This document shows, in pieces, positions 1-64,000 of a stretch of 64,000 nt of DNA; the stretch's first letter is position 1, and each line of letters starts with the position of its first letter. This stretch comes from Mrakia gelida. Taxonomy: Eukaryota > Basidiomycota > Tremellomycetes > Cystofilobasidiales > Mrakiaceae. The DNA lies in contig BRON01000011.1 in assembly GCA_024345305.1 (NCBI GenBank), positions 1,426,001 to 1,490,000 of the forward strand. Direction: 5' to 3'. The position numbers and the translations under genes were made by a program. The notes beneath the pieces are model-generated. The model was not told where the DNA came from, made no database searches, and worked only from the letters and a program-made list of their open reading frames with translations.

Positions 1-2665
1 TCGCTCTCCTCATCATCTCATCCCAGCTCATCCCTCTCTCCCCTCTTTCTTCCCCCACACGCACCATCGCCCTCTGAGATGCCCCTCGCTGCGTACGCCT
101 TCTTCCTCCATGGAGCTAGCTCCCCTCTCTCGAACAGAGGAGTGCCAGCCTTCCAGCGAGGTGCGAAACGGCTCAACAGCAGTCGTTTCTCGAGCGGACC
201 TATGTAGATTCTCGCTTTCCCCCGAGATGCGGAGCGTCGAATGGAATGAATCCAGGAGACTTGATGTACGGTCGAGAGTTGGCGCGGTGCTGCTGAAACG
301 CTTATTCCAGAGAGCCAGCGTTCGTAGCAGCACCGAGCGCTCTTCCGACTCACGTCTCGTTTTGGACGTCTTTCTTTCGACTCTCGCGTCCTCGTTTGTC
401 TCTTCTCTTTCTCGCTTCTCTTTTTCCCTTCCCCTCTCTCTTAGCCTTCTTTCCTGCTCCATCTCCGTCTTCCTTTGCATCTCGTCTTTCCCTCCCTTCT
501 TGGTCTCTCTCCCTCTTTTCCTCGCTCTCGCTCCCTCATCCCTCTACTCGCAGAGACCTCTGCCCAGTCCCGCTCGGCCGACCAAAGCAGCATGTCCTCA
601 TCCAAACATACTTCTTAGTTCGTCCGAGATGTCTGGCAGTCGTTCACTCGCGAGAACGAGCGCAACACGCCGGGAACCGACGCGACGTTCGAGTCGCGTC
701 GAAGCTCGAGGCCTCGTCGAGGAGAGTGAGTGACCTGAGGTCTTCTTACCTCGCCCCGCCCATACATTCTTCAGAAGCTCAATGTCGCTGGAGCTGGGTA
801 TAGCGAAGTTGGGTGAAAGACGTATCGTCTCAACTCGACTCGAAAAGAAATTGATCGAGGACCGTAGGACGCGATACAAAGGGAGAGCGAAGCGACGCGT
901 TCGCTTTCAGAGGCTTCTCCCCACTCCATCTCTCCGGCCTCAGGACTTGGAGACCTCTCGAAAGATCTCGATCTATCCTGAGCCTGCAGTATCGAATTGG
1001 GGAGTCGCTCGCTGGGAAGAAAGTGCTCTCGACGAAAAACGAACTGAGTCGCGTCGTCTCGCAGGAAGGCTTTGGCGTAGCTTGGCTAGTGTCGAGCGCC
1101 GTCGTATCAGGTCGTTCAGAGTTGATAGATCAGTGCTGAGAGGCCTAGGTCTGCACGTCTTGCCCGTTCGGCTGCTTTGGAACCTTCAATGGCGAATCGA
1201 GACGCGACTTTGACGCGTCAAGTTTGCAAGCATCGTTTCCCGTTGTCTTCTGCTCTTCAAGCGTCGTCAGAGATCCAAGGGGAGCTGGAAGGAGAACCTG
1301 CGAGCTCTGAGCGAAGGTAAAAATGGCAGAAGAACAGAGGAACGATGCTTCGAACTTCTCGGAGCTCTAGCGAATGAGTCGGAACTCCCGCTCGCTCAGC
1401 TTTCGTTCGCGTGGGCCTTTCGAAGGGGTCCTTGCTCGCTTCCCTCCTCGCATTTTCCAACAAAACGAGCCGATGTATCTTCGTGGAAAGATAGGGACTA
1501 CGAGGAGGAATCCGCGACGGATCAGCAGCGGTCGTCTCTTTTGGCCCCTTGTTCCCTCTTCCCTTCTCCCAATTTCGCTTCTTTTGCTCTTTCCTTTAAC
1601 CCTTTGCCAATTTCCCAATCATCCCCATTCGCGTTCAAGTGATCGAGTTCCCAGGAAATCGCCTTGTGTTGACGGAGGAGAACGCGATCGGAGTCGACGC
1701 GTCCGTCTGGTCACTTCCTTTCCTTCTTTCCTTCCTCGTCGGCTGACCCTCGGGCTTTCCTCGCTTGTGCTTCAATATCTCCGAGAGTCCCCTTGGGTTT
1801 CCTCTTGACGCCGAAGATCCGTTGCCTCCTGCCTCTTTCCGTTAGAGAAGGCGACGTCTTCAGCGATTCGAGGTCGAGGCCCAGGAGTTCTCTTGAACTG
1901 TCCCCCCTTCTAATCCTACCTGTGACGAAGACGGAAGACACCATGTGCGTGTCGTGGGAGTTCGCGTTGCAGTCTGTCCTGTTTCTGCATTCTGCTCCGC
2001 TCGCGGTTGCAGCACCGATGCGCGGGGACTTCACGAGTCGCGTCGCGTCGCAAGTCGTTTGAGCTCCGTTTCTTCCTTTCCTGTCCTTTTGGGTCTTCCG
2101 GTCGATGACCTGGCGTGTTGACGAAGATGACTTCGGTGGTTTGAGCTCAACTGAGCTTCCAGCACCGAACCAAGCTCGTCACGACGCGTCTCGTCCTGCG
2201 GTCGAGAGCTCCATTTTCCTGCTTCACCGTGTATCTTCTCTTGCTTTCAATCACATCGAGCTACTTCGTTATGGTGGCTGCACTCTTCCACTTCGCCTCA
2301 TACATCTTGTACACCTGGGATAGAAACGAAGAGGTTGATCTTCGGACTTCGTTTGACGCGTCGAAAGACCTTACGGATACAGCTTTGGCTTTCGTTTTCT
2401 CCCCGCTCCTCTTTTCTGGATCGGTGTGAAGCTCTGAGTATCTCTTTTCTTCGGGTGGAAGTCGAATTCGCTCGGATTCATCTTTCGCTTTCGCAGAGGA
2501 GGTCTCAGAGCTTCGTCATGGCTCGCCGTGGTGCGACTGTATGCGCCGCTTTTCTCTCCTTCCCACTCTTTCTGTTGATAACGTACATGAGCTCAACAGA
2601 TGAATTCAGATCAGACCAAAGCAAAGACCATCGAAAGCTCCCTTCCTCCTCCTCCACCTCCTCAA
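1..2665. other. Gene-free stretch at left edge
   Basis: I find no open frame with recognisable protein features and no ordered donor-branch-acceptor series like those of the genes to the right. The stretch is C/T-rich on the plus strand and carries four copies of GACGCGTC (1212, 1696, 2183, 2355). It lies 3' of the minus-strand F-box-like gene. It may be the flank of a gene beyond the left edge, a decayed gene or plain intergenic DNA. The open frames here (longest about 200 codons) are low-complexity Ser/Arg/Leu translations on several strands at once and are not credible. Confidence 0.5.
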
Positions 2666-4041
2666 TCAAGCATCAACAATCCTCGCCTCCAAAAGCGCGT
2701 CGACAATCCCATCGCCCTTCTGCCTCCTCCCTCCCACACTCGCAGCAAGCTCCAACTGATCCTTCAACACCCCCTTCCCAAACCTAACCATCGACTCCAT
2801 CGATTTTGCATGCCTGCAAACGAGCGAGTACTCCAACTTCCCCTTCGCAAGAGCCGACGATCGTTCGAGGCACGACGCGAGCTCGACGAGGTCGAGGACG
2901 CTCTTCCCGACGAAGACGACCTTCTGAAGTCGATGCCGCTCGTCGAAGAACGGAAGTCGGATGGAGGTGAGGAGAGTAGGAGTAGGTTCGGGTTCGGATC
3001 TCCAGTCGTCTGAGGAGATTTTGGGACCTTCGAGGGTGAACTCGGTTGGGTTGAGGAGTCGAAGGAGAGGAGTCCAGGTGTGAAGATCGGCGGGAGTGAA
3101 GGAAGAGTAGCGAAGCTTGAGGAGAGGGAGTGGGAGAGGATCTCGTTGACTTTGGTCGTAGCGGCAGATGGAGACGTAGAGGCTGGAAGCTGATTTGGTG
3201 GTAGAAGCTTTGGCGGACACCCAGCGGAAGGACTCGTCTTGTTCTTCGTCTTCGTAGTCCTCCTCGTTCTCGGACTCGGAGGAAGAGAGTAGCGCCGTTC
3301 CTACGATGTTGACTTTCGAGAACTTGGATCGGCTCGGGATGAGGGAGGGTCGATGGGAAGGTGAGGGAGAGAGGAGAGTGGATTCGAGAAGTGGTGGGGA
3401 GGACGACCTGAGCGGAGGAGGGAGGAAGAGGGTCAGCGACCTCGCTCGTTCGCGAAGAGCTCGAGCGTCCCTAGGAGAAAGACTTACAGTTTTGAAGGCG
3501 AAGAGAAGAGGAGCTTGCTCGGGAGTGATCTCGATGTCGTGGTAGAGAACCTGAGAGGCGAGTTCGAAGAGGTGGAAGGAGGTGAGGCAGAGCGACAACA
3601 GATCTCGTCTTCCCTTCGCTCCCTTTGCGACGAGCTCGACGACGATCCTGAGGAGTTCGTTGGGAAGCGTTTCGAGGGATGGAGAGGGACCATAGAGGGA
3701 GGATCTCGACTTCGAAGAGAACTTCTCCTGGAGGAAAAGGAGGAGGGAACGAGAAGCGTGGTCAGAGCGAGGGAGCGTGAGGGAGGAGAATGAAGACGGA
3801 AGGTTGGACAGGAACGGCTTACCAGAGACCACTCCCAAGCAGGTTTCTCGTCTCCCATCCCAGGAGTCTCGATCCAGTGTCCTTGAGGGAAGACGGTCTT
3901 GGAGAGGTCCTCGAGAAGTTGATCTTGAGCTCGATGCTGCCTCTCGAGATGGACGACCGTCGAAGCTTGAGTTCGGTTCGTTTCTCCTTGGAGGCGAGAC
4001 TGCTCCTCGAGCTGGGCGATTCGAGAGAGGACGAGATCCAT
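2666..4041 (-). CDS. F-box-like protein with N-terminal coiled coil
   Basis: Start ATG is 4039-4041. Exon 1 (3823-4041, 73 codons) is a heptad-rich coiled coil opening MDLVLSRIAQLEEQ. A GTAAGC/CTGAC/CAG intron joins in frame to exon 2 (3488-3727), which carries an F-box-like helix pair around LETLPNELLRIVVEL. The C-terminal part ends at TGA 2666-2668 and includes an acidic run (SESENEEDYEDEEQ) and the family segment LKLRYSSF...WTPLLRLLNP. It is a paralogue of the genes at 32972, 40941 and 44022, with the same exon plan. Such proteins usually hand substrates to SCF ubiquitin ligases; that role is inferred. One oddity: the canonical 80-nt second intron (3408-3487) would shift the frame away from the conserved C-terminus. 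A weaker AAG acceptor giving a 165-nt intron, or retention, keeps it open. It shares a 163-bp promoter gap with the hydrolase at 4205. Confidence 0.72.
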
Positions 4042-4204
4042 GGCGAGTGACAGAGGAGAAGATTCGGAAGAGAAAAGCGGTGGGGAGGGAGTTGTGGTCG
4101 TGGGAGAAGAAACGAACGACGAAGCTCAAAAGGGTTGAGCTCTCGTTTCGTTCCTTCCTTCGCAACGGTTTCCTTCTCCAACTGTTTCGCCTCGTCTCGC
4201 CTGC

Positions 4205-5917
4205 ATGTCGAACCCTCTTGCCCCAGCAACTCTAGCAGCGGCGGTATTCCAACCCAAGGAAAGACCTCCTCTTCCCGTCTACCTCGCTCAAACCTCTCCT
4301 CTCTCTCCCACGGTCTCAACCGATCCCAAAGCACCTCTCTTCCCTTCGATCCAACACAACCTCAAAGAGCTCAAGAAACACCTCATCCTCGCTTCCAAGA
4401 GCTTAGGACGAGACGGAGTCGTCATCTTCCCAGAGTACGCCCTTCAAGGAATCCTCCAGGGCTCAGAGGTGAGTCTCAGCGACGGCGAACGCAAGGAAGG
4501 AGATGGTGAGCTTGAAGCTGACCTTCCTTTCCCTTCCTTCCTCTCTTCCACCAGTCTTATGGCACCTTCGCCCAACATCTCCTCCTCGTCCTACGATCCC
4601 TCGCTCGTCACTACCGTCTAGCCATCGTCCTCACTCTCGTCGAGCCTAGTCCTAAAATCTCCTCGGACGAACTCGCCCATCTCGTCAACCCCTTCCCTTC
4701 GACGGCGGACGTCGAGGAGGAGCCGCCGACTTTGTCGTTGCAGCAGCAGGAGGATTGGAGGAAGGCGAGGGTCAAGTGGAAAGCTGAGAGTGGGAACCTC
4801 GTGAACGTCGCTCTCTACATCGATGGGGAGACTGGAGAGGTGCTGGGGAGGTACGAGAAGAGGAATCTGTGGCATTCAGAACGGTGCGTCGCTCGTCCTT
4901 CGACAACCTTCCGTCCTGCCTTCCCTGCTGGACTCATGGACTGACACCTTTTCTCATTGCTTATCTCCATCTCCAGAGGCTATCTATCGCCCGGAAAGAT
5001 CCAGCCTCCGATCTTCACGACGCCTTGGGGTCGAGCCTCGCTCCTGATCTGTTCGTTCTCGTCTCCTCCTCTTCTCCCACTCACCTCCTCTTCCTCGAGT
5101 CCAGTATCGCTCTCGAGCGTCCGCGTACTAAAGCATGCTCTCTTCCTTCACCTTCACAGGTTGGGATCTCTCCCATCCCTCAGCCGTTCACGAGCTCTCA
5201 ACAGCAGGAGCCGAGATCATCTTCTGCCCGACGTACTGGCTCTCGACGGACTCTGAGCCGTTCGTCTATCCATCTCGAAGTCTCCGCCGTGTATGAAAGG
5301 ACCTTTGACTGACTCCACACCTCGCTCTCCCTTCTCCATCTTCGATTCTTGTCCTTCAGAGCCCAATCCCTCTGGCCGTCGCCTCTGAACAAGGCCACTT
5401 CCGCGGATCCCAGACTCACCTACGACATCACCCTCCTCGAATCCCTCTGCTTCACTCGAGCCTTCGAAGGGGAATGCTGCATCGTCATGGTCAACCCAGG
5501 GATCTCTGCAAGAGAGCTCGGAAACACGCCTGAGAACGGATTCTTTGGAGGGTCTGGAGTTTGGGTTCCCGTTAGTGGGAAGGTGGCGAGGAGTCATGAG
5601 TTTGCCTGGGGTGAGGCGGTGGAAAGTGGGAAGGGTTGGAAGGTCGATTTGAGGGTTTTGGAAGTAAGTTGTCGAGCTGAGATCGAAGAGGAGAGAAGAC
5701 GCGTCGAGGGTTTCGAGACGATGAGGGAGACGCTGACGCCTTCCTTCTATCTTGTTTTCGACTTTCGTCCCTTCGTGTACACTTTGCTTTGCAGGTCGCC
5801 AAGCAGGTCTACAAGATCTCGCAGGACTGGGACGCGAGGGTTGACGTCGTGCCAGGATGGACGACGCGACCGAAGGGTCCGACGAGCGGAGCTGAGCCTC
5901 AGGCTTCGGTATCGTGA
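4205..5917 (+). CDS. Carbon-nitrogen hydrolase, nitrilase superfamily
   Basis: A spliced gene that begins MSNPLAPATLAAAVFQP. Exon 1 (4205-4468) holds the catalytic Glu in FPEYALQG. After an intron ending TTCCACCAG the next exon carries the Lys motif KRNLWHSER, and a further junction recreates the nucleophile motif LLICWD (Cys-Trp-Asp). The Glu-Lys-Cys triad is therefore complete. The segment after it (GAEIIFCPTYW, then LLESLCFTRAFEGECCIVMVNP) is typical of fungal members acting on small amides or nitriles; the substrate cannot be told from sequence. The last exon (5795-5917) ends VSxTGA. The splice near 5290-5395 is uncertain, because the strong TTCAG acceptor does not keep the downstream frame with any nearby GT donor, while an AAG acceptor about 35 nt later does. 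The last intron carries a GACGCGTC palindrome at 5698. Confidence 0.85.
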
Positions 5918-6245
5918 TTAGATCAGCCTCCTCGCGACACTTCCCAGTACATTTCGGAGTATTCAGCTCGAGAACTGCGACTCTGCGAGACGTCCCTGGC
6001 GAGGACGAGGTCGAAACTATGGGCTGAAGGAGACCGCGCTCGCTCAACCCGGAGAAACGAATCAGAGCAGGGCAAAAACTCCAAGACTTGAGGAATGAGC
6101 TCCCAAGTTCACCTGAGCACTGAGCACAAAAAATCTGCATCAGCAAAAAGTCGAGAAATGGCTCCAGATGACGCTCTTCGAATCGCTCACCCGAGTCCAA
6201 GCTCGAAGTTGAGCTTCGCTCCCTTCCCTCCCCCACCAGCCAGCC
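5918..6245. other. Intergenic between two plus-strand genes
   Basis: About 330 bp holding the 3' flank of the hydrolase gene and the promoter of the phosphatase gene. No further gene, RNA or repeat was seen. Confidence 0.6.
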
Positions 6246-7269
6246 ATGTCCTCCGCATCTTCTTCATCAAATGAGATCGCCGTCCTCTTCGTATGTCTGG
6301 GAAACATCTGTCGTTCGCGTGAGTCTCTCTCCAGTTACTCGCTGTCCAGAGTCTCGTTCGAGCTCATCCTTCAGCTCCTTCTCTCGCCTTAGTCTCCCTC
6401 TTCCTTCTCAGAGCTGACCTCGTTTTTGGATCTTCACACGTACAGCCATGGCCGAAGCCGTCTTTGATAGCGAAGCGAAGAAACGAGGTCTCTCGATAAA
6501 GGTTGATTCTGCTGGTTCGTCTTTCTCTCTCTTCCCTGCGATTCAATTCCCTCCCTCAGTTGAGCTCAGCCCTCCTCCTTTGGCTTCGTCTGACCTTCTC
6601 GCCCCTCTCCTTCTCTCTCACAGGGACTGGAGGCTACCACGTAGGAGACGACCCAGATCCCAGGTCCGTTCCAACCCTCTCGCCTCTCCCGCCTTGCGTC
6701 TTGCTCGTCGTCTCCTTCAACGAGGATGAGCTCGAGCTCACCTCTTTCCCTTCCTTCTCTTGCTTGGTTCGATCTCGCAGGACCGTCGCTACTTGCCAGA
6801 AGCATTCCGTCCCCATCTCCTCCCACGCTCGTCAGGTATCCTCGTCGGACTATACCTCCTTCCACACGATCTTCGCGATGGACGAGCAAAACCTCAAGAA
6901 TCTGGAGAGGGGACGACCCCGAGGGTCGACGGCGAAAGGTGGGTTTGAGCTCTCTCTCGTACCTCCTACACCTTACAGCTCTCTATGAACTAACATATCT
7001 CTTCGCTTCGTGCCTCAGTGATGTTGTTCTCGGCGTACGGAGACAAAAAGTCTATCACAGGTTCGTTCGTCTCGTTCGCGCTGCTTCCCCTCGTCTGATC
7101 TCGTCGAGCTGACCTCTCTCCTCTCGTCTTTCTTCTCGCAGATCCCTACTACGGAGGTGGGGCAGGATTTGAGCGTGCCTACCAGCAATGCGTTCGGTAC
7201 TCGAGAGAGTTCTTAGATGTGCTGGCGAACGAGGGGTTGGTCGGGGGAGGAACGAAGGTCGACGCTTGA
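6246..7269 (+). CDS. LTP1: Low-molecular-weight protein tyrosine phosphatase
   Basis: Six exons reconstruct cleanly: 6246-6318, 6446-6514, 6624-6663, 6781-6938, 7019-7060 and 7142-7269. The P-loop CLGNICRS (the C-x5-R-S catalytic motif) is interrupted by intron 1 inside the next proline codon, giving RSPMAEAVF. SAGTGGYHVGDDPDPR and the general-acid loop DPYYGG follow, both diagnostic of the family. Length is about 170 residues, close to the usual 150-165. It removes phosphate from phosphotyrosine by a cysteinyl-phosphate intermediate, probably in the cytosol. Exons of 40 and 42 nt show how finely this genome splits genes. It is the fungal counterpart of yeast Ltp1 and fission yeast Stp1. Confidence 0.95.
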
Positions 7270-7848
7270 TGCTTACCTCGTTCACTTCGTCTGCCTTGCT
7301 GGAAAGGCTTATAGATGTCGTATCGCTCTCGAGGCCAGCGCGAGAGGGAAATGGAACCTCGCAAGAGCTTGATCCTTCGGAAGGGGGCGGCAGGGAAGAT
7401 AGAAGAACGAGGGAAGAACGAGTGTTGGTTTATTTGGGACGCGAGGAAGCGCGTCCAAGATCCTAGCTAGGGTACTAAGTGGCAGAGACGAAGGAAGAGC
7501 CAAGTGGAGGAAACAAGAGATGTGCAAGAGAAAACGAGATGGTGGTTCGAGTTCGAGAGCGTTATGCGAAGAGGGACTGAAGAGCGAGGGTGAGGAGTCG
7601 AGAGGGTGAAGAGTCCTTTGAGTCAAAAAGAGGAGAGATAAAAGGACAGCTAGAAGGTGAAGGAGAGATAAAGCAAAGGGAGCGAGGGAGAGGGATGGGT
7701 AGAAGTTCGAAGTCCGAGAAGAGAAAAAGGGAAGCAGCAGAAGAAAGGAAAAGACGAAGAGGAGCAAGACGCGTCCAAGAAAATCGAACCGTCCTTCGAT
7801 CGCAAACATAACACAACATCAAGAAAAGTCCTCCGTCTGCGATCCTCT
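7270..7848. other. Convergent intergenic stretch
   Basis: About 580 bp between the 3' ends of the phosphatase and lyase genes, A/G-rich on the plus strand. One GACGCGTC copy is at 7768. No gene was seen; the open frames are purine-rich translations without features. Confidence 0.6.
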
Positions 7849-10800
7849 CTAGTTATGCGACGTCAAGGTCCAGTCTCCTATCGCCACGCTGGGTGGAGTG
7901 ACGAAGTCGCTCGCCGACGAGCCTTCCCACTGAGGATTGAAGACGACCTGCAGGGAGTAGGTTCCTCCGACGAGCTCGATGGCGAGAACGGTGGTGTCTC
8001 CGTTGTCCTGATCGGCGTCCTCTCCGGCATCCTGGGTAGGAAGGGGAGGGTCGCTGGCGTATCGAGTAGCGGGGAGCTGGGAGAACTTGGCTCCGGTGGT
8101 CGGCGACGCGATGATGACCGACATCGTCTCTCCTCCGAGGGTCAGAGTAGCAGTAAGGCCGTCGGTGGAGATGGCGATGGTGGCGTTGGTGTGCATCCTC
8201 CACTGGATGTTGGTAGCGTCGGGAGCGGTGATGTCGGTTTGGACCCTGGGAAGAAGGAAGGAGAAGCGAGGGTCAGCTCGAAGTCGCGAAGAACAGCGAC
8301 AAAACGACTCACAAGACCTGTTTCCTCTGGTTCAGAGTTCTAACACCTCGGAGGATCGAAGTACCGTTGTAAGCGGTTGTCAAATCCATCGTGTAGAAAG
8401 CATTGGATCCAGACTCGAGCGTCATGACGGTGGAGGAACCTTGCGCGTCGTCCGAAGAACCGTAGGTGGTAGGAGGCTGGCTCATGACGTTCTGGTTCAG
8501 GTAGTCGAGGACGATGGTGTTCTGACCCTCGGTTCGCTTTCGGTAGTAGAGCCATCGCTGAGCGTCGACTCCCTGGAGAAGATAACGAAGGAGAGACGCG
8601 TCGAAGTCAGCTCGGGTCGAACATCGAAAGTCGGGACGAGAGGCAAGAACGCACCTCGCTGGTGAAGTATCCAGTAGAAAGGTAGTTTCCGGATCCGAGC
8701 TCTCCAGCCCATCGTTGTCCCATAGCGTCGAGGACGAAGTCTCCGGCGTCCTGTCGAACGAAGAAGGAAGACGAGGAGGTAAGTCAGCTCTCGAACGCGT
8801 CGAACGAAGAGGCTGCCGGCGACGAGGGTCCGAAAACTCACGATGTCTCCGTGAGTCTGATGACCAGTCATGTTTCCAGCCTTCATGGCGACGTAGAGCC
8901 CCTTGTTATCGGTCCAGGTCGACCTCATGCTCGCCCAGTCGTCGGATCCAGAGTCGAAGTGGTGGTCGAGAGCGAGTCCATCCCAGAAGGCTCCGACGGT
9001 CGAAGGCTCGTACCAGAACATGGAGAAGGGCTCCGAAGCGTCTGTAGGGCGACGATGGACAAACGAGGACAAGGGAAGAACGGTGAGAAACGAGGTCAGC
9101 GAGAAGTCGCGTCGAAGAGAAGAGCGGGAAGAGATCGAACGAACCGTACTGCTCTCGCTGGTAGAGGGTGTAAGTAGGGTTGTTGTAGGCGGATCCCATG
9201 AAGAGGAGCGAGTTGGCGGTAGCGGTGTACCTTGGAAGAGGAGAAGAAAGGTCAGAAGACGCGTCTCGAAGAGGAGGGAAGGAACGACGAGAGAACTCAC
9301 TTGATGGGTCCGTGATCGGCGTAGTTGAAGAGCGACGTCATTCCCTGAGCGTACATGTGGTACTCTCCGGTGAGATGGAAGTTCTCGTTGGTGGTAAGAA
9401 GATCCTGATCCGATCCCCAAGCAGTGGTAACGGCGGAGGTGAGCTCGGCGAATCCAGTGGTTCCGAAGTACCTGAAACGGACGCGAACGAGCGAAGGATC
9501 AGTACGGTTGTCTCTTCAGCGAGGAAGGGTACACTCAGAGGTCGAGGATGAAAGTGAGAAAATCCTCTCGAGGTCGAAGCTCACCAGTAGTTGGGAGTTT
9601 CACTCCAGGTTCCGTCCTCGTGAACAGCAGCGAGACAGTTTCCCTTCGCGTTGGTGACCGAAGCAGCGAGGACCTTAGCGGCGATTCCAGTAGTATCGTC
9701 CGACTGAATAGCGAGAGCTCCGATGGTGCAGCCAGCGTTGATGACACAGTTCCAGTTTCCGTTGACGGCCGTCCACCAGGCGTTCGCGCCGCTCGATCCA
9801 GCGGTGTAGGCAGCGTCGCAGTAGTTAAGTCCGAAGGTGACGATGGCGTTTCGAAGAGCAGTTCGTTGCGCGTCGGTGAATCCTGGTGATGTGGACGGTC
9901 GAGAGAGGAAACGGAAGAAGGAAGGCGGGACGACGGGAAGAGGTCAGCACGCGAATCGAATCGTCTCTCTCCGTCGTTGACAGCCCCAGCGAGAGATGTA
10001 GATAGACACGAACCGTCGTACATCCAGTCGTAAGCGATTCCGAACGCGGAGGTGAACTCTCCGACGTCGAGGAAGTGCTGCCAGTTCCAACGAGTATCGC
10101 CGTCTCCAAAGGGAATGGACGAGTCTCCTCCCATGGCGACCTGAACGTCGAGAGCGAAAAGGAAGGTCAGTTTCGATGTTTCTAAAGTACCGTATGAGCT
10201 CTGAGACCCGCGATAGCAGCTCAAGGAGACAGAGGGTGGTCGAGATCGGGAGAAGAAAGGGAGGGAGCGAGGAGAGGGCAGGGGAAGGGAAGGCAAGGGA
10301 GGCGAAGGAGTCAAGAGCTCGGTTTGGACTCACGTTCAACTCGGTGTAGGCTCGATCGATCCACTTGGTATCCTTCGTCATCCTCCAAGCGTATCCCCAG
10401 TTCTTGACCCTCAGCTTCAGCTCCCTAGCAACATCCAGAACTCCTGATCCGGTGAGACCTCCGTCGAGGGTGTAGGTGATTGAGGGAGCGTCGTAGTTCG
10501 CGGTCGCGTTCGCCATGATGGTGGCGTTCCAGGAAGCGAGGTAGGCGTCGTGAGCGATGAGTTCGGGGAGAGCGTCCCACTTGTAGGCAGGAGCGATGAT
10601 TCGAGGATGATCTCGAGGGGTAGCGGTGGAGGGAGAGTCGGGGTCGGTGGGCCAAGAGTGGTTGGATCGAGCGGAGACGGTGGGAGCGAAGTAGGCGGCG
10701 GTATCGGTCTAAAAGGGTATGGGAGAGAAGGGTGAGAGGTCAGCTTCACGACGAGAACAGACGAAAGACAAAAGAAAGCAACGCACGGTGGTAGGGTAAA

Positions 10801-11753
10801 CAGGGAGAAGGTAGGTGTCGGTCGCAACGGCGAACCTGGCGACTCCTCCGTTGACAGCAGCCGAGGAAGCAGCAGCAGATCCAGCATCGGTGGCCGTCGA
10901 AGTAGCCTGAGCCTTTCCAGTTCCAGTAGTAGTGGTAGAGGTACCGTTGGCAGCTCCAGCGGCGAGGTCGTTGTTCTTGTTGGCAGCTCGCGATCCAAGG
11001 ACTCCTCCTAGGACGGCAGCGATGACGACGAGGATGAAGATAGGGAGACCGATGAGGAGCCACTTGGATCTCTTCTTGGGTTTGGGAGAGTAGCCGTAGT
11101 CGTTGCCACCTGTGGCTCCGTATCCGCCTGAGGAAGAGGAAGGAAGGAGGGTCAGTTCGGAAACAGAGCGCGGGGAAGGAAGACGTCGTGTTCGTTCGTT
11201 TCTCGGCGAAAGGGTATGGAAAACAGCTGAAGGTCGAGAGTAGAGGACAAGGAGTTGAGAAGTGCACTCATCGTAGGGTGAAAATCTTCCCTGAAGTAGA
11301 GAACGACTCGAGCTCGTTCAGCCTAAGGGAACGGCCAAGGGGAGGTTCCCTTCCCCTTGTCACGTCCCTTCCCTCCCTTCAAAGTGCCCTCCCTCCTACT
11401 CAAAGACCCCATCTGTCCTCCTGAGCGTAGAAAGGCCTCATATGAGCCTTCCCTATCTGTAGGCAGGCGAAAGGCAGCATTTTCTTGCGACTTCTCCCTC
11501 CCTCCTCGGGTGGTCACCGTAAGAACCTTCCTTCCGCTTCGTTCCCTCCCTGCCTCCCTCCCTCTCCCTTCGCTCCCTCCCCACCACTTCCTCCCAGATA
11601 CACGAGACGAAAAGACTCACCAGCACCTCCTCTAACCCTCGAAGGGCTCTCGGTGTAGCCGTTGTCGTAACCCTGCTGATCCTCGTAAGGAGCAGAGTTG
11701 TGGTGAAGCTCATGAGTAGAGCCATCGAAGCTCTGTTGTTGCCGATACGCCAT
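7849..11753 (-). CDS. Membrane-anchored heparinase II/III-like polysaccharide lyase
   Basis: ATG at 11751-11753 begins a polar, Gln/Tyr-rich cytosolic tail (MAYRQQQSFDGS). A basic stop KPKKRSK and one strong transmembrane helix (WLLIGLPIFILVVIAAVLGG) follow, then a Ser/Thr/Ala-rich stalk: a type II membrane topology. The lumenal or extracellular part matches the heparinase II/III plan: an alpha toroid (VKNWGYAWRMTKDTKWIDRAY, HFLDVGEFTSAFGIAYDWMYD, NWNCVINAG) and a beta-sheet domain with GHQTHGDIDAGDFVLDAMGQRW, which normally holds the catalytic His. Stop TAG is 7849-7851. About eleven introns, one with a very short second exon near 11275. Enzymes of this fold cleave uronic-acid polymers; fungal substrates are poorly known, so a cell-wall or capsule role is a guess. 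Confidence 0.85.
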
Positions 11754-12140
11754 CGTGGTTCTTCTTGGACTCTCCGAGTAGGTAGACTGGCTAAGGGGGA
11801 GGGAGTAAGAAGGGGGAGGTAGAGGAGAAGGCGAGAGGGAGAGAGAGAGAGAGAGAAAGGGAAGAAAGGGGAGAGAGGGTCGGCGTTCAGGAAAGGGAAA
11901 GGGAGGGCGAGCGAGGGAGAGGGGAAAAGAGGGTGGCCGCGATCGATTTGGAAACGCGTCGTAGTTTTCCTGCTGAAAGGGTGCTGAAAGTTTTTGAGTT
12001 CTCGCGGGTGAAGCTCGAAGTCAGTGGAGGGATTGCCCATGCATCTGATGCAGAAAAATGGAGGAGAGCAGAGAAATCGACTCGTCATTCCCTCCACGCG
12101 CGACTCGTCGAGATCGGGACGAAGAAACAGAAGTTCGAGC
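11754..12140. other. Intergenic upstream of the lyase gene
   Basis: About 390 bp including a GA-dinucleotide run near 11830-11855, an unremarkable purine tract. It probably holds the lyase promoter and the acetyltransferase 3' end. No gene was seen. Confidence 0.55.
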
Positions 12141-13772
12141 TCAGCAAACGTCGCTAGGAAACAAGGATGGAACATAGTCAGCACCGATAAGATAGGAGAG
12201 ACATCGCGGAGTAGACGAGAGCGGAAGGGTGAGAGCAAGAACTCAAAAGACGCGTTCGTACGAAGGAAGAAGACGCGTCGAGAACAGCACTCCTCCGTTC
12301 TCCTCCACCGCTAGAAGAACGGGTCGACTTACAAGACAGCTTCGTTCTCGTATCGCCTCCACTCCTCGTAGCCAGCTCGTTCATAGAACCCCTTCATACC
12401 CGGTAAGGCGACCCAATCGATCAGGATTCCATCGCAACCTCGTTCGGCGAGGTATCTCGTTGCAGCGAAGACCATTCCGAGACCTGAATACGAAGGGAAC
12501 GAGTGAAAGAATGGTCAGTACCACTGTCTACAGATAGCAGGAAGAGCTCGAAGACTAACCAGTCCCTTTGAGACGCGAAGCCGACCCGACACCGACGCAC
12601 GAGATCGTCCCGCACTTCTTGCCTGTCAGACGCGAGAAATTGAGAAAGAGGTCAGTATAGTCTGACACAGCGTCGAGGGCGACGTTGTGAAGTGCTCACC
12701 GAGAGTTGAAGGCCACGCTAGACCGAGCTGAATGGGAGACGACGGATCGTTCGAGGCGACGATGGCGCCGATGATCGCTCCCGATTTCGTGTCGTAGGCA
12801 CAAAGGATATCATCGATGTGTCCGGAAGCGGCGAGTTGCGGAAACATTTCTGGCCATCCCTGAACAAGAACGAGCGTGTGGGACGATTAGCGTGAGCTCG
12901 AAAGAAGGAGGAAGCAAGACGCGAGCTCGAGCTCGAGCTCAGCTTCCACTCACCGCGTACGACGAGAACTCCCTCTCCTGAAACGAAAACAGTTCCTTTT
13001 CTCTCCCCTTCTCCATAGCGCCATACCTCACTCCCTCAGCCTCCAGCCTTGCTACCAACTCCTTCCCTTCCTCCTCTCCCAAGCTCCCATCATCCACTCT
13101 TCGATACAGATCGATCGACTCGCCTGGTCCAAACTTCCACCCTCTCCTCTCGAACCAGCCTTTAACACCCTCTCCCAAGTTCTTCGGCAGGCCAGGGAAG
13201 ATCCTAGGGAAGATAGATCCCAGCTGAAGACTCTTCTTCGTCGCTGAGGGCTCTTGATCGTACGGCAAGGGGAGGGTGGGCAAGACGAGTCGACGGAGAT
13301 GAGCGATGGCTGTTTCGTGAAGTAGAGTCCCTATCCCAAGGTTTTGATGGGAGGGGAGAACAGCGATGATAGCGAGGGAGCCTTTGAGGATAGGGGAGTT
13401 GGTAGAGGCGGCGATGGTGTAGGTTGTGGCCAAACCGACGATGGGAGAGGAGGAGGAGGAGGAAGAGCGAGCGATGAAAGTTGTTCCGTTTGAGACGTCG
13501 AGGAGGGAGAGTAGTTTGGATTCGGGGAGGTCCCAGCCTGAGATGGAGAGAGCTGAGGACCAGATAGAGAAGAGGGCGGAAAAGGAGTCGGCGGAGGGGT
13601 TCCAGGGCGAGACGGTCCAGGGGGAGGAGGGAGGAAGGGACTGCTCGAGCTCAACGATCATGGTCGAAGAGTCAGCGAACGTTTTCGTCTCTTTTGGAAA
13701 GAGCAAAAGGTGACTTACCTCATCACCCTCAGCTCCTGACTGAGATAGCGAGGAAGGCGCTGGAATCGACAT
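12141..13772 (-). CDS. GNAT-fold N-acetyltransferase, probable tandem domains
   Basis: ATG is 13770-13772. The first half contains the acetyl-CoA site pattern IIAVLPSHQNLGIGTLLH (the Q/R-x-x-G-x-G/A loop appears as QNLGIG), then FERRGWKFGPGESIDLYRRV, typical of a GNAT C-terminus. A second half (IIGAIVASN, LGLAWP, GTGLGMVFAATRYLAERG, GFYERAGYEEWRRYE) repeats the pattern, so two GNAT units are likely. The substrate is unknown. Two points on structure: a possible 78-nt intron (13641-13718) is open in frame, so it could be coding or removed; and the 3' end is ambiguous. A TAA at 12329-12331 overlaps a GTAAGT donor, and a good branch site and TTTCCTAG acceptor follow, which would extend the gene to TGA 12141. 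Confidence 0.75.
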
Positions 13773-14159
13773 CGTAGTTGGAGGGTCAGCTTGAAAGGCC
13801 GTCGACTTGTTGGGCTCGAAAGAAGAGCTCGTCGTCGGAGGTTTCGCCGAGTGAGCCGAAACGCAGCTTTTCCTCGGAGCTGCTCTGATAATTACTCACT
13901 TTGTAGGATACCAGCAGCTCTACCCGTGAAGTAAAGGGCCGAACGGGCAACGGCATCGATCGACGACGCGTCGCTCCTCCTCCCCTTCGCTCTCCTCTGC
14001 CTGGTCCCCTCTCCCAACTTTCCTCCGCACCCTCAAACCCAAATTCAAAGATAGTACGCATCCAAATACAATCTACTCCACTCCTAAAGACAATCACAAC
14101 CGAACGCGCCTCGCTGCAGATACAAAACAAACACGAGATCTCCTCTCCCTCTTCCTCAA
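13773..14159. other. Intergenic between two minus-strand genes
   Basis: About 390 bp: promoter of the acetyltransferase gene and 3' flank of the SUN-domain gene. One GACGCGTC copy at 13965. No gene was seen. Confidence 0.55.
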
Positions 14160-17100
14160 TCAAACTCCCTCCTCCCTCTCCCTCCCACCACTCCCACCTC
14201 CACCCCGTCCCATCGGTACCTCCCCAAGCCTAAAAACCTCCGTCTCCGCCTCCCTCACCCCACCCATCCTCGTTCCTCCTTTCGCGAATACCCTCCTCCC
14301 ACCCCCCTCAAAGAACCCACCCTCCCCCTCCCCAGCATCCTCAGAATCCGTAGCAGCCGTCCACCCCTCCTCGTACTCTTCTCCACTAAACCTCGAAGAG
14401 CCCTGAGGTGACCCTCGTTGATCTAGATCGTCGCTGTAGTCGTCGTCCTGACTGTTGTCCTCGAAATCGAACTGAGCTTGATACGGCCCCGACGCGTTCG
14501 AGCTGGTGTTGATTCCGAGCCCCAGGGTGGGACTGTGTAGATTGGGGAGGGTGGAGGTTGAGCCGAAGCGACGGGTGGGGGTTCCGTCTCCTCCTCTTGA
14601 TCGCGCGCTGGAGGGAGAGGATAACGACGAGGTTGCGCCTGGTCCTTTCTTGAGCGAGTCCTTCCTCGTCAGCCCATTCCCGTTCGACGAAGCCACCTCA
14701 ACTCGCAAGACAGCTCGTTCAGCTTCCATGGTGTGGAGGTGAGCGTTCCGAGCTGCTCGTCTGTAGCCTGAGGAGGAGGGGATGGCGACCGAGGGGGATG
14801 ATGAACCAGCGGCGAAGAAGGCTGAGCGGGGACGAGGGTTGGGAGTGAGGTTGGAGTTGGAGGTTGAAGCGACGATAGTAGCTGAGGAGGTGGAGAGGGA
14901 GAAGGCTCGTTTGGTTGGAGTTGCGAGTTGATGTTTGATTCGAGGACGGGTGAGAGAGTTGGGAGGCGCGATGGGGGAGGTAGGTTCGCGTTTGTTGGCG
15001 AGTGAGGAGCGATTGAAGCTTAGGTTGGGAGAGATTGGGCGGCCGAAGTGGGGGGAGGAACGGAAGGGGGGTGAGGCTGGGAGGAGAAGTGATAGAAAGA
15101 GAGATCAGTTCACGAAGAAGAACGAGGGCGAGCTTGAAAAGAAGCGACGCGTCCAAACACTCACGAGCTCTCTCCCCTCCAAAATCAGCCCCACCCTTCC
15201 CGCTAGTATGCCCACCACTCCTCCTTCTCATCAACTTCTCCTCTCCTCTCTGCCTAGCCAGCACAGCACTCTCCATCGCGACTCGTTCCATCGCGGGCTG
15301 GGAAGCCTCGAATGACCCCCCGAACCGATCAACCAAGAAGGCGAGGAGGAGAGAGACCTGGCGAAAGCGAAACAGTAGACGACTCAGTTAAGTTCTCGAG
15401 ATTCGAGGGAGGTAGAAAAGGCATAAGGAGGCTTCGGGCCGACTCACGAGCAAAACGATCCCCCCGATCAACAACCGTCGATGCATCACCACCTCCTCAT
15501 CCAGAAGCAACAACTGCCGTCTAAACTCCACTCGTTCCTGCTCGAAATCCCTCCATCGACCATCGAGTTGTTTCATCGAGCTTTTCATCATTCGAGCTTG
15601 ATGGGCGCGCTGTCAAAAACCCAACACAAAGAAACCAAAACCAAAAGCAAGTCAGCACGACGACGCGCGTCTTCCCTCCCCCTCGAAGCCTTTTTCTTTG
15701 AAAAGGTTCGTGATTCGCGTTTGCACTCACCCCAGCCTCCCTCTCCCTCTCCCTCCCCTTCTCCCACTCCCTCACCCACCCTTCCCTCCACTCTCCCACC
15801 TCCCTCTGCACCCGTTCCAATCGCTTCGCCGCCGCGCGCGACTGCTCCTCGATGTAGATTGTTGCGAGGGAAGTGTCGGATTCGAGGGTTGTGAGACGTC
15901 GGATGATGAAGGCGTAGATGGATTCGCCCGAGTCGGTGGAGGGGGGTGGGGGTTGATGTGGGATTGGAGGGCGTGGCGGCGAGGGAGGAGGGGGTGGTGG
16001 GTTTGGAGAGGAGACGGGTTGAGTTGTGGTTTGGGGTGAGGGTGAGGATAGTGAGAGGGAGAGAGAAGAGGATGAGGTTGTGGCGGTGGTGGGAGTGGAG
16101 GAAGAAGAGGAGTTGGTGGCTTTGCTCGCGGTGGGAGCTGGTTTTGAAGAGGAGGAAGTCGAGGTCGACGAGGGTGTCGAAGGAGGAGGTTTGACTTCGA
16201 CGAGGGTGGTAGTTGGGAGTGGAGGAGGTGGTAGAAGGGAAGACGAGAGTGACGCTCGGAAATGAGGTGCGATGGAGGAGTTGATGAGGGAGGAGGAGGA
16301 CGTTGGAGTGTGGTGATTCGACGCGACGATTGGAGACGAGGAGGACGCGTTGGAGATGGAAGTCGACGAGCTGACCGGTGAGGTAGAGGTTCCGACGACG
16401 GGTGAAGGTATCGGTGACGACGAAGGAGGTGGAGAGACCGACTCGAGGACCGGCGTGTGGATTTTACTTGACGACGACGAAGAGGTAGGAGTCGAGGACG
16501 AGGACGAGTAGTTGGCAAGTCGAGGAACGGGTGTCGTCGCTTCCGTCTCCTTCTCCTCCCTCCTCTTCTCCTCCTCAACCTTCGTCGTAGCAGCTACACT
16601 CTCCGTCGACGTCGATGTCGCCACAACCGTCACCGTCGCAGACGACGACGTGACCTGCTGCTGCTGCTGCTCCGCTCCTCTGCTATTCCCCTTCCCGACC
16701 TCGTACCGATACGCCTCCATTTGGTTCATCCCGTAGATCCTCAGCAGACTGACAGGGCAGTAGTACTCGTTCCCGTAGTGTCCGATGAAGTCGATTCGGA
16801 GGAAACGATGGAACGACGTGGGAGAGGGGAATTTGAAGGACTGGGAAACGAAACGAACGCGAGACGAGTCAGCCCTCGCTCTCTCGCTCAGTCCTACTTC
16901 AACCCAAAGGAACAAGCCCAACTGACCTGCATCCCCCTAACGTTCCCCAACTTGAACCTCCCGACATCCTTCCACTCCTCTCCATCGCTCTCCAAATCTC
17001 CTCCCTCCCCACCCTCCGACTCGCCAGCGCGGACGCGAACCTCTCGAACCCGACTGGAGAAAAACTCGAAGTTGCCCACCTCGACGGTGTCGATTCTGAT

Positions 17101-18099
17101 TTCGTCGCAGAGTTCGATGACGACGAAGTGAGAGGTTGAGGAGCAGGGGGTGAGCATGTACCTGTCTCGGGATTTGTGGAGGAGGGAGGAAGGAGAGCGG
17201 GTGAGGGGGGAGGAGTAGCTGGAAATGGACGAAGGGAGGGTGAGGGAGGTCAGCTCTGCGGGTTGAGAGGTCGACGCGAAAGAGTTGGGGACGACTCACT
17301 GGACTCTAGCCGAACAGTCTAGGGAAGCGTAGTTGAACCTCCTTGAGGGCGGAGAAGAAGGGGATTTAGCTGAGGGCGTCGACGAGGACGAGAAGGAAGT
17401 CGAGGAGGACGAAGAAGACGAGCTCGACGTTCCTCCTCCCCCAACGGAAACCGAGCTCCCTCCCGCCCCTCCTGCGTCGTCTCCATTCTCCTGCACCACA
17501 CATCCTTCCCCTACAGTCACGCACGTCCCATCCTCCTCTGCTGCTCCCTCACTTGAATCCCTCTCCTGAGCGACGTCGGTCTTGGGCGAAGGAGGACTCG
17601 CTTGTGAATCACTACTGGTGCTGGCCGCTGCCGCTTGACGAGCGAACTGGAGAGCCTTCCAGTCTTCGAAAGATAAGAAAGCCGGGTCCGGTAGAACATC
17701 CGATGGTGGAGAGGGAGGAGGTGGCGGTGGTGAGGGGGGTCGAGGAGGAGCTGGCGAGGTTGGTTCCGAATCTGAGGAAGGAGGGCTCGAAGAGGGAGGA
17801 ACGAGATGACCTTCGTCCAGAGGAGGAGGAAGATTCGGACTCGTAGGAGTAGCGCCATCCTCCTCTACCAGTGACTGCGGAGGAGGGTCAAGTCCTTCCT
17901 GGGACGAGGTGGTGGAGGAAGGGTCTTCGTCGAGAGAGCAGAGCTCAAGAGGGAAGGCGTTGTCCGAAGAGGTCCCGCCTTGCTGAAGTCGAAGAGCTCG
18001 GAAAGGATCGAGGGAAGAGGTAGGGGAGGGGGAAGGGGTAGAGAGAGCTGAGATGGAGGAGGCTAGGAGGAGGAGAAGGGATACAGGGAGGACAACCAT
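14160..18099 (-). CDS. SLP1: SUN-domain ER membrane protein, Slp1/SUCO type
   Basis: ATG at 18097-18099 opens a signal peptide (MVVLPVSLLLLLASSISA). A long Ser/Pro/acidic disordered region follows, with the short motif FLSFEDWKAL, then the SUN-like domain: RFNYASLDCSARV, DRYMLTPC, FVVIELCDEIRIDTVEVGNFEFFSS, DVGRFKLGNVRGMQ and the diagnostic end RIDFIGHYGNEYYCPVSLLRIYG. After a Ser/Thr/Pro linker come a coiled coil (RRLTTLESD...RVQREVGEWREG), a hydrophobic helix (LLIGGIVLLVSLLLAFLV) rebuilt across an intron at about 15335-15440, and a disordered tail. This is the topology of Slp1/SUCO proteins, which act in the ER in folding and protection of membrane and secreted proteins. The start here excludes an upstream in-frame stretch that lacks a signal. 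Confidence 0.88.
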
Positions 18100-18437
18100 C
18101 GTCGCCGTTGGAGGATCAAGCGAGAGGAGAGGGAGGAAGGAAGGGAGGAGCTCGAGCTCGATTCGAAAACAAACAGAGCCGTCGTCAAGGGGGACGAGGG
18201 GAGGTCGGATGCAGATTTTCGTTGAGGTTTCGGTTGTACTCAATTCCTTCTCTCCCTCGAGGTCATTTGATATACCAAAAGTTGGCTCTCATCGAAGAAG
18301 AGAACCAATTCGCGACTCCCTCCTTTCGAACGCGTCGTCGTCCTTTCATCTCTCTCTCGTTCTTCCCCTCCTCCCTCCCATCCCTCTTGCACAGGCACAA
18401 AGTCCATTCTCTTCACCTCACTAACTCAACTCTAATC
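18100..18437. other. Short intergenic gap
   Basis: About 340 bp: promoter of the SUN-domain gene and 3' flank of the glucosidase gene. Nothing else was seen. Confidence 0.55.
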
Positions 18438-21400
18438 CTACTCAAACAAAATCTCCCAATCCTCCCCGACCAAAACCTTCGGATCCTTCACCACCAACTC
18501 ACTCGCTTTCCCTCCACCCTTCTTCCCTCCCGCCTCCAACCCTTTCACAAACTCAAACTCCACCTCCCTCCCTCCAACCCTAACCTTCTTCGGTCCGTTC
18601 CCCTTCAATCCCAGAACCACCACCCGCTCAACCCTCACTCCCTCGTTCCTCAACTTCTCCGCCCACGCGTTCGAGCTAGGCGAGTAGCTCTTCTCCAACT
18701 CCTTCGACAACCCCGCCGCTTCTCCTCCTCGCTGTTTCACCAAGTCCTTGTTCCTCAACACCCCCCCGCTCGTCCCTTTGGGAGTGAACTCGAACCCCCT
18801 CCAAACGAAATCTCCCTTCTCCGCGTACCCAAACGAGTCCCCGTCGTCCGAGTAGAGCTCTCCCTGGGCGGAGTAGTCTCGCCCGAGGGTAACGACGAGG
18901 GTGTAAGGGTCCTTCCACATCAGGGGTGAGGAGCGTCGGATTCGGGTTCGGAGGGGGAGGATGGTGGATCCTTGGTGAAGGAGAGGGAGGGTGGAGAGCG
19001 GGGTGAGGTAGGTTATGTTTCGTGGGACGGGGGAGGAGGGAAAGAGGGTGTGGGTGTGGTAGTCGTAGTAGGGCTGGTGGGGGAGCGAACGGATGAGAGG
19101 GTGGGAAGGGGGGGGGGGGGGGGGGGGGGAGAGGAGGGGAGGGGTTAGTGAGGGAGAGGAGAAGAAAGGAAGGGAAGAAAAAGGGTGAGGGAAAAGACGA
19201 ACCTGATTATCCGAAAGGTAGATCTCAACCTGATCGATCTCTTCTTGAACGACGGGCTTGACGAGCAGACCTGATCGACCGAGGAAGAACTGGTCGTCGA
19301 CCGCGTAGCCTTGGGAGTCCTTGGGGAACTGGACGTAGTGGGGTCTGCGAACGAAACCCGAAAACGAAACAAGAAACGCGAGTCAGTTCGACGCGTCTCC
19401 TCCCCCCTCCCACCCTCCGCCTGTTCGTTTCGCGTTCGCGCCCACTCACCTCAAAACAGGCACCCCATCCACCGCGGCTTCCCTGAACGCCGTGTACCAA
19501 GCCGGAAGGAGCGAGTATCGAAGTCGGATCATGTCTCGAACGTAGCTCTTGTGAGGTTCCTCGAGGAGGTAGGGTTCTCGTCGCTTGGTGTCGATGTGGG
19601 CGTGAGCTCGGAAGAAGGGCATGAAAGCGCCGGCTTGGTACCATCGGACGAGGAAGTCGGGACCGGGGTTCTGAGGGGAACGAAGGGAAGTGAAAGGGCG
19701 TGAGCGAACGAAGGAGAAGAGAGAAAGAGACGAGGGCGTACGCCGAAGAATCCTCCGACGTCGGCTGTAGAACAAAACGAACGAAGGAGTCAGCATCAAA
19801 GAAACGAGCTCGAGAAGAAAGAGGATCGGTCGACTCACCTCCGGAGAAAGTCTGTCCAGAAATTCCGAGCGAGAGCAGCATCGGGAAGCTCCCTTCGAGA
19901 TGAGCCCAGGTTCCGAGGTTGTCTCCCGTCCAGATAGCTCCCCACCTCTGGGATCCAGCAAAGAAGGCTCGAGAGAGGACGAAGGGTCGCTTGGCAGGGG
20001 TTTCTCGCTCGATGAGTCCGAGAGCGGTTTGTTTTTGCTGCGAAGGAAACGGGAACGAGGCGTCAGCGAGGGCGGGACGCGACGAAGGAGGAGGGTGAGC
20101 GAGAGGGTTCGTTGTACTCACGAACATCAGGCCGTTGAGGTTGTGCCTGAATGGGAATGAGAGTGAGAGGGAAGGTCAGGTTCGGGCGAAAAGGGAGGGC
20201 GAGAAGGGGAAGAGAGGGAAGAACGAACACGTCTCGATGCTCCCACTTCCCATCCTCGTGAAGCAGATCCTTAGGCATGGTGATCTCGGGACCGTTGAAG
20301 ACCGAGGGCTCTGTATATTTCGAAGACGAAAATATCAGCTTCTCGTTCAAGCTCCTCGACTCGAAGAGGGACGAACCGTTCATGTCGTTCCAGATGAAGA
20401 GGTTCTTCGCCGAGTTCTGTTCGAACGAAACGAGACGCGTCAGTTTCTCGTCTTCGCTCGCTCGTCTCGTCTCGCGCTCGCTTCGGTTCTGTAGACGAGA
20501 AGATAGTACTCACCGTCCACTTATCGAACTTGAACAAACCCCTCCACCATCCCCAACTCTTCTCATGGAAGAAATCCACCCACACCGAGCTTCCCGTCCA
20601 GCACCAACCCTCGTAGTCCGTCTTCCCATCCGGTTTCTTGACGATGATATCGAGGTCGAGGGACTCGGCGTAGATGGGGAAGGTAGGAGTTCGTTTGATG
20701 TGAGGATCGACGATGGCGACCATCTGCAGAAACGAATCAAACGCGAAACGAAAAGGAAGATCAGCTCGACGCGTCGACCGTTTGCGAGGCAAAGCGAGAG
20801 AAACAGGGCGACCCACCTTCCTTCCCTTCTCCTCCACCTTCCCCAACATCCCCTTAACATCCGGGAACTTCCCCTCGTCCCAATCAAAGTACCTATGCTC
20901 CTCGGCATACTCGATATCCAACCAAGTCACATCGAGAGGGAACCCTTCTCCATCCGCATCGAACCTCCGATCCACCTCCAGCACGTCCTTCTGATCGAGG
21001 TAGTTCCACCTGCACTGGTGGTAACCGAGCGCCCAGTGGGCGGGGAGAGCAGGAGGTCCGACGAGGGAGGCGAACTGCTTGAAGAGCGCGTTCGGGGAGG
21101 TAGTGGATCCGGGGAGGATGAAGAGGTCGAGGATACCTGATTCCGAGATCCAGTGGGTTGAGATTCCGGAGGAAGGGGAGGGAGGGGAGATGTCGATCCA
21201 GGTTTCGGAGGAGGAGAGGTGGAAGATCGCTGAGGAGGAGGAAGAGGAGTGGGCGTGGAGAAGTGGGACGGAGCCGTAGAGGGCCATGGGGGAGGAGGCT
21301 TCGTCTGAGGGGAGGGAGGGGTGAGAAACGAGACGAGATGAGCTCGTCGTTCGAGTCGAGAAAGCTTCGCGAATGAAAGAAAAGGGGTACTAACACTCGA

Positions 21401-22542
21401 AGATGTCCACATTGTAGAGACGGTAGGGTTCCGAGAAGTAGGATCCACTGAGGGGAGGAAATAAAGAGAACCGCGGCGAGGTCAGCTCGAGCTTGAGAAG
21501 GAAGCCAAGGGCTGAAGCGCTGAACGACGGAGAGACGACTCACTCGGTCGAAGGAAGAGACAGAGGAGCAGCATGTTCAGGGATTCCGTAGACATGGGTA
21601 GCCGAGGGGAAGGAGACGTCGATGGAGAGAGCCTCGGGTCCTGGAGGAAGAAGGAAAGAAAGCAAAGCAGGGAAGGAGAAAGGTCAGCTCGTTCATCTCC
21701 ATCTCGTTCCCTCCTCCCATCCGTTCCTCTTCGACGAACTCACCTTTGGGCTTCGAGTCCGTCCAGCTCTTGAAGGTCTCCTCCCACATCCCCTTCTCCC
21801 ACTTTTCCTTCTCTCCCTCGAACCACACCCTATCCACCTCACTCGTCACCACACTCTGAGCACCTCCTTCCTCCTCCGCGCTCGCCTCAAACTCATCCCC
21901 CTCACTCGCACTCGTCTTGTTCTCCTTCTCCTCCTCCTGCTCCTTCCCAGCCTTCAACCTATAATGCTCCATATGCAACAATCCCCTCCCATTCACCACA
22001 ACCTCCGCCTCTTCCTCCCCATCCCTGAAGAGCTCAATCTTCAACGGCGAGTGGGTGAGCTTGAGGGTATGACCCCTCCCCTCGGACAGATAAGTGATGT
22101 TACTCGTCTCCCCCCCAGTATTGATATCGAACGAATGACCCTTCAACGCTCCCTCCACCAACGTCCACTTGCTCGCCTCATCGTACCTCTGTCTCAACCC
22201 ACCAACCTCGTTTAAGCGAACTCGGGCAATCCCATCTCCAACGATATCGACCTTGAGCTCGAACTTGGCTTCAGGGTAGAGCGAGCTTCCGACACCGAAG
22301 ACGATCGAGGGAGAGGATTCGTTGGAGTCGTCGAAGGATTGGAGAGCTCCGTTCGTGAGGATCGAGTAAGGGGAAGTCCAGGTCGAAGGGGAGAGCGATT
22401 GACGAGAGGAGAGGGATCGGAGGCGACGGCAGAAGGAGGATTGATCGCACTTTTTGAAGTCTTCGTGCTTGACCGCGAGAGTTGGAGAGGGGAGGAGGAG
22501 GGTGGTGAAGAGGAGAGCGACGGTGGGGAAGAGGAGGACCAT
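18438..22542 (-). CDS. ROT2: Glucosidase II alpha subunit (GH31)
   Basis: ATG at 22540-22542 begins a signal peptide ([17 protein letters not shown]), followed by [19 protein letters not shown], the N-terminal hallmark of ER glucosidase II. Family blocks in order: [16 protein letters not shown] near-motif ([18 protein letters not shown]), [16 protein letters not shown], the catalytic nucleophile block WNDMNEPSVF (rebuilt across an intron near 20372), [22 protein letters not shown] and [11 protein letters not shown]. Stop is at 18438. It trims the inner glucoses from N-linked glycans in the ER and so controls the calnexin folding cycle. The beta subunit is not in this window. Introns at 20433 and 20768 carry GACGCGTC. 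The intron at about 19067-19203 has a 22-C polypyrimidine run. Confidence 0.95.
19108..19129. repeat. 22-base homopolymer G tract (poly-C in the transcript)
   Basis: An uninterrupted run of 22 G on the plus strand. On the minus strand it lies inside a glucosidase II intron, between donor CAG|gttcgt and acceptor CACCAG, so it is an extreme polypyrimidine tract. Its length is likely unstable and may be misread by sequencing. Confidence 0.9.
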
Positions 22543-23172
22543 GGTGAAGGAGGGGAGGAAAGGGAAGCTCTTGCCGTAGGCTCGAGATGGTTAGAGGGAG
22601 AAGAGAAGGAAGGAGAGGTCGCCAGCTCAACGATTTCGAGGGCCGTGTTTTGGTGACGAGTTTGCTTTCTGTTTTGACCTTTCTTCGGGACATCTTTTCT
22701 TCGAGGGTGTTTCGAGAGGCAGATATGCACTCAGAAGCAGTTTTTCGTCGAGGAAGACCAGCGGAAAGGGCTGGCGACGAGAACGCAGGCGGTCCTCGCT
22801 CGAGTCACGAAATAGATTGACATCTCCTCGACCCTCTCGCAGGTTTGTTGGCGACAGGAGTCGGTGGAGGTATTCTAAACAATCGCAGCTTTGCTGTGGT
22901 AGATGTAAGAAGCGAAGCTGAACTCTGTGCTCGAGCGAAAAGGAGACGATCTAAAGGTCGTTCCTGTCGCGCGATACTCCTCTGCTCTCCCTTCCGCTCC
23001 CTCCCTCACGCTTCTCTCTCGCATGGGGGAGATCGAGGTCGTTCAAAGTCATAAAGAAAAACAGAAACCCTAGCGACTGATCTAGTCTAAAGCCCACCAT
23101 GCTACCGAAAGTAACGCTCGACATCCGACCCTCCCGACACCTCCTCTCGTTTCCCACCTCCCTTCCTTCCGC
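22543..23172. other. Intergenic, glucosidase promoter side
   Basis: About 630 bp between the start of the glucosidase gene and the 3' end of the J-protein gene, both minus strand. No supportable gene, RNA or repeat. Confidence 0.55.
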
Positions 23173-24515
23173 TCACTGACCACCACTCCCCACCATACCA
23201 TCTCCACCAGCAGCAGCTTCCTTCGCCCTCCCAGCCGCAACAGCCTTCGCCCAAACAGGCGCGACGGCAGGGTGCGACCGGATCCTCGAGTCGATCAGGA
23301 CTTGTTCCATCTCGGTTTCAAGGAGTTGTATTGGCGTTGGCGAGGTGGTGGAAGGGATGGCGAGGATGGGCTGAAGTTCCGATGTGTAGATCTTGGCAGC
23401 TGCGAGCGAAGGGAAACGAGAAGAGGGAGGAAAGGAAAGCGAGAGAAGAAGATCAGTTTCGTTCGACGCGTCTCCGCTCTCGACTCCCTTCTGCGCAAAA
23501 ACGTGTCGATTTGGACTCACCTTCCATCTCCGCCACTCTCACCATAACTCCCAGCCTCTCAACCGTAGCTTCCAGCTCCTTCTCCTTCTCCTCTCCTCTC
23601 ACCTCCTTCCTCTTCTCCGGCCAAAGCAACGGTCCGAGCTGGTTGAGGAACATGGCTGCGGCGACGTAGAGATTGTGGAGGAGTTGAATGTGCTGGTACT
23701 GGGTTCGTTGAGGGAAAAGGCGAGTAAGGATACGGATGGGAAAGGGGTGGGTGAAGGGGAAGGAGGTCGAAAAGTTCGAGGACGAGGAGGAAGGGTAGGG
23801 CGTCGGTGTGAAGAGAAGGGAGAGTTCGAGGATGAGCAGGGTTGGGAGGAGTAGGTTTCGGAACTGGTGGAAGAAAGAGAGGAATACGAAGGTTAGACCA
23901 AAAGTTTGAAGGTCGAGGGAGAGGAGGAGAACGTACGAATGAAGTCGAGGAGGACGAGACCTGTCCAGTGATCTTCATCAGGAGATGGACGGCTGCCGAG
24001 ACGACATAGTAGCCGATGGAAGAGGTGACTCCACGCAAAAGATACTCTCGTTGAGTTGCCACTCCTTTCCAAGACGCGATGTCGGGTCCGAACCTGCAGA
24101 CAGAACAAAAGTCAGCGATGATTCGACGCGTCGACGAGAAGCTTGAGACTCACCGATCGTACGCCCACCTCCTCACCTCATCACTCAGCACATCGTACGC
24201 CCTTCTAGCCTCGACAAACATCTCCTCTCCACCTCTCCCTACCCCCACTCGATCAGGATGGTTCCTCCTCGCGAAGGTCTTCCACCCGTCCTTAATCGAC
24301 ACTCCGTCCTCGACGGTTCTCGATAATCCGAGCGAAGAGTAGAAGTTCCTCGATGACGATATCTGAAGGTCCGAGGTGACGAAGGTGAAGAGGATGTAGA
24401 GCGAGAGGAGAGTGATGAGGGTGACGCGGTCGTTTCGATACCGAGGAGGGATGGGGAGGAAAGGGATGATGGTCGGGAGAAGAAGAGGGAGGAGAGGTGT
24501 GAGAAGGGAAGCCAT
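23173..24515 (-). CDS. Membrane-bound J-domain (DnaJ-like) protein
   Basis: ATG is 24513-24515. Hydrophobic helices come first (LLTPLLPLLLPTIIPFLPI and VTLITLLSLYILFTFV). A J domain follows: NFYSSLGLSRTVEDGVSIKDGWKTFAR, the invariant HPD in RRNHPDRVG, then EARRAYDVLSDEVRRWAYDRFG. Later exons give further membrane stretches (SSIGYYVVSAAVHLLMKITG, LLLPTLLILELSLLF) and a C-terminal helical tail ending at TGA 23173. HPD stimulates Hsp70 ATPase, so the protein probably recruits an Hsp70 to a membrane, most likely the ER given the hydrophobic N-terminus. The exact yeast counterpart is not clear. Introns contain GACGCGTC at 23465 and 24125, just upstream of the branch site. Confidence 0.85.
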
Positions 24516-26210
24516 CGATCAACGAGGCCGTCCGACGCGACGAAGGGAAGTACCTGGGGTGCAAGCGAACACAGGTAGTCAGCGAACTGTTCCTATAGAT
24601 GCGGAAGCGGTGATTGGTGATGCTGCATCTCCGAACTCGTCGAAACGAAAGGTGGTCGCTCAGTGAGCTCGAAAGCCTCTTCAAGTTGATATCTTTTTCC
24701 CACACTCCGTTTCGTTCCGTGTTTCCCTTGCTTCATCGCTCCCAGTACAGAGCCTCTCCTCCCGAACCTCTCCCAGATCCCAACCTCCGCCTCAAAGCTC
24801 GAAACTCTTGCGAGCTCAAACCCTCCTTCCCTCGACGCGTTCTCTCAACATCCCCGACTCTCTTCCTCCTGCTATCCGAGCTCACCCGCGAGAGCAAGCT
24901 CATACTCCCCGACACCTGCTCCAACATCAAAGACGAGAAGCGAATCTCGTCCTCGAACAAGCGAAGGAAGGAAAGCTCGCGCTCTCCCTCCTTCGCTCCT
25001 TCCCTCCCCTCCGTACGAACGTAACTCGAGCTCCAACGCAACAACCGCAAGGGAGACGAAGGCTCTCCCAAGTCTTCCCTACGCAACCAGTGAATGATGA
25101 AAAGAGAAACGATGTGAGCTCTGAAATACCTCACGGTCTCTTGTCGAGCTTGAAAAAGAGGACCGCTGTTGCAGTGTTCTCCCTCCTCGCTCGTTCCTTC
25201 CTTCTGGCTCACGCGAGCGAACCTGAAGGAGCTCAAAGAGCGAAGAATATGGGTGTGGCTATCCCTCCCAAAAAAGACGTCCTCGTCTGGATCCACGACT
25301 CCGTTCTTGAGCTGAGTACGGAATCGCTCGGCCTAACCGGGAGGGCGACGCAAAGAAGGGAACAGGCTCGTTCCCTCCAGCTCGTAGATAAAAGAGAATG
25401 GAAAAATGAAAGGAGGAAGATGTAGCCTCGTGCCTTTGCCCCCGTTCAGCTCGCTTCCTTCGAAAAGGAAAGCTCGCCGACTCTGTGGATCTCTAGGGGA
25501 GGAAGAGTGAGGGCCTAATTTCACGAGTCTCGTTTCAAGGTCGATGATCGATCCGGCCTTACGTCCCTAGGCAGCTTCCCACCCTCGAGCCGAAGCAAGA
25601 GAGGGCAAGTGCCGGCCCTCTGAGACTTGGAGAGAGAGATGAAATACGGACAGGAGGGAGTGACGACTCGGGAGAGCCAGCGAGCGTTCAAGCAAGCTGG
25701 GCTCCTTCATTCGACCTCGATGTCGTTGCGTCTTCACTCGACTCGTTCGTCTTCGGGGAAGGGATGAAGGAGATGGGGGAAGGGGAGGAAGGGGAGAAAA
25801 CACGGTTTGGATAGATGTGTGATAGTCGTGAGGAGGACGGGAAGGCAGTGGGAGAGAAGAAGAAGGAAGAGAGGAGGGAAAGAAGGAGGAGAGAAGGGTG
25901 CGATGAAGCGAAGGGTTTGGGAACGATGGGAGTATGGTAGATCATCCCTTTTACAGTTTGTAATCTCTGCAACCTTGTTCGTTGTAGGGAGATGCAGCTG
26001 CCTTTGGTGGAGGAGGGAGGAAGGGACGGGACTGACCTGGGGAGGGAGGGAGAAGGAGAAGATGGACGTTTGCAGCTCAGAGGAAGCGAGCTCAACGAAG
26101 AGGTCAGGCTTTGGTTGCTAGGGTGAGGTCCCTAGAGAATCAACTCGTATATTTCGAAGGAGGCTGGTAGATAGTCGTAAAGTCATCAGTAAATGGTCAA
26201 AAATCTCAAC
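24516..26210. other. Long intergenic stretch with unassigned open frames
   Basis: About 1.7 kb, long for this window. Overlapping open frames exist on both strands: plus 24620-25024 and 24808-25425, minus 24733-25296 (starting MDPDEDVFFGRD). None shows a domain, signal or convincing intron set. The plus frame near 24740-24900 has coding-like C-ending codons (SQYRASPPEPLPDPNLRLKA), so a small or decayed gene is possible. The rest is A/G-rich and looks like the 3' flank of the PH-domain gene plus the J-protein promoter. Confidence 0.3.
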
Positions 26211-29200
26211 TCAATCAATCTTTCCAGCCGCCCTCAACCTCTCCTCCCTAACGACCCTCCTTCTCGTCAACCTTCGATCCGACGCGAGAAAAGCTCGAGA
26301 CAAGTCAGCTCGCGTTCGCGAATACGAGGGAAGGAAGGCACGGAGACTCACCTTTCGATTTCGAACCCAAGACACCAAGCCCACGAGTCCCTCTCCAGCT
26401 TCGACCTCGCTCGCAGAACCATCTGCTCGTGTCCTGATCGTCCGAGAGGAGGAGGCGTGAACGTCTCGTCCGACGCGACGCGCTCGTGGAGTTTAGCGGC
26501 GTTCGAGGTGACCAGGTGAGGTCGGTACCAGAGGACGAGGCAAGTGTCTGTGAAGCAAGAAATTTCCGAGGTCAGGACCGCTCGCGCGAGGAGAGAGACG
26601 AAGAGAGAAACGAACCTTCGGCTCCGTCAGAAGTTTGCAACCCATCTGCGTAGCGTCTCGACTCGTGCCTCAGTGCGTTCTCGTTCGAAGAGGGAGGTAG
26701 TTCGTCTTGGGCGAGGAGACCAGTGTAGACCTGAACCGATGAAGAGAGGAGGTCAGCCCGAGCCTCGAAAGACGCGTCGAGGCGGAGAGAAGAAACTCAC
26801 GTAGGCGTCGATGAGGGAGATTCTATGAGACCTGAGACGGAAAGGCTTGTCCATATGGAGAGAGAACTGAAGGAGATGTCCTGAGAGCAAGATCGTATAC
26901 TTGGATCTGAGGGGAGGGTCGCAAAGTTTAAGTCAACCGAAGCTCGAACTCGACGAGAAGAAACGGAACGAAACGACCAAACTGACCTGTACTGCCTGTT
27001 TCCTCGCTTCGTAAAGACTCGACCAGCCTTGGTGATGTTCCTGCAGTCGTCGATGACGCACCAGTTCCAGAGGTCCTCGAGGTAGGGAGGTGGTTCGTCG
27101 GGGTCGAGGACTTCATCTGAATCTTCCGACGCGTCGTCGTCGTCGTCGTTGTGTTGGTGTTTCCGGCCCGAGACGATGTCTGATGTGTGGATGTGCTTGG
27201 CTTGGGAGACTTCCATCTCTTGAAGGGCGCTGAACGAGAGAGAAGTGGAGAGAAGGTCAGCGAAACGAACCGTTCTTCCAGGCGAGCGAGCGAAACGAAA
27301 CGAACATCGACTCGTGCTTCGCAGACCAGAAGACTCGAAGATCGTTGAGCTGTTGATACGAGAAATAGAGTCAGCTTTGCGTCGATGCCAGGTCGAAGGA
27401 AGAGAAGACTCACTCGTTCGACCCACTCTCGTGCTCCGAGACGCGAATGAGCCTGCGAAGCGAAACCAGTCAGTGAACCGAACCTCAAGAGCGAGTAATG
27501 AGAAAGTCGAACTCACCTCGAACGTCTGTACATCCCCAGTGACCATTTCAATCTCAAACATCCTCTTCCTCCTCAACTCCGTCAGTCCAGCCGCCTCTCC
27601 TCTCTCCTTCCCCAACCTCAATCCCTCCTCTCCTCCCTCGTCCTCCTCGTCCTCCTCCAGACTCTCCCAACCCTCACCATCGTCCCCAGGCGACCCTCCT
27701 TCTCCATTCTCTTCTCCTCCGTTCTCTGGCGCGTCGTGACCTCCAGCAGGAGCGGACAGTCTGGGGGTTCTCGACACGCGTCGAACGTCAACGATGGATC
27801 TGAAGTCGACGAGTCCGGATGAGCCGAGAATCTGGAGGACCGCTCGACATCGTTCGGTGAACTTGAACTCCTCGAGAGAGGAGGGAGGAGGAGGGGGTAG
27901 TTTGGAGGAAGTGGGGATCTTGCTTGACTTGGATTTGGAGGACTTGATGGAGGATTTGGCGGGAGAGGTTGGAGTTGAGGTCGTCGCGGCGGTTGGAGAG
28001 GTCGCTGAGCCGGGAGGGAGAGGAGGGTGGGACTTGTTGGAAGTGCAGACGAAGAGGTTTCCGTCGTGGGAGGTCACGTAGATGGTCGTTCGAAGGGCTT
28101 GAGTCTTGGGTTTGATTCGAGTGAGGTAGCCTTCGATTCCGGGAGGCTCGAACGCTCGTCCTCCTCCTTTCAGATGTACGACGGCGTTGTTGTGGCGAGC
28201 GAGACGAAGTTCCAGGACCGAAGCGATTCGCATCTGCGACGCGAAGCGAAACAAACGAAGAAAGGAGAACCATCAGCGTTCGAACTGGACTCATTCGACG
28301 CGACGAGCCAGAGGTCCCACTCGAACTCACCTGATTCAGCGGCCCAGCTCCCACCAACAAGTTCCAGTCTCTTTTCCTCCCGTTCACATCCAAATCCGTC
28401 CAAACCCAATCCAACCTATCCCTCTTCCTCCAAGCCAGCGCGACTTTCCCCTCCACCTCCTCCCAGTTCCCCTCCTCGCCCTCCTTCACTCCCATCTCCT
28501 GCATCAACCGTTTCCACCCATCCAGATCCTTCAGCACCGCAACACAACTCTCTATCACCCCTCTTCTCGACACAGCTCGCACCACCGCCTCGGTGCTGTC
28601 GAATCCCTGGGTCTCGCCGACGACGGGAACGGGGATTCGGATTCGAGCGTTGTTGAGATCGGGGACGTGGACGTCGAGGAACCGAGGGAGAGAGTAGGAT
28701 GTTGATAGGAGAAGGAAGATCTCCCACATCCAGTCGGTAGAGCGAGTTCGAGTCTTGGGGTTGAAGAGGAAGATGGAGGTTCTCGCTCGGTTGGTTTTGA
28801 GCCGAGTCGTGTTCTTTTTTGAGGTTGAGGAGGACGTGGACGAGACGGAGGTGGAGGGAGTGGCGAGGCAGAAGGTGAGATCGGTGTGGGAGTCTGCAGG
28901 GAAGACAGTAAACGATTCGTTAGTTGACGGCTCTCGAGTCGCCAACAGAGGGACGAGACGACGAACAAAGCGAGAGCGACGTCTTCACGTCAAGAGGGAT
29001 GAGATGAGCCAGCTTCTTCTTTCCAGCAAACCTCTCTCGAAGAGGTAGGTTCTACAAACGAAACGAAAGACGTGTCAGTCAACGGTCGAAACAACGAACG
29101 AACAAAACGACGCGTCCAAAACTCACCCAGTCCTCCCAGATCTCAACAGCTCCCTTCCTCAGCACCACAAGCTTCTCTTCCCAAGCCTCACTCCTATCCG

Positions 29201-30707
29201 CCGGCACTCTCCTCTGGGCCCACTCGTCGTACTGACTCGGCAGACCAGCCGACCTCGAGTACTGAACCTTCACGAGCATCCGATCTGAGCGAAGAACCAA
29301 CGGAACGAACGATCAGCTCGCGCGTCTCGCTTCAGCTCTTCCTCGACGCGACTCACCTCTCAAGATCACATCCTTGGGTCCAAAATCCCTTCCATCTTCC
29401 TCCTCCTGACCAGCCTCACCAGGCGAAGGTGCTTCGCTCCTTCCTAGCACAACACTCGGATCGGCAGGCTCACCATCTCCCTCCAGCGTCTCTTCCGGCT
29501 CTTCGATCTCCTCGACCAGCACGCCTTGCTTCCCCTTCCCCTTCCCGAAGGATCCGATTCGACTGAGGACTGGTGTGATGGGGAAGTGGACGGTTTGACT
29601 CTTGGGTTCGACGGTGGGTCGACGCAGGGCTGAGCGAAGGAGAGCGGGAGGGACTGTTTGGGAGGGAACTGGAGGAGGGAGAGGAAGTGTCGCTGCTGGA
29701 TGATGGAGGGAGGAAGGTGTTGGAGAGGCTGGAGTGTGATGGAAGGTAGGCAGACCGTCGAGTTGGGGTGGAGTGATTGTTCGAGAGGAGGAGTGATCTG
29801 GAAGGGAGGAGGTCGAGGAGGTGTGGGGTTCCAGAGGAGCTGTCGGAGGGAGGGAGGAGGATGCCGAGACGAAGGATTGAGCTGTGACGAAGGAGTCCAC
29901 GACGGAGGAGACATTGCTGGCTTGAGTCACGGCTGGGGGTCGAAGGGGAGAGTGAGGGCCGTTGGTAGGGAAGGTCGAGGGGGAGGAGAGAGGAGGTTGA
30001 GAAGCGGATCGATCGCGACGAGGAGCAGAGGGTCCAGGAGCGTCGAGGTTGAGGCCGTTGACGGAGGAGGAGGCTGGTGGTTCTGGGAGGGTAGGAGTAG
30101 CGAGTGGGGAAGACGTTAATCCTTGAGGAAGCTCGTTGAAAAACTTCTTGGTCGTGGTTCCTCCTCCAGAAGCGTCGCCGAGGGAAGCTGCTCTCTTCCT
30201 GTTGAGCTCGTCTGCTCCTCCCTTCGCTCCAGAACTCTCCGCTGACTGCTCCCTAGACCTACCCCCAGAACTCTTCGAGTCTCCATCCCACCTGATCCTG
30301 AACCATCCCAGCCCAACATCCTCCTCCTCGTCTTCCGCATCGTACGCTGCTGCTGAAGCCTGAACGAGCCTCTCCTCTGACTCTCCTCCCCCTCCTCCGA
30401 CCTTCCTTCCAACCCAAGCTCGAACACCTCCCGGTCCAGCCTTGTTCTCGCCCCACTCTCCTACAGAGTTGGACTTCTTCCGACGACGACGAATAACGTC
30501 CCGTTTCCGTTGACGAGGCTCGTCCGTTTCTGAGGAAGGGTGCCGAGAGCGAGAGCGAGAGGAGGAGGAGGAGGAGGAAGGGAGGGGGAGCTGAGAGGAG
30601 AGCGAGCCGATGAAGATCCGCGACGGAGGATGGTTCTGCTGAGTCGAAGAGGAAGCTTTTCGGTCGGGAGGGAACGGGATTTGAGAGGTGAGGTGAGATG
30701 CGGACAT
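26211..30707 (-). CDS. PH-domain protein of Spo71 type
   Basis: ATG at 30705-30707. The first ~450 residues are disordered and Ser/Pro-rich with a basic patch (QRKRDVIRRRRKKS). A conserved block DRMLVKVQYSRSAGLPSQYD...EAWEEKLVVLRKGAVEIWED follows; this resembles the N-terminal domain of the sporulation protein Spo71. Then come PH-like regions: TDWMWEIFLLL, GIEGYLTRIKP...TIYVTSHDGNLFVC, WNWCVIDDCRNITKAGRVFTKRGNRQYRSKYTILLSGHLLQFSLH, ending in a PH C-terminal helix (ARSKLERDSWAWCLGFEIER). The last exon stops at TGA 26211-26213. Spo71 binds phosphoinositides and works with Vps13 in prospore-membrane growth; here a lipid-binding membrane role is inferred. About 1,190 residues. Introns at 26771 and 29109 carry GACGCGTC. 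Confidence 0.75.
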
Positions 30708-31145
30708 GCTGGTGTTGACGAGAAAGGGCCAAGATGGCGTTTGAGGTCAAGAGAGGGACGAGAGGAGGAGACACCTTGCGAGCTGTCGGGCGGAGAGTCG
30801 CAGCTGCGAGACTTCCAAACTCAGGCCGTCATCGAGAAAAGGTGAAGATTTTCAGAGTGACACCGAGGTCTCAGCCTCGCGTCTATCGTCTGTCGTTTCC
30901 TCGTCTTGATTCGCATTTTTCCGATGATCTCACCGAGAAAAGCTGGCGAGAAAAGAACTCGACGTCGCGTCGAGAACGAGTCGTCAAGCTTCGTTCTTTC
31001 CTTTCAAGCGGGCGAGGAGACCTCGCGAGAATCGGAACGGAAGACAAAGTAGCAATATTTTCTTATCAAAGCGACGATGCACGATCTCAAACCCTTCAGA
31101 GCGACCCTCCGAACGCTCAACTCCCCGTCGGTCTTCCTCCGTCGT
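30708..31145. other. Intergenic gap
   Basis: About 440 bp between the PH-domain gene start and the MYND gene end, both on the minus strand. No gene was seen. Confidence 0.55.
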
Positions 31146-32443
31146 TCACCACGTCGGCTTAAAGCAGAGGCGCTTGTGCCTCTTCCAGTCGGCTTTTTGA
31201 TGTTCTGGAGAGAAGATGAGTAGTGATAGATGTCAGTTAAGGTGTGCGCAGAAGGAGGAAGAACGAGACGGCGAACCCTTGGAGCAGTAGCGAACAGCGA
31301 GACACTAGGAAACGACGACGCGTCGAGACAGCGAAGATCAGCGAAGGAAGGGAAGATGAGAGGGTGCATGATCGACTCACCCTTGAACAAGCCATCATTT
31401 CTCGTCCCTCTCGCATCTTGGTACAAGTCGAGTCCTCCTCCTTCGTCCCGGCGGCGACTCGATGCTCGCACGTCCACCAGACCGAAAGCCTCCTCGCGCC
31501 GCTGACACTATTCAGCAGCGTCTCCTCCGCTGACATGCTCAGGAGAGCCGAACACATAATCCCTGTGGGCATACTGGAGCACGACAACATGCGTTCCGCG
31601 AGCTCTGGATGCTCGCGATCGAGGAGTTGAGCTCTGAGGGTAAGGAGGGTCTGTCGGGACTGAAGAGGCAAGGACGGGAGCGTTGAGGTCGGAGGGAGCT
31701 GATGGATGAGGGCCGAATAGATATGGAGGAGAGGTAAGAGGAATTTGGCGCCCGTAGCCACACCGTTGGGGACGTCCTGGGAGGGGAGCAAAAGGAACGG
31801 GAAGGCGAACATCAGCTCATCAGTCTTCGACATCTTGACAGCGAGAAAGAGAGCGGGAGGAAAGTAAAGCTCGTCGCAGACCTTGAAGAGAACAAATCGG
31901 TTTAGAATCTCGATAGTCGTAACAGAGAACTTCAGGTAGAGAGCTGAAGCCTCGTCTGGGAGGTCCCGAGCGAACCGTGGCCAGGTGCAGTTGCTCTCCG
32001 ATACGACGAAGACGACGACATTTGAGTAGCTGACGTAGATGTGCTGTGAGATTTGTCCGCTCGGGTCGCTGAGGGAGGATTCTAGTGCAAGGAAACTGTG
32101 AACGAGAGATGGGAGGTAAAGGGAAGCGAACTCTTCCTGGCAACGAAAGACGAGAACACCTCCTGAAAGTCAGATCGAAGCGATGGGCTGACGGGGAAAA
32201 AGAAGACTGACGCTGTACACTCGACGATCCTTGATTTCTCCGATAAGTAGGATGATCGTCTGGGTCAATTGAAGGAGAGGTGTGAGTTTAGGAAGAAGCG
32301 AAGAAGGCGCGAAGAGATGGATTCCTCACCTCTGTCCGCTCGCGGACTACCTCCAAGGATTCCGCCGTTCTAGGGGTTGCAGGTCGACCGTCCTGAGTGA
32401 GGCGAAGAAGACGAGCTATCGTTTCCGGAGATGACCGATCCAT
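31146..32443 (-). CDS. MYND zinc-finger protein
   Basis: ATG at 32441-32443 (MDRSSPETIARLLRLTQDGR). A mostly helical body of about 250 residues follows with no known domain (EEFASLYLPSLVHSFLALES, LYFPPALFLAVKM). The C-terminus forms a MYND finger once two introns are removed: CEHRV, STCTKM, MMACSRCLAVRYCSKEHQKA, then DWKRHKRLCFKP and TW-stop at 31146-31148. The C..C, C..C, YC..EHQ and DW..HK..C spacing is the family signature. MYND fingers bind proline-rich peptides of partner proteins; whether this one works in transcription or signalling cannot be told. The intron in the finger carries GACGCGTC (31317). It lies divergently next to an F-box-like gene, an arrangement seen again in decayed form at 59170-60797. 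Confidence 0.85.
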
Positions 32444-32971
32444 CTTGGGTTGTAGAAGGGCAGGGAGGGAGCGGGGAAGAAGGGATGGAAGGGAGGTCGA
32501 CGTTGAGCTCAACTCTCGAGCCCCTTCCCCTCTTCTCTCTTGTCTTCCAAACCGTTTCGACCCTTGAAAACACGTGGTTTCTTCTTCATTTCTTCCCCCA
32601 TTCGTCAACTAGGATCGACGAACCCCGATCGAATCCATGTGATCCGATATCTCTTTAGTCGGCGAGGGAGAAACAACGAATGAAACGAAGGTGAGCTCGA
32701 CCTTCCTGCCTCCCCTCCCCTTCTTCTCCCCCTTCTGCCATGTTTCCACTTCGATCTCGACGGTCTTGCGAGCCCTTAACGACGAGAGTGGCTGACCTTG
32801 TCTCTTTCCCTATTGACCGATACTGGTACCCAGGACCTCACGCTCGTCGAAGCCTCTCAAGCGAACCCTCCTCCTCCTCCTCCCTCCCTCGACCCTCCCT
32901 CCACTTCGTCCACCAACCCTCCCTCTCCTCCCATCTCTGCAGTCCCCACTCCAGAAACACAGTCTCCTCAC
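32444..32971. promoter_or_regulatory. Divergent promoter with probable 5'UTR intron
   Basis: About 530 bp between divergent starts. On the plus strand a GTGAGC donor at about 32690 and a CTGAC branch site followed by TACCCAG (about 32833) look like an intron in the F-box-like gene's leader; splicing it does not give an ORF joining the coding exon. Confidence 0.45.
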
Positions 32972-34340
32972 ATGACCTCCTCGACCGCGTCTCAACTCGC
33001 TCGACTCTTCTCCCTCATCGGTCAGCTTCAGTCAGCGAACGAAGCTCAGCTCAAGATCAACGAGGCTCAACTCTCGACGAACGCTCGTCTCTCATCCGAG
33101 AACGAAACCCTCAGGAGAACGCTCGAGGATCAGGAAAGAGTCATCGAAGAGCTATCTCGCTCATCGGATGATGGTGGGTTCTGGGTATGGGAGAGTGCGA
33201 AGGAAGGGAAGGAAGGAGGTCGCTGGCTTTGCTCGAGGGTCAGCTTGCGACTCTTTTCTCCTCGCTCTGGGTCTCTTCCACGACGCTCGCCTGACTTCCT
33301 CCTCTTCCTTCTTTGCTCACAGGAGAAGTACACAGCCTCCCCTCTCATCGTCGCTCCTCATGCTGGACCTCCCACCTCCTTCGAATCCCTTCCAGTTGAA
33401 CTCGCCGACATGATCACCTCCCTCCTTCCTCGATCGGATCAGCTTTCTCTGAGCCTCTGTTCTTTCGGAATGCTCTCTCGAGCGGCTCGATCCATCTACG
33501 GATCCAAGGTCAAGCTGGATTCCGAATCGGCAGCCCTATTCATCTCTGCTAGGGTGAGTTTCTGCGTCTCGACCGTCTTTTTCATCTCACCGTCGTCCCT
33601 CACTCTCGAGGCCGCCTCGCTGACACTCGCTCTTTCAAACGAACCTCCTTCTATCGTCTTCATAGACTACTGAGCCAGCGGAAACTTCCACTCGAATCCG
33701 ATCCCTCCTCGTCGCTCCTCTCCTCAAAGTCTCCCGCCGCAACTTCGACGCGTCGGACCTCACCTCCCTCGTCGGCTTTCCTTCCCGTATCCCTCCCTTC
33801 GCGATCAACCGCCTCGAGATCCGCATCATCCCACCTCTCCAGTCTTCACTCACCGCCTGGGCTCCCTTCCTCAACCTCGTCAACCCTCTCTCCCTTCGAT
33901 TGGAGTCCAGATCCACTTCAACGCTTCACCTCGCTCCCACCACCGCGTCGATCGACGACGACGCCCTACTTGGGACCCGTCGGTGGTCGAGACTGGGACG
34001 TTTCTCTGCAGGAGGGAAAGGCTCGGTCCCAACCGTAGGCCCCCTCTCGCAGAGAAAGAGGTTCGGGATGACGATCCCTCTCCTTCGATGGTCGAGGTCG
34101 TGGAAGTTGAAGCTCGAGCTTTGCACGAGCTTGGTGGATGGAGTGGAGACGGAGGAGATTGAGATTGACGAAGAGGATCTTGCAGAGCTGAAGAAGCGCC
34201 CTTCGATCACTCGTCCGGTGGGCCCTTTCTTGCTGGTGACGAGAGTGCGCATGAGTCAGAAGGAGCAGGAGGAAGCAGAGGAGGAGGAGGAGAAGACGCG
34301 GAAGAGAGAGAAGGAGGAGGCGGAGTTGGCGTCTGCATAG
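32972..34340 (+). CDS. F-box-like protein with coiled coil and acidic tail
   Basis: ATG 32972 gives MTSSTASQLARLFSLIGQLQ and a coiled coil (ANEAQLKINEAQLSTNARL). The exon ends GGRWLCSR before a GTCAGC intron. Exon 2 starts EKYTASPLIVAPHAGPPTSF and holds the F-box-like helices ESLPVELADMITSLLPRSDQ. A second intron (GTGAGT to CATAG) joins to the C-terminal part (RLEIRIIPPLQSSLTAWAPFL), which resembles a short leucine-rich stretch. The end is highly charged (QEEAEEEEEKTRKREKEEAE), stop TAG 34338-34340. The frame is open throughout, so this is the best-preserved member of the local family. Its exon plan defines the family template. A ubiquitin-ligase adaptor role is inferred, not shown. Confidence 0.8.
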
Positions 34341-34730
34341 ACTAGCCTGACCGTTGATCGTGCCTCAAGCTTTCTGTCGCGTGTATCGAATGAGTGTCTT
34401 TCCATTCCTGCTTCTCCCTTCCCCTTCCTGGTTTCCCCTCCTCGTGCGTCGCCGATACTCTCGAGAACTGACGCGTCGCGACCCTCTCCTTCCCCTACCC
34501 CTCCTCTCGTCTCGATCTTCGCTTCTTTCCTCGTATTCTTCCCTTCCTGCTACTGACTGCCAGCTTGACCCCAAACGCTGGTCGACCATCTTTTCTTCCC
34601 TTTCTGAGACCCTCTTGACGCTGCGCTGCCGCTTTCGTTTTGTTTTGATGTCGAGCTTCGATCTTCCTCCGTCCCTCCGACTCCAACTACATCCCTTCTC
34701 TCTATATCCTCTTCCCTTTCTTTTCCTTCG

Positions 34731-35605
34731 ATGTACAAGACCGCCTGTACCTCTCTGAAATCAACCCTCGCGTGAGTTGTGCTTCCTCGCCTCCGCCCCG
34801 CGTGTCGCCTCGACCTGACTGTCTTATTTTCCCTCAGAACCTACCTCCCCTCTTTCCTTCACCGACTCTTTTATACACCCCCTCAGCTCACCTTCGACAT
34901 CCCCGTCGTCGTCGCCAACCTCGGCTACGCCTACTCAGTCCACGACAACGTCGGCTGGCTCCACGAAGACGTTTCACAAGCCATTCTCGACTACTTCAGC
35001 GTCGATCGCAGCAGGGAGTCCGCTATGGATCCAAGCGATCACCATCTCGATCGATGGCCTCTCCTTGGCTCGGTTCCGGAGGGCTCGAGGGTGTACATCT
35101 GGGAATGGGAACAAGGCCAGTCTCTCGACGAGGACGAGCGAGAGCTGGTTCAACTTTTTGCGGACGCTTTGGGAGCTGCTATCATACTCGTGAGGGAGTG
35201 TCGTTTGTGGGGATCTGAAGATTTCGAGGAGGTAGTGGATGTGTTTATGTGGAGGGCGAATCGTAGAGAGCGAGATGGTTGGAAGAACTGTGAGTCCGCT
35301 CGATCTGCCCTCGTTCGACGCGTCTCGGTGCTCGTTTGGTTTCGCTGGCCCTCTCTCTATCTTGTTTCCTCGCACTCTCCAGTGGACGTGGTGTTCAAGA
35401 AGTTCAACATTGAGGCGTGAGTTTTTTGGTATTGATCTGAGCGACGGAAGGTCTGACTCAACTGTTTTGATAATTTGCCAGACGCGAGCTGGCACGAACG
35501 AAGGCTGCTGAGGAGGCTGATCCGGCGCTCTCTTGGATCTTCCCGGACCCTCAAACGTACTCCGTTCCCTCGGAATCATCGGGCGCGGGAAGGGAAGGAG
35601 GTTGA
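34731..35605 (+). CDS. Conserved-looking protein of unknown function
   Basis: Four exons splice cleanly: MYKTACTSLKSTL, then ATYLPSFLHRLFYTPPQLTF, DIPVVVANLGYAYSVHDNVG, WLHEDVSQAILDYF, SRVYIWEWEQGQSLDEDERE, LVQLFADALGAAIILVRECR and a short third exon (LDVVFKKFNIEA), ending REGG-TGA at 35603-35605. I recognise no domain. The consistent splice signals (GTGAGT, CTGAC, CAG), C-ending codons and matching phases support a real gene of about 235 residues. The middle is rich in aromatic and acidic residues and looks globular. An intron carries GACGCGTC at 35317. It sits in tandem 390 bp after the F-box-like gene. Confidence 0.7.
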
Positions 35606-36287
35606 GAGAGTGGACAGGGACGTTCGTAAACAGGTCGGGGAGTGATTTCTGACGGGAGCTATGGATGCCGTTTAGATCAGATCACTTCGTGTTCAAAGGA
35701 ACGTAGCATACGCGCTATACCGTCCCACGCGAGCGAGGTCTGATCGCGAGAGAAGCGACGAAGGACTCTCGTCTCGGTTTCAACTCGACGCGTCGAAGGG
35801 GTCGTCCTCCCTCCCCTCCCCTCCCCCCTCGTTCTCACTTCTCTCTCAACTTTCCCCACCCCCTGCCAGAGGATCAGATCTACTCTCCACAGGATCACAT
35901 CGTCTAAACAATATCTCTAAGTAAAACGCTGATTCAACTAGACTAATCTGCTCGACGCTCTCTGTTCGACGAGGTTCCGAGCCTTAGGACTTCGCCTCCT
36001 CCGTCGTTGATTCCGATGCTGTGGTGGGTGACGATGGAGATGGAGGAGGGGTAGGATCTGATGGTCATTCTCGTGTTCCGAAAGGGGAAGGGGCGAGAAG
36101 GAGGGAGGAAAGAAAGAGAAAGAAGAACGAACGTGAGCGACCGAGGTTTTCGAGGAGATGAGAAGAACGAGGAGAGATGTGACGTGGGGAGGAGGTGGAG
36201 TGGTGTAGGTGATGAGATGAGAGTGGGGAGGAGATAAAGGGGTCGTCGCGTTCGTGATGGGGGTTGTCGTCGTCGTCGCGTCGCGTT
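35606..36287. other. Convergent intergenic stretch
   Basis: About 680 bp between two converging 3' ends, with one GACGCGTC at 35787. Open frames here are continuations of the Mdj1-type gene past its stop or low-complexity. No gene was seen. Confidence 0.55.
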
Positions 36288-38502
36288 TTACTTCTTCCCC
36301 TCGAGCCAATCTGCTGCCTTCCCGAGGGTGTTCTCGAGCCAGCCAGCCTTCTTCGGGGGAGTGGAGGGTTGAGGGGAGGAATACGAACCTGATGATGGGG
36401 AAGATGAGGATGAGGATGCTTTTGGTGATGAGGATGAGGAAGAAGAAGAGGTGGTGGAGGGTTGAGGAGTGGGTTTGGGTGTGGGTGTGGGTTTGGAGTT
36501 GGAGGAGTAGGAGGTGTTGAAAGTGGTGGAGGAGGATCTGGAGTTGCTCGAGGGAGCGGCGACCGTCTCGGCGTAGGACTCGAGGATCCGACGTTGTTGC
36601 TCGGAGAGGGATCTGGAGAAAGGAAGGAAGAATGGTCAGCAAACGAGATCGACGCGTCTCTCTTCGTCGACGCGACTCTCACGAGAACGAAGGGCGACCA
36701 AGGACGGATGGGCTCACCGAGGAATCTCAACCTGGTACTCGATAACCAAATCTCCCCTCTTCTGGTTTCGCGAGACGGCGCTCTGAACTCCCTTTCCTCC
36801 AAGGGTGATCTCCTCTCCCGACTGAGTTCCTCCCTTGACCTTGACCTCGACCTTTCCTTCGAGCGTAGGGACGACGACCTTTCCTCCGAGCATCGCGACG
36901 TGGACTGGGATCCGAGCGGTGTGGTAGAGGGAGGTTCCCTGACGACGGAAGTCCTTCGAAGGTCGAACGTTGACTCGAATGATGAGGTCTCCGGCGGGTC
37001 CCGATCCAGAGAGAGGAAGATCTCCTTGACCCGCCATTCGAAGCTGCATACCGTCCTCGACTCCTGAAGGAAGTGTAAGAGGGATGAAGAGGGGTTGGAT
37101 CAGCTTCGATCTCCGAGGAGAGGGGAAACGAAGTGAAAGAGAAGAGACGCGAGCTCGAACGCGAAGGAAAAGAGACGAACCTGGTGGCACGGCGACCGAC
37201 TGAGTCTTTCTCTCTCTAACCTTCCCAAGTCCATCACAAGTTCCACACTCCTGGCCAGGAGGAATGACGCTTCCAGTTCCTCCACAAGCGTTACAGGTCG
37301 ACTGCATCTGGAATCCGCTCTGGATGACGAACGTCCTCGCTCCGGTTCCCTTACAGGTCTTGCACTGCGACCTCTTGGCTCCGGTCTTCATCCCTTGACC
37401 CTTACACGACCCACATTCGGCGACGGGTTGAGTGGAAACGGTGGTGCTGGTTCCAGAGCAGGACTCGAGGAAGTCGATGGTGACCGAGGACTCGAGATCG
37501 TCTCCCTTCGTGGGTCGACCAGGACGTCCGGGTCCTCCTCCTCCTCCAGTGAAGGATCCAAAGAGGGATTCGAAGAGATCGGCTGTTCCTCGAGTACCCT
37601 GACCAGCTCCGAACGAGCCAGAGAAGTCCTGGAAACCACCGAATCCTCCTCCTCCGAAGGGAGATCCTCCTTGCTGGGATGGGTCGAAGTTTCCGTCCTG
37701 CGAGGCTGAGCCGTAGGAATCGTAGGCAGCTCGCTTCTTCTCGTCAGAGAGGACCTGTGGGTAGACGAAGAGAGGATAGAAAAGAGAGAAAACGCGTCAG
37801 ACAAAGACGGTCTTAGGAGATGAGCAGAGAAGGGGAAGGTCAAGGAAGGAAGGAGTCGAAGCTCACATCGTAGGCGGCCTGGATCTCGACGAACTTCTCC
37901 TTCGCTCCAGGAGTTTTGTTTTGATCAGGATGGTACTTCTTGGCGAGCTGATAGAGAGGAATGTAAAAGGGCAAAAGAGGTCAGCGATCAAGCTCATTCG
38001 AGGCGAAGGGGGGGGGAGGAGAGCGAGGAGTGAAGGGGGAGGGGAGGGGGAAGGAAGGAGAACGAGCTCGCAAGTTCTGGTACGAACCTCGTAGTAGGCC
38101 TTCTTGATCTCGTTGGCGGGAGCCTTCTTGTCTACGCCGATGACCTCGTAAGGGTTCTTTGCAGCGAGGGAAGGTCGAGAAGAGTGGATAGATCGCTGGA
38201 GGAAGACGACGAGAAAAAGCGAATCAGCTCGGAGGACTTTGAGGAATCGTTCAAAGCTCAACCAAAATCGAGCCGTGGAAAGGTTAAGGACTTACTCGCT
38301 GGAGAGGAGATTGAGTTCGAGCGTCCGATGGCGACCTCGAAGTTCTGGTTGTTGTAGTGAAGGAGCGTCGGAGGGAGCTCGAGGAAGAGGAGGAAGGGGG
38401 AGAGGGACAGGAGGACGAGGAGGTTGCTGGCGAAGCTGCTGCTGCTGATGCGAGAACTGCGATCCTGGATATGGTGGGTAGACGAGGAGCTAGGAAGGCC
38501 AT
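36288..38502 (-). CDS. MDJ1: Mitochondrial type I Hsp40 (Mdj1-like)
   Basis: ATG at 38500-38502 gives a Ser/Arg-rich, acid-free presequence ([20 protein letters not shown]...[10 protein letters not shown]), typical of mitochondrial import. The J domain follows over several exons: [44 protein letters not shown] (HPD present), [17 protein letters not shown] Gly/Phe-rich linker precedes four zinc-binding repeats: [24 protein letters not shown] and CGTCDGLG. The substrate-binding C-domains include [17 protein letters not shown] and [19 protein letters not shown]. It partners matrix Hsp70 in folding. The tail is an unusual Ser/Pro/Thr-rich run ending in a helix ([20 protein letters not shown] 36288), longer than in yeast Mdj1. 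A divergent 370-bp gap separates it from the methyltransferase gene. Confidence 0.93.
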
Positions 38503-38871
38503 AGTGTAGGAGAGGGTGTCCAAAGAGGACTTTTTAAGAAAGGGTGTTGGTGAACGTTGAGGGCAAGAAGGGAAGGAACCTTCTCGACTCTTTTTTTGAG
38601 CTCTGCTCCGAAAGCGAGATCGCCGAAGGAAGCCCTCACCGTCGTTCCTTCTCGACTTCCGTGAGCTCAGAAAGTCTTCTTTGCGTCTGCAGAACTAGGC
38701 TGAATAATTTTGATCTCCTTGGTTGTGACAGAAAAGCTTTCGCCGTCTACGACCGAACGAGTTCTCGTCCCTTTCTTCCGCGCGAGCTCAACCTTTCCTT
38801 CCTTCCCTCCCTCCACTCCCTCACCTCCCTCGTTAAGTCCGGAAACACCCTCGACTCCAGCCCTCACCCCC
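38503..38871. promoter_or_regulatory. Divergent promoter region
   Basis: About 370 bp between the starts of the Mdj1-like and methyltransferase genes. Longer open frames into it depend on non-ATG starts and are not credible. No specific factor site was identified. Confidence 0.5.
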
Positions 38872-40649
38872 ATGGCACCTTCTACAACATCCTCGGACCC
38901 TCTCCTCTCCCTTCTTCACCAATACGCTTCCCTCCAACCTCTTCATCAGCTCGTCCTCCCCTCCTCCCTCCTCCTCGCTCGTTCTCAGCCCTGGATCGTC
39001 GACCACCTTCTCCTCAACCCTCAACTCGTTCGCTACCCTCCGACCAAGCAGTATCGGAGAGGCTTCCTCAAAGCTCTCGTTGGTCGCCTGGAAGACGGCT
39101 GTAGAGAAGCAGACGAGGAGGAAGAACTGGTGAGATCCGAGGTCCCTCAGCCCACGCTCGTCCTTCGTGAACTGATCCTCACAACCTCTCTTCCTCTGTT
39201 TTCGGACCCCTCTTCGCTCTTCCCGCTCTAGGAGATACTGGAGCCCATCCTCGAAGCCTATCTCGAATCCCTACAGTCTACCTCGACCGACTCGTTCGTC
39301 CCCTCCTTCGACTCCCGTCCTCCCTTTCCACCCTGCTGACCCGCCCTCCTCGACCTCCTTCGCTCCTAATCGCATCTCCTTCGTCCTCACAGGTCCTCCA
39401 CCTACGCTCCCAACCTTGCCTCAGCACCAGGAGCCTCCTACAAAACGTTTTACTTCCCTCTCCCCGCTTCGCCGACGACCCAAGGTCTGGTCACCCTCAA
39501 GGAGGAGCAGAGCATCATTCAGGGCGGGACCACGGGTTTGAGAACTTGGATCGCTAGGTACGTATCTCCTTCTTCATCCCTAGGGCTTTGAGCCTTCTTC
39601 CGGATCGGCGTTCGCGTCCTTTCGGCGAGCTCGACGCGTCTCGAATCGACCTGACCTCAAGCTTCGTCCTTCTCTCATCAGTCTTCGGCTAGCAGAGTAC
39701 CTCCTCGCCAAATACTCGAATACGCCGTTTCCTTCGAGGGTACTCGAGCTGGGCTCAGGAGTCGGGTTCTTGGGTGTCCTCGTCGCGAAGTTGATGCAGG
39801 GTTCGAGAGGAGGAGAGCTTCTGTTGACGGACTTTGATGAGCGGGTTCTGGATGGTCTTGAAGCGAATTTGAAACTCAGTGAGTCGTCTCACTTTCGGCT
39901 CCGGTGTGGGTGTGGGTAGGGGTCGGTTGGAAGCAGGTTCGGACGAGGGAAACGCGTCGCGAGAAATCTGACGAGCTGCCTTTCCCTTCGTTCCGGTCTT
40001 ATCTTTCTCCCAGACGAGCTACCCCATAACGACCCCACAGTCCGAGTCGAGCGTTTGGACTGGTCCTACGCTCAGGAGGACGAAGCAAAGGGTTCGGTGA
40101 AGGAAATGGGCGATCAGCTCGACGTCGAGTTGATCATCGCTGCTGATGTGGTGAGCTTGGCCCTCTCTCTCTCTTTTCTCCACTTAACTCGATCCGATCG
40201 CTGAAACAGCTCCCTGCTCCTTCTTCCCGTCCAGGCCTACGACCCAATCCTCGGTCCTCCCCTCGTCGCAACTCTTCGCCTCCTTCTCGAACCCTCTCCT
40301 TCCTCTTCCTCCCCTCCAAAACGACGTACAGCTCTCGTCGCCACTACGATCAGGAATCCTACCACTTTCGAGTCGTTCATCTCGCAAGCTCGTACGTTCC
40401 TTCCTCTCCTCTCCTCTCCTGGCTTCCCTCGCTCGTCGTCGCGTCTTGCCTCGTCTCGTCCCTCGCGACCTTCGCTTCTCTCCTCTCTCTCGCTGACCTG
40501 ACCTTTGCGTTCTTGACGCAACAGGCTCCTCTGGACTGAAGGTCACCGATCTCGATCTCCCAACGGAGCAGATCTTCTGGGGTTGTGGCGAGGGAGGATT
40601 CGAGGACGCGACGGTTCGGTTGATTCAGCTCGAGCTTGAGGATCGATGA
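38872..40649 (+). CDS. EFM3: Elongation factor 2 lysine methyltransferase (FAM86/Efm3 family)
   Basis: ATG 38872 (MAPSTTSSDPLLSLLHQYAS). The N-terminal helical FAM86-type region (PPTKQYRRGFLKALVGRLE) precedes a seven-beta-strand methyltransferase: GGTTGLRTWIASLRLAEYLL, SAM-binding motif I VLELGSGVGFLGVLVA, LLTDFDERVLDGLEANLKLN, the acidic post-motif IIAADVAYDP (DxxYD of the METTL family), then VATTIRNPTTF, which parallels the TVRNPET block of human EEF2KMT. Stop TGA 40647-40649. It is expected to methylate a lysine of eEF2 in the cytosol. At least five introns; the one at 39633 carries GACGCGTC. A perfect 15-bp tandem repeat follows the stop at once. Confidence 0.9.
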
Positions 40650-40650
40650 G

Positions 40651-40680
40651 ATTTAAGGGATGCCGATTTAAGGGATGCCG
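40651..40680. repeat. 15-bp perfect tandem duplication
   Basis: The unit ATTTAAGGGATGCCG occurs twice head to tail, one base after the methyltransferase stop codon, and a third partial unit (ATTT) follows. It lies in the 3'UTR. A slippage duplication is the simplest explanation. Confidence 0.9.
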
Positions 40681-40940
40681 ATTTGGCCTGCGGAACTTAA
40701 AGTTGGAGGTGCGTGAAAGCGGAGACGGTGGTGTTCAAGCGTGAAACGCTTTCTGATCGTTTGCGAGCGAGCGAGATCAGTGGAGAGACGCGTCTGTTCG
40801 TCGAAATATCGTATCTGCGTTTTCGAAGGTGGTTCGAGCAGAACGTGATGAGAGGAAGTACATATGTGGAGCAAGATATCCAAAGGACCTAGGCTAGGTG
40901 TGAAGGCATATCAAGCGAGAGAAGATAGCAACGCGTAAAA

Positions 40941-42216
40941 CTATGGTTTGTCGTCGACGTTCCCTTCCCCGTCCGTCTCAGGCTTCATCACATCCACCCG
41001 CAACACCGTCCCCCTACTGTACACCTCGAGGTCTGGAGGAGCGAGTTCCAAAAACCGCCTGCTAATATCGTGCTCCTCGATCTCTTCCACCTCGCATCCC
41101 CCGACCAAGAGTCTGTTCGACATCTCAAACTGCAGCGTCTTCTCTGAGCTCTCCCCTCGCAGAAGACACTCCGAGAGTCCGAACGCGCTTTCTTCTCCTA
41201 CTGTGACGGGGATCGAGCGAGGCCCAAATGCCCTGAAGGACTCGAGACGCGTCCATACGAGGGAAAACGAAAGATCCTCCGTCGAAAGGAAAACGGGACT
41301 CGCGTGTTGAAGTTTGTAGTTGGCGGCGACGATCTGGAAGCTCCGAGGATCTAGAAGCCGAAGGAGGGGGGACCAAGCTCAGATGGTGGATCTGTCGTCA
41401 GTCCAGAGGACGAGGCGTTTCAATTGGAGGAGGGGGTGATGTTGAGGAACGTGGAACAAGGGACCGAGGTCCGATGCGATGAAGTCGCCGCCACGACTGA
41501 GGACGAGCTTTTGAGGCAGGAGGACAGAACGGATCCTATCCGAGTAAGCAAAACCTTGTGACAGCTGAGGAGCAGAAGGAAGGGAACTTCAGAGTCACCA
41601 AAAGACAAAAGACGGGTCGAAGGGACGGACTAACCCTGCTGAAGACAAACTCTGCAGCATCCTTGGAGTCCAGCACCAGCTGGGGTCCGTATATCGGGTG
41701 CGTGGCTGAGGGAAGAAGCCTGTACGAGCATCGTCCGAGACGCAGCTGGTCGGATCGAGGAAGAAGGGAGACGATGAAGTCGAGGAGTTCGGTTGGGAGG
41801 GATTCGAGGGAGGTGGGAGGTCCAGCGTGGGGAGCGACGGTGAGAGGAGGTGATAAGTACTTTTCCTGATGGAGAGGTATGTATATAAGCAAATAGGTGG
41901 TATGAGTGCTTGAGAGGCAGGTTAGAGGACTCGAGCAGGGACGAGAGGAGGGGAGGGGAGGGAGGAAAGGCGAGCTCACCAACGAGTAAACCCATCGACC
42001 TTCCTTCCTGCCTTCCCTCGAACTCTCCCAGATCCAAAACCCCTCCGAAGCCTTAGCCAGCTCTCAAATGACTCGATCCTGATCCTGGACGACGGTCTTG
42101 AGGGCTTCGTTCTCGGACGAGAGGTGGGCGACGTTGGAGGAAAGAAGGAAGATGGAGGACTGTTGCTGACGAGCTTGTTCCTCGAGCTGGCCGATTCGAG
42201 CGAGGACGAGTTCCAT
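40941..42216 (-). pseudogene. Decayed F-box-like gene with two in-frame TGA codons
   Basis: ATG at 42214-42216 starts a coiled coil (MELVLARIGQLEEQARQQQ) close to the members at 4041 and 32972. Codon 51 is TGA (42064-42066) where the intact paralogue has Glu; the frame continues ELAKASEGFWIWESSREG as in the family. After a GTGAGC intron the F-box-like exon is intact (EKYLSPPLTVAPHAGPPTSL, ESLPTELLDFIVSLLPRSDQ). In the last part a second TGA (41379-41381) precedes AWSPLLRLLDPRSFQIV, which again matches the family (AWAPFLNLVNP). The frame then stays open for about 145 codons to TAG 40941-40943. Two stops in an otherwise conserved frame point to a recent pseudogene, unless both are base errors. 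Upstream gap to the plus-strand gene is 288 bp. Confidence 0.75.
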
Positions 42217-42503
42217 TCCAGAGCGAGGACGAGAGGTGGAAAGGGGGGGCGAGGAGGAAGAAGAAAGGGAGACACGTGTTTTGGGAGGGAGGAAGGAGTC
42301 GGGAGGGAGAAAGAGGAAGCTCGTTCGAGCTCACCTCGAAGTGCCTTCCTTTTGCCTGACGGGCATCTTCCTGTTCCGAGAGAAAACCTTCATCATGTCG
42401 TATCAATCTCATCAGAGGGTCAGTCGCCGTCTTCGCCTTGGTCTCGAACCATCTCTTGTGCTGACCGGCTTGCTCTTTGGGCGTCGTCAAAAGGCTCGAA
42501 GGG

Positions 42504-43607
42504 ATGGTCAAGCTCAACACCTCTGGTCTTCTCCTCCCTCCTCCGTCTGGTGGCAGAGGTCAGCTCTACCGTCCTCTTCCTCTCTCGTATCGACTCCTGT
42601 TCCTTCTCCTGACTTTCAGTGTACTCTCTCTTGGGCGATGGAAGACCTCGACTCGACTGCACCTGCGTCCTCCCCTCCTCCTCCAACTACCTCACTGCCC
42701 TCTCTAACCTCGTCCGCCGCTACATCGTTCCGTCCCCTTGGATCATCCTCGGTCAACTCCCCATCCTCCTCTGGATCCTCTCCTCCCCTCCTACGATCGG
42801 ACGAGTCTGGAGACACCAGCATCCCATCCTCGAGCTCGTATGGACGACCTTCTACTACCTCTTCCTCTTTCGCGGACTCCTCTCGCTAGCTATCCTCGAG
42901 GGACTTTGGACGAAGCCGTGTTGGTTCTGCTCCTTATACGGACTGTGAGTATCCTCGATATATCTCGTTCTCGTTCAAAAAGCGTGCTCACACTCATCCA
43001 CTCTCCTCCTTTCTCGCTCCCTCAAACGCTACTTCGGTCCCATCGGTTCAGCTCCCTTCAACCTCCTCTCTTCCTCTCCTCCTACATCGGACCCATCTAT
43101 CTCCTTCACACCTACGCTCCATCCTGGTCCTCACCCTTCCCAGCCTTCGTCGTCGTCCTCTCACCCTTCGTCCTCGAGGAAAGCAAGACCTCGGATCAAT
43201 CGGTCGTCTACCTCTTCGTTGAGTTCCTCTTCGTCCTCATCCCTTGGAAACACGGAAGACTCGTCTTCGAATCCATCGCTGTCATGGTCTGGCTTGCCCT
43301 CGCTAGGCAAGAGCGATGTGGGTGGCATGGGTGCGATGAGGCGTTGGGGAGGGGTCGAGGAGGAGCGAAGACGAGGAGGAGGAGGGACGACGGCGTGTCG
43401 GAGGAGGAGAAGGCGGAAATGGTTCAGCAGTTGTTGCAGGAGATGCTTTACGAAGCTATGCTGCAGGCGGAGCGAGATCGAGCAGGTGGAGGTGGTGGGA
43501 CTTCGAGTGGGGGAGGACGCGGTGGGTGGGATGAAAGAGGAGATGGGGCGGAGGAGGAACCGAGGGCGGAGAACGCGAGGAAGAAGAAAGGGAGGAGGAG
43601 ACGCTGA
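42504..43607 (+). CDS. Multi-pass membrane protein of unknown function
   Basis: ATG 42504 (MVKLNTSGLLLPPPSGG); a GTCAGC intron ending TTTCAG joins GRVYSLLGDGRPRLDC. About six hydrophobic segments follow: SPWIILGQLPILLWILSS, VWTTFYYLFLFRGLLSLAIL, and after a second intron (donor GTGAGT, acceptor GGTTCAG) LFLSSYIGPIYLLHTY, FPAFVVVLSPFVL, SVVYLFVEFLFVLIPW and LVFESIAVMVWLALARQE. A cytosolic tail is helical then Gly-rich and ends in a basic cluster (RKKKGRRRR), TGA 43605-43607. I do not recognise the family. The Cys/Trp motif LWTKPCWFCSLYGL may help find homologues. The second intron lacks a clear CTGAC, so that junction is less sure. Confidence 0.65.
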
Positions 43608-44021
43608 GGGTCTGAGGGTCTGAGACGTCGTCTTACATGTAGTCCTAGTAGCTGTTTTCATCGCCATGTAGCCCTTTCTTCTTCCAGTCGAACAGCGAGG
43701 GAAATCAGACGCGTCGAGAGACCTCGGACGCGACCTGGGTTTCGTTTCTTCCATCGCTTTCGTTCAGACACAGGACCTGATCGAAGACCCAGAGCCAAGA
43801 CATAGATGGGTCGCTCTATGGAAAGGCATATGATAGAACTGCATCTGGGTGAAGGTGAGGCGAAGAGCGACGATGAAGAAACTGGTCGACGCGACTGAAA
43901 TCGAAACGAGACGCGTTCCGAAGTCTTGTCTGAGCCTCTCAGTCCGCGATCTGACCCTTGACCTCCTGTTGATCAACACGCGACATTATGATGGTTATGA
44001 TGTCATCGTAAACGAGCTAGA
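43608..44021. other. Convergent intergenic gap
   Basis: About 410 bp between converging 3' ends; one GACGCGTC at 43708. No gene was seen. Confidence 0.55.
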
Positions 44022-45429
44022 CTAGTCTTCTCCCTCGTCAACATCTTCGTTCTTCTCCTCCTTCTCTCTCGCGCCAATATCCAGATGCACATACTCCGCC
44101 CGCATCTCCCTCCTCGCCCTTGCAACCAAATGCGCCACCACATCCGCATCCCCTCCCTCCATTTCCAGCACAACCTCCATTGTCGCCATATCGATCACAC
44201 GAGCGACGACTTGCAACGGGCTCGACCTCGACAACGACTCGGACGCGTCCTTCCTCCCGCCACGAAGGTGCTCAGCGAAAGCGAACCGAACCCCTCGGTC
44301 TCCCGATGCAGGTAAGACCAAGAAAGATCCTCGACCGATAGCTCTGACTAGCTCGAGTCGTTTCCAAGATGAAGCGAACGAGATGTCCGCGGGGGAGATG
44401 CTGGCGAACGACGTCAACCTGGTTTGGAGGTCGTCTGGATGAAAGCGGAGCAAGTTTGGGTCTCCGTTGAGCTTGAGCTCGAGAGGATCGAAGTAAGGGA
44501 TGAGGGTGGACCAGATTCGAACTTGCTCCATTGCGTTTCGACCCTGAACGACGAGGACGGAGACGTTGATTCGACGGGAGGGATCCTTGGGTTTGGGAAG
44601 CGAGCGGATTTGGATCCTCGGGGGTGTTGGTTCGAGGCGGATCACGAGGGAGAGAGGGGTGAGGAGGGGAGTGAGTCGATTGGGAGGGAAGGTTGAGTTG
44701 ATCTGGCATATTGAGATTCGAAGTAAGTGAGGATAAGAGGGGACGAGGGAGGTGGGGACGAGTGAAGCGAGGTCGAGCTCACCCTTGAGTTCACGAAGAG
44801 GAAGGCAGCTCTCGGGCTCAAGGAGACGCGTTTGTAGAGCTCCGGTGCAAACATGTTGAAGAGGTGTACCGAGACCTTGGAAAGCGTAGACTTGACTAGG
44901 GGAGTGGGCCTGAGGAGAGCGGTGATTTCGAGGAGGATCTCGACGGGGAGGTGTTCAATCGAGCTCGCAGGCGACGCCGTTTCCTTCGCTTCCTTCCCGC
45001 CCTGTTGAACATCCAGGGAGACGGCTGGTCAGCATGAGAAGACCAGTAGGGCTTATAACTTCAATGCTACGAGACTTGAGAAGAAGCTGGAGAGGAGGGA
45101 CGAACTGAGCTCAAACTCCAAAGCCATCTCCCAATCTCGCCCTTCCCTCTCCCTCCTCCTCCTCCTCCTCCCAGTGCTCCCTCCTTCTTCGACTCCCAAA
45201 CCCAAACGCCTTTCCCAGGATGGCACTTCTCCGACAGCTCGCGGATGGACTGATCCTGACCCTCTATCTTGTACTTGAGAGCTCTGTCGGCGGCCGAGAG
45301 CTCGACGATGGAAGCCGCTTGAGCTTGAGTTTCGTGCTGAAGTCGGTTGACCTTGCCTTCGAGCTGGGCGACGGTTGCTTTGAAGGCGTTGAGAGTTTCG
45401 AGAATCTCAGTGAGACCGGACTGGCTCAG
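44022..45429 (-). CDS. F-box-like protein, start codon not found
   Basis: The first exon is a coiled coil (GLTEILETLNAFKATVAQLE, AADRALKYKIEGQDQSIREL) ending IGRWLWSL at its donor, the family position. Exon 2 opens GGKEAKETASPASSIE and has the F-box-like helices HLPVEILLEITALLRPTPLV. The last exon (INSTFPPNRLTPLL, NVSVLVVQGRNAMEQVRIW, YFDPLELKL) runs to TAG 44022-44024, with an acidic end. No ATG lies in frame ahead of the coiled coil: the frame reads back to TAA at about 45490. The 5' end is therefore unknown; a non-ATG start, a missed 5' exon or recent loss of the start are possible. The upstream BTB gene ends only about 190 bp away, which leaves little room for another exon. Confidence 0.6.
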
Positions 45430-45621
45430 CGAGGAGACCGGAGAAGGGCGGTTGTCAAGGAAAGAAAGATGTTCATGGGAGAAGGTGTATTAACGAAAAC
45501 GGGGTAGAGAAAACGGAGAGAGTAAGGTATCGAAAAAAGCAAGATATGTTCAGAATCACACGCGAAAAAGAAAGGAGAGAACGAAGCGAAGAACGAAACA
45601 GGAAACAAAGAGGACGCAACT

Positions 45622-48119
45622 TCAACCCATCACGACGTCCCTCCCTCCACCACCACCAGGACCGTCTCCATCAAAGTCGAGATCATCAACGAACTGTGAC
45701 CACCGATCCGAGATTCAAGCAAACTAAACGCGAGTCAGCCTCTCGTCCTGCTCTCGACGCGTCGATCGACGCTGCTAGTCTTGGTTCGGACACCCGACTC
45801 ACCCTCTTCCTCAACAGCGCCTTCTCATCCGCCCACTTCTTCTTCAACACGTCCCTGAGAAGCTGCATGCAGTGATCGCACTGACCCTCGATCTGAGGGA
45901 TCGCAGGCGAGTCGGAATCGTCGACGGTGGGGAGCATTCGTTTGAGGAGCGTGAGAGGGGAGAGGGAGGCTTTGAAGTCTGTTTGGAAGGAAGAAGCAAA
46001 GTTAGGTCGGTGGAAAGGTGAGGAAGAGAGGGGACGAGGATGAGAGAGCTGGAAAGGGAGGGCGAGGAAGAGCGAGGCCGACGCGACGAAGACGAAGACG
46101 AACCTTGAGCTCGAAGATCCTCCACTCGACGGCCTTTCCAGCACTGTATCAACGTTCGATCAAGGTAAAGAGAGATCAGCTCCATCTGAAGAAGAAGAAA
46201 GTAGGAGGAAGGCGCAGCGCAGACGAAACCTACCATCGCGCGAACAGCGTTGTGCCACGTCTCGCTCCAGTCCCTCTTGCACTTCCCCTTCTTCTTCTGC
46301 TTCTGACATAGCTCATGTCGTTGGAGCTTGGGGACCATTCGGTAGAAATCTATAGCCCGGAAATGGGAGGCTTCTCGTTCCTGGATAGATGAGACGAAAC
46401 GGAACGACGAAAACAGGAGACGCGACGAGAAGGGGAAGAGTATCAGCGCTGCTCGCTCGAACGACGACTGAACAGCAAATGGACTCCTATTACGTACCTC
46501 AAACACCCTCCCCAACCAACCCACTGCACCCCTCTCCAATTCCCTCTCTCCTTCCTCCCCAGCTCTCCTCCCCAACTCCATCAACTCCTCCTGCATCTCC
46601 CTCCATGACCCTCCTCCTTCCCCACTCGGTTTCCCCTCGACGATCAACTCCTCGCAAGCCTGGTACACCCACTCCTTCCTCTGACAGTCCAGTCCCGCTT
46701 TGAGCAGCCAGATCGGGGAGGGGTAGGCTCGTTGGGAGATGAGGGGTTGGAGGAGGCTGAGGGACCAGGTTCGAAGGGAGGGGAAGTCGTATTTCCTCGC
46801 GGCTTTGAGGAGGGAGAGGAAGCGCGGGAGGAGGGGAGGGGAGAGGGGGATGAGAAGCTGGCTGGAGAGGGGGGTGGGTTGGAGGGGGGAGGGAGAGGCG
46901 AGAGTCAGAAAAAGGGAAAGGGCGAGGCGAACGAAACGGGAAGAGCATGACGACGCGACTCGGGGAGACTCACGGCTTGTACCTCGCCCAAAGGATGACC
47001 TCGAGTTCCTCTGCTGGACCTGACCATCGAATGGGGTTCTCCTCCGAGACTCCTTGAGGGAGGACACCGTCCTGAGCAGCTGGCGGAAGGAGGAAGAGGG
47101 ATCGGAAGATGTCACTCTCCTCCGTGAGAGTCGAGCGATGGAACTTGAAGAGGGTGTTTCCGTGCTGAAGACGACGAAGGAAAGGTCAGGACGAGGAAGA
47201 ACGAGCGAGGAGTACAGTCTTACTTACCAAGAAGACAACGTTCCCATCCTCCTTCCAGTACTCTGTCGAACGAGTCCAGAGGGAAGGGTCCGAGTGGTCG
47301 TGTCGAGACGCGACGGCGAGCTGGTCTGCTCGAAGACGTTCGGCTGCTGAGAGGCTGGGCGGGTTGAGCTGATCGAACTCTGCTGGGAGGGGAACTGGGA
47401 GGAGGGAAGGGCTGGTTTGAGTTGCTTGGGTGACGAGGTTGGGTTGGGAGAAGGTAGAGGAGGAGGAGGTGGACGAGGAAGGTTGTTGAGCTTGATCGAT
47501 GGGAGCTGAGGTTGATGAAGAGGAAGATGGAGCGATGGAAGAGGTGTCGGAGTGAGATGAAGCGGGTTCTGTATATATACGAAATATGAAAGAGAGTCAG
47601 GATGTAGCGCAAGATGGAAGGGAGAGGGAGATGGAGAAGGGTCGGCGTTGACGAGACTGACCTCCTTCATCGACGACGTCCTTTCCGTCTCCCACGCCAT
47701 CCCTTCCCTCCTCCATCCCATCAGACTGAAGATGCGTATCTCTTCCTAGAACGACCGCGAGAGGATACTGAGCGAATCTGACTCTCTTGGGAGTCGAGCT
47801 CGTCGTTCCATCTCCCTCTCCACCCTCTCCGACTCCACCTTCGTCGTCCTCCTCCGGTCCTCCTTCACCATCGTCCTCCTCTCGCTCTTCTCTTCCCGAG
47901 TGAAAATTTGGAGAGAGTCACCTCTGTTGTTGCTGCGGATGCGGATGGCGTGGGTTGTCTCTTTTGAGCTGAGGGAGGAGGGGAGAGAGGAGGAGAGCGA
48001 ACGGAAGAAGGAGAGGTGGAGCTCAACGAGGAAGGGGGAGCGATGGTTGAGCCAGTCTCCTTGGAGGTTGATTCCGATGGTTCAGGAGATGAAGAAGATG
48101 AAAAGGAGTTAGGATCCAT
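45622..48119 (-). CDS. BTB/POZ-domain protein
   Basis: ATG at 48117-48119 (MDPNSFSSSSSPEPSESTSK). A disordered Ser/Pro region with PKRVRFAQYPLAVVLG leads to a fungal-type BTB fold: HDHSDPSLWTRSTEYWKEDG, NVVFLVQHGNTLFKFHRSTL, TEESDIFRSLFLLPPA and ARYKP. The BACK-like helices follow (PRFLSLLKAARKYDFPSLRT, RAYPSPIWLLKAGLDCQRKE). A short domain with His/Cys residues (LQRHELCQKQKKKGKCKRDW) precedes an acidic end (DLDFDGDGPGGGGG), stop TGA 45622-45624. In basidiomycetes this BTB class is expanded; members can serve as cullin-3 adaptors, but no function is shown here. It is divergent from the Rad51 paralogue, with only 125 bp between starts. Confidence 0.8.
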
Positions 48120-48244
48120 CCTCGCAAAGAAAGTAGAGATTCCGATCCGAGTGAGCGTTGGCGGGCACGAGAAAGAGAGAGAGAAGGGACGCTCTCGATT
48201 TCGTTGAGCTCGACGTCCATGTTCCCATCCTTCCTCTCGCGAGC

Positions 48245-49745
48245 ATGTCAGCTGCCAAGCTCCTATCAGAAATCACTACCACCAACCTCTTAACAGTCGT
48301 TAACGCTCTCAGACACGACTTAGCTCGTGAGTCCTAATCGATCTGGCTTCGTTTAGAACGACGAAGGGAAGAAGATGAACGAGCTCAACAAGAGCTGACC
48401 CTTCTTCTTCTTCTTCTTTCCTCCTCCAGCTCCTCCTGATACGGGTATCCCTCCTCTGGATGATCTTCTCGTCAGTGCCAGGAAGGGAATGGAAGGTCTG
48501 CTTTCGGAGAACGCGCTTCAGAGAGGAGACATGATTGAGATTCAGGGAGCTTCAGGTTCAGGTCGGTCCGATTCTCCCTCTCGTTCTCTCTCTCGTCTCG
48601 TTCCTTCGTCTCGTCTCTTTTCGCTCCATATATATACTCGAACTGACTCTCTATCCATCCCAGGCAAAACCACCCTCCTCGACACCCTTCTCCTCACTCG
48701 GATCCTCCCTTCCTCCTTCACCTTCCACCCTTCCTCTCCTTCAACACACCGAACGTTCCCAACCCTCGTCCACCTCGGAGGCTCCTCCCTCTCCTGCATC
48801 GTCTTCTCTCTCTCCCCCTCGTCACCCTTCTCCCTCCTCCGTCTAGCCAACACTCTCCGCGCATACATCCTCACTCGCTTCACCTCCTCCGCCCAAGATC
48901 TCTGGCCGAACATCTCTTACCCCACCCGCGCTCACGACTGGATCGACTCCATCTCCCCCGATATCGAGTCTCTCGTCTCCCAATCCCTCGCTCGCATCCG
49001 AGTCTGGAGAGGGAACGGTGGAGTAGGGTCTTGGGAACTCGCTGGAGGACTGAAACGCGTGCAGGAGGTGGTGAAGGAGGAGTTTGGGAAGGAGGAGGAG
49101 TTGGGCTTGATTGCTGTGGATGATTTTGGGGAAGGGTTCTTTCAGGATGGGTGGGAGTTCTTGCAGAGGGAGAAGGCGGGGAAGGATCAAGGAGCGTTGG
49201 TGGATGTGACGACTCAACCGATGTATCACGTCCTCAAGACGTTGACGGAGTTGAGAGAGAGGTTGGGGACGGTGGTGGTTTTGACGACGCAGGCTTTGTT
49301 GGTACCTTCGACTTCCTCCTCTTCCTCGACTAGCAACACCAGCACCAACACCCCTTTCCCAAAACAGCACCTCGCCTTCCCCTACGTCGACCCTTTCGCG
49401 AACCCTCCTCCTCGTCCTCCCGCATCCTCGTCGTCCTCGTCCTCAACCACCAACACCACCCTAGTCGCGTCCGGTCACCAACCTCCTGCTCCTCCTCCTC
49501 CAGCGCGTCCCGTCCCACCCGAGATCCGAGGTCTGACGCATCACATCACTCTCCTCACACCCGGAGAGAGGCTCAAACCCATCGATCTGGACAAAGGGCT
49601 GAGAGGGGAGTTGAGGGAGGAAGAGAGGAGAGTTCCGAGAGGGAAGGTGAGAGGGATCTTGCGAGTCGTGGGAGGAGTGGGAGCTGCGAGGGAGGGGAGG
49701 AGTTGGGAGATCGGGATCGGGAGGGAGGGGTTGCAGGTGGGCTGA
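48245..49745 (+). CDS. XRCC2: Rad51 paralogue, XRCC2-like
   Basis: ATG 48245 (MSAAKLLSEITTTNLL); exon 2 starts after CCTCCAG and contains GDMIEIQGASGSGKTTLLDT, with the Walker A motif GASGSGKT rebuilt across an intron at about 48562-48662, and LLLTRILPS, a close match to the XRCC2 pattern after Walker A. Walker B is LGLIAVDDF, and TVVVLTTQALLVP fits the strand before the sensor region. A Ser/Pro-rich insertion (49305-49510) separates this from a C-terminal strand region (THHITLLTPGERL). Stop TGA 49743-49745. RecA-fold paralogues help load Rad51 in homologous recombination. XRCC2 is the best fit, but another paralogue cannot be excluded. Confidence 0.75.
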
Positions 49746-50253
49746 TCTTGGGGGCTGAGGAGGACGTTGTTTCTGGGACGAGGGAGGTAAAGGAGAGGGC
49801 AGACGAGCCGACGTGCGACAAGTTTGGCTTTGATCGATCTGTCTTGTTTCTTTTGTAGACTATAGTGTATCATTTGCTGTTCGTCTTTGGATCCTACGAG
49901 ACTCCACTTTCGAAAGTGATTTGGGATCTTCTGAACCTTGGTCCCGAAGGGCCGTCGACGTCGAGTCGAGCTGAGTCGGATCTCTGAGTCGCTTCGACGC
50001 GTCGCTGGCTCTATTTCCGCTCCCCGTCTTTCGTTCCTCTTCTTCCCAGATTGACTGAGACTTCTTAAACTCGCGTCTGTACTTTGAAGGAGAGGTGGAT
50101 GTCGATACATAGGATATCTACCTGGGGCCGAGGCTGCGTTTCCGTCGTTGTGAGTGAGGGGAGGAGAAGGAATGTGACTACGAAGAGGGCGTCTTTTGAG
50201 GGGTGAATGTATGTTACAGAGAAGAGGGAAGGTTTGATTGAGAGAGAGACGGA
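49746..50253. other. Convergent intergenic gap
   Basis: About 510 bp between two converging 3' ends; one GACGCGTC at 49996. No gene was seen. Confidence 0.55.
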
Positions 50254-53200
50254 TCAAAGGAAACCCTTCCCGACCCTGTGTCCAGCGAAGAGGTTCTTGG
50301 GCTTGCTCGTCTCTTGATCGGACGTCGACGACGCGGCGACTTCGATGAGAGGACAAACGGGTGCTTTGACGAGGTGGCCGTAGGTCGCTCCGGCCCCTGT
50401 AGGTTGAGAAATGGAAAGGGTGGACGTTGTCAGCTGGAGAAGGAGGAGAGAGCGCGAGGGACGGGAGGGGAGCGAAGAGGGAGAGGGACGAACAGATCAC
50501 GACACCTGATGAAGGGAAGGAAAGGGCACGAGGTCAGCAACTGTGAAAGGAAGAGCTCGAGGCCGTTCAAAGCTCACCATTCGTCCATCCGAACCCAGTC
50601 ACGACCTGAAAGAAAGGGGAACAGCGAGGGAAGATGAGAGGGGGCGGGGTCAGCTTCGACTCGCGACTCGACTCGACGCGAGATCCGACTCGAACGAGGG
50701 TCTGCTTACCTCGTACTCCCCTCCACCACCAGCAGCGTCAATGGCAGTCGCATCAAACTTCTCGAACATGTTTCCCGTCGAGGTCGAGTCGGCGTGAGTG
50801 ATGTTGAGCTCCTCCTCCGGAAGCTGAGCGAGAATGCCCGGGATCGATCCTCCCGTTGAGTACCACGAGCAGAATGCCGCACTGAGGTATCGGTTGACCT
50901 GAGGTCGCGAGTTGCGAGAGAAAGGGAGAGGTCAGTTTGGGAAGAAGGCGAGCAAGGGAAGAGAACGAGAAGCGACGCGAAAGGACTCACGACTTCCCCG
51001 AGCAGGACGTCCCTCCATCCTTCCCCGACCGTGACGTTCTGATCTCCTGGTCGATCTCCCAGCAGAATCACCGTTCCGTTGTCGACCCCTTCTTGAACGG
51101 GGAGAGAAGACTCGTTCATCCCGAGCTGACCGTACGGTACAAGGTCGAACGAGGAGGAGTTGGAGGGCCGGAAGGTCGTGTAAGGAGTCGAGGTGAGGTT
51201 AGTAGGGAGTCGAGCGAGAGCTTTGGTCAGGATGTACTGGTGAGGTGGCCAGCTATGATGATGACGAGGGACGGGAGACAAGTCAGCGAGGGGAAGACGA
51301 GAAGGGAAGAGGGGGAGAGGGTGACTCACGCGTTGGCTGAGACGCGTCGAGAAAAGGAAACGACGAGTCAACATCAGCTGCGGCGTCGAGGAGGTCAGGA
51401 AGGGGAGCTCGAGAAAACTCACGGAAGTCCCAGTTGAGGTTACTTTCGGTGAGAGTGCAAGGAACCGATCCGTTGTACTTCTCGAGCATCAAGTTGAGTC
51501 CGCTGAAAGCTTGGAAGAGCTTCTGCTCGTCGTTCTCGACCTCCTCGGGGATGATGCCGAGCCCTGATAAGCGAACGACGGAGGGAGTTCAGTACAAGTC
51601 AGGGACGAGAGAGGTTTGATCCGAGCTCACAGAAGGGGTAGAAAGCAGCGAGGGAGAAGAAGTCGGATCGAGACGAGGAGGTCGTGTTCTGTTTGGAGTC
51701 GAGAGAGCAGCCGCGTCAGTTTTCGCGACCAAGGCGAGAGTCAACAGCGAAGTTAGAGGACTCACGAAGTCGTAGAAAGCAAGTTTCGTAGGATCCCAGA
51801 AGAGATCAAGTATCGCGTCCTTGAGAAGAGCTCCCTGGTGGTAGTGCAGATCGGCCTTCGACGTCGCGTTGTCTCGTTTGATGGTCGTGCTTGTCGAGTT
51901 GACGCACGAGTAGGTCTCGTACAGACCTCCGAGCTGATTGAGAGAACGGCAGGCCGAAGAGAAGAAGTCAGCAGCGGAACAAAATACGAACAGACGCGTC
52001 AGGTCAGAAGGACGAACGAGGTAGTGGTCCGAGGCAAGAAGAGCGTTGAGATCGACGGGAGCGAGCTCTCGAATGCTATTTCAAGGCGAAGAGAAGTGGG
52101 AAAGAGGTCAGCCAGGAGATTCAGAGGAAGGAGAGGGACGAAAGTTCAGGAACTCACGCGAGCGAACGAAGACCCTGCAGCGGATCAGTCAAGTTCTTCC
52201 CGTAATCCTTCATCCACCGAGCCGTGTAGTCCCATCCTGACTCGGCTCCCGAGGCGAGTTGAATGTAAAGATCCTCGGCTTGGGTCTCGTTGAGAGGAGG
52301 ATCGGAAAGGTTGACCGTCTCCCAGTCCTCGACGTAGCCTTCGGGTCGAGGCGCGGTGTTGAGGAAGACGTTGTATCGTCCGACCTGATGAGTCTTGTTG
52401 GTGTAGGGAGACGTGACGGCGAAAGTTCGGTTGGTTTGCCACCACTGGAGCTCGGCTGTTTGAAGAAGAAGGAGAAAGCGGAGGTCAGTTCGAGGAAGGA
52501 GGAGGCGAGAGGGAGGGAGGGACGCGACGAACCGTCAGCGAGAGGGAGAGCTCTCTCGAGGATTGATGTGTCGTTCGTGAATCGGACGTAGAGGTCGAGC
52601 ATCTGTGATTAAAGAATCACGAGGTCGAGTCAGAGAGAGAGCTCGAGAAGGATGCTTCGCCGAGAGGACGACGAACCTGAATGAAGACGGGAGGCTGGGA
52701 TCGGTTCAAGCTGCCGAGGAGAGGACCAGAGTCAGCTCGAGTTCTCAAGACACTTCACAGCTTCGAGATGACTCACTAGTACTTCCTCCCTCCGTTGGGG
52801 ATGAATCCGTAGAGCTGAATCTGGTCCATGAAGTTGTCGAGAATGTCTCGAGCGTACGTAGCGAGTCCAGAGTGAAGAAGTCCTTCGACGATCCTGGAAG
52901 ACGAGAAGAGAGACGGTCAACGAGTGAAGATTCGGATGATGAAGAGGAATATGCTTACCAGAAAGAGTCCCTGCAAGGAGAGAAGAAAGCCAGAAGGAGG
53001 GGCGCGTCAGTTTTCGAACGAAGGAGGACACGACTTCTTCGGAGACGACGTACCAGTAGTAGACCTCGCCTGCAAGGAGAAACGAAAGCCAGAAGGAGGG
53101 ACGCGTCGGTTTTCGAACGAAGGAGGACACGACTTCATCGGAGACGACGTACGATATCGTCCTCCCGGTACCACGACAGTGTGGTTGAGAGGGATGAGAG

Positions 53201-54209
53201 ACGAGTCACAGGCGTTTCCAGCACCACAGAGAGTGGAGTTGTCGGTCTCTCTGCGAAGAGGAAAGAAGTGAAGGACAAGCGAGAACGAGCAGGTCAGCTT
53301 CGGCTCTCGGCGAGATATCGCTATGGAAACCACGAGAATGGACCGTCGACGTACCGGATGAGACCTGACCAATATCCGATAACCTCGCCAATCCATGCTC
53401 GGACGACGGGATCCTCGACAGTCTCGAGGAAAGGGGTTGCCGACGCGTTGAACGAGGAATCAATCTGAACGGCGACGAGTTCGGTTCCCTCGGCAGTCTT
53501 GGAAGATCAGAAGAAAAAGAAGGATTTTATCGATCAGCTTGGGTTGTTCTCTGTCTGCCTGCTGGCCGCGGCCAGGGAATCGAGCGAGATGCGAGCGGGG
53601 TGAGACGGGGAGGAGGACGAACGAAGTAGGTGTTGACGAAGTCCTCGAGCTCGCCGACTGCACAGAGAAAGCGACGTTCAAAGGGTCAGCTGAGCCCTCT
53701 AGATTGGGCTGAGCAGCTCCCAGAAAAGTTTCGAGCAGAGCTACTCGCAGATGAAGACTGAACTCACCGGTCAAATTCGAGCCCGACGCTTTGGCAGCTT
53801 CAAACGCGAGGAGAGTCTCGTTGTAAGAGAACTTGGTCGGCTTGTCCGAGAAGGTCTTCGAATCGGGGAAGATTTTAGCGAGCTGAACCGTTTGCATGAT
53901 CTGTGAGGTCCAGAAGAAGATGAGAAGAAGGTCAGCCAGAGCGTCATGGTCGAAGAGCATGGAGGAGATCGAGAGACTCACGTCTCCAGCACAGTAGGTT
54001 CCCGAGGGACACCATGACTGGTACTCAGGATCAGGGAAGCTCTCGATGAGGGCTGCTGCTGGGAGGGTCGAGCTGGGAGAAGCAGTCGGCTCGGCTGAAG
54101 TAGTCGTTGAGGGAGTAGTTGAAGAGGCGACGCTCGAGATCGAGGAGGAGATCACTCCCGCCTGAGAGACTCCGGCGAGAAGGAGGAGTGGAAGAAGGAA
54201 GGAAGGCAT
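50254..54209 (-). CDS. Secreted alpha,alpha-trehalase (GH37)
   Basis: ATG 54207-54209 begins a signal peptide (MPSFLLPLLLLAGVSQAG) and a Ser/Thr-rich spacer. Family landmarks: WCPSGTYCAGDIMQTVQLAK, DSKTFSDKPTKF, signature 1 PGGRYREVYYWDSFW, DNFMDQIQLYGFIPNGGRKY, YNVFLNTAPRPEGYVEDWET, GWDYTARWMKD, signature 2 LNWDFPNAWPPHQYI, GGGGEYEVVTGFGWTNGV. Stop TGA 50254-50256. It splits trehalose to two glucoses outside the cell or in the vacuole; many N-glycosylation sites (NET, NLT, NRS, NDT) agree. More than a dozen introns, several around tiny exons: 16 nt (53054-53069), 12 nt (52959-52970), 7 nt (51330-51336) and 12 nt (50494-50505). Both active-site signatures exist only after exact splicing. No EF-hand-like N-terminal calcium site, so it is not the cytosolic neutral type. 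Confidence 0.93.
52971..53053 (-). repeat. Twin intron copy A (83 nt)
   Basis: Spliceosomal intron of the trehalase gene with donor GTACGT, branch site ACTGACGCGCC and acceptor TTGCAG. It matches the next intron upstream (53070-53152) at 78 of 83 positions with no gaps. Confidence 0.92.
53070..53152 (-). repeat. Twin intron copy B (83 nt)
   Basis: Same length, donor and acceptor as copy A; it contains an exact GACGCGTC (53100-53107). Only five substitutions separate the two, and a 16-nt exon lies between them. Confidence 0.92.
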
Positions 54210-54923
54210 GCCTCGTTGAAGGTCGAGATGATGGATGTTGGAGGTGAGCTTGAGGTGAAGGAAAACTGGAAGAGAAAGCCTTGGGAGACTAGGGGGAGGG
54301 AACCGAGAGAAACGAGAGAGAGTGCCGCGGAGGGTCTCATTTGTCGAAGATCAAACCACCAAGGCAGAAGGTGTGGATGCCCGGATCAGCCGACGGCGAT
54401 GGAAGCGCAACAGCGTCATCCACCAAGGCAACAAGGGACCGAGAAGGTATGTCGGCGGGCAGAAAGAAAGAGAGAAGGGGAAAGAAGGAAAGAAATCGCG
54501 AGCTTGGCTCTTCCCTTCCCTCCAACCCCTTCCAGCGAGCTATACGAGCGAGTTTTGGACGGACCTCCGTCGACTCCGAGACCTTTGATCCACGATTCCT
54601 TTGTTGGTGTTTTCGTCCTCCAGCTGGGGACCAGTGATGGCTGATGGTTGAGCTTCGTCGACGGAGGGAGTTCGACGATCGAGGAAAGCGAGGTGTTGGT
54701 CGAGTAGGGGAATCCTGGCAGAAGCTGAGTCATATCCCTAGAGAGCGGTGATGGAACAATCGTAGTCCTATTAAGATCTCTGTGAGGGAAAAAGACGAGG
54801 AAAAGAGGGAGGTCGTGGCTTGAAGGAGAAAGGCGAAAGAGGAGAGCTCACTTCGAGACCTCCTCCTCTTCCTCCTTCTGCCATCCGACCGTCACACGAG
54901 AAATCTCACAAATCGAGTCACTC
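54210..54923. promoter_or_regulatory. Divergent promoter, trehalase and esterase genes
   Basis: About 715 bp. An AGGGG pentamer sits at 54291, about 82 bp from the trehalase start; this resembles a stress-response element, but a 5-mer alone is weak. Open frames here are featureless. Confidence 0.4.
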
Positions 54924-55869
54924 ATGTCTCTCAACACCACGCTTGATGTGATGGTCCTTCTCGGCGACTCGATCACGGAGGGGAGCTGGGCCAAGGAAGG
55001 GTTGTCCACTCGACTCGCTGGTGAGCTTCGACTCCTCCTTCCCTTGCTTCGTCCGAGCTCACCATCTTCCCGTTTGCCTCTTCCTCGCACCGAGCTTCTA
55101 ATCGTCCTGACTTTACACCCTCTTTCGTCTGCCAGAGTTCTACGTGAGGAAGTTGGACGTGATCAACCGTGGATATGGAGGATATACGACTCGCGACCTC
55201 CTCCCCGTCGCAGAGGATCTCTTCCGACCTACGACGAGCACCGATCTCCCCAAAGTAAGACAGATCACACTCTTCCTGGGAGCCAACGATGCCGTCCTCT
55301 TCGGTCCCCAAGCCGTTCGTGAGTCAACCTCGTCCCCGTCTATCGCTCTCGTTTGAGCCTCCTTCTCGAGCTGACCCCTCCCTCTTCCTCTCCTCCCTCC
55401 CTCCCTTCAGCCCTTGGCGAGTTCACCATGAACCTCTCCACCATCCTCACCCTCCTCCCTCCCGAGATCCCCAAACTTCTCATCACTCCTCCCATCCCCG
55501 ACGGCGCCGCCTGGTGTGCTCGCAAGCAGATCCCTGGCCTCGCCCCCAATCGATCGGAGGAGAACACATGGAGGTATGCCGCTGCCGTCGTCGAGTTAGG
55601 CAAGGAGATGAGCAGAAACGGGTTCGAGGTCTGGACGATCGATCTGTGGGACGCTATGGATCAGTATCGACAGCAGCCAGGTCAGGCTTTGGGAGATCTG
55701 CTCTCGGACGGGTTACATTTGAGCGAACGCGTGGGTCAACCTCCCTTCGCTCGTCTTCCTCTTGCTCGCTGTCTGACTCCGGAGCTGACCATGTCCTGTT
55801 CGCCTCTCGCAGGGATACAAACTCCTCTCGGATCTCGTCATCGAGACTCTGTTCCAAAAGGGATCGTGA
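54924..55869 (+). CDS. IAH1: SGNH/GDSL esterase, isoamyl-acetate hydrolase type
   Basis: ATG 54924 (MSLNTTLDVMVLLGDSITEG). Block I is GDSITEG with the nucleophile Ser; block II appears as NRGYGGYTTRD with the oxyanion Gly; block III is LFLGANDAVL with the oxyanion Asn; block V is LSDGLHLSERGYKLL with the catalytic Asp and His, completed by the last intron. The order and spacing match the Iah1 family, which hydrolyses acetate esters. About 240 residues; stop TGA 55867-55869. Likely cytosolic since no signal peptide is seen. Four exons with short introns. Confidence 0.92.
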
Positions 55870-56181
55870 AGCGGCGACGAGGGAGGGGAGCGGAAGGGAC
55901 GTGCTCGCGTCGCGACTTTGACTTTGACGAGGAGAGTGAGCTTTTGACTAGATAAATTCATGACCCTGCCACGACCTCGAACTCGGCTCCCTCGTCGCCC
56001 TTTCGTTCAAAGATAGACACATATTTTGACGCCGAGGGAGGAACTGCTTTGCGAAGCTCTGCTGAATCCTCTCCCCGGCGTCTCGCCCTCCCCACTTCCT
56101 CGTCCCCCCAACCACTCGTCCCACTTCCTCGCCTACTCTCTCTCTCTCTCTTCGCTCTCTTCTGCTTCGTCTCTCTCAGCC
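55870..56181. other. Short intergenic gap
   Basis: About 310 bp between tandem plus-strand genes; C/T-rich leader ahead of the pantothenate kinase start. Nothing else was seen. Confidence 0.55.
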
Positions 56182-58622
56182 ATGCCCGCTCCAGAGGTCG
56201 TTCTCCCTTCTCCCAAGACCATCTCGGTGGACATGACCGTGAGTTTCTGCCAGCAAAAAGGAAGGGAACAGAAGGGGCGAGGAGGGTCGAGATTTCCGGT
56301 TTCATCCGTCGCCGACGCTGACTTGAGCTTTCCTCGTCCTTCTTTCTCTTCCAGGGAGCTGAGATTCTTACCGAGGACTCTCCTGCTGTTAGTTTATGTG
56401 CTCCAAGTTGAATGGGTTGATGAGGTGGAGGGGGGGAGGAGAACGAAACACTTTGAGCTCACGCTGACTCCCTTCCTCGCTCCCTTCTTTTCCGTTCGCT
56501 AGACTCGAGATTCTCGAGGGATCTACCTCCCCCATCATGTTGAACCTGTCTCGCACATAGCCATCGACGTGAGTGCATACATGCCCTCCTTTCGTTCGAG
56601 CTCTGAGCTGACTCTGTCTCGCTTTCTTTGTATAGATTGGAGGCTCGCTCGCGAAGCTCGTTTACTTTACCCGTTCACCTCTCCCTCCCGTCGGACTCTC
56701 CTCCCCTCCATCTCCACCACCAGACGGCTCCTCCTCAACACCTAGAGATCACTCTCCGTCGTACGCGGACTCTCCTCTCAAGCCCAACCCCAACGGAGCT
56801 CTCACACCTCAAGTCCTAGCCGCGACCTTCGCTTCCATCCCCTCCTCCTCCTCCTCCCCGAGGTCGGCCGACCGTTCAGCATCCCATCACCGATCCTCCA
56901 AACGTCCTCACTCTTCCAACCGTCGCTCCACCCATCTACCCAACCTCCCAGGAGGTCTCCTCAACTTCACTCGGTTCGAAACCTCCGAGATTCACCTCTG
57001 CGTCGCCTTCATCCAAACGCTCATCGCTCAGTCGGCTCAACTCAACCGAGTCTCCATCGCAGAGATGCAACGAGGAGTCAAGATCATGGCGACCGGAGGA
57101 GGAGCTCACAAGTTCTACGAGATGTTCAAGGAGGAGCTTGGGGACGAGGTCGAGATCGTGAAGGAGGACGAGATGGCCTGCTTGATCACTGGGCTGAGCT
57201 TCATTACTCGAGTGCCGAACGAGGTGTTCTGGTACTCGGACGAGCTCGTATATCAGGTCAGCCATCTCAGCTTCCCCAGCACAGCTCCTCCAACACCACC
57301 ATCAGCAGCCGCATCGGCCGACAATCTTCCAACTCCTTCACCTCTCGAACCTTCGCTCAACGGATCGACTCCTCCTCCTCCCCCCATCAACGGCGACGCT
57401 TCTCCCTCACTTTCCCAACCCTCAGCCACTACCACCTCCTCCTCATCATCACTCCCCAACGGCACTTCCACACCCACATCCCTACCACCACCCTTCCAAC
57501 CAGCCGACCTCCCTCGTCCTTCTCCCAACCCTCCAACTTACGAGGTCACCTTCGAAACCAACCCTCAAGCCAAACATCAGTTCCCCTGCCTGCTCGTCAA
57601 CATCGGGTCTGGAGTCTCCATCGTCAAGGTTGACAAAGACGGGTCGTTCGAGCGAATCAGTGGAACCAGTCTCGGAGGAGGAACACTTTGGGGATTGTTG
57701 AGCTTGCTCACCGACGCGGAGAGTTTCGATGGTTCGTTCCACCTCTTTCCCCCTCCTCCTTTGCCTTTCTATACGTCCTTCCACGAACGAGAGGCCCTTA
57801 CTCACACTCTCCTACCCCTCTGTTCGTCTCGTCGTGACGTCGTCGTTCTCAAACCAGAAATGCTCGAACTCTCCGAAAAGGGCGACAACTCTCGCGTTGA
57901 CATGCTCGTCGGAGATATCTACGGACAGGACTACTCCAAGGTCGGACTCAAGTCATCGACTATCGCTTCTTCGTTCGGGAAGGTCTTCCAGAAGGGTCCG
58001 AGGGGCGATGCGGGAGGAGGAGAGGGGAAGAAGAAGGGGAAGGCGGCTTGGAAGCAGGAGGATCTAGCGAGGAGTTTGCTGTACGCTGTCAGTAACAACA
58101 TTGGGCAGATCGCGTGAGTACATTCTATTTCTTCGCCTTCATTTCGCGGGTTGGGAGTATGTTCGTGGTCGATGGGAAGGAAGGACGAGAGCTCGAACGC
58201 GTTTCGTGCTCGACGCGTCTCGTCTCGTCTTGTCTCGACGAGCTGACCCCTCTCTCTTCGCTTCTTTCTTCAGTTACATGAACGCCGAGAAACACAACCT
58301 CGATCGGATCTACTTCGGAGGATGCTTCATTCGAGGTTCGTCTACCTCCGCTTCCTTTCCTTCTGCTCTCGCTCTCGCAAACTCACCTTTCTTCCCCGTT
58401 TCCGTCCCTCGTCCTCCAGGTCACCCAACAACCATCTCCACCCTCTCCTACGCCATCCGCTTCTGGTCCAAAGGGACCAAACGAGCCATGTTCCTTCGAC
58501 ACGAAGGTTTCCTCGGATCCATCGGAGCTTGGATCACTTCCATCGCTGCTGACGCCGAGGGGAGCGTGGGGAGCACGAGTGGAAGTGCGGTTGGGGAGGG
58601 AGAGACGGAGGAGGAGGTCTAG
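56182..58622 (+). CDS. CAB1: Pantothenate kinase (eukaryotic type)
   Basis: ATG 56182 ([19 protein letters not shown]). Short exons lead to the phosphate-binding motif [15 protein letters not shown], rebuilt across an intron at about 56571-56635. A Ser/Pro insertion (56690-56930) precedes LLNFTRFET. Core blocks: [83 protein letters not shown] and the end [40 protein letters not shown]. Stop TAG 58620-58622. It phosphorylates pantothenate, the first step to coenzyme A. A second low-complexity stretch (57257-57540) sits between YSDELVYQ and the nucleotide loop; it begins with GTCAGC and might be partly intron. An intron at 58212 carries GACGCGTC. Confidence 0.94.
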
Positions 58623-59169
58623 GAGACGGTGGAGGTTTATCTATGGTTTTGATCTACACATAGGACACTTTGTTTTTGCTTTGCACGAAGAAGGTCCAAG
58701 GGGATTGACGGGCATCGAGAACAGAAAGGGAGAGGGAGGCAGAGAAGGGGAAGGCTGAGAGAAAGGCGGAGTTGTTGAGTGGAAGGATGATGCTGTTAGA
58801 AGTGTGTTTGCCAGTGCTACAACTAAGGAGGGGTATCTGAAGGACGAAGAGTTCGAATTCGATGTGAGCCGTCGACGCGTCAACATCGTCCGGCAAGGGC
58901 GTCGAGGTCTCTGGGAGCAAAGCGAGGAGTCTCAAAGCTCTGTCCGTTGAGGATTGAAAGAGAGTGTAATTTCCGTCGGCATTCGATCTGAGTCTGGGCT
59001 CACGAAGAATCGAGAAAGCCGAAGGGACAAGCACCCTCGCGTGCCAGCTCGACGCGTCGCTCCACGTCCGTCGTTGGGAAGCTTTGTCGCGATGGAAATC
59101 TTTCGAGCAACCAATTACGTTCTAGGTATGTAGGTGTAGCTCATCGATCTCGCTCCTGAAAACTCAGCC
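58623..59169. other. Intergenic gap
   Basis: About 550 bp with two GACGCGTC copies (58874, 59051). No gene was seen. Confidence 0.5.
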
Positions 59170-59480
59170 CAAACTAAACCCGTCGCGTCGGCGTCGAAGT
59201 CGGCTTGAAGTAGAAGCGCTTGTGCCTCTTCCAGTCGGTTCCTTGATGTTCTGAAGGCAAGGAGAGGAAGAGACGATGTTGGTTGAAGTGTGGGAGGAGC
59301 AGGGAGGACGAGAGAGTGGACCGCTTGAACAGGCGCGAGCAGCGAAGCGCCAAAGAAAACGACGTCGACGCGTTGAGCAAACGAGAGTCAGGGACGAGTT
59401 TCGACGAGAACGAGAAAATTCTAACGTGGGCTGTTGACTCAGACTCAAGCAGACTGCTGCATCTTCGCTCATACGCCACG
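59170..59480 (-). pseudogene. Decayed MYND zinc-finger fragment
   Basis: On the minus strand, after a CTTCAG acceptor, the frame reads EHQGTDWKRHKRFYFKPTS, nearly the same as the end of the MYND gene at 31146 (EHQKADWKRHKRLCFKP). DNA around it is also alike: the preceding intron's branch region and a degenerate GACGCGTC-like segment are recognisable. The last zinc Cys is now Tyr, the upstream acceptor has lost its AG, and the stop is displaced. No N-terminal body was found. It appears to be the remnant of a duplicated MYND gene, beside an F-box-like gene in the same divergent order. Confidence 0.65.
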
Positions 59481-59767
59481 ATTCCCTTACATTGATCGAT
59501 CCGTCGTCGCAGGTTGATCTCCTTCACGACGATTTTCGCCTCTGCTTCGAACTCAAATCTTCCAAAACATCTCAGCCCCAAGAGGTTTTATCCCAAGATC
59601 TCTCCAAGAACAAAACTTCATCTGCATCGGTCTCGCCATATATGGCATCCCACGCAGGAAAACAAACTCACGACGGCGGTTCGGCTCTTTTGATCTTTCG
59701 AGAAAGCTGTTCCCTCTCTCGCTTCGTCTCTACCTCACATTTTTCCACCTTCCCTCCTAACCACAGC

Positions 59768-60797
59768 ATGCTTTCTACTCAGCCCAACTCTCCTCTAGTC
59801 CTTCCCTTCGACATCCTCCACACGATCATCCAGTTCAGCCCTCGCTCTGTACTTCAAAGTTGGTGTTTGGTTGGATCGTGGGATCTGCTTCACTCTGCTG
59901 GGAGGAGGTTGTGCTCCGAGGTTGAAGTGAAGGAGGGGTTCTTGGAGAGGTTTTTGGAAAGGCTGGTGAGTGCTGTTAGTCTCTACCTCCTCCTCTAGGA
60001 GGACAACGTTTGAAGGGCTCGTTTGCTGATTCTGTTTTCGACGCGTCGCCTTTCTGGTTCGTGCCAGTGCGACGACTCCTCCCTCCCTCTCTTCCTTCGA
60101 CCGTGCCTCTCCTTCAAACTCAACCTTTCGCGCCTCACTATCAACCTCCCGAATCTATCAAATCTACCCACCTCGCTTCCCTCTTCGCTCGCTCCGACTC
60201 ATCCCCTCGAATCCCTCACTCTCGTCCTCCCCTCCACCAATACCCAAATCCTCGATGCGCACTCCTCCCTCTTTCGACTCTTCGACCCCAAACAAGTCAT
60301 CGTCCACCCACCATCTGTAGGTGCTCGAGGGCTGTTCAACTTCGTCGTCGACAAGGAAGCCAGGTTCGTTTGTCTCCGCTTGATCACTTCGTTTTTGACG
60401 CGTCGCTCACCTCTCCCTCCATCCCTTCCACCCGCCCCTCCACTTCCCCCAAAGATCCGCCTTCCTTTCCTGGTCACACGTCACCCACTTGATCCTCGTA
60501 AACTGCAACCTCCTCTCCTTCGTCACCTTCCCCCGCCGAGGATCCCACCTCTTCGTCGGCGACGCGAGGCAAAAGAAAATCGTCTACGACCTCCGAGGGA
60601 TCCATTTCGGACGGTCGTTCTGGGAGTACTTCGTTGGGATGAGGGAAGACGAAGGTCTAGAAGGGGATGGCTCGGTGATCATCGTTGGGAGCGAGGAGAA
60701 TAAGGGTTGGTTGAATGCTGGGATGGAGAGGAAACCTCCGAGGGGGAGGGTGAGGATTGAGGTTCGAGGGAACGAGGACGTCGATTTGGATGAGTAG
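59768..60797 (+). CDS. Short F-box-like protein
   Basis: ATG 59768 (MLSTQPNSPLVLPFDILHTI). The F-box-like part IIQFSPRSVLQSWCLVGSWDLLHSAG is at the very N-terminus; no coiled-coil exon is present. After a GTGAGT intron the frame continues CDDSSLPLFLRPCLSFKLNL, PLESLTLVLPSTNTQ, PKQVIVHPPSVG; a second intron joins SAFLSWSHVTHLILVNCNLL and the C-terminus ends DVDLDE, TAG 60795-60797. Both introns carry GACGCGTC (60040, 60397). Repeated short hydrophobic units spaced 20-30 residues suggest leucine-rich repeats. It is more distant from the four coiled-coil members, so membership in that family is tentative. Confidence 0.65.
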
Positions 60798-60924
60798 TCT
60801 AGGGCGTCGCAAGTATGTTTTGGGTTTTGGATGTCGTGAAAGTGGTACATGTGTTCATAAAACCGAATCCGATCCCAGAACGAAATCAAAATGCAAGCCC
60901 TCGACGCGTCCTGTCCTCGCACGC

Positions 60925-63900
60925 TCAAAGCATCTCCTCCAACTCCTTCTCCTCTTCCCTCCCCATCAAGCTCTTCAAATCCACTCCACTGGTATTCCCA
61001 CTTCTGAACCCAGCATCGCTATCCCCATCGTCATCCTCGATATCCGACGGGAAGCCCGAATGGGTCTCTCCCATTCCGAACACGGCGTCGACTCTCCTCC
61101 TCCTCATCAGCTCTGCCTCGTCCAGAGGTCCAGCTCCTCCTTTCGCTCCAGCAACTCCAGTGGCAGTGTTCCCCATTCGAGGAGTTGACGTTCCAGGTGG
61201 GGTGATCCCTGAAGCGGAAGTGGGGGTGGTTGATCGCGAGAGAGCGGACGCGAGGATGCTGGGAAGGGAGCGTGGGAGGGAGGGAGGAGGGGAGTTTCGA
61301 GCTGGTGGGATGGGAGATCCGGTTGGGAAGATGGATTCGGAGGTGGAGACGACGCCGGAGGAGGGGAGACCGTCGATGTTGGAAGGGCTGGGGAGGCTGC
61401 TAGTAGAGGGGTCGCCGGGGGAGGATCGTTGATGTTTCTTTGGGGTGAAGGAGAGGGGCTGGTCTTGGCGGGGAGCGAGGGACGAGTCGTCGAGAAAGGA
61501 AGGAGTGACGCCGTTGGTGGTGGTGTTGGTGGTGTTGTTGGCGTTGGAAGGGAAGGAGAAGGAGGTTCCGTTGAGGGCTGCTGTTTTGAACTCGAGATCT
61601 CGGTCGAAGGTGCCCATCATCCAGTCTGCGATTTCGCCGATGACGATGCCGACTTCTGGCATGAGGGAGGCCATTTGGAGGAAGCCTGAGAGAAAGAGAA
61701 GGAACGAGGAAGGAGTCAGTAAAGGGGCGAAGAAGGAGACGCGACGCGTGACGCGACAAGCTCGTTTTGTTCGATTGGAGATCGAAAGAAGGAATGTGAA
61801 GACTCACCATGGCCCCACCCCTCGTATATCTTCACCTGAACCCAATCCTCCTCCTCATCGTCCAAAATCGGATCCCTCTTCCTTCCTCCCCCTCCCGCTC
61901 CTCCTCCTCTCGCACTCCCCGACTGGCTCATCCTCAAACCCTCTCCAAACCTCGACCCCCTCGGGATCCCAGCCTCCTTCCTCTGGGCTTCCGACTTCCT
62001 AGCCCTCTTGGCCTCTCGAATCCGTCCAGCGAGGATGACCGTATCGTCCACGAAAGGATCCTTCTCTCCGCAGATCATGAGGACGGGAGGGAAGTGGGCG
62101 AGGAGAGCCATGGGAGCGAGGATGGGAGAGATGTAGTAGTCGGCGGAGAAGTCGGGGTTCTGTTTGGGTCCGAGATAGAGGATGCACATGGCTCGCATCT
62201 GGCGAAGAAAGGGTGAAGAAGAGAGAGTGAGTAAAGTCAAAGAGCTGTTTTGACGACGAGAACGACGCAACTGAAACTCACCATCGAAGGAGGGATGACC
62301 CGATCCGCGAAGAACGACGATCGACTCGTCATCGTCAGTCTAGTACCAATAGGACTGGCCTTCTTGCCCCTCAAAGCTCTCCTCAAAGCCTTCTGAGCCT
62401 TCGCTGCCTCGGCGGAGAGAACGAGCTGTTGAGCGTCGAGATCGAGGACCTGTTCCTCCTCCTCCTCCTCCTGCTCGTCGTCCGCCAGCATCAACGTCGC
62501 TCCGGGGGTCCTGACCCTCTCCCTCAAAGGCTTCTCTGACTCCTCCTGGGGGTAGTACTCGTCGTCATCGAGAGGACTTCCAGCGGCGGGAGAGAAGTAG
62601 GAGTCTTGAGGTTCGGAGGATGCAGGGACGTCGGCGTCGGGAGCGGGAGAGGGTTGAGCTGGGGAGGTGTTGTTGCCGTCGAAGAAGGTGGAAGGGGATC
62701 GAGAGGGACGGATGCGAGGAAGAGTGGCGAAGCGTCGGTCGGAGGGAGAGTGAGGGGAGGGAGATCGTTCGGAGGTGGCTCCGTGGACGAAGGGAAGTTT
62801 GGAGGAGATGGAGTGAGTCCAGGATTTCTTGCGACGAAGACGAGGAACGACGTCTTTGACGACAGCGAGAGGGGAGCGATGAGCCTGATGAAAAAAAAGG
62901 GTCGTACGATCAGTGACTGTCGGCGAACGGGAAAGAACAAGAAAGGAACGAACGAGATGATCCTTCGAGTCTTGCATTCCAGGAATGTTCGCCGACGACT
63001 GCTCGGATCGAAGGGTCTTGAGATTCTCGGGAGTCATCCAGGCTGTTCGAAATGGAAGGCGAGTCAGCGCCGAGAGAAACGAAGGTCGTTTCGGGTTCGT
63101 TCGACTCACAAGTGAAGTTGAAGTCCAAGGCTCCGTACGCGAAGACGAGCGCGACAGGAGGCGGCAAGGGTGTAGGATGCTCGAGGATCTTGAACATGAC
63201 GGTAGCGACGATGTTTCCTCCACTGGCAAAAATGACCGAATCGAGGACGAAGGTCAGAAGGGCGAATGAAATGAGAGAGACGAGGGAGGACGACGAAGAC
63301 TCACGCCGAATCTCCAGTGAGCACCATGTTGATCTCTCCGCTTCCGAATCCGATGACTCGACCCTTGGTCTGAACGAGGGTAACGTAGACGTCAAAGGCT
63401 TGCTCGATAGCCCAGGGGTAAGGGACTGCAGAGAGGACGAGGAGGGCTCGTCAGCGAAAGCAGAGCGGAGACAAGCTCGACGCGTCGTTCCTCGTTCTCG
63501 CTCGAACCAAGGGACTCACACTCTGGGCTCTTCCCGTAGTCGACCTAAACAATGTGAGCGAAGAGAGGGTCAGTAGGATATTCGCGGGTAATGGCCGAAG
63601 AAAGCCAGCAAGCTGGACTCACACTCAAAACAGCCCTCTTCCTCTCCGCTCCCCCCTTCATCGCCTCCCTTCCCAACTTCCTCCCCCACCTCCTCAGCCT
63701 CTCCTCGTGATGCTCAGGTCCCATACAGATGAACCCTCCTCCCGGGAAATCCATCACCAGATCCTTGCACTGAGCGAGCTCCTGCTCTGTCCCGTCGAAG
63801 AAGAGCATGGCTTCGATAGGAGGAAGATGAGCGGTGTGGAGGGAGGACGAAGGTCGAGGGATGAGGAGTCGACGGACGAGAGGGAGGCGAGGTCGATAAG

Positions 63901-64000
63901 GGAGAGTGAAGAGTCGGACGTAAGGGTTGACGGCCTTTTCCCAGGTTGTGCGAAGCATCTCGACGGTGGCGATGGAGCGGAATTTACGAAGCTGGAGGAA
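60925..64000 (-). CDS. Alpha/beta hydrolase of hormone-sensitive-lipase type, 5' end outside window
   Basis: The frame enters at the right edge (FLQLRKFRSIATVEMLRTTW). Core: LVMDFPGGGFICMGPEHHEE, the place of the usual HGGG oxyanion motif with Pro where His is normal; IDYGKSPE-type block VDYGKSPEYPWAIEQ, partly on a 25-nt exon (63520-63544); the nucleophile elbow VLTGDSAGGN rebuilt by splicing; VALVFAYGALDFNFT; HFPPVLMICGEKDPFVDD with the likely Asp; and VKIYEGWGHGFLQM with the His. A Ser/Pro and Glu-rich insertion (about 62390-62900) splits the domain. The C-terminal tail is disordered, stop TGA 60925-60927. The triad is complete, so an esterase or lipase is likely. Partial: the N-terminus is missing. 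Confidence 0.85.

Follow-up and report, generated by a model that had tools for sequence, protein, structure and literature searches.

Near-identical neighbouring introns in a trehalase gene of Mrakia gelida point to local intron copying and to gene conversion between paralogues

Introns 5 and 6 of a trehalase gene of Mrakia gelida (gene W, Table 1) are a real, clean and recent intron copy, and the same pair is present in a second trehalase gene, paralogue B. We consider it probable that one of the two introns was copied exactly to a site 16 nt away after the gene had been duplicated, and that conversion subsequently brought the pair to the other paralogue. Gene W lies in the 64,000-nucleotide stretch of DNA analysed here, which we call the window.

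Gene model and predicted splicing

In gene W, PF01204 matches fell in exons 8 and 11, and homologues of the gene carry a trehalase annotation. The best protein matches were two proteins of Mrakia frigida (88% and 77% identity) followed by one of Phaffia rhodozyma (62%). The N terminus, judged by eye, looks like a signal peptide. When introns 5 and 6 were removed around the 16-nt exon, the 21-exon model gave the PGGRYREVYYWDSFW motif and an intact frame of 749 amino acids; the centre of the motif is coded by exons 6 and 7 together. In this model, a stop appears at codon 257 when exon 6 is skipped and at codon 290 when either intron 5 or intron 6 is retained. Because each of these alternatives ends in an early stop, the predicted two-intron splicing around the 16-nt exon is well supported.

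Gene W contains more tiny exons, of 7 nt (51330-51336), 12 nt (52959-52970) and 12 nt (50494-50505). In M. frigida, the parts of the proteins that correspond to exons 6-7 and to the surroundings of the 7-nt exon have a disturbed appearance, with proteins P0001 and P0002 showing odd differences precisely at the microexons.

Table 1. Features of gene W, its paralogue and the tract of raised identity between them (window positions unless a contig is given)
Feature	Position	Strand	Description
Gene W	50254..54209	-	GH37 trehalase, 21 exons/20 introns, 749 aa; hand-built model via alignment with the paralogue
Exon 5	53153..53250	-	Ends ...PGGRY(R)
Intron 5	53070..53152	-	First copy, 83 nt, branch-like site CCGAC
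Exon 6	53054..53069	-	16-nt microexon, codes (R)EVYY(W)
Intron 6	52971..53053	-	Second copy, 83 nt, branch-like site CTGAC
Exon 7	52959..52970	-	12-nt microexon, codes (W)DSF(W)
Intron 7	52894..52958	-	65 nt, unrelated to introns 5 and 6; 64/65 identical to intron 7 of the paralogue
Tract core	52885..53165	.	Core of the likely gene-conversion tract; 276/281 positions identical between W and B
Paralogue B	C11:1342458-1338335		Trehalase, 751 aa, 21 introns

Introns 5 and 6 are near-identical from end to end

The first-pass annotation had described two introns of 83 nt here that align without gaps and differ at five positions. The positions, the gapless alignment and the count (5 of 83) were all confirmed, with the gene on the minus strand; the differences are at positions 16, 45, 52, 70 and 72 in intron orientation. 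Identity between the two is 94%, against a mean of 55.4% (s.d. 5.4 points, maximum 67.7%) for the other 189 of the 190 intron pairs of gene W. The copies are exact from GT to AG, with 83 of 83 nt aligned, and they stand in the same orientation with a period of 99 nt. The repeat is listed as 84 nt because both introns are followed by an exon that starts with G. This near-identity supports the shared recent origin that had been proposed for the two introns. An assembly artefact is an unlikely source of the pair, as the same pair is found at two loci, each with differences of its own.

The two introns had also been said to share their splice signals, and this holds for the ends but not fully for the branch region. 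A branch-like CTGAC is present in window intron 6 and in both paralogue introns, whereas window intron 5 has CCGAC (53105-53109). A CTNAY site is missing from two of the 20 introns of gene W (introns 5 and 7) and, among the 18 of 21 paralogue introns looked at, from introns 7 and 14. Given its CCGAC, window intron 5 is possibly spliced only weakly; because its ends match those of intron 6, poor use of it could cause exon 6 to be skipped and yield a dead message.

Copies of the unit were found only in two trehalase genes

It had been suggested that copies of the unit might exist elsewhere. We searched the genome (34.86 Mb in 25 contigs). With the 84-nt unit, four matches were found at E values up to 10, namely the window pair plus C11:1341181-1341264 and C11:1341280-1341363. 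The suggestion was thus borne out for one more pair, in the second trehalase gene, and for no other place reached by the 84-nt search. Patterns of 25 and 27 nt taken from the ends, with up to three mismatches, hit the same four places in the genome and nothing else, and reversed control patterns had no genome match. A 23-nt core was found at seven genome sites, namely the four copies and three others at three mismatches. These three sit within intron-like stretches of other loci and were rejected as copies, with full-unit alignment scores of 14.5, 18 and 23 compared to 83 for a perfect match. In control searches of the genome, intron 7 matched itself and intron 7 of the paralogue, while intron 2 and the paralogue-only intron 18 each matched only themselves. 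The searches of the 34.86-Mb genome gave no indication that recent copies are dispersed as a family; the count of four is a lower bound, given that strongly diverged copies could escape such searches.

We also compared a sample of 280,001 bases all against all by BLAST. The sample, non-random and equal to 0.8% of the genome, comprised the window, a 16-kb region around the paralogue, and twenty 10-kb pieces from contigs C1-C4. Eight of the 44 resulting pairs were 35-250 nt long with at least 85% identity, and four of these eight were the trehalase copies. The other four, when printed, had no matching intron ends in this sample: one corresponded to the end of a coding exon in paralogous genes, two to the beginning of a family of coding genes, and the last (50 nt, 86%) was of no clear nature. 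A rough intron scan of 732 nearby candidate pairs placed the pair of the paralogue at 0.93 and the next best at 0.37. The scan is weak: it yielded 592 candidates versus 403 in shuffled sequence, and it required a branch pattern absent from window intron 5, so that the window pair went undetected.

A 14-nt branch-site word occurs exactly in introns 13 (51712-51725) and 6 (53003-53016) of gene W. It was present four times in the 280,001 sampled bases, and window introns 6 and 13 together with paralogue introns 5 and 6 would account for all four.

The first-pass annotation had raised the prospect of introner-like spread, in which the pair would belong to many mobile, intron-creating copies throughout the genome. 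Near-identical introns at unrelated exon sites with common splice signals are what such an element would produce; however, the four copies found all lie in two paralogues, and the second pair is explained by conversion (see below). The fold is ordinary. Compared with shuffled sequences, introns 5 and 6 had no unusual fold (z of 0.16 and -0.32), and one of six other gene W introns folded in the same analysis reached a z of -2.61. No Rfam match was obtained in 1001 bases up to an E value of 1. Terminal inverted repeats were not seen either, the first 20 nt of intron 5 agreeing with the reverse complement of its last 20 at 4 of 20 positions, and no target-site duplication was visible by eye in the printed flanks of introns 5 and 6. 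In copy number, in fold and in repeats or target-site duplication, the three marks tested, the pair did not resemble introner-like elements. With copies found only in the two trehalase paralogues, spread of this kind lost its support and appears very improbable.

A bounded tract of identity between the paralogues

Paralogue B lies on the same contig as gene W, with 134 kb between the genes and 138 kb between the intron pairs. The two proteins are 85% identical (643 of 755 columns). Upstream of the motif, synonymous divergence (dS) was 0.86; in the region beginning 66 codons past the motif start it was 0.76. With a dS of about 0.8, W and B are old paralogues. Fourteen of the 17 introns compared between them had 54-81% identity; by contrast, introns 5, 6 and 7 were 96%, 99% and 98% identical.

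The core of the tract around these introns has five differences in 281 nt, against a dS of about 0.8 outside it, and a wider segment (52770-53233) is 96% identical. The 16 codons of the tract, chosen after the tract had been seen, had no difference at 10 synonymous sites; dS for the 50 codons that follow the tract was 0.29. The score of the best high-identity segment was reached in 0 of 2000 shuffles and in 0 of 2000 shuffles of 30-nt blocks, which allow for the fact that the tract was picked for its likeness. Because the block of identity is bounded and extends across exons and introns alike, it points to ectopic gene conversion having shared introns 5-7 between W and B. A sharply bounded tract of raised identity that contains the intron, the criterion for an intron transfer, was thus found here. 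As judged from relative divergence only, the recipient paralogue would have been without the intron before the transfer.

Introns 5-7 could instead have been kept alike by selection and without any conversion, for example for the splicing of two microexons, and the tract does sit on the 16- and 12-nt microexons. Nevertheless, the introns that flank the 7-nt exon 16 are only 74% and 81% identical between the paralogues, the synonymous sites of the tract are unchanged as well, and selection of this kind would leave the likeness of intron 5 to intron 6 unexplained. We regard it as having very little chance of being correct.

Conversion between trehalase paralogues seems to have occurred in M. frigida also, in another part of the gene: its two proteins (P0001 and P0002) are identical at 90 of 90 positions over residues 331-420 and at 61 of 88 over residues 20-130. 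At both ends P0001 is nearer to paralogue B and P0002 nearer to the window gene, so the gene duplication probably predates the split of the two species. The motif region of a distant trehalase-family gene on contig C6 is read through without introns; this gene is too distant to decide the earlier state.

Order of copying and conversion

There are six variable positions among the four intron copies. At positions 16, 52 and 72, intron 5 differs from intron 6 in each of the two genes, positions 45 and 70 are private to window intron 5, and position 55 groups the copies by gene and not by intron. As three of the six sites group the two copies of intron 5 together and the two copies of intron 6 together, the copying most likely preceded the conversion. 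If introns change at about the synonymous rate, both events would have taken place long after the gene duplication.

Position 55 may reflect a double change, or introns 5 and 6 may convert each other. In the latter case their similarity would be a poor clock, the age of the copying would be underestimated, and the dating of the copying to after the duplication would be weaker. Exchange between the two introns would also suit a different history, in which both intron positions are old and the sequence of one intron was replaced by that of the adjacent intron, without any gain of an intron, through local conversion or a template switch that the similar splice-site ends made easier. The gene is dense in introns and has tiny exons (7, 12, 12 and 16 nt), which makes two old neighbouring introns plausible, and conversion seems to be active at the gene both here and in M. 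frigida. Two points weigh on the other side: unrelated introns would be expected to share little sequence from which conversion could start, and the replaced stretch would have to begin and end precisely at the splice sites. We consider overwriting unlikely, while giving it some weight.

How the intron may have been copied

The Phaffia protein is collinear with that of gene W at PGGRYREVYYWDSYW, and gene W has no added codons there. By eye, no more than 1 nt at either exon junction is common to the flank and the intron end. Full-length homology to the donor with exact ends, and unchanged coding at the insertion site, are among the features by which an intron transposition is recognized, and both were found. 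Among the origins put forward in the first-pass annotation, intron transposition, as a single transposition or copying event, is the best reading.

Another of these origins, a plain tandem duplication of DNA comprising an intron and its flanking exon followed by loss of the extra exon copy, would account for two adjacent copies in the same orientation with a period of 99 nt. Such a duplication would be expected to double the 16-nt exon, however, and the extra 16 nt would then have to be deleted exactly; the motif depends on the existing 16-nt exon, and the protein aligns collinearly with that of Phaffia. With no codons added around the introns relative to the P. rhodozyma protein, plain tandem duplication is disfavoured, and we regard it as quite improbable.

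The exact ends, the flanks sharing no more than 1 nt and the lack of an added codon fit an intron that was re-inserted as a unit, either by way of RNA or by a precise template switch; they are also compatible with an older intron next to it having been overwritten. From the near-identity, the precise ends, the collinear coding, the four copies found and the bounded tract, we infer the following order of events, including a step at the RNA level. Once the trehalase paralogues had separated, as their relative divergence suggests, one intron would have been duplicated with exact ends and placed 16 nt from its original position within that gene. By the most likely route, the excised intron would have gone back into its own transcript, or into unwound DNA, at a nearby site, and the resulting sequence would then have become fixed in the genome. 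Ectopic gene conversion would subsequently have moved a block of ~280 nt containing intron 5, exon 6, intron 6, exon 7 and intron 7, with the outcome that the intron pair is now present in both paralogues. A more specific version of these events, that a spliceosome still holding the message re-inserted the intron 16 nt away and so produced a new intron and a 16-nt microexon within a conserved enzyme motif before conversion to the second gene, is possible but on balance doubtful. A precise switch of DNA template would leave the same product, and the RNA route has no direct mark in this sequence.

Comparison with known intron gains

In Drosophila Xdh, a new intron is said to have arisen by duplication of an existing intron; this phrase had no match in the open literature searched, and no description of the trehalase intron pair was recognized in the open-access literature searched.

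The portion of a review that we consulted (PMC3443670) lists 14 unambiguous intron transpositions and three intron transfers between paralogues, and the present case looks like an intron transposition followed by an intron transfer. In Mycosphaerella, according to the sections consulted of that review and of a second paper (PMC8469720), a spliceosomal intron yields a similar copy at another exon site, and the second paper speaks of seamless integration for fungal intron transposition. Unlike the Mycosphaerella case, the present one involves a single copy that lies within one gene, only 16 nt from its counterpart. Intron transfers in Chironomus, Aspergillus and Mycosphaerella are described in the same portion of the review as recombination between paralogues that carries an intron to the same position in the sister gene (PMC3443670), whereas the block that seems to have moved here holds three introns, two of them near-identical.

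Introner-like elements of Dothideomycetes can also sit close together in one gene, with four cases at distances of 145-626 bp in the part of the source consulted (PMC4457414). However, such elements are described in excerpts of two papers as multi-copy and as having stable predicted folds (PMC3443670, PMC8469720), by contrast to the four copies and ordinary fold seen here. The sister stwintrons of Hypoxylon are likewise repeated spliceosomal introns in a fungus; they number 23 and are complex and symmetrical in the account available to us in part (PMC8469720), whereas the trehalase introns are plain.

Most gained introns are without a known source, according to the consulted part of the review (PMC3443670). 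For the trehalase pair, the source can be seen, the copy is exact and lies only 16 nt from it, and the apparent passage to a second gene has left its trace in the sequence. Should relatives prove to lack one of the introns, the pair would offer a case of local intron birth that can be dated, in a yeast gene rich in introns. Such an example, if true, could be used to test re-insertion of an intron while the spliceosome holds the message.

Surroundings of the two genes

The paralogue-only intron 18 of the control searches, which had itself as its sole genome match, is an intron of 132 nt in paralogue B that is absent from gene W (L005:4835-4966). Two segments of the window (31140-31470 and 59141-59279) are 77-81% similar to DNA downstream of paralogue B (L005:3555-3946). 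The start of the coding gene family encountered in the BLAST sample, an ATG followed by a DLILARIGQLEEQ-like stretch, is found in the window at 3993-4041 and 42059-42315, and a DLILARIGQLEEQ-like start of this family also lies just downstream of paralogue B (L005:2236-2490).
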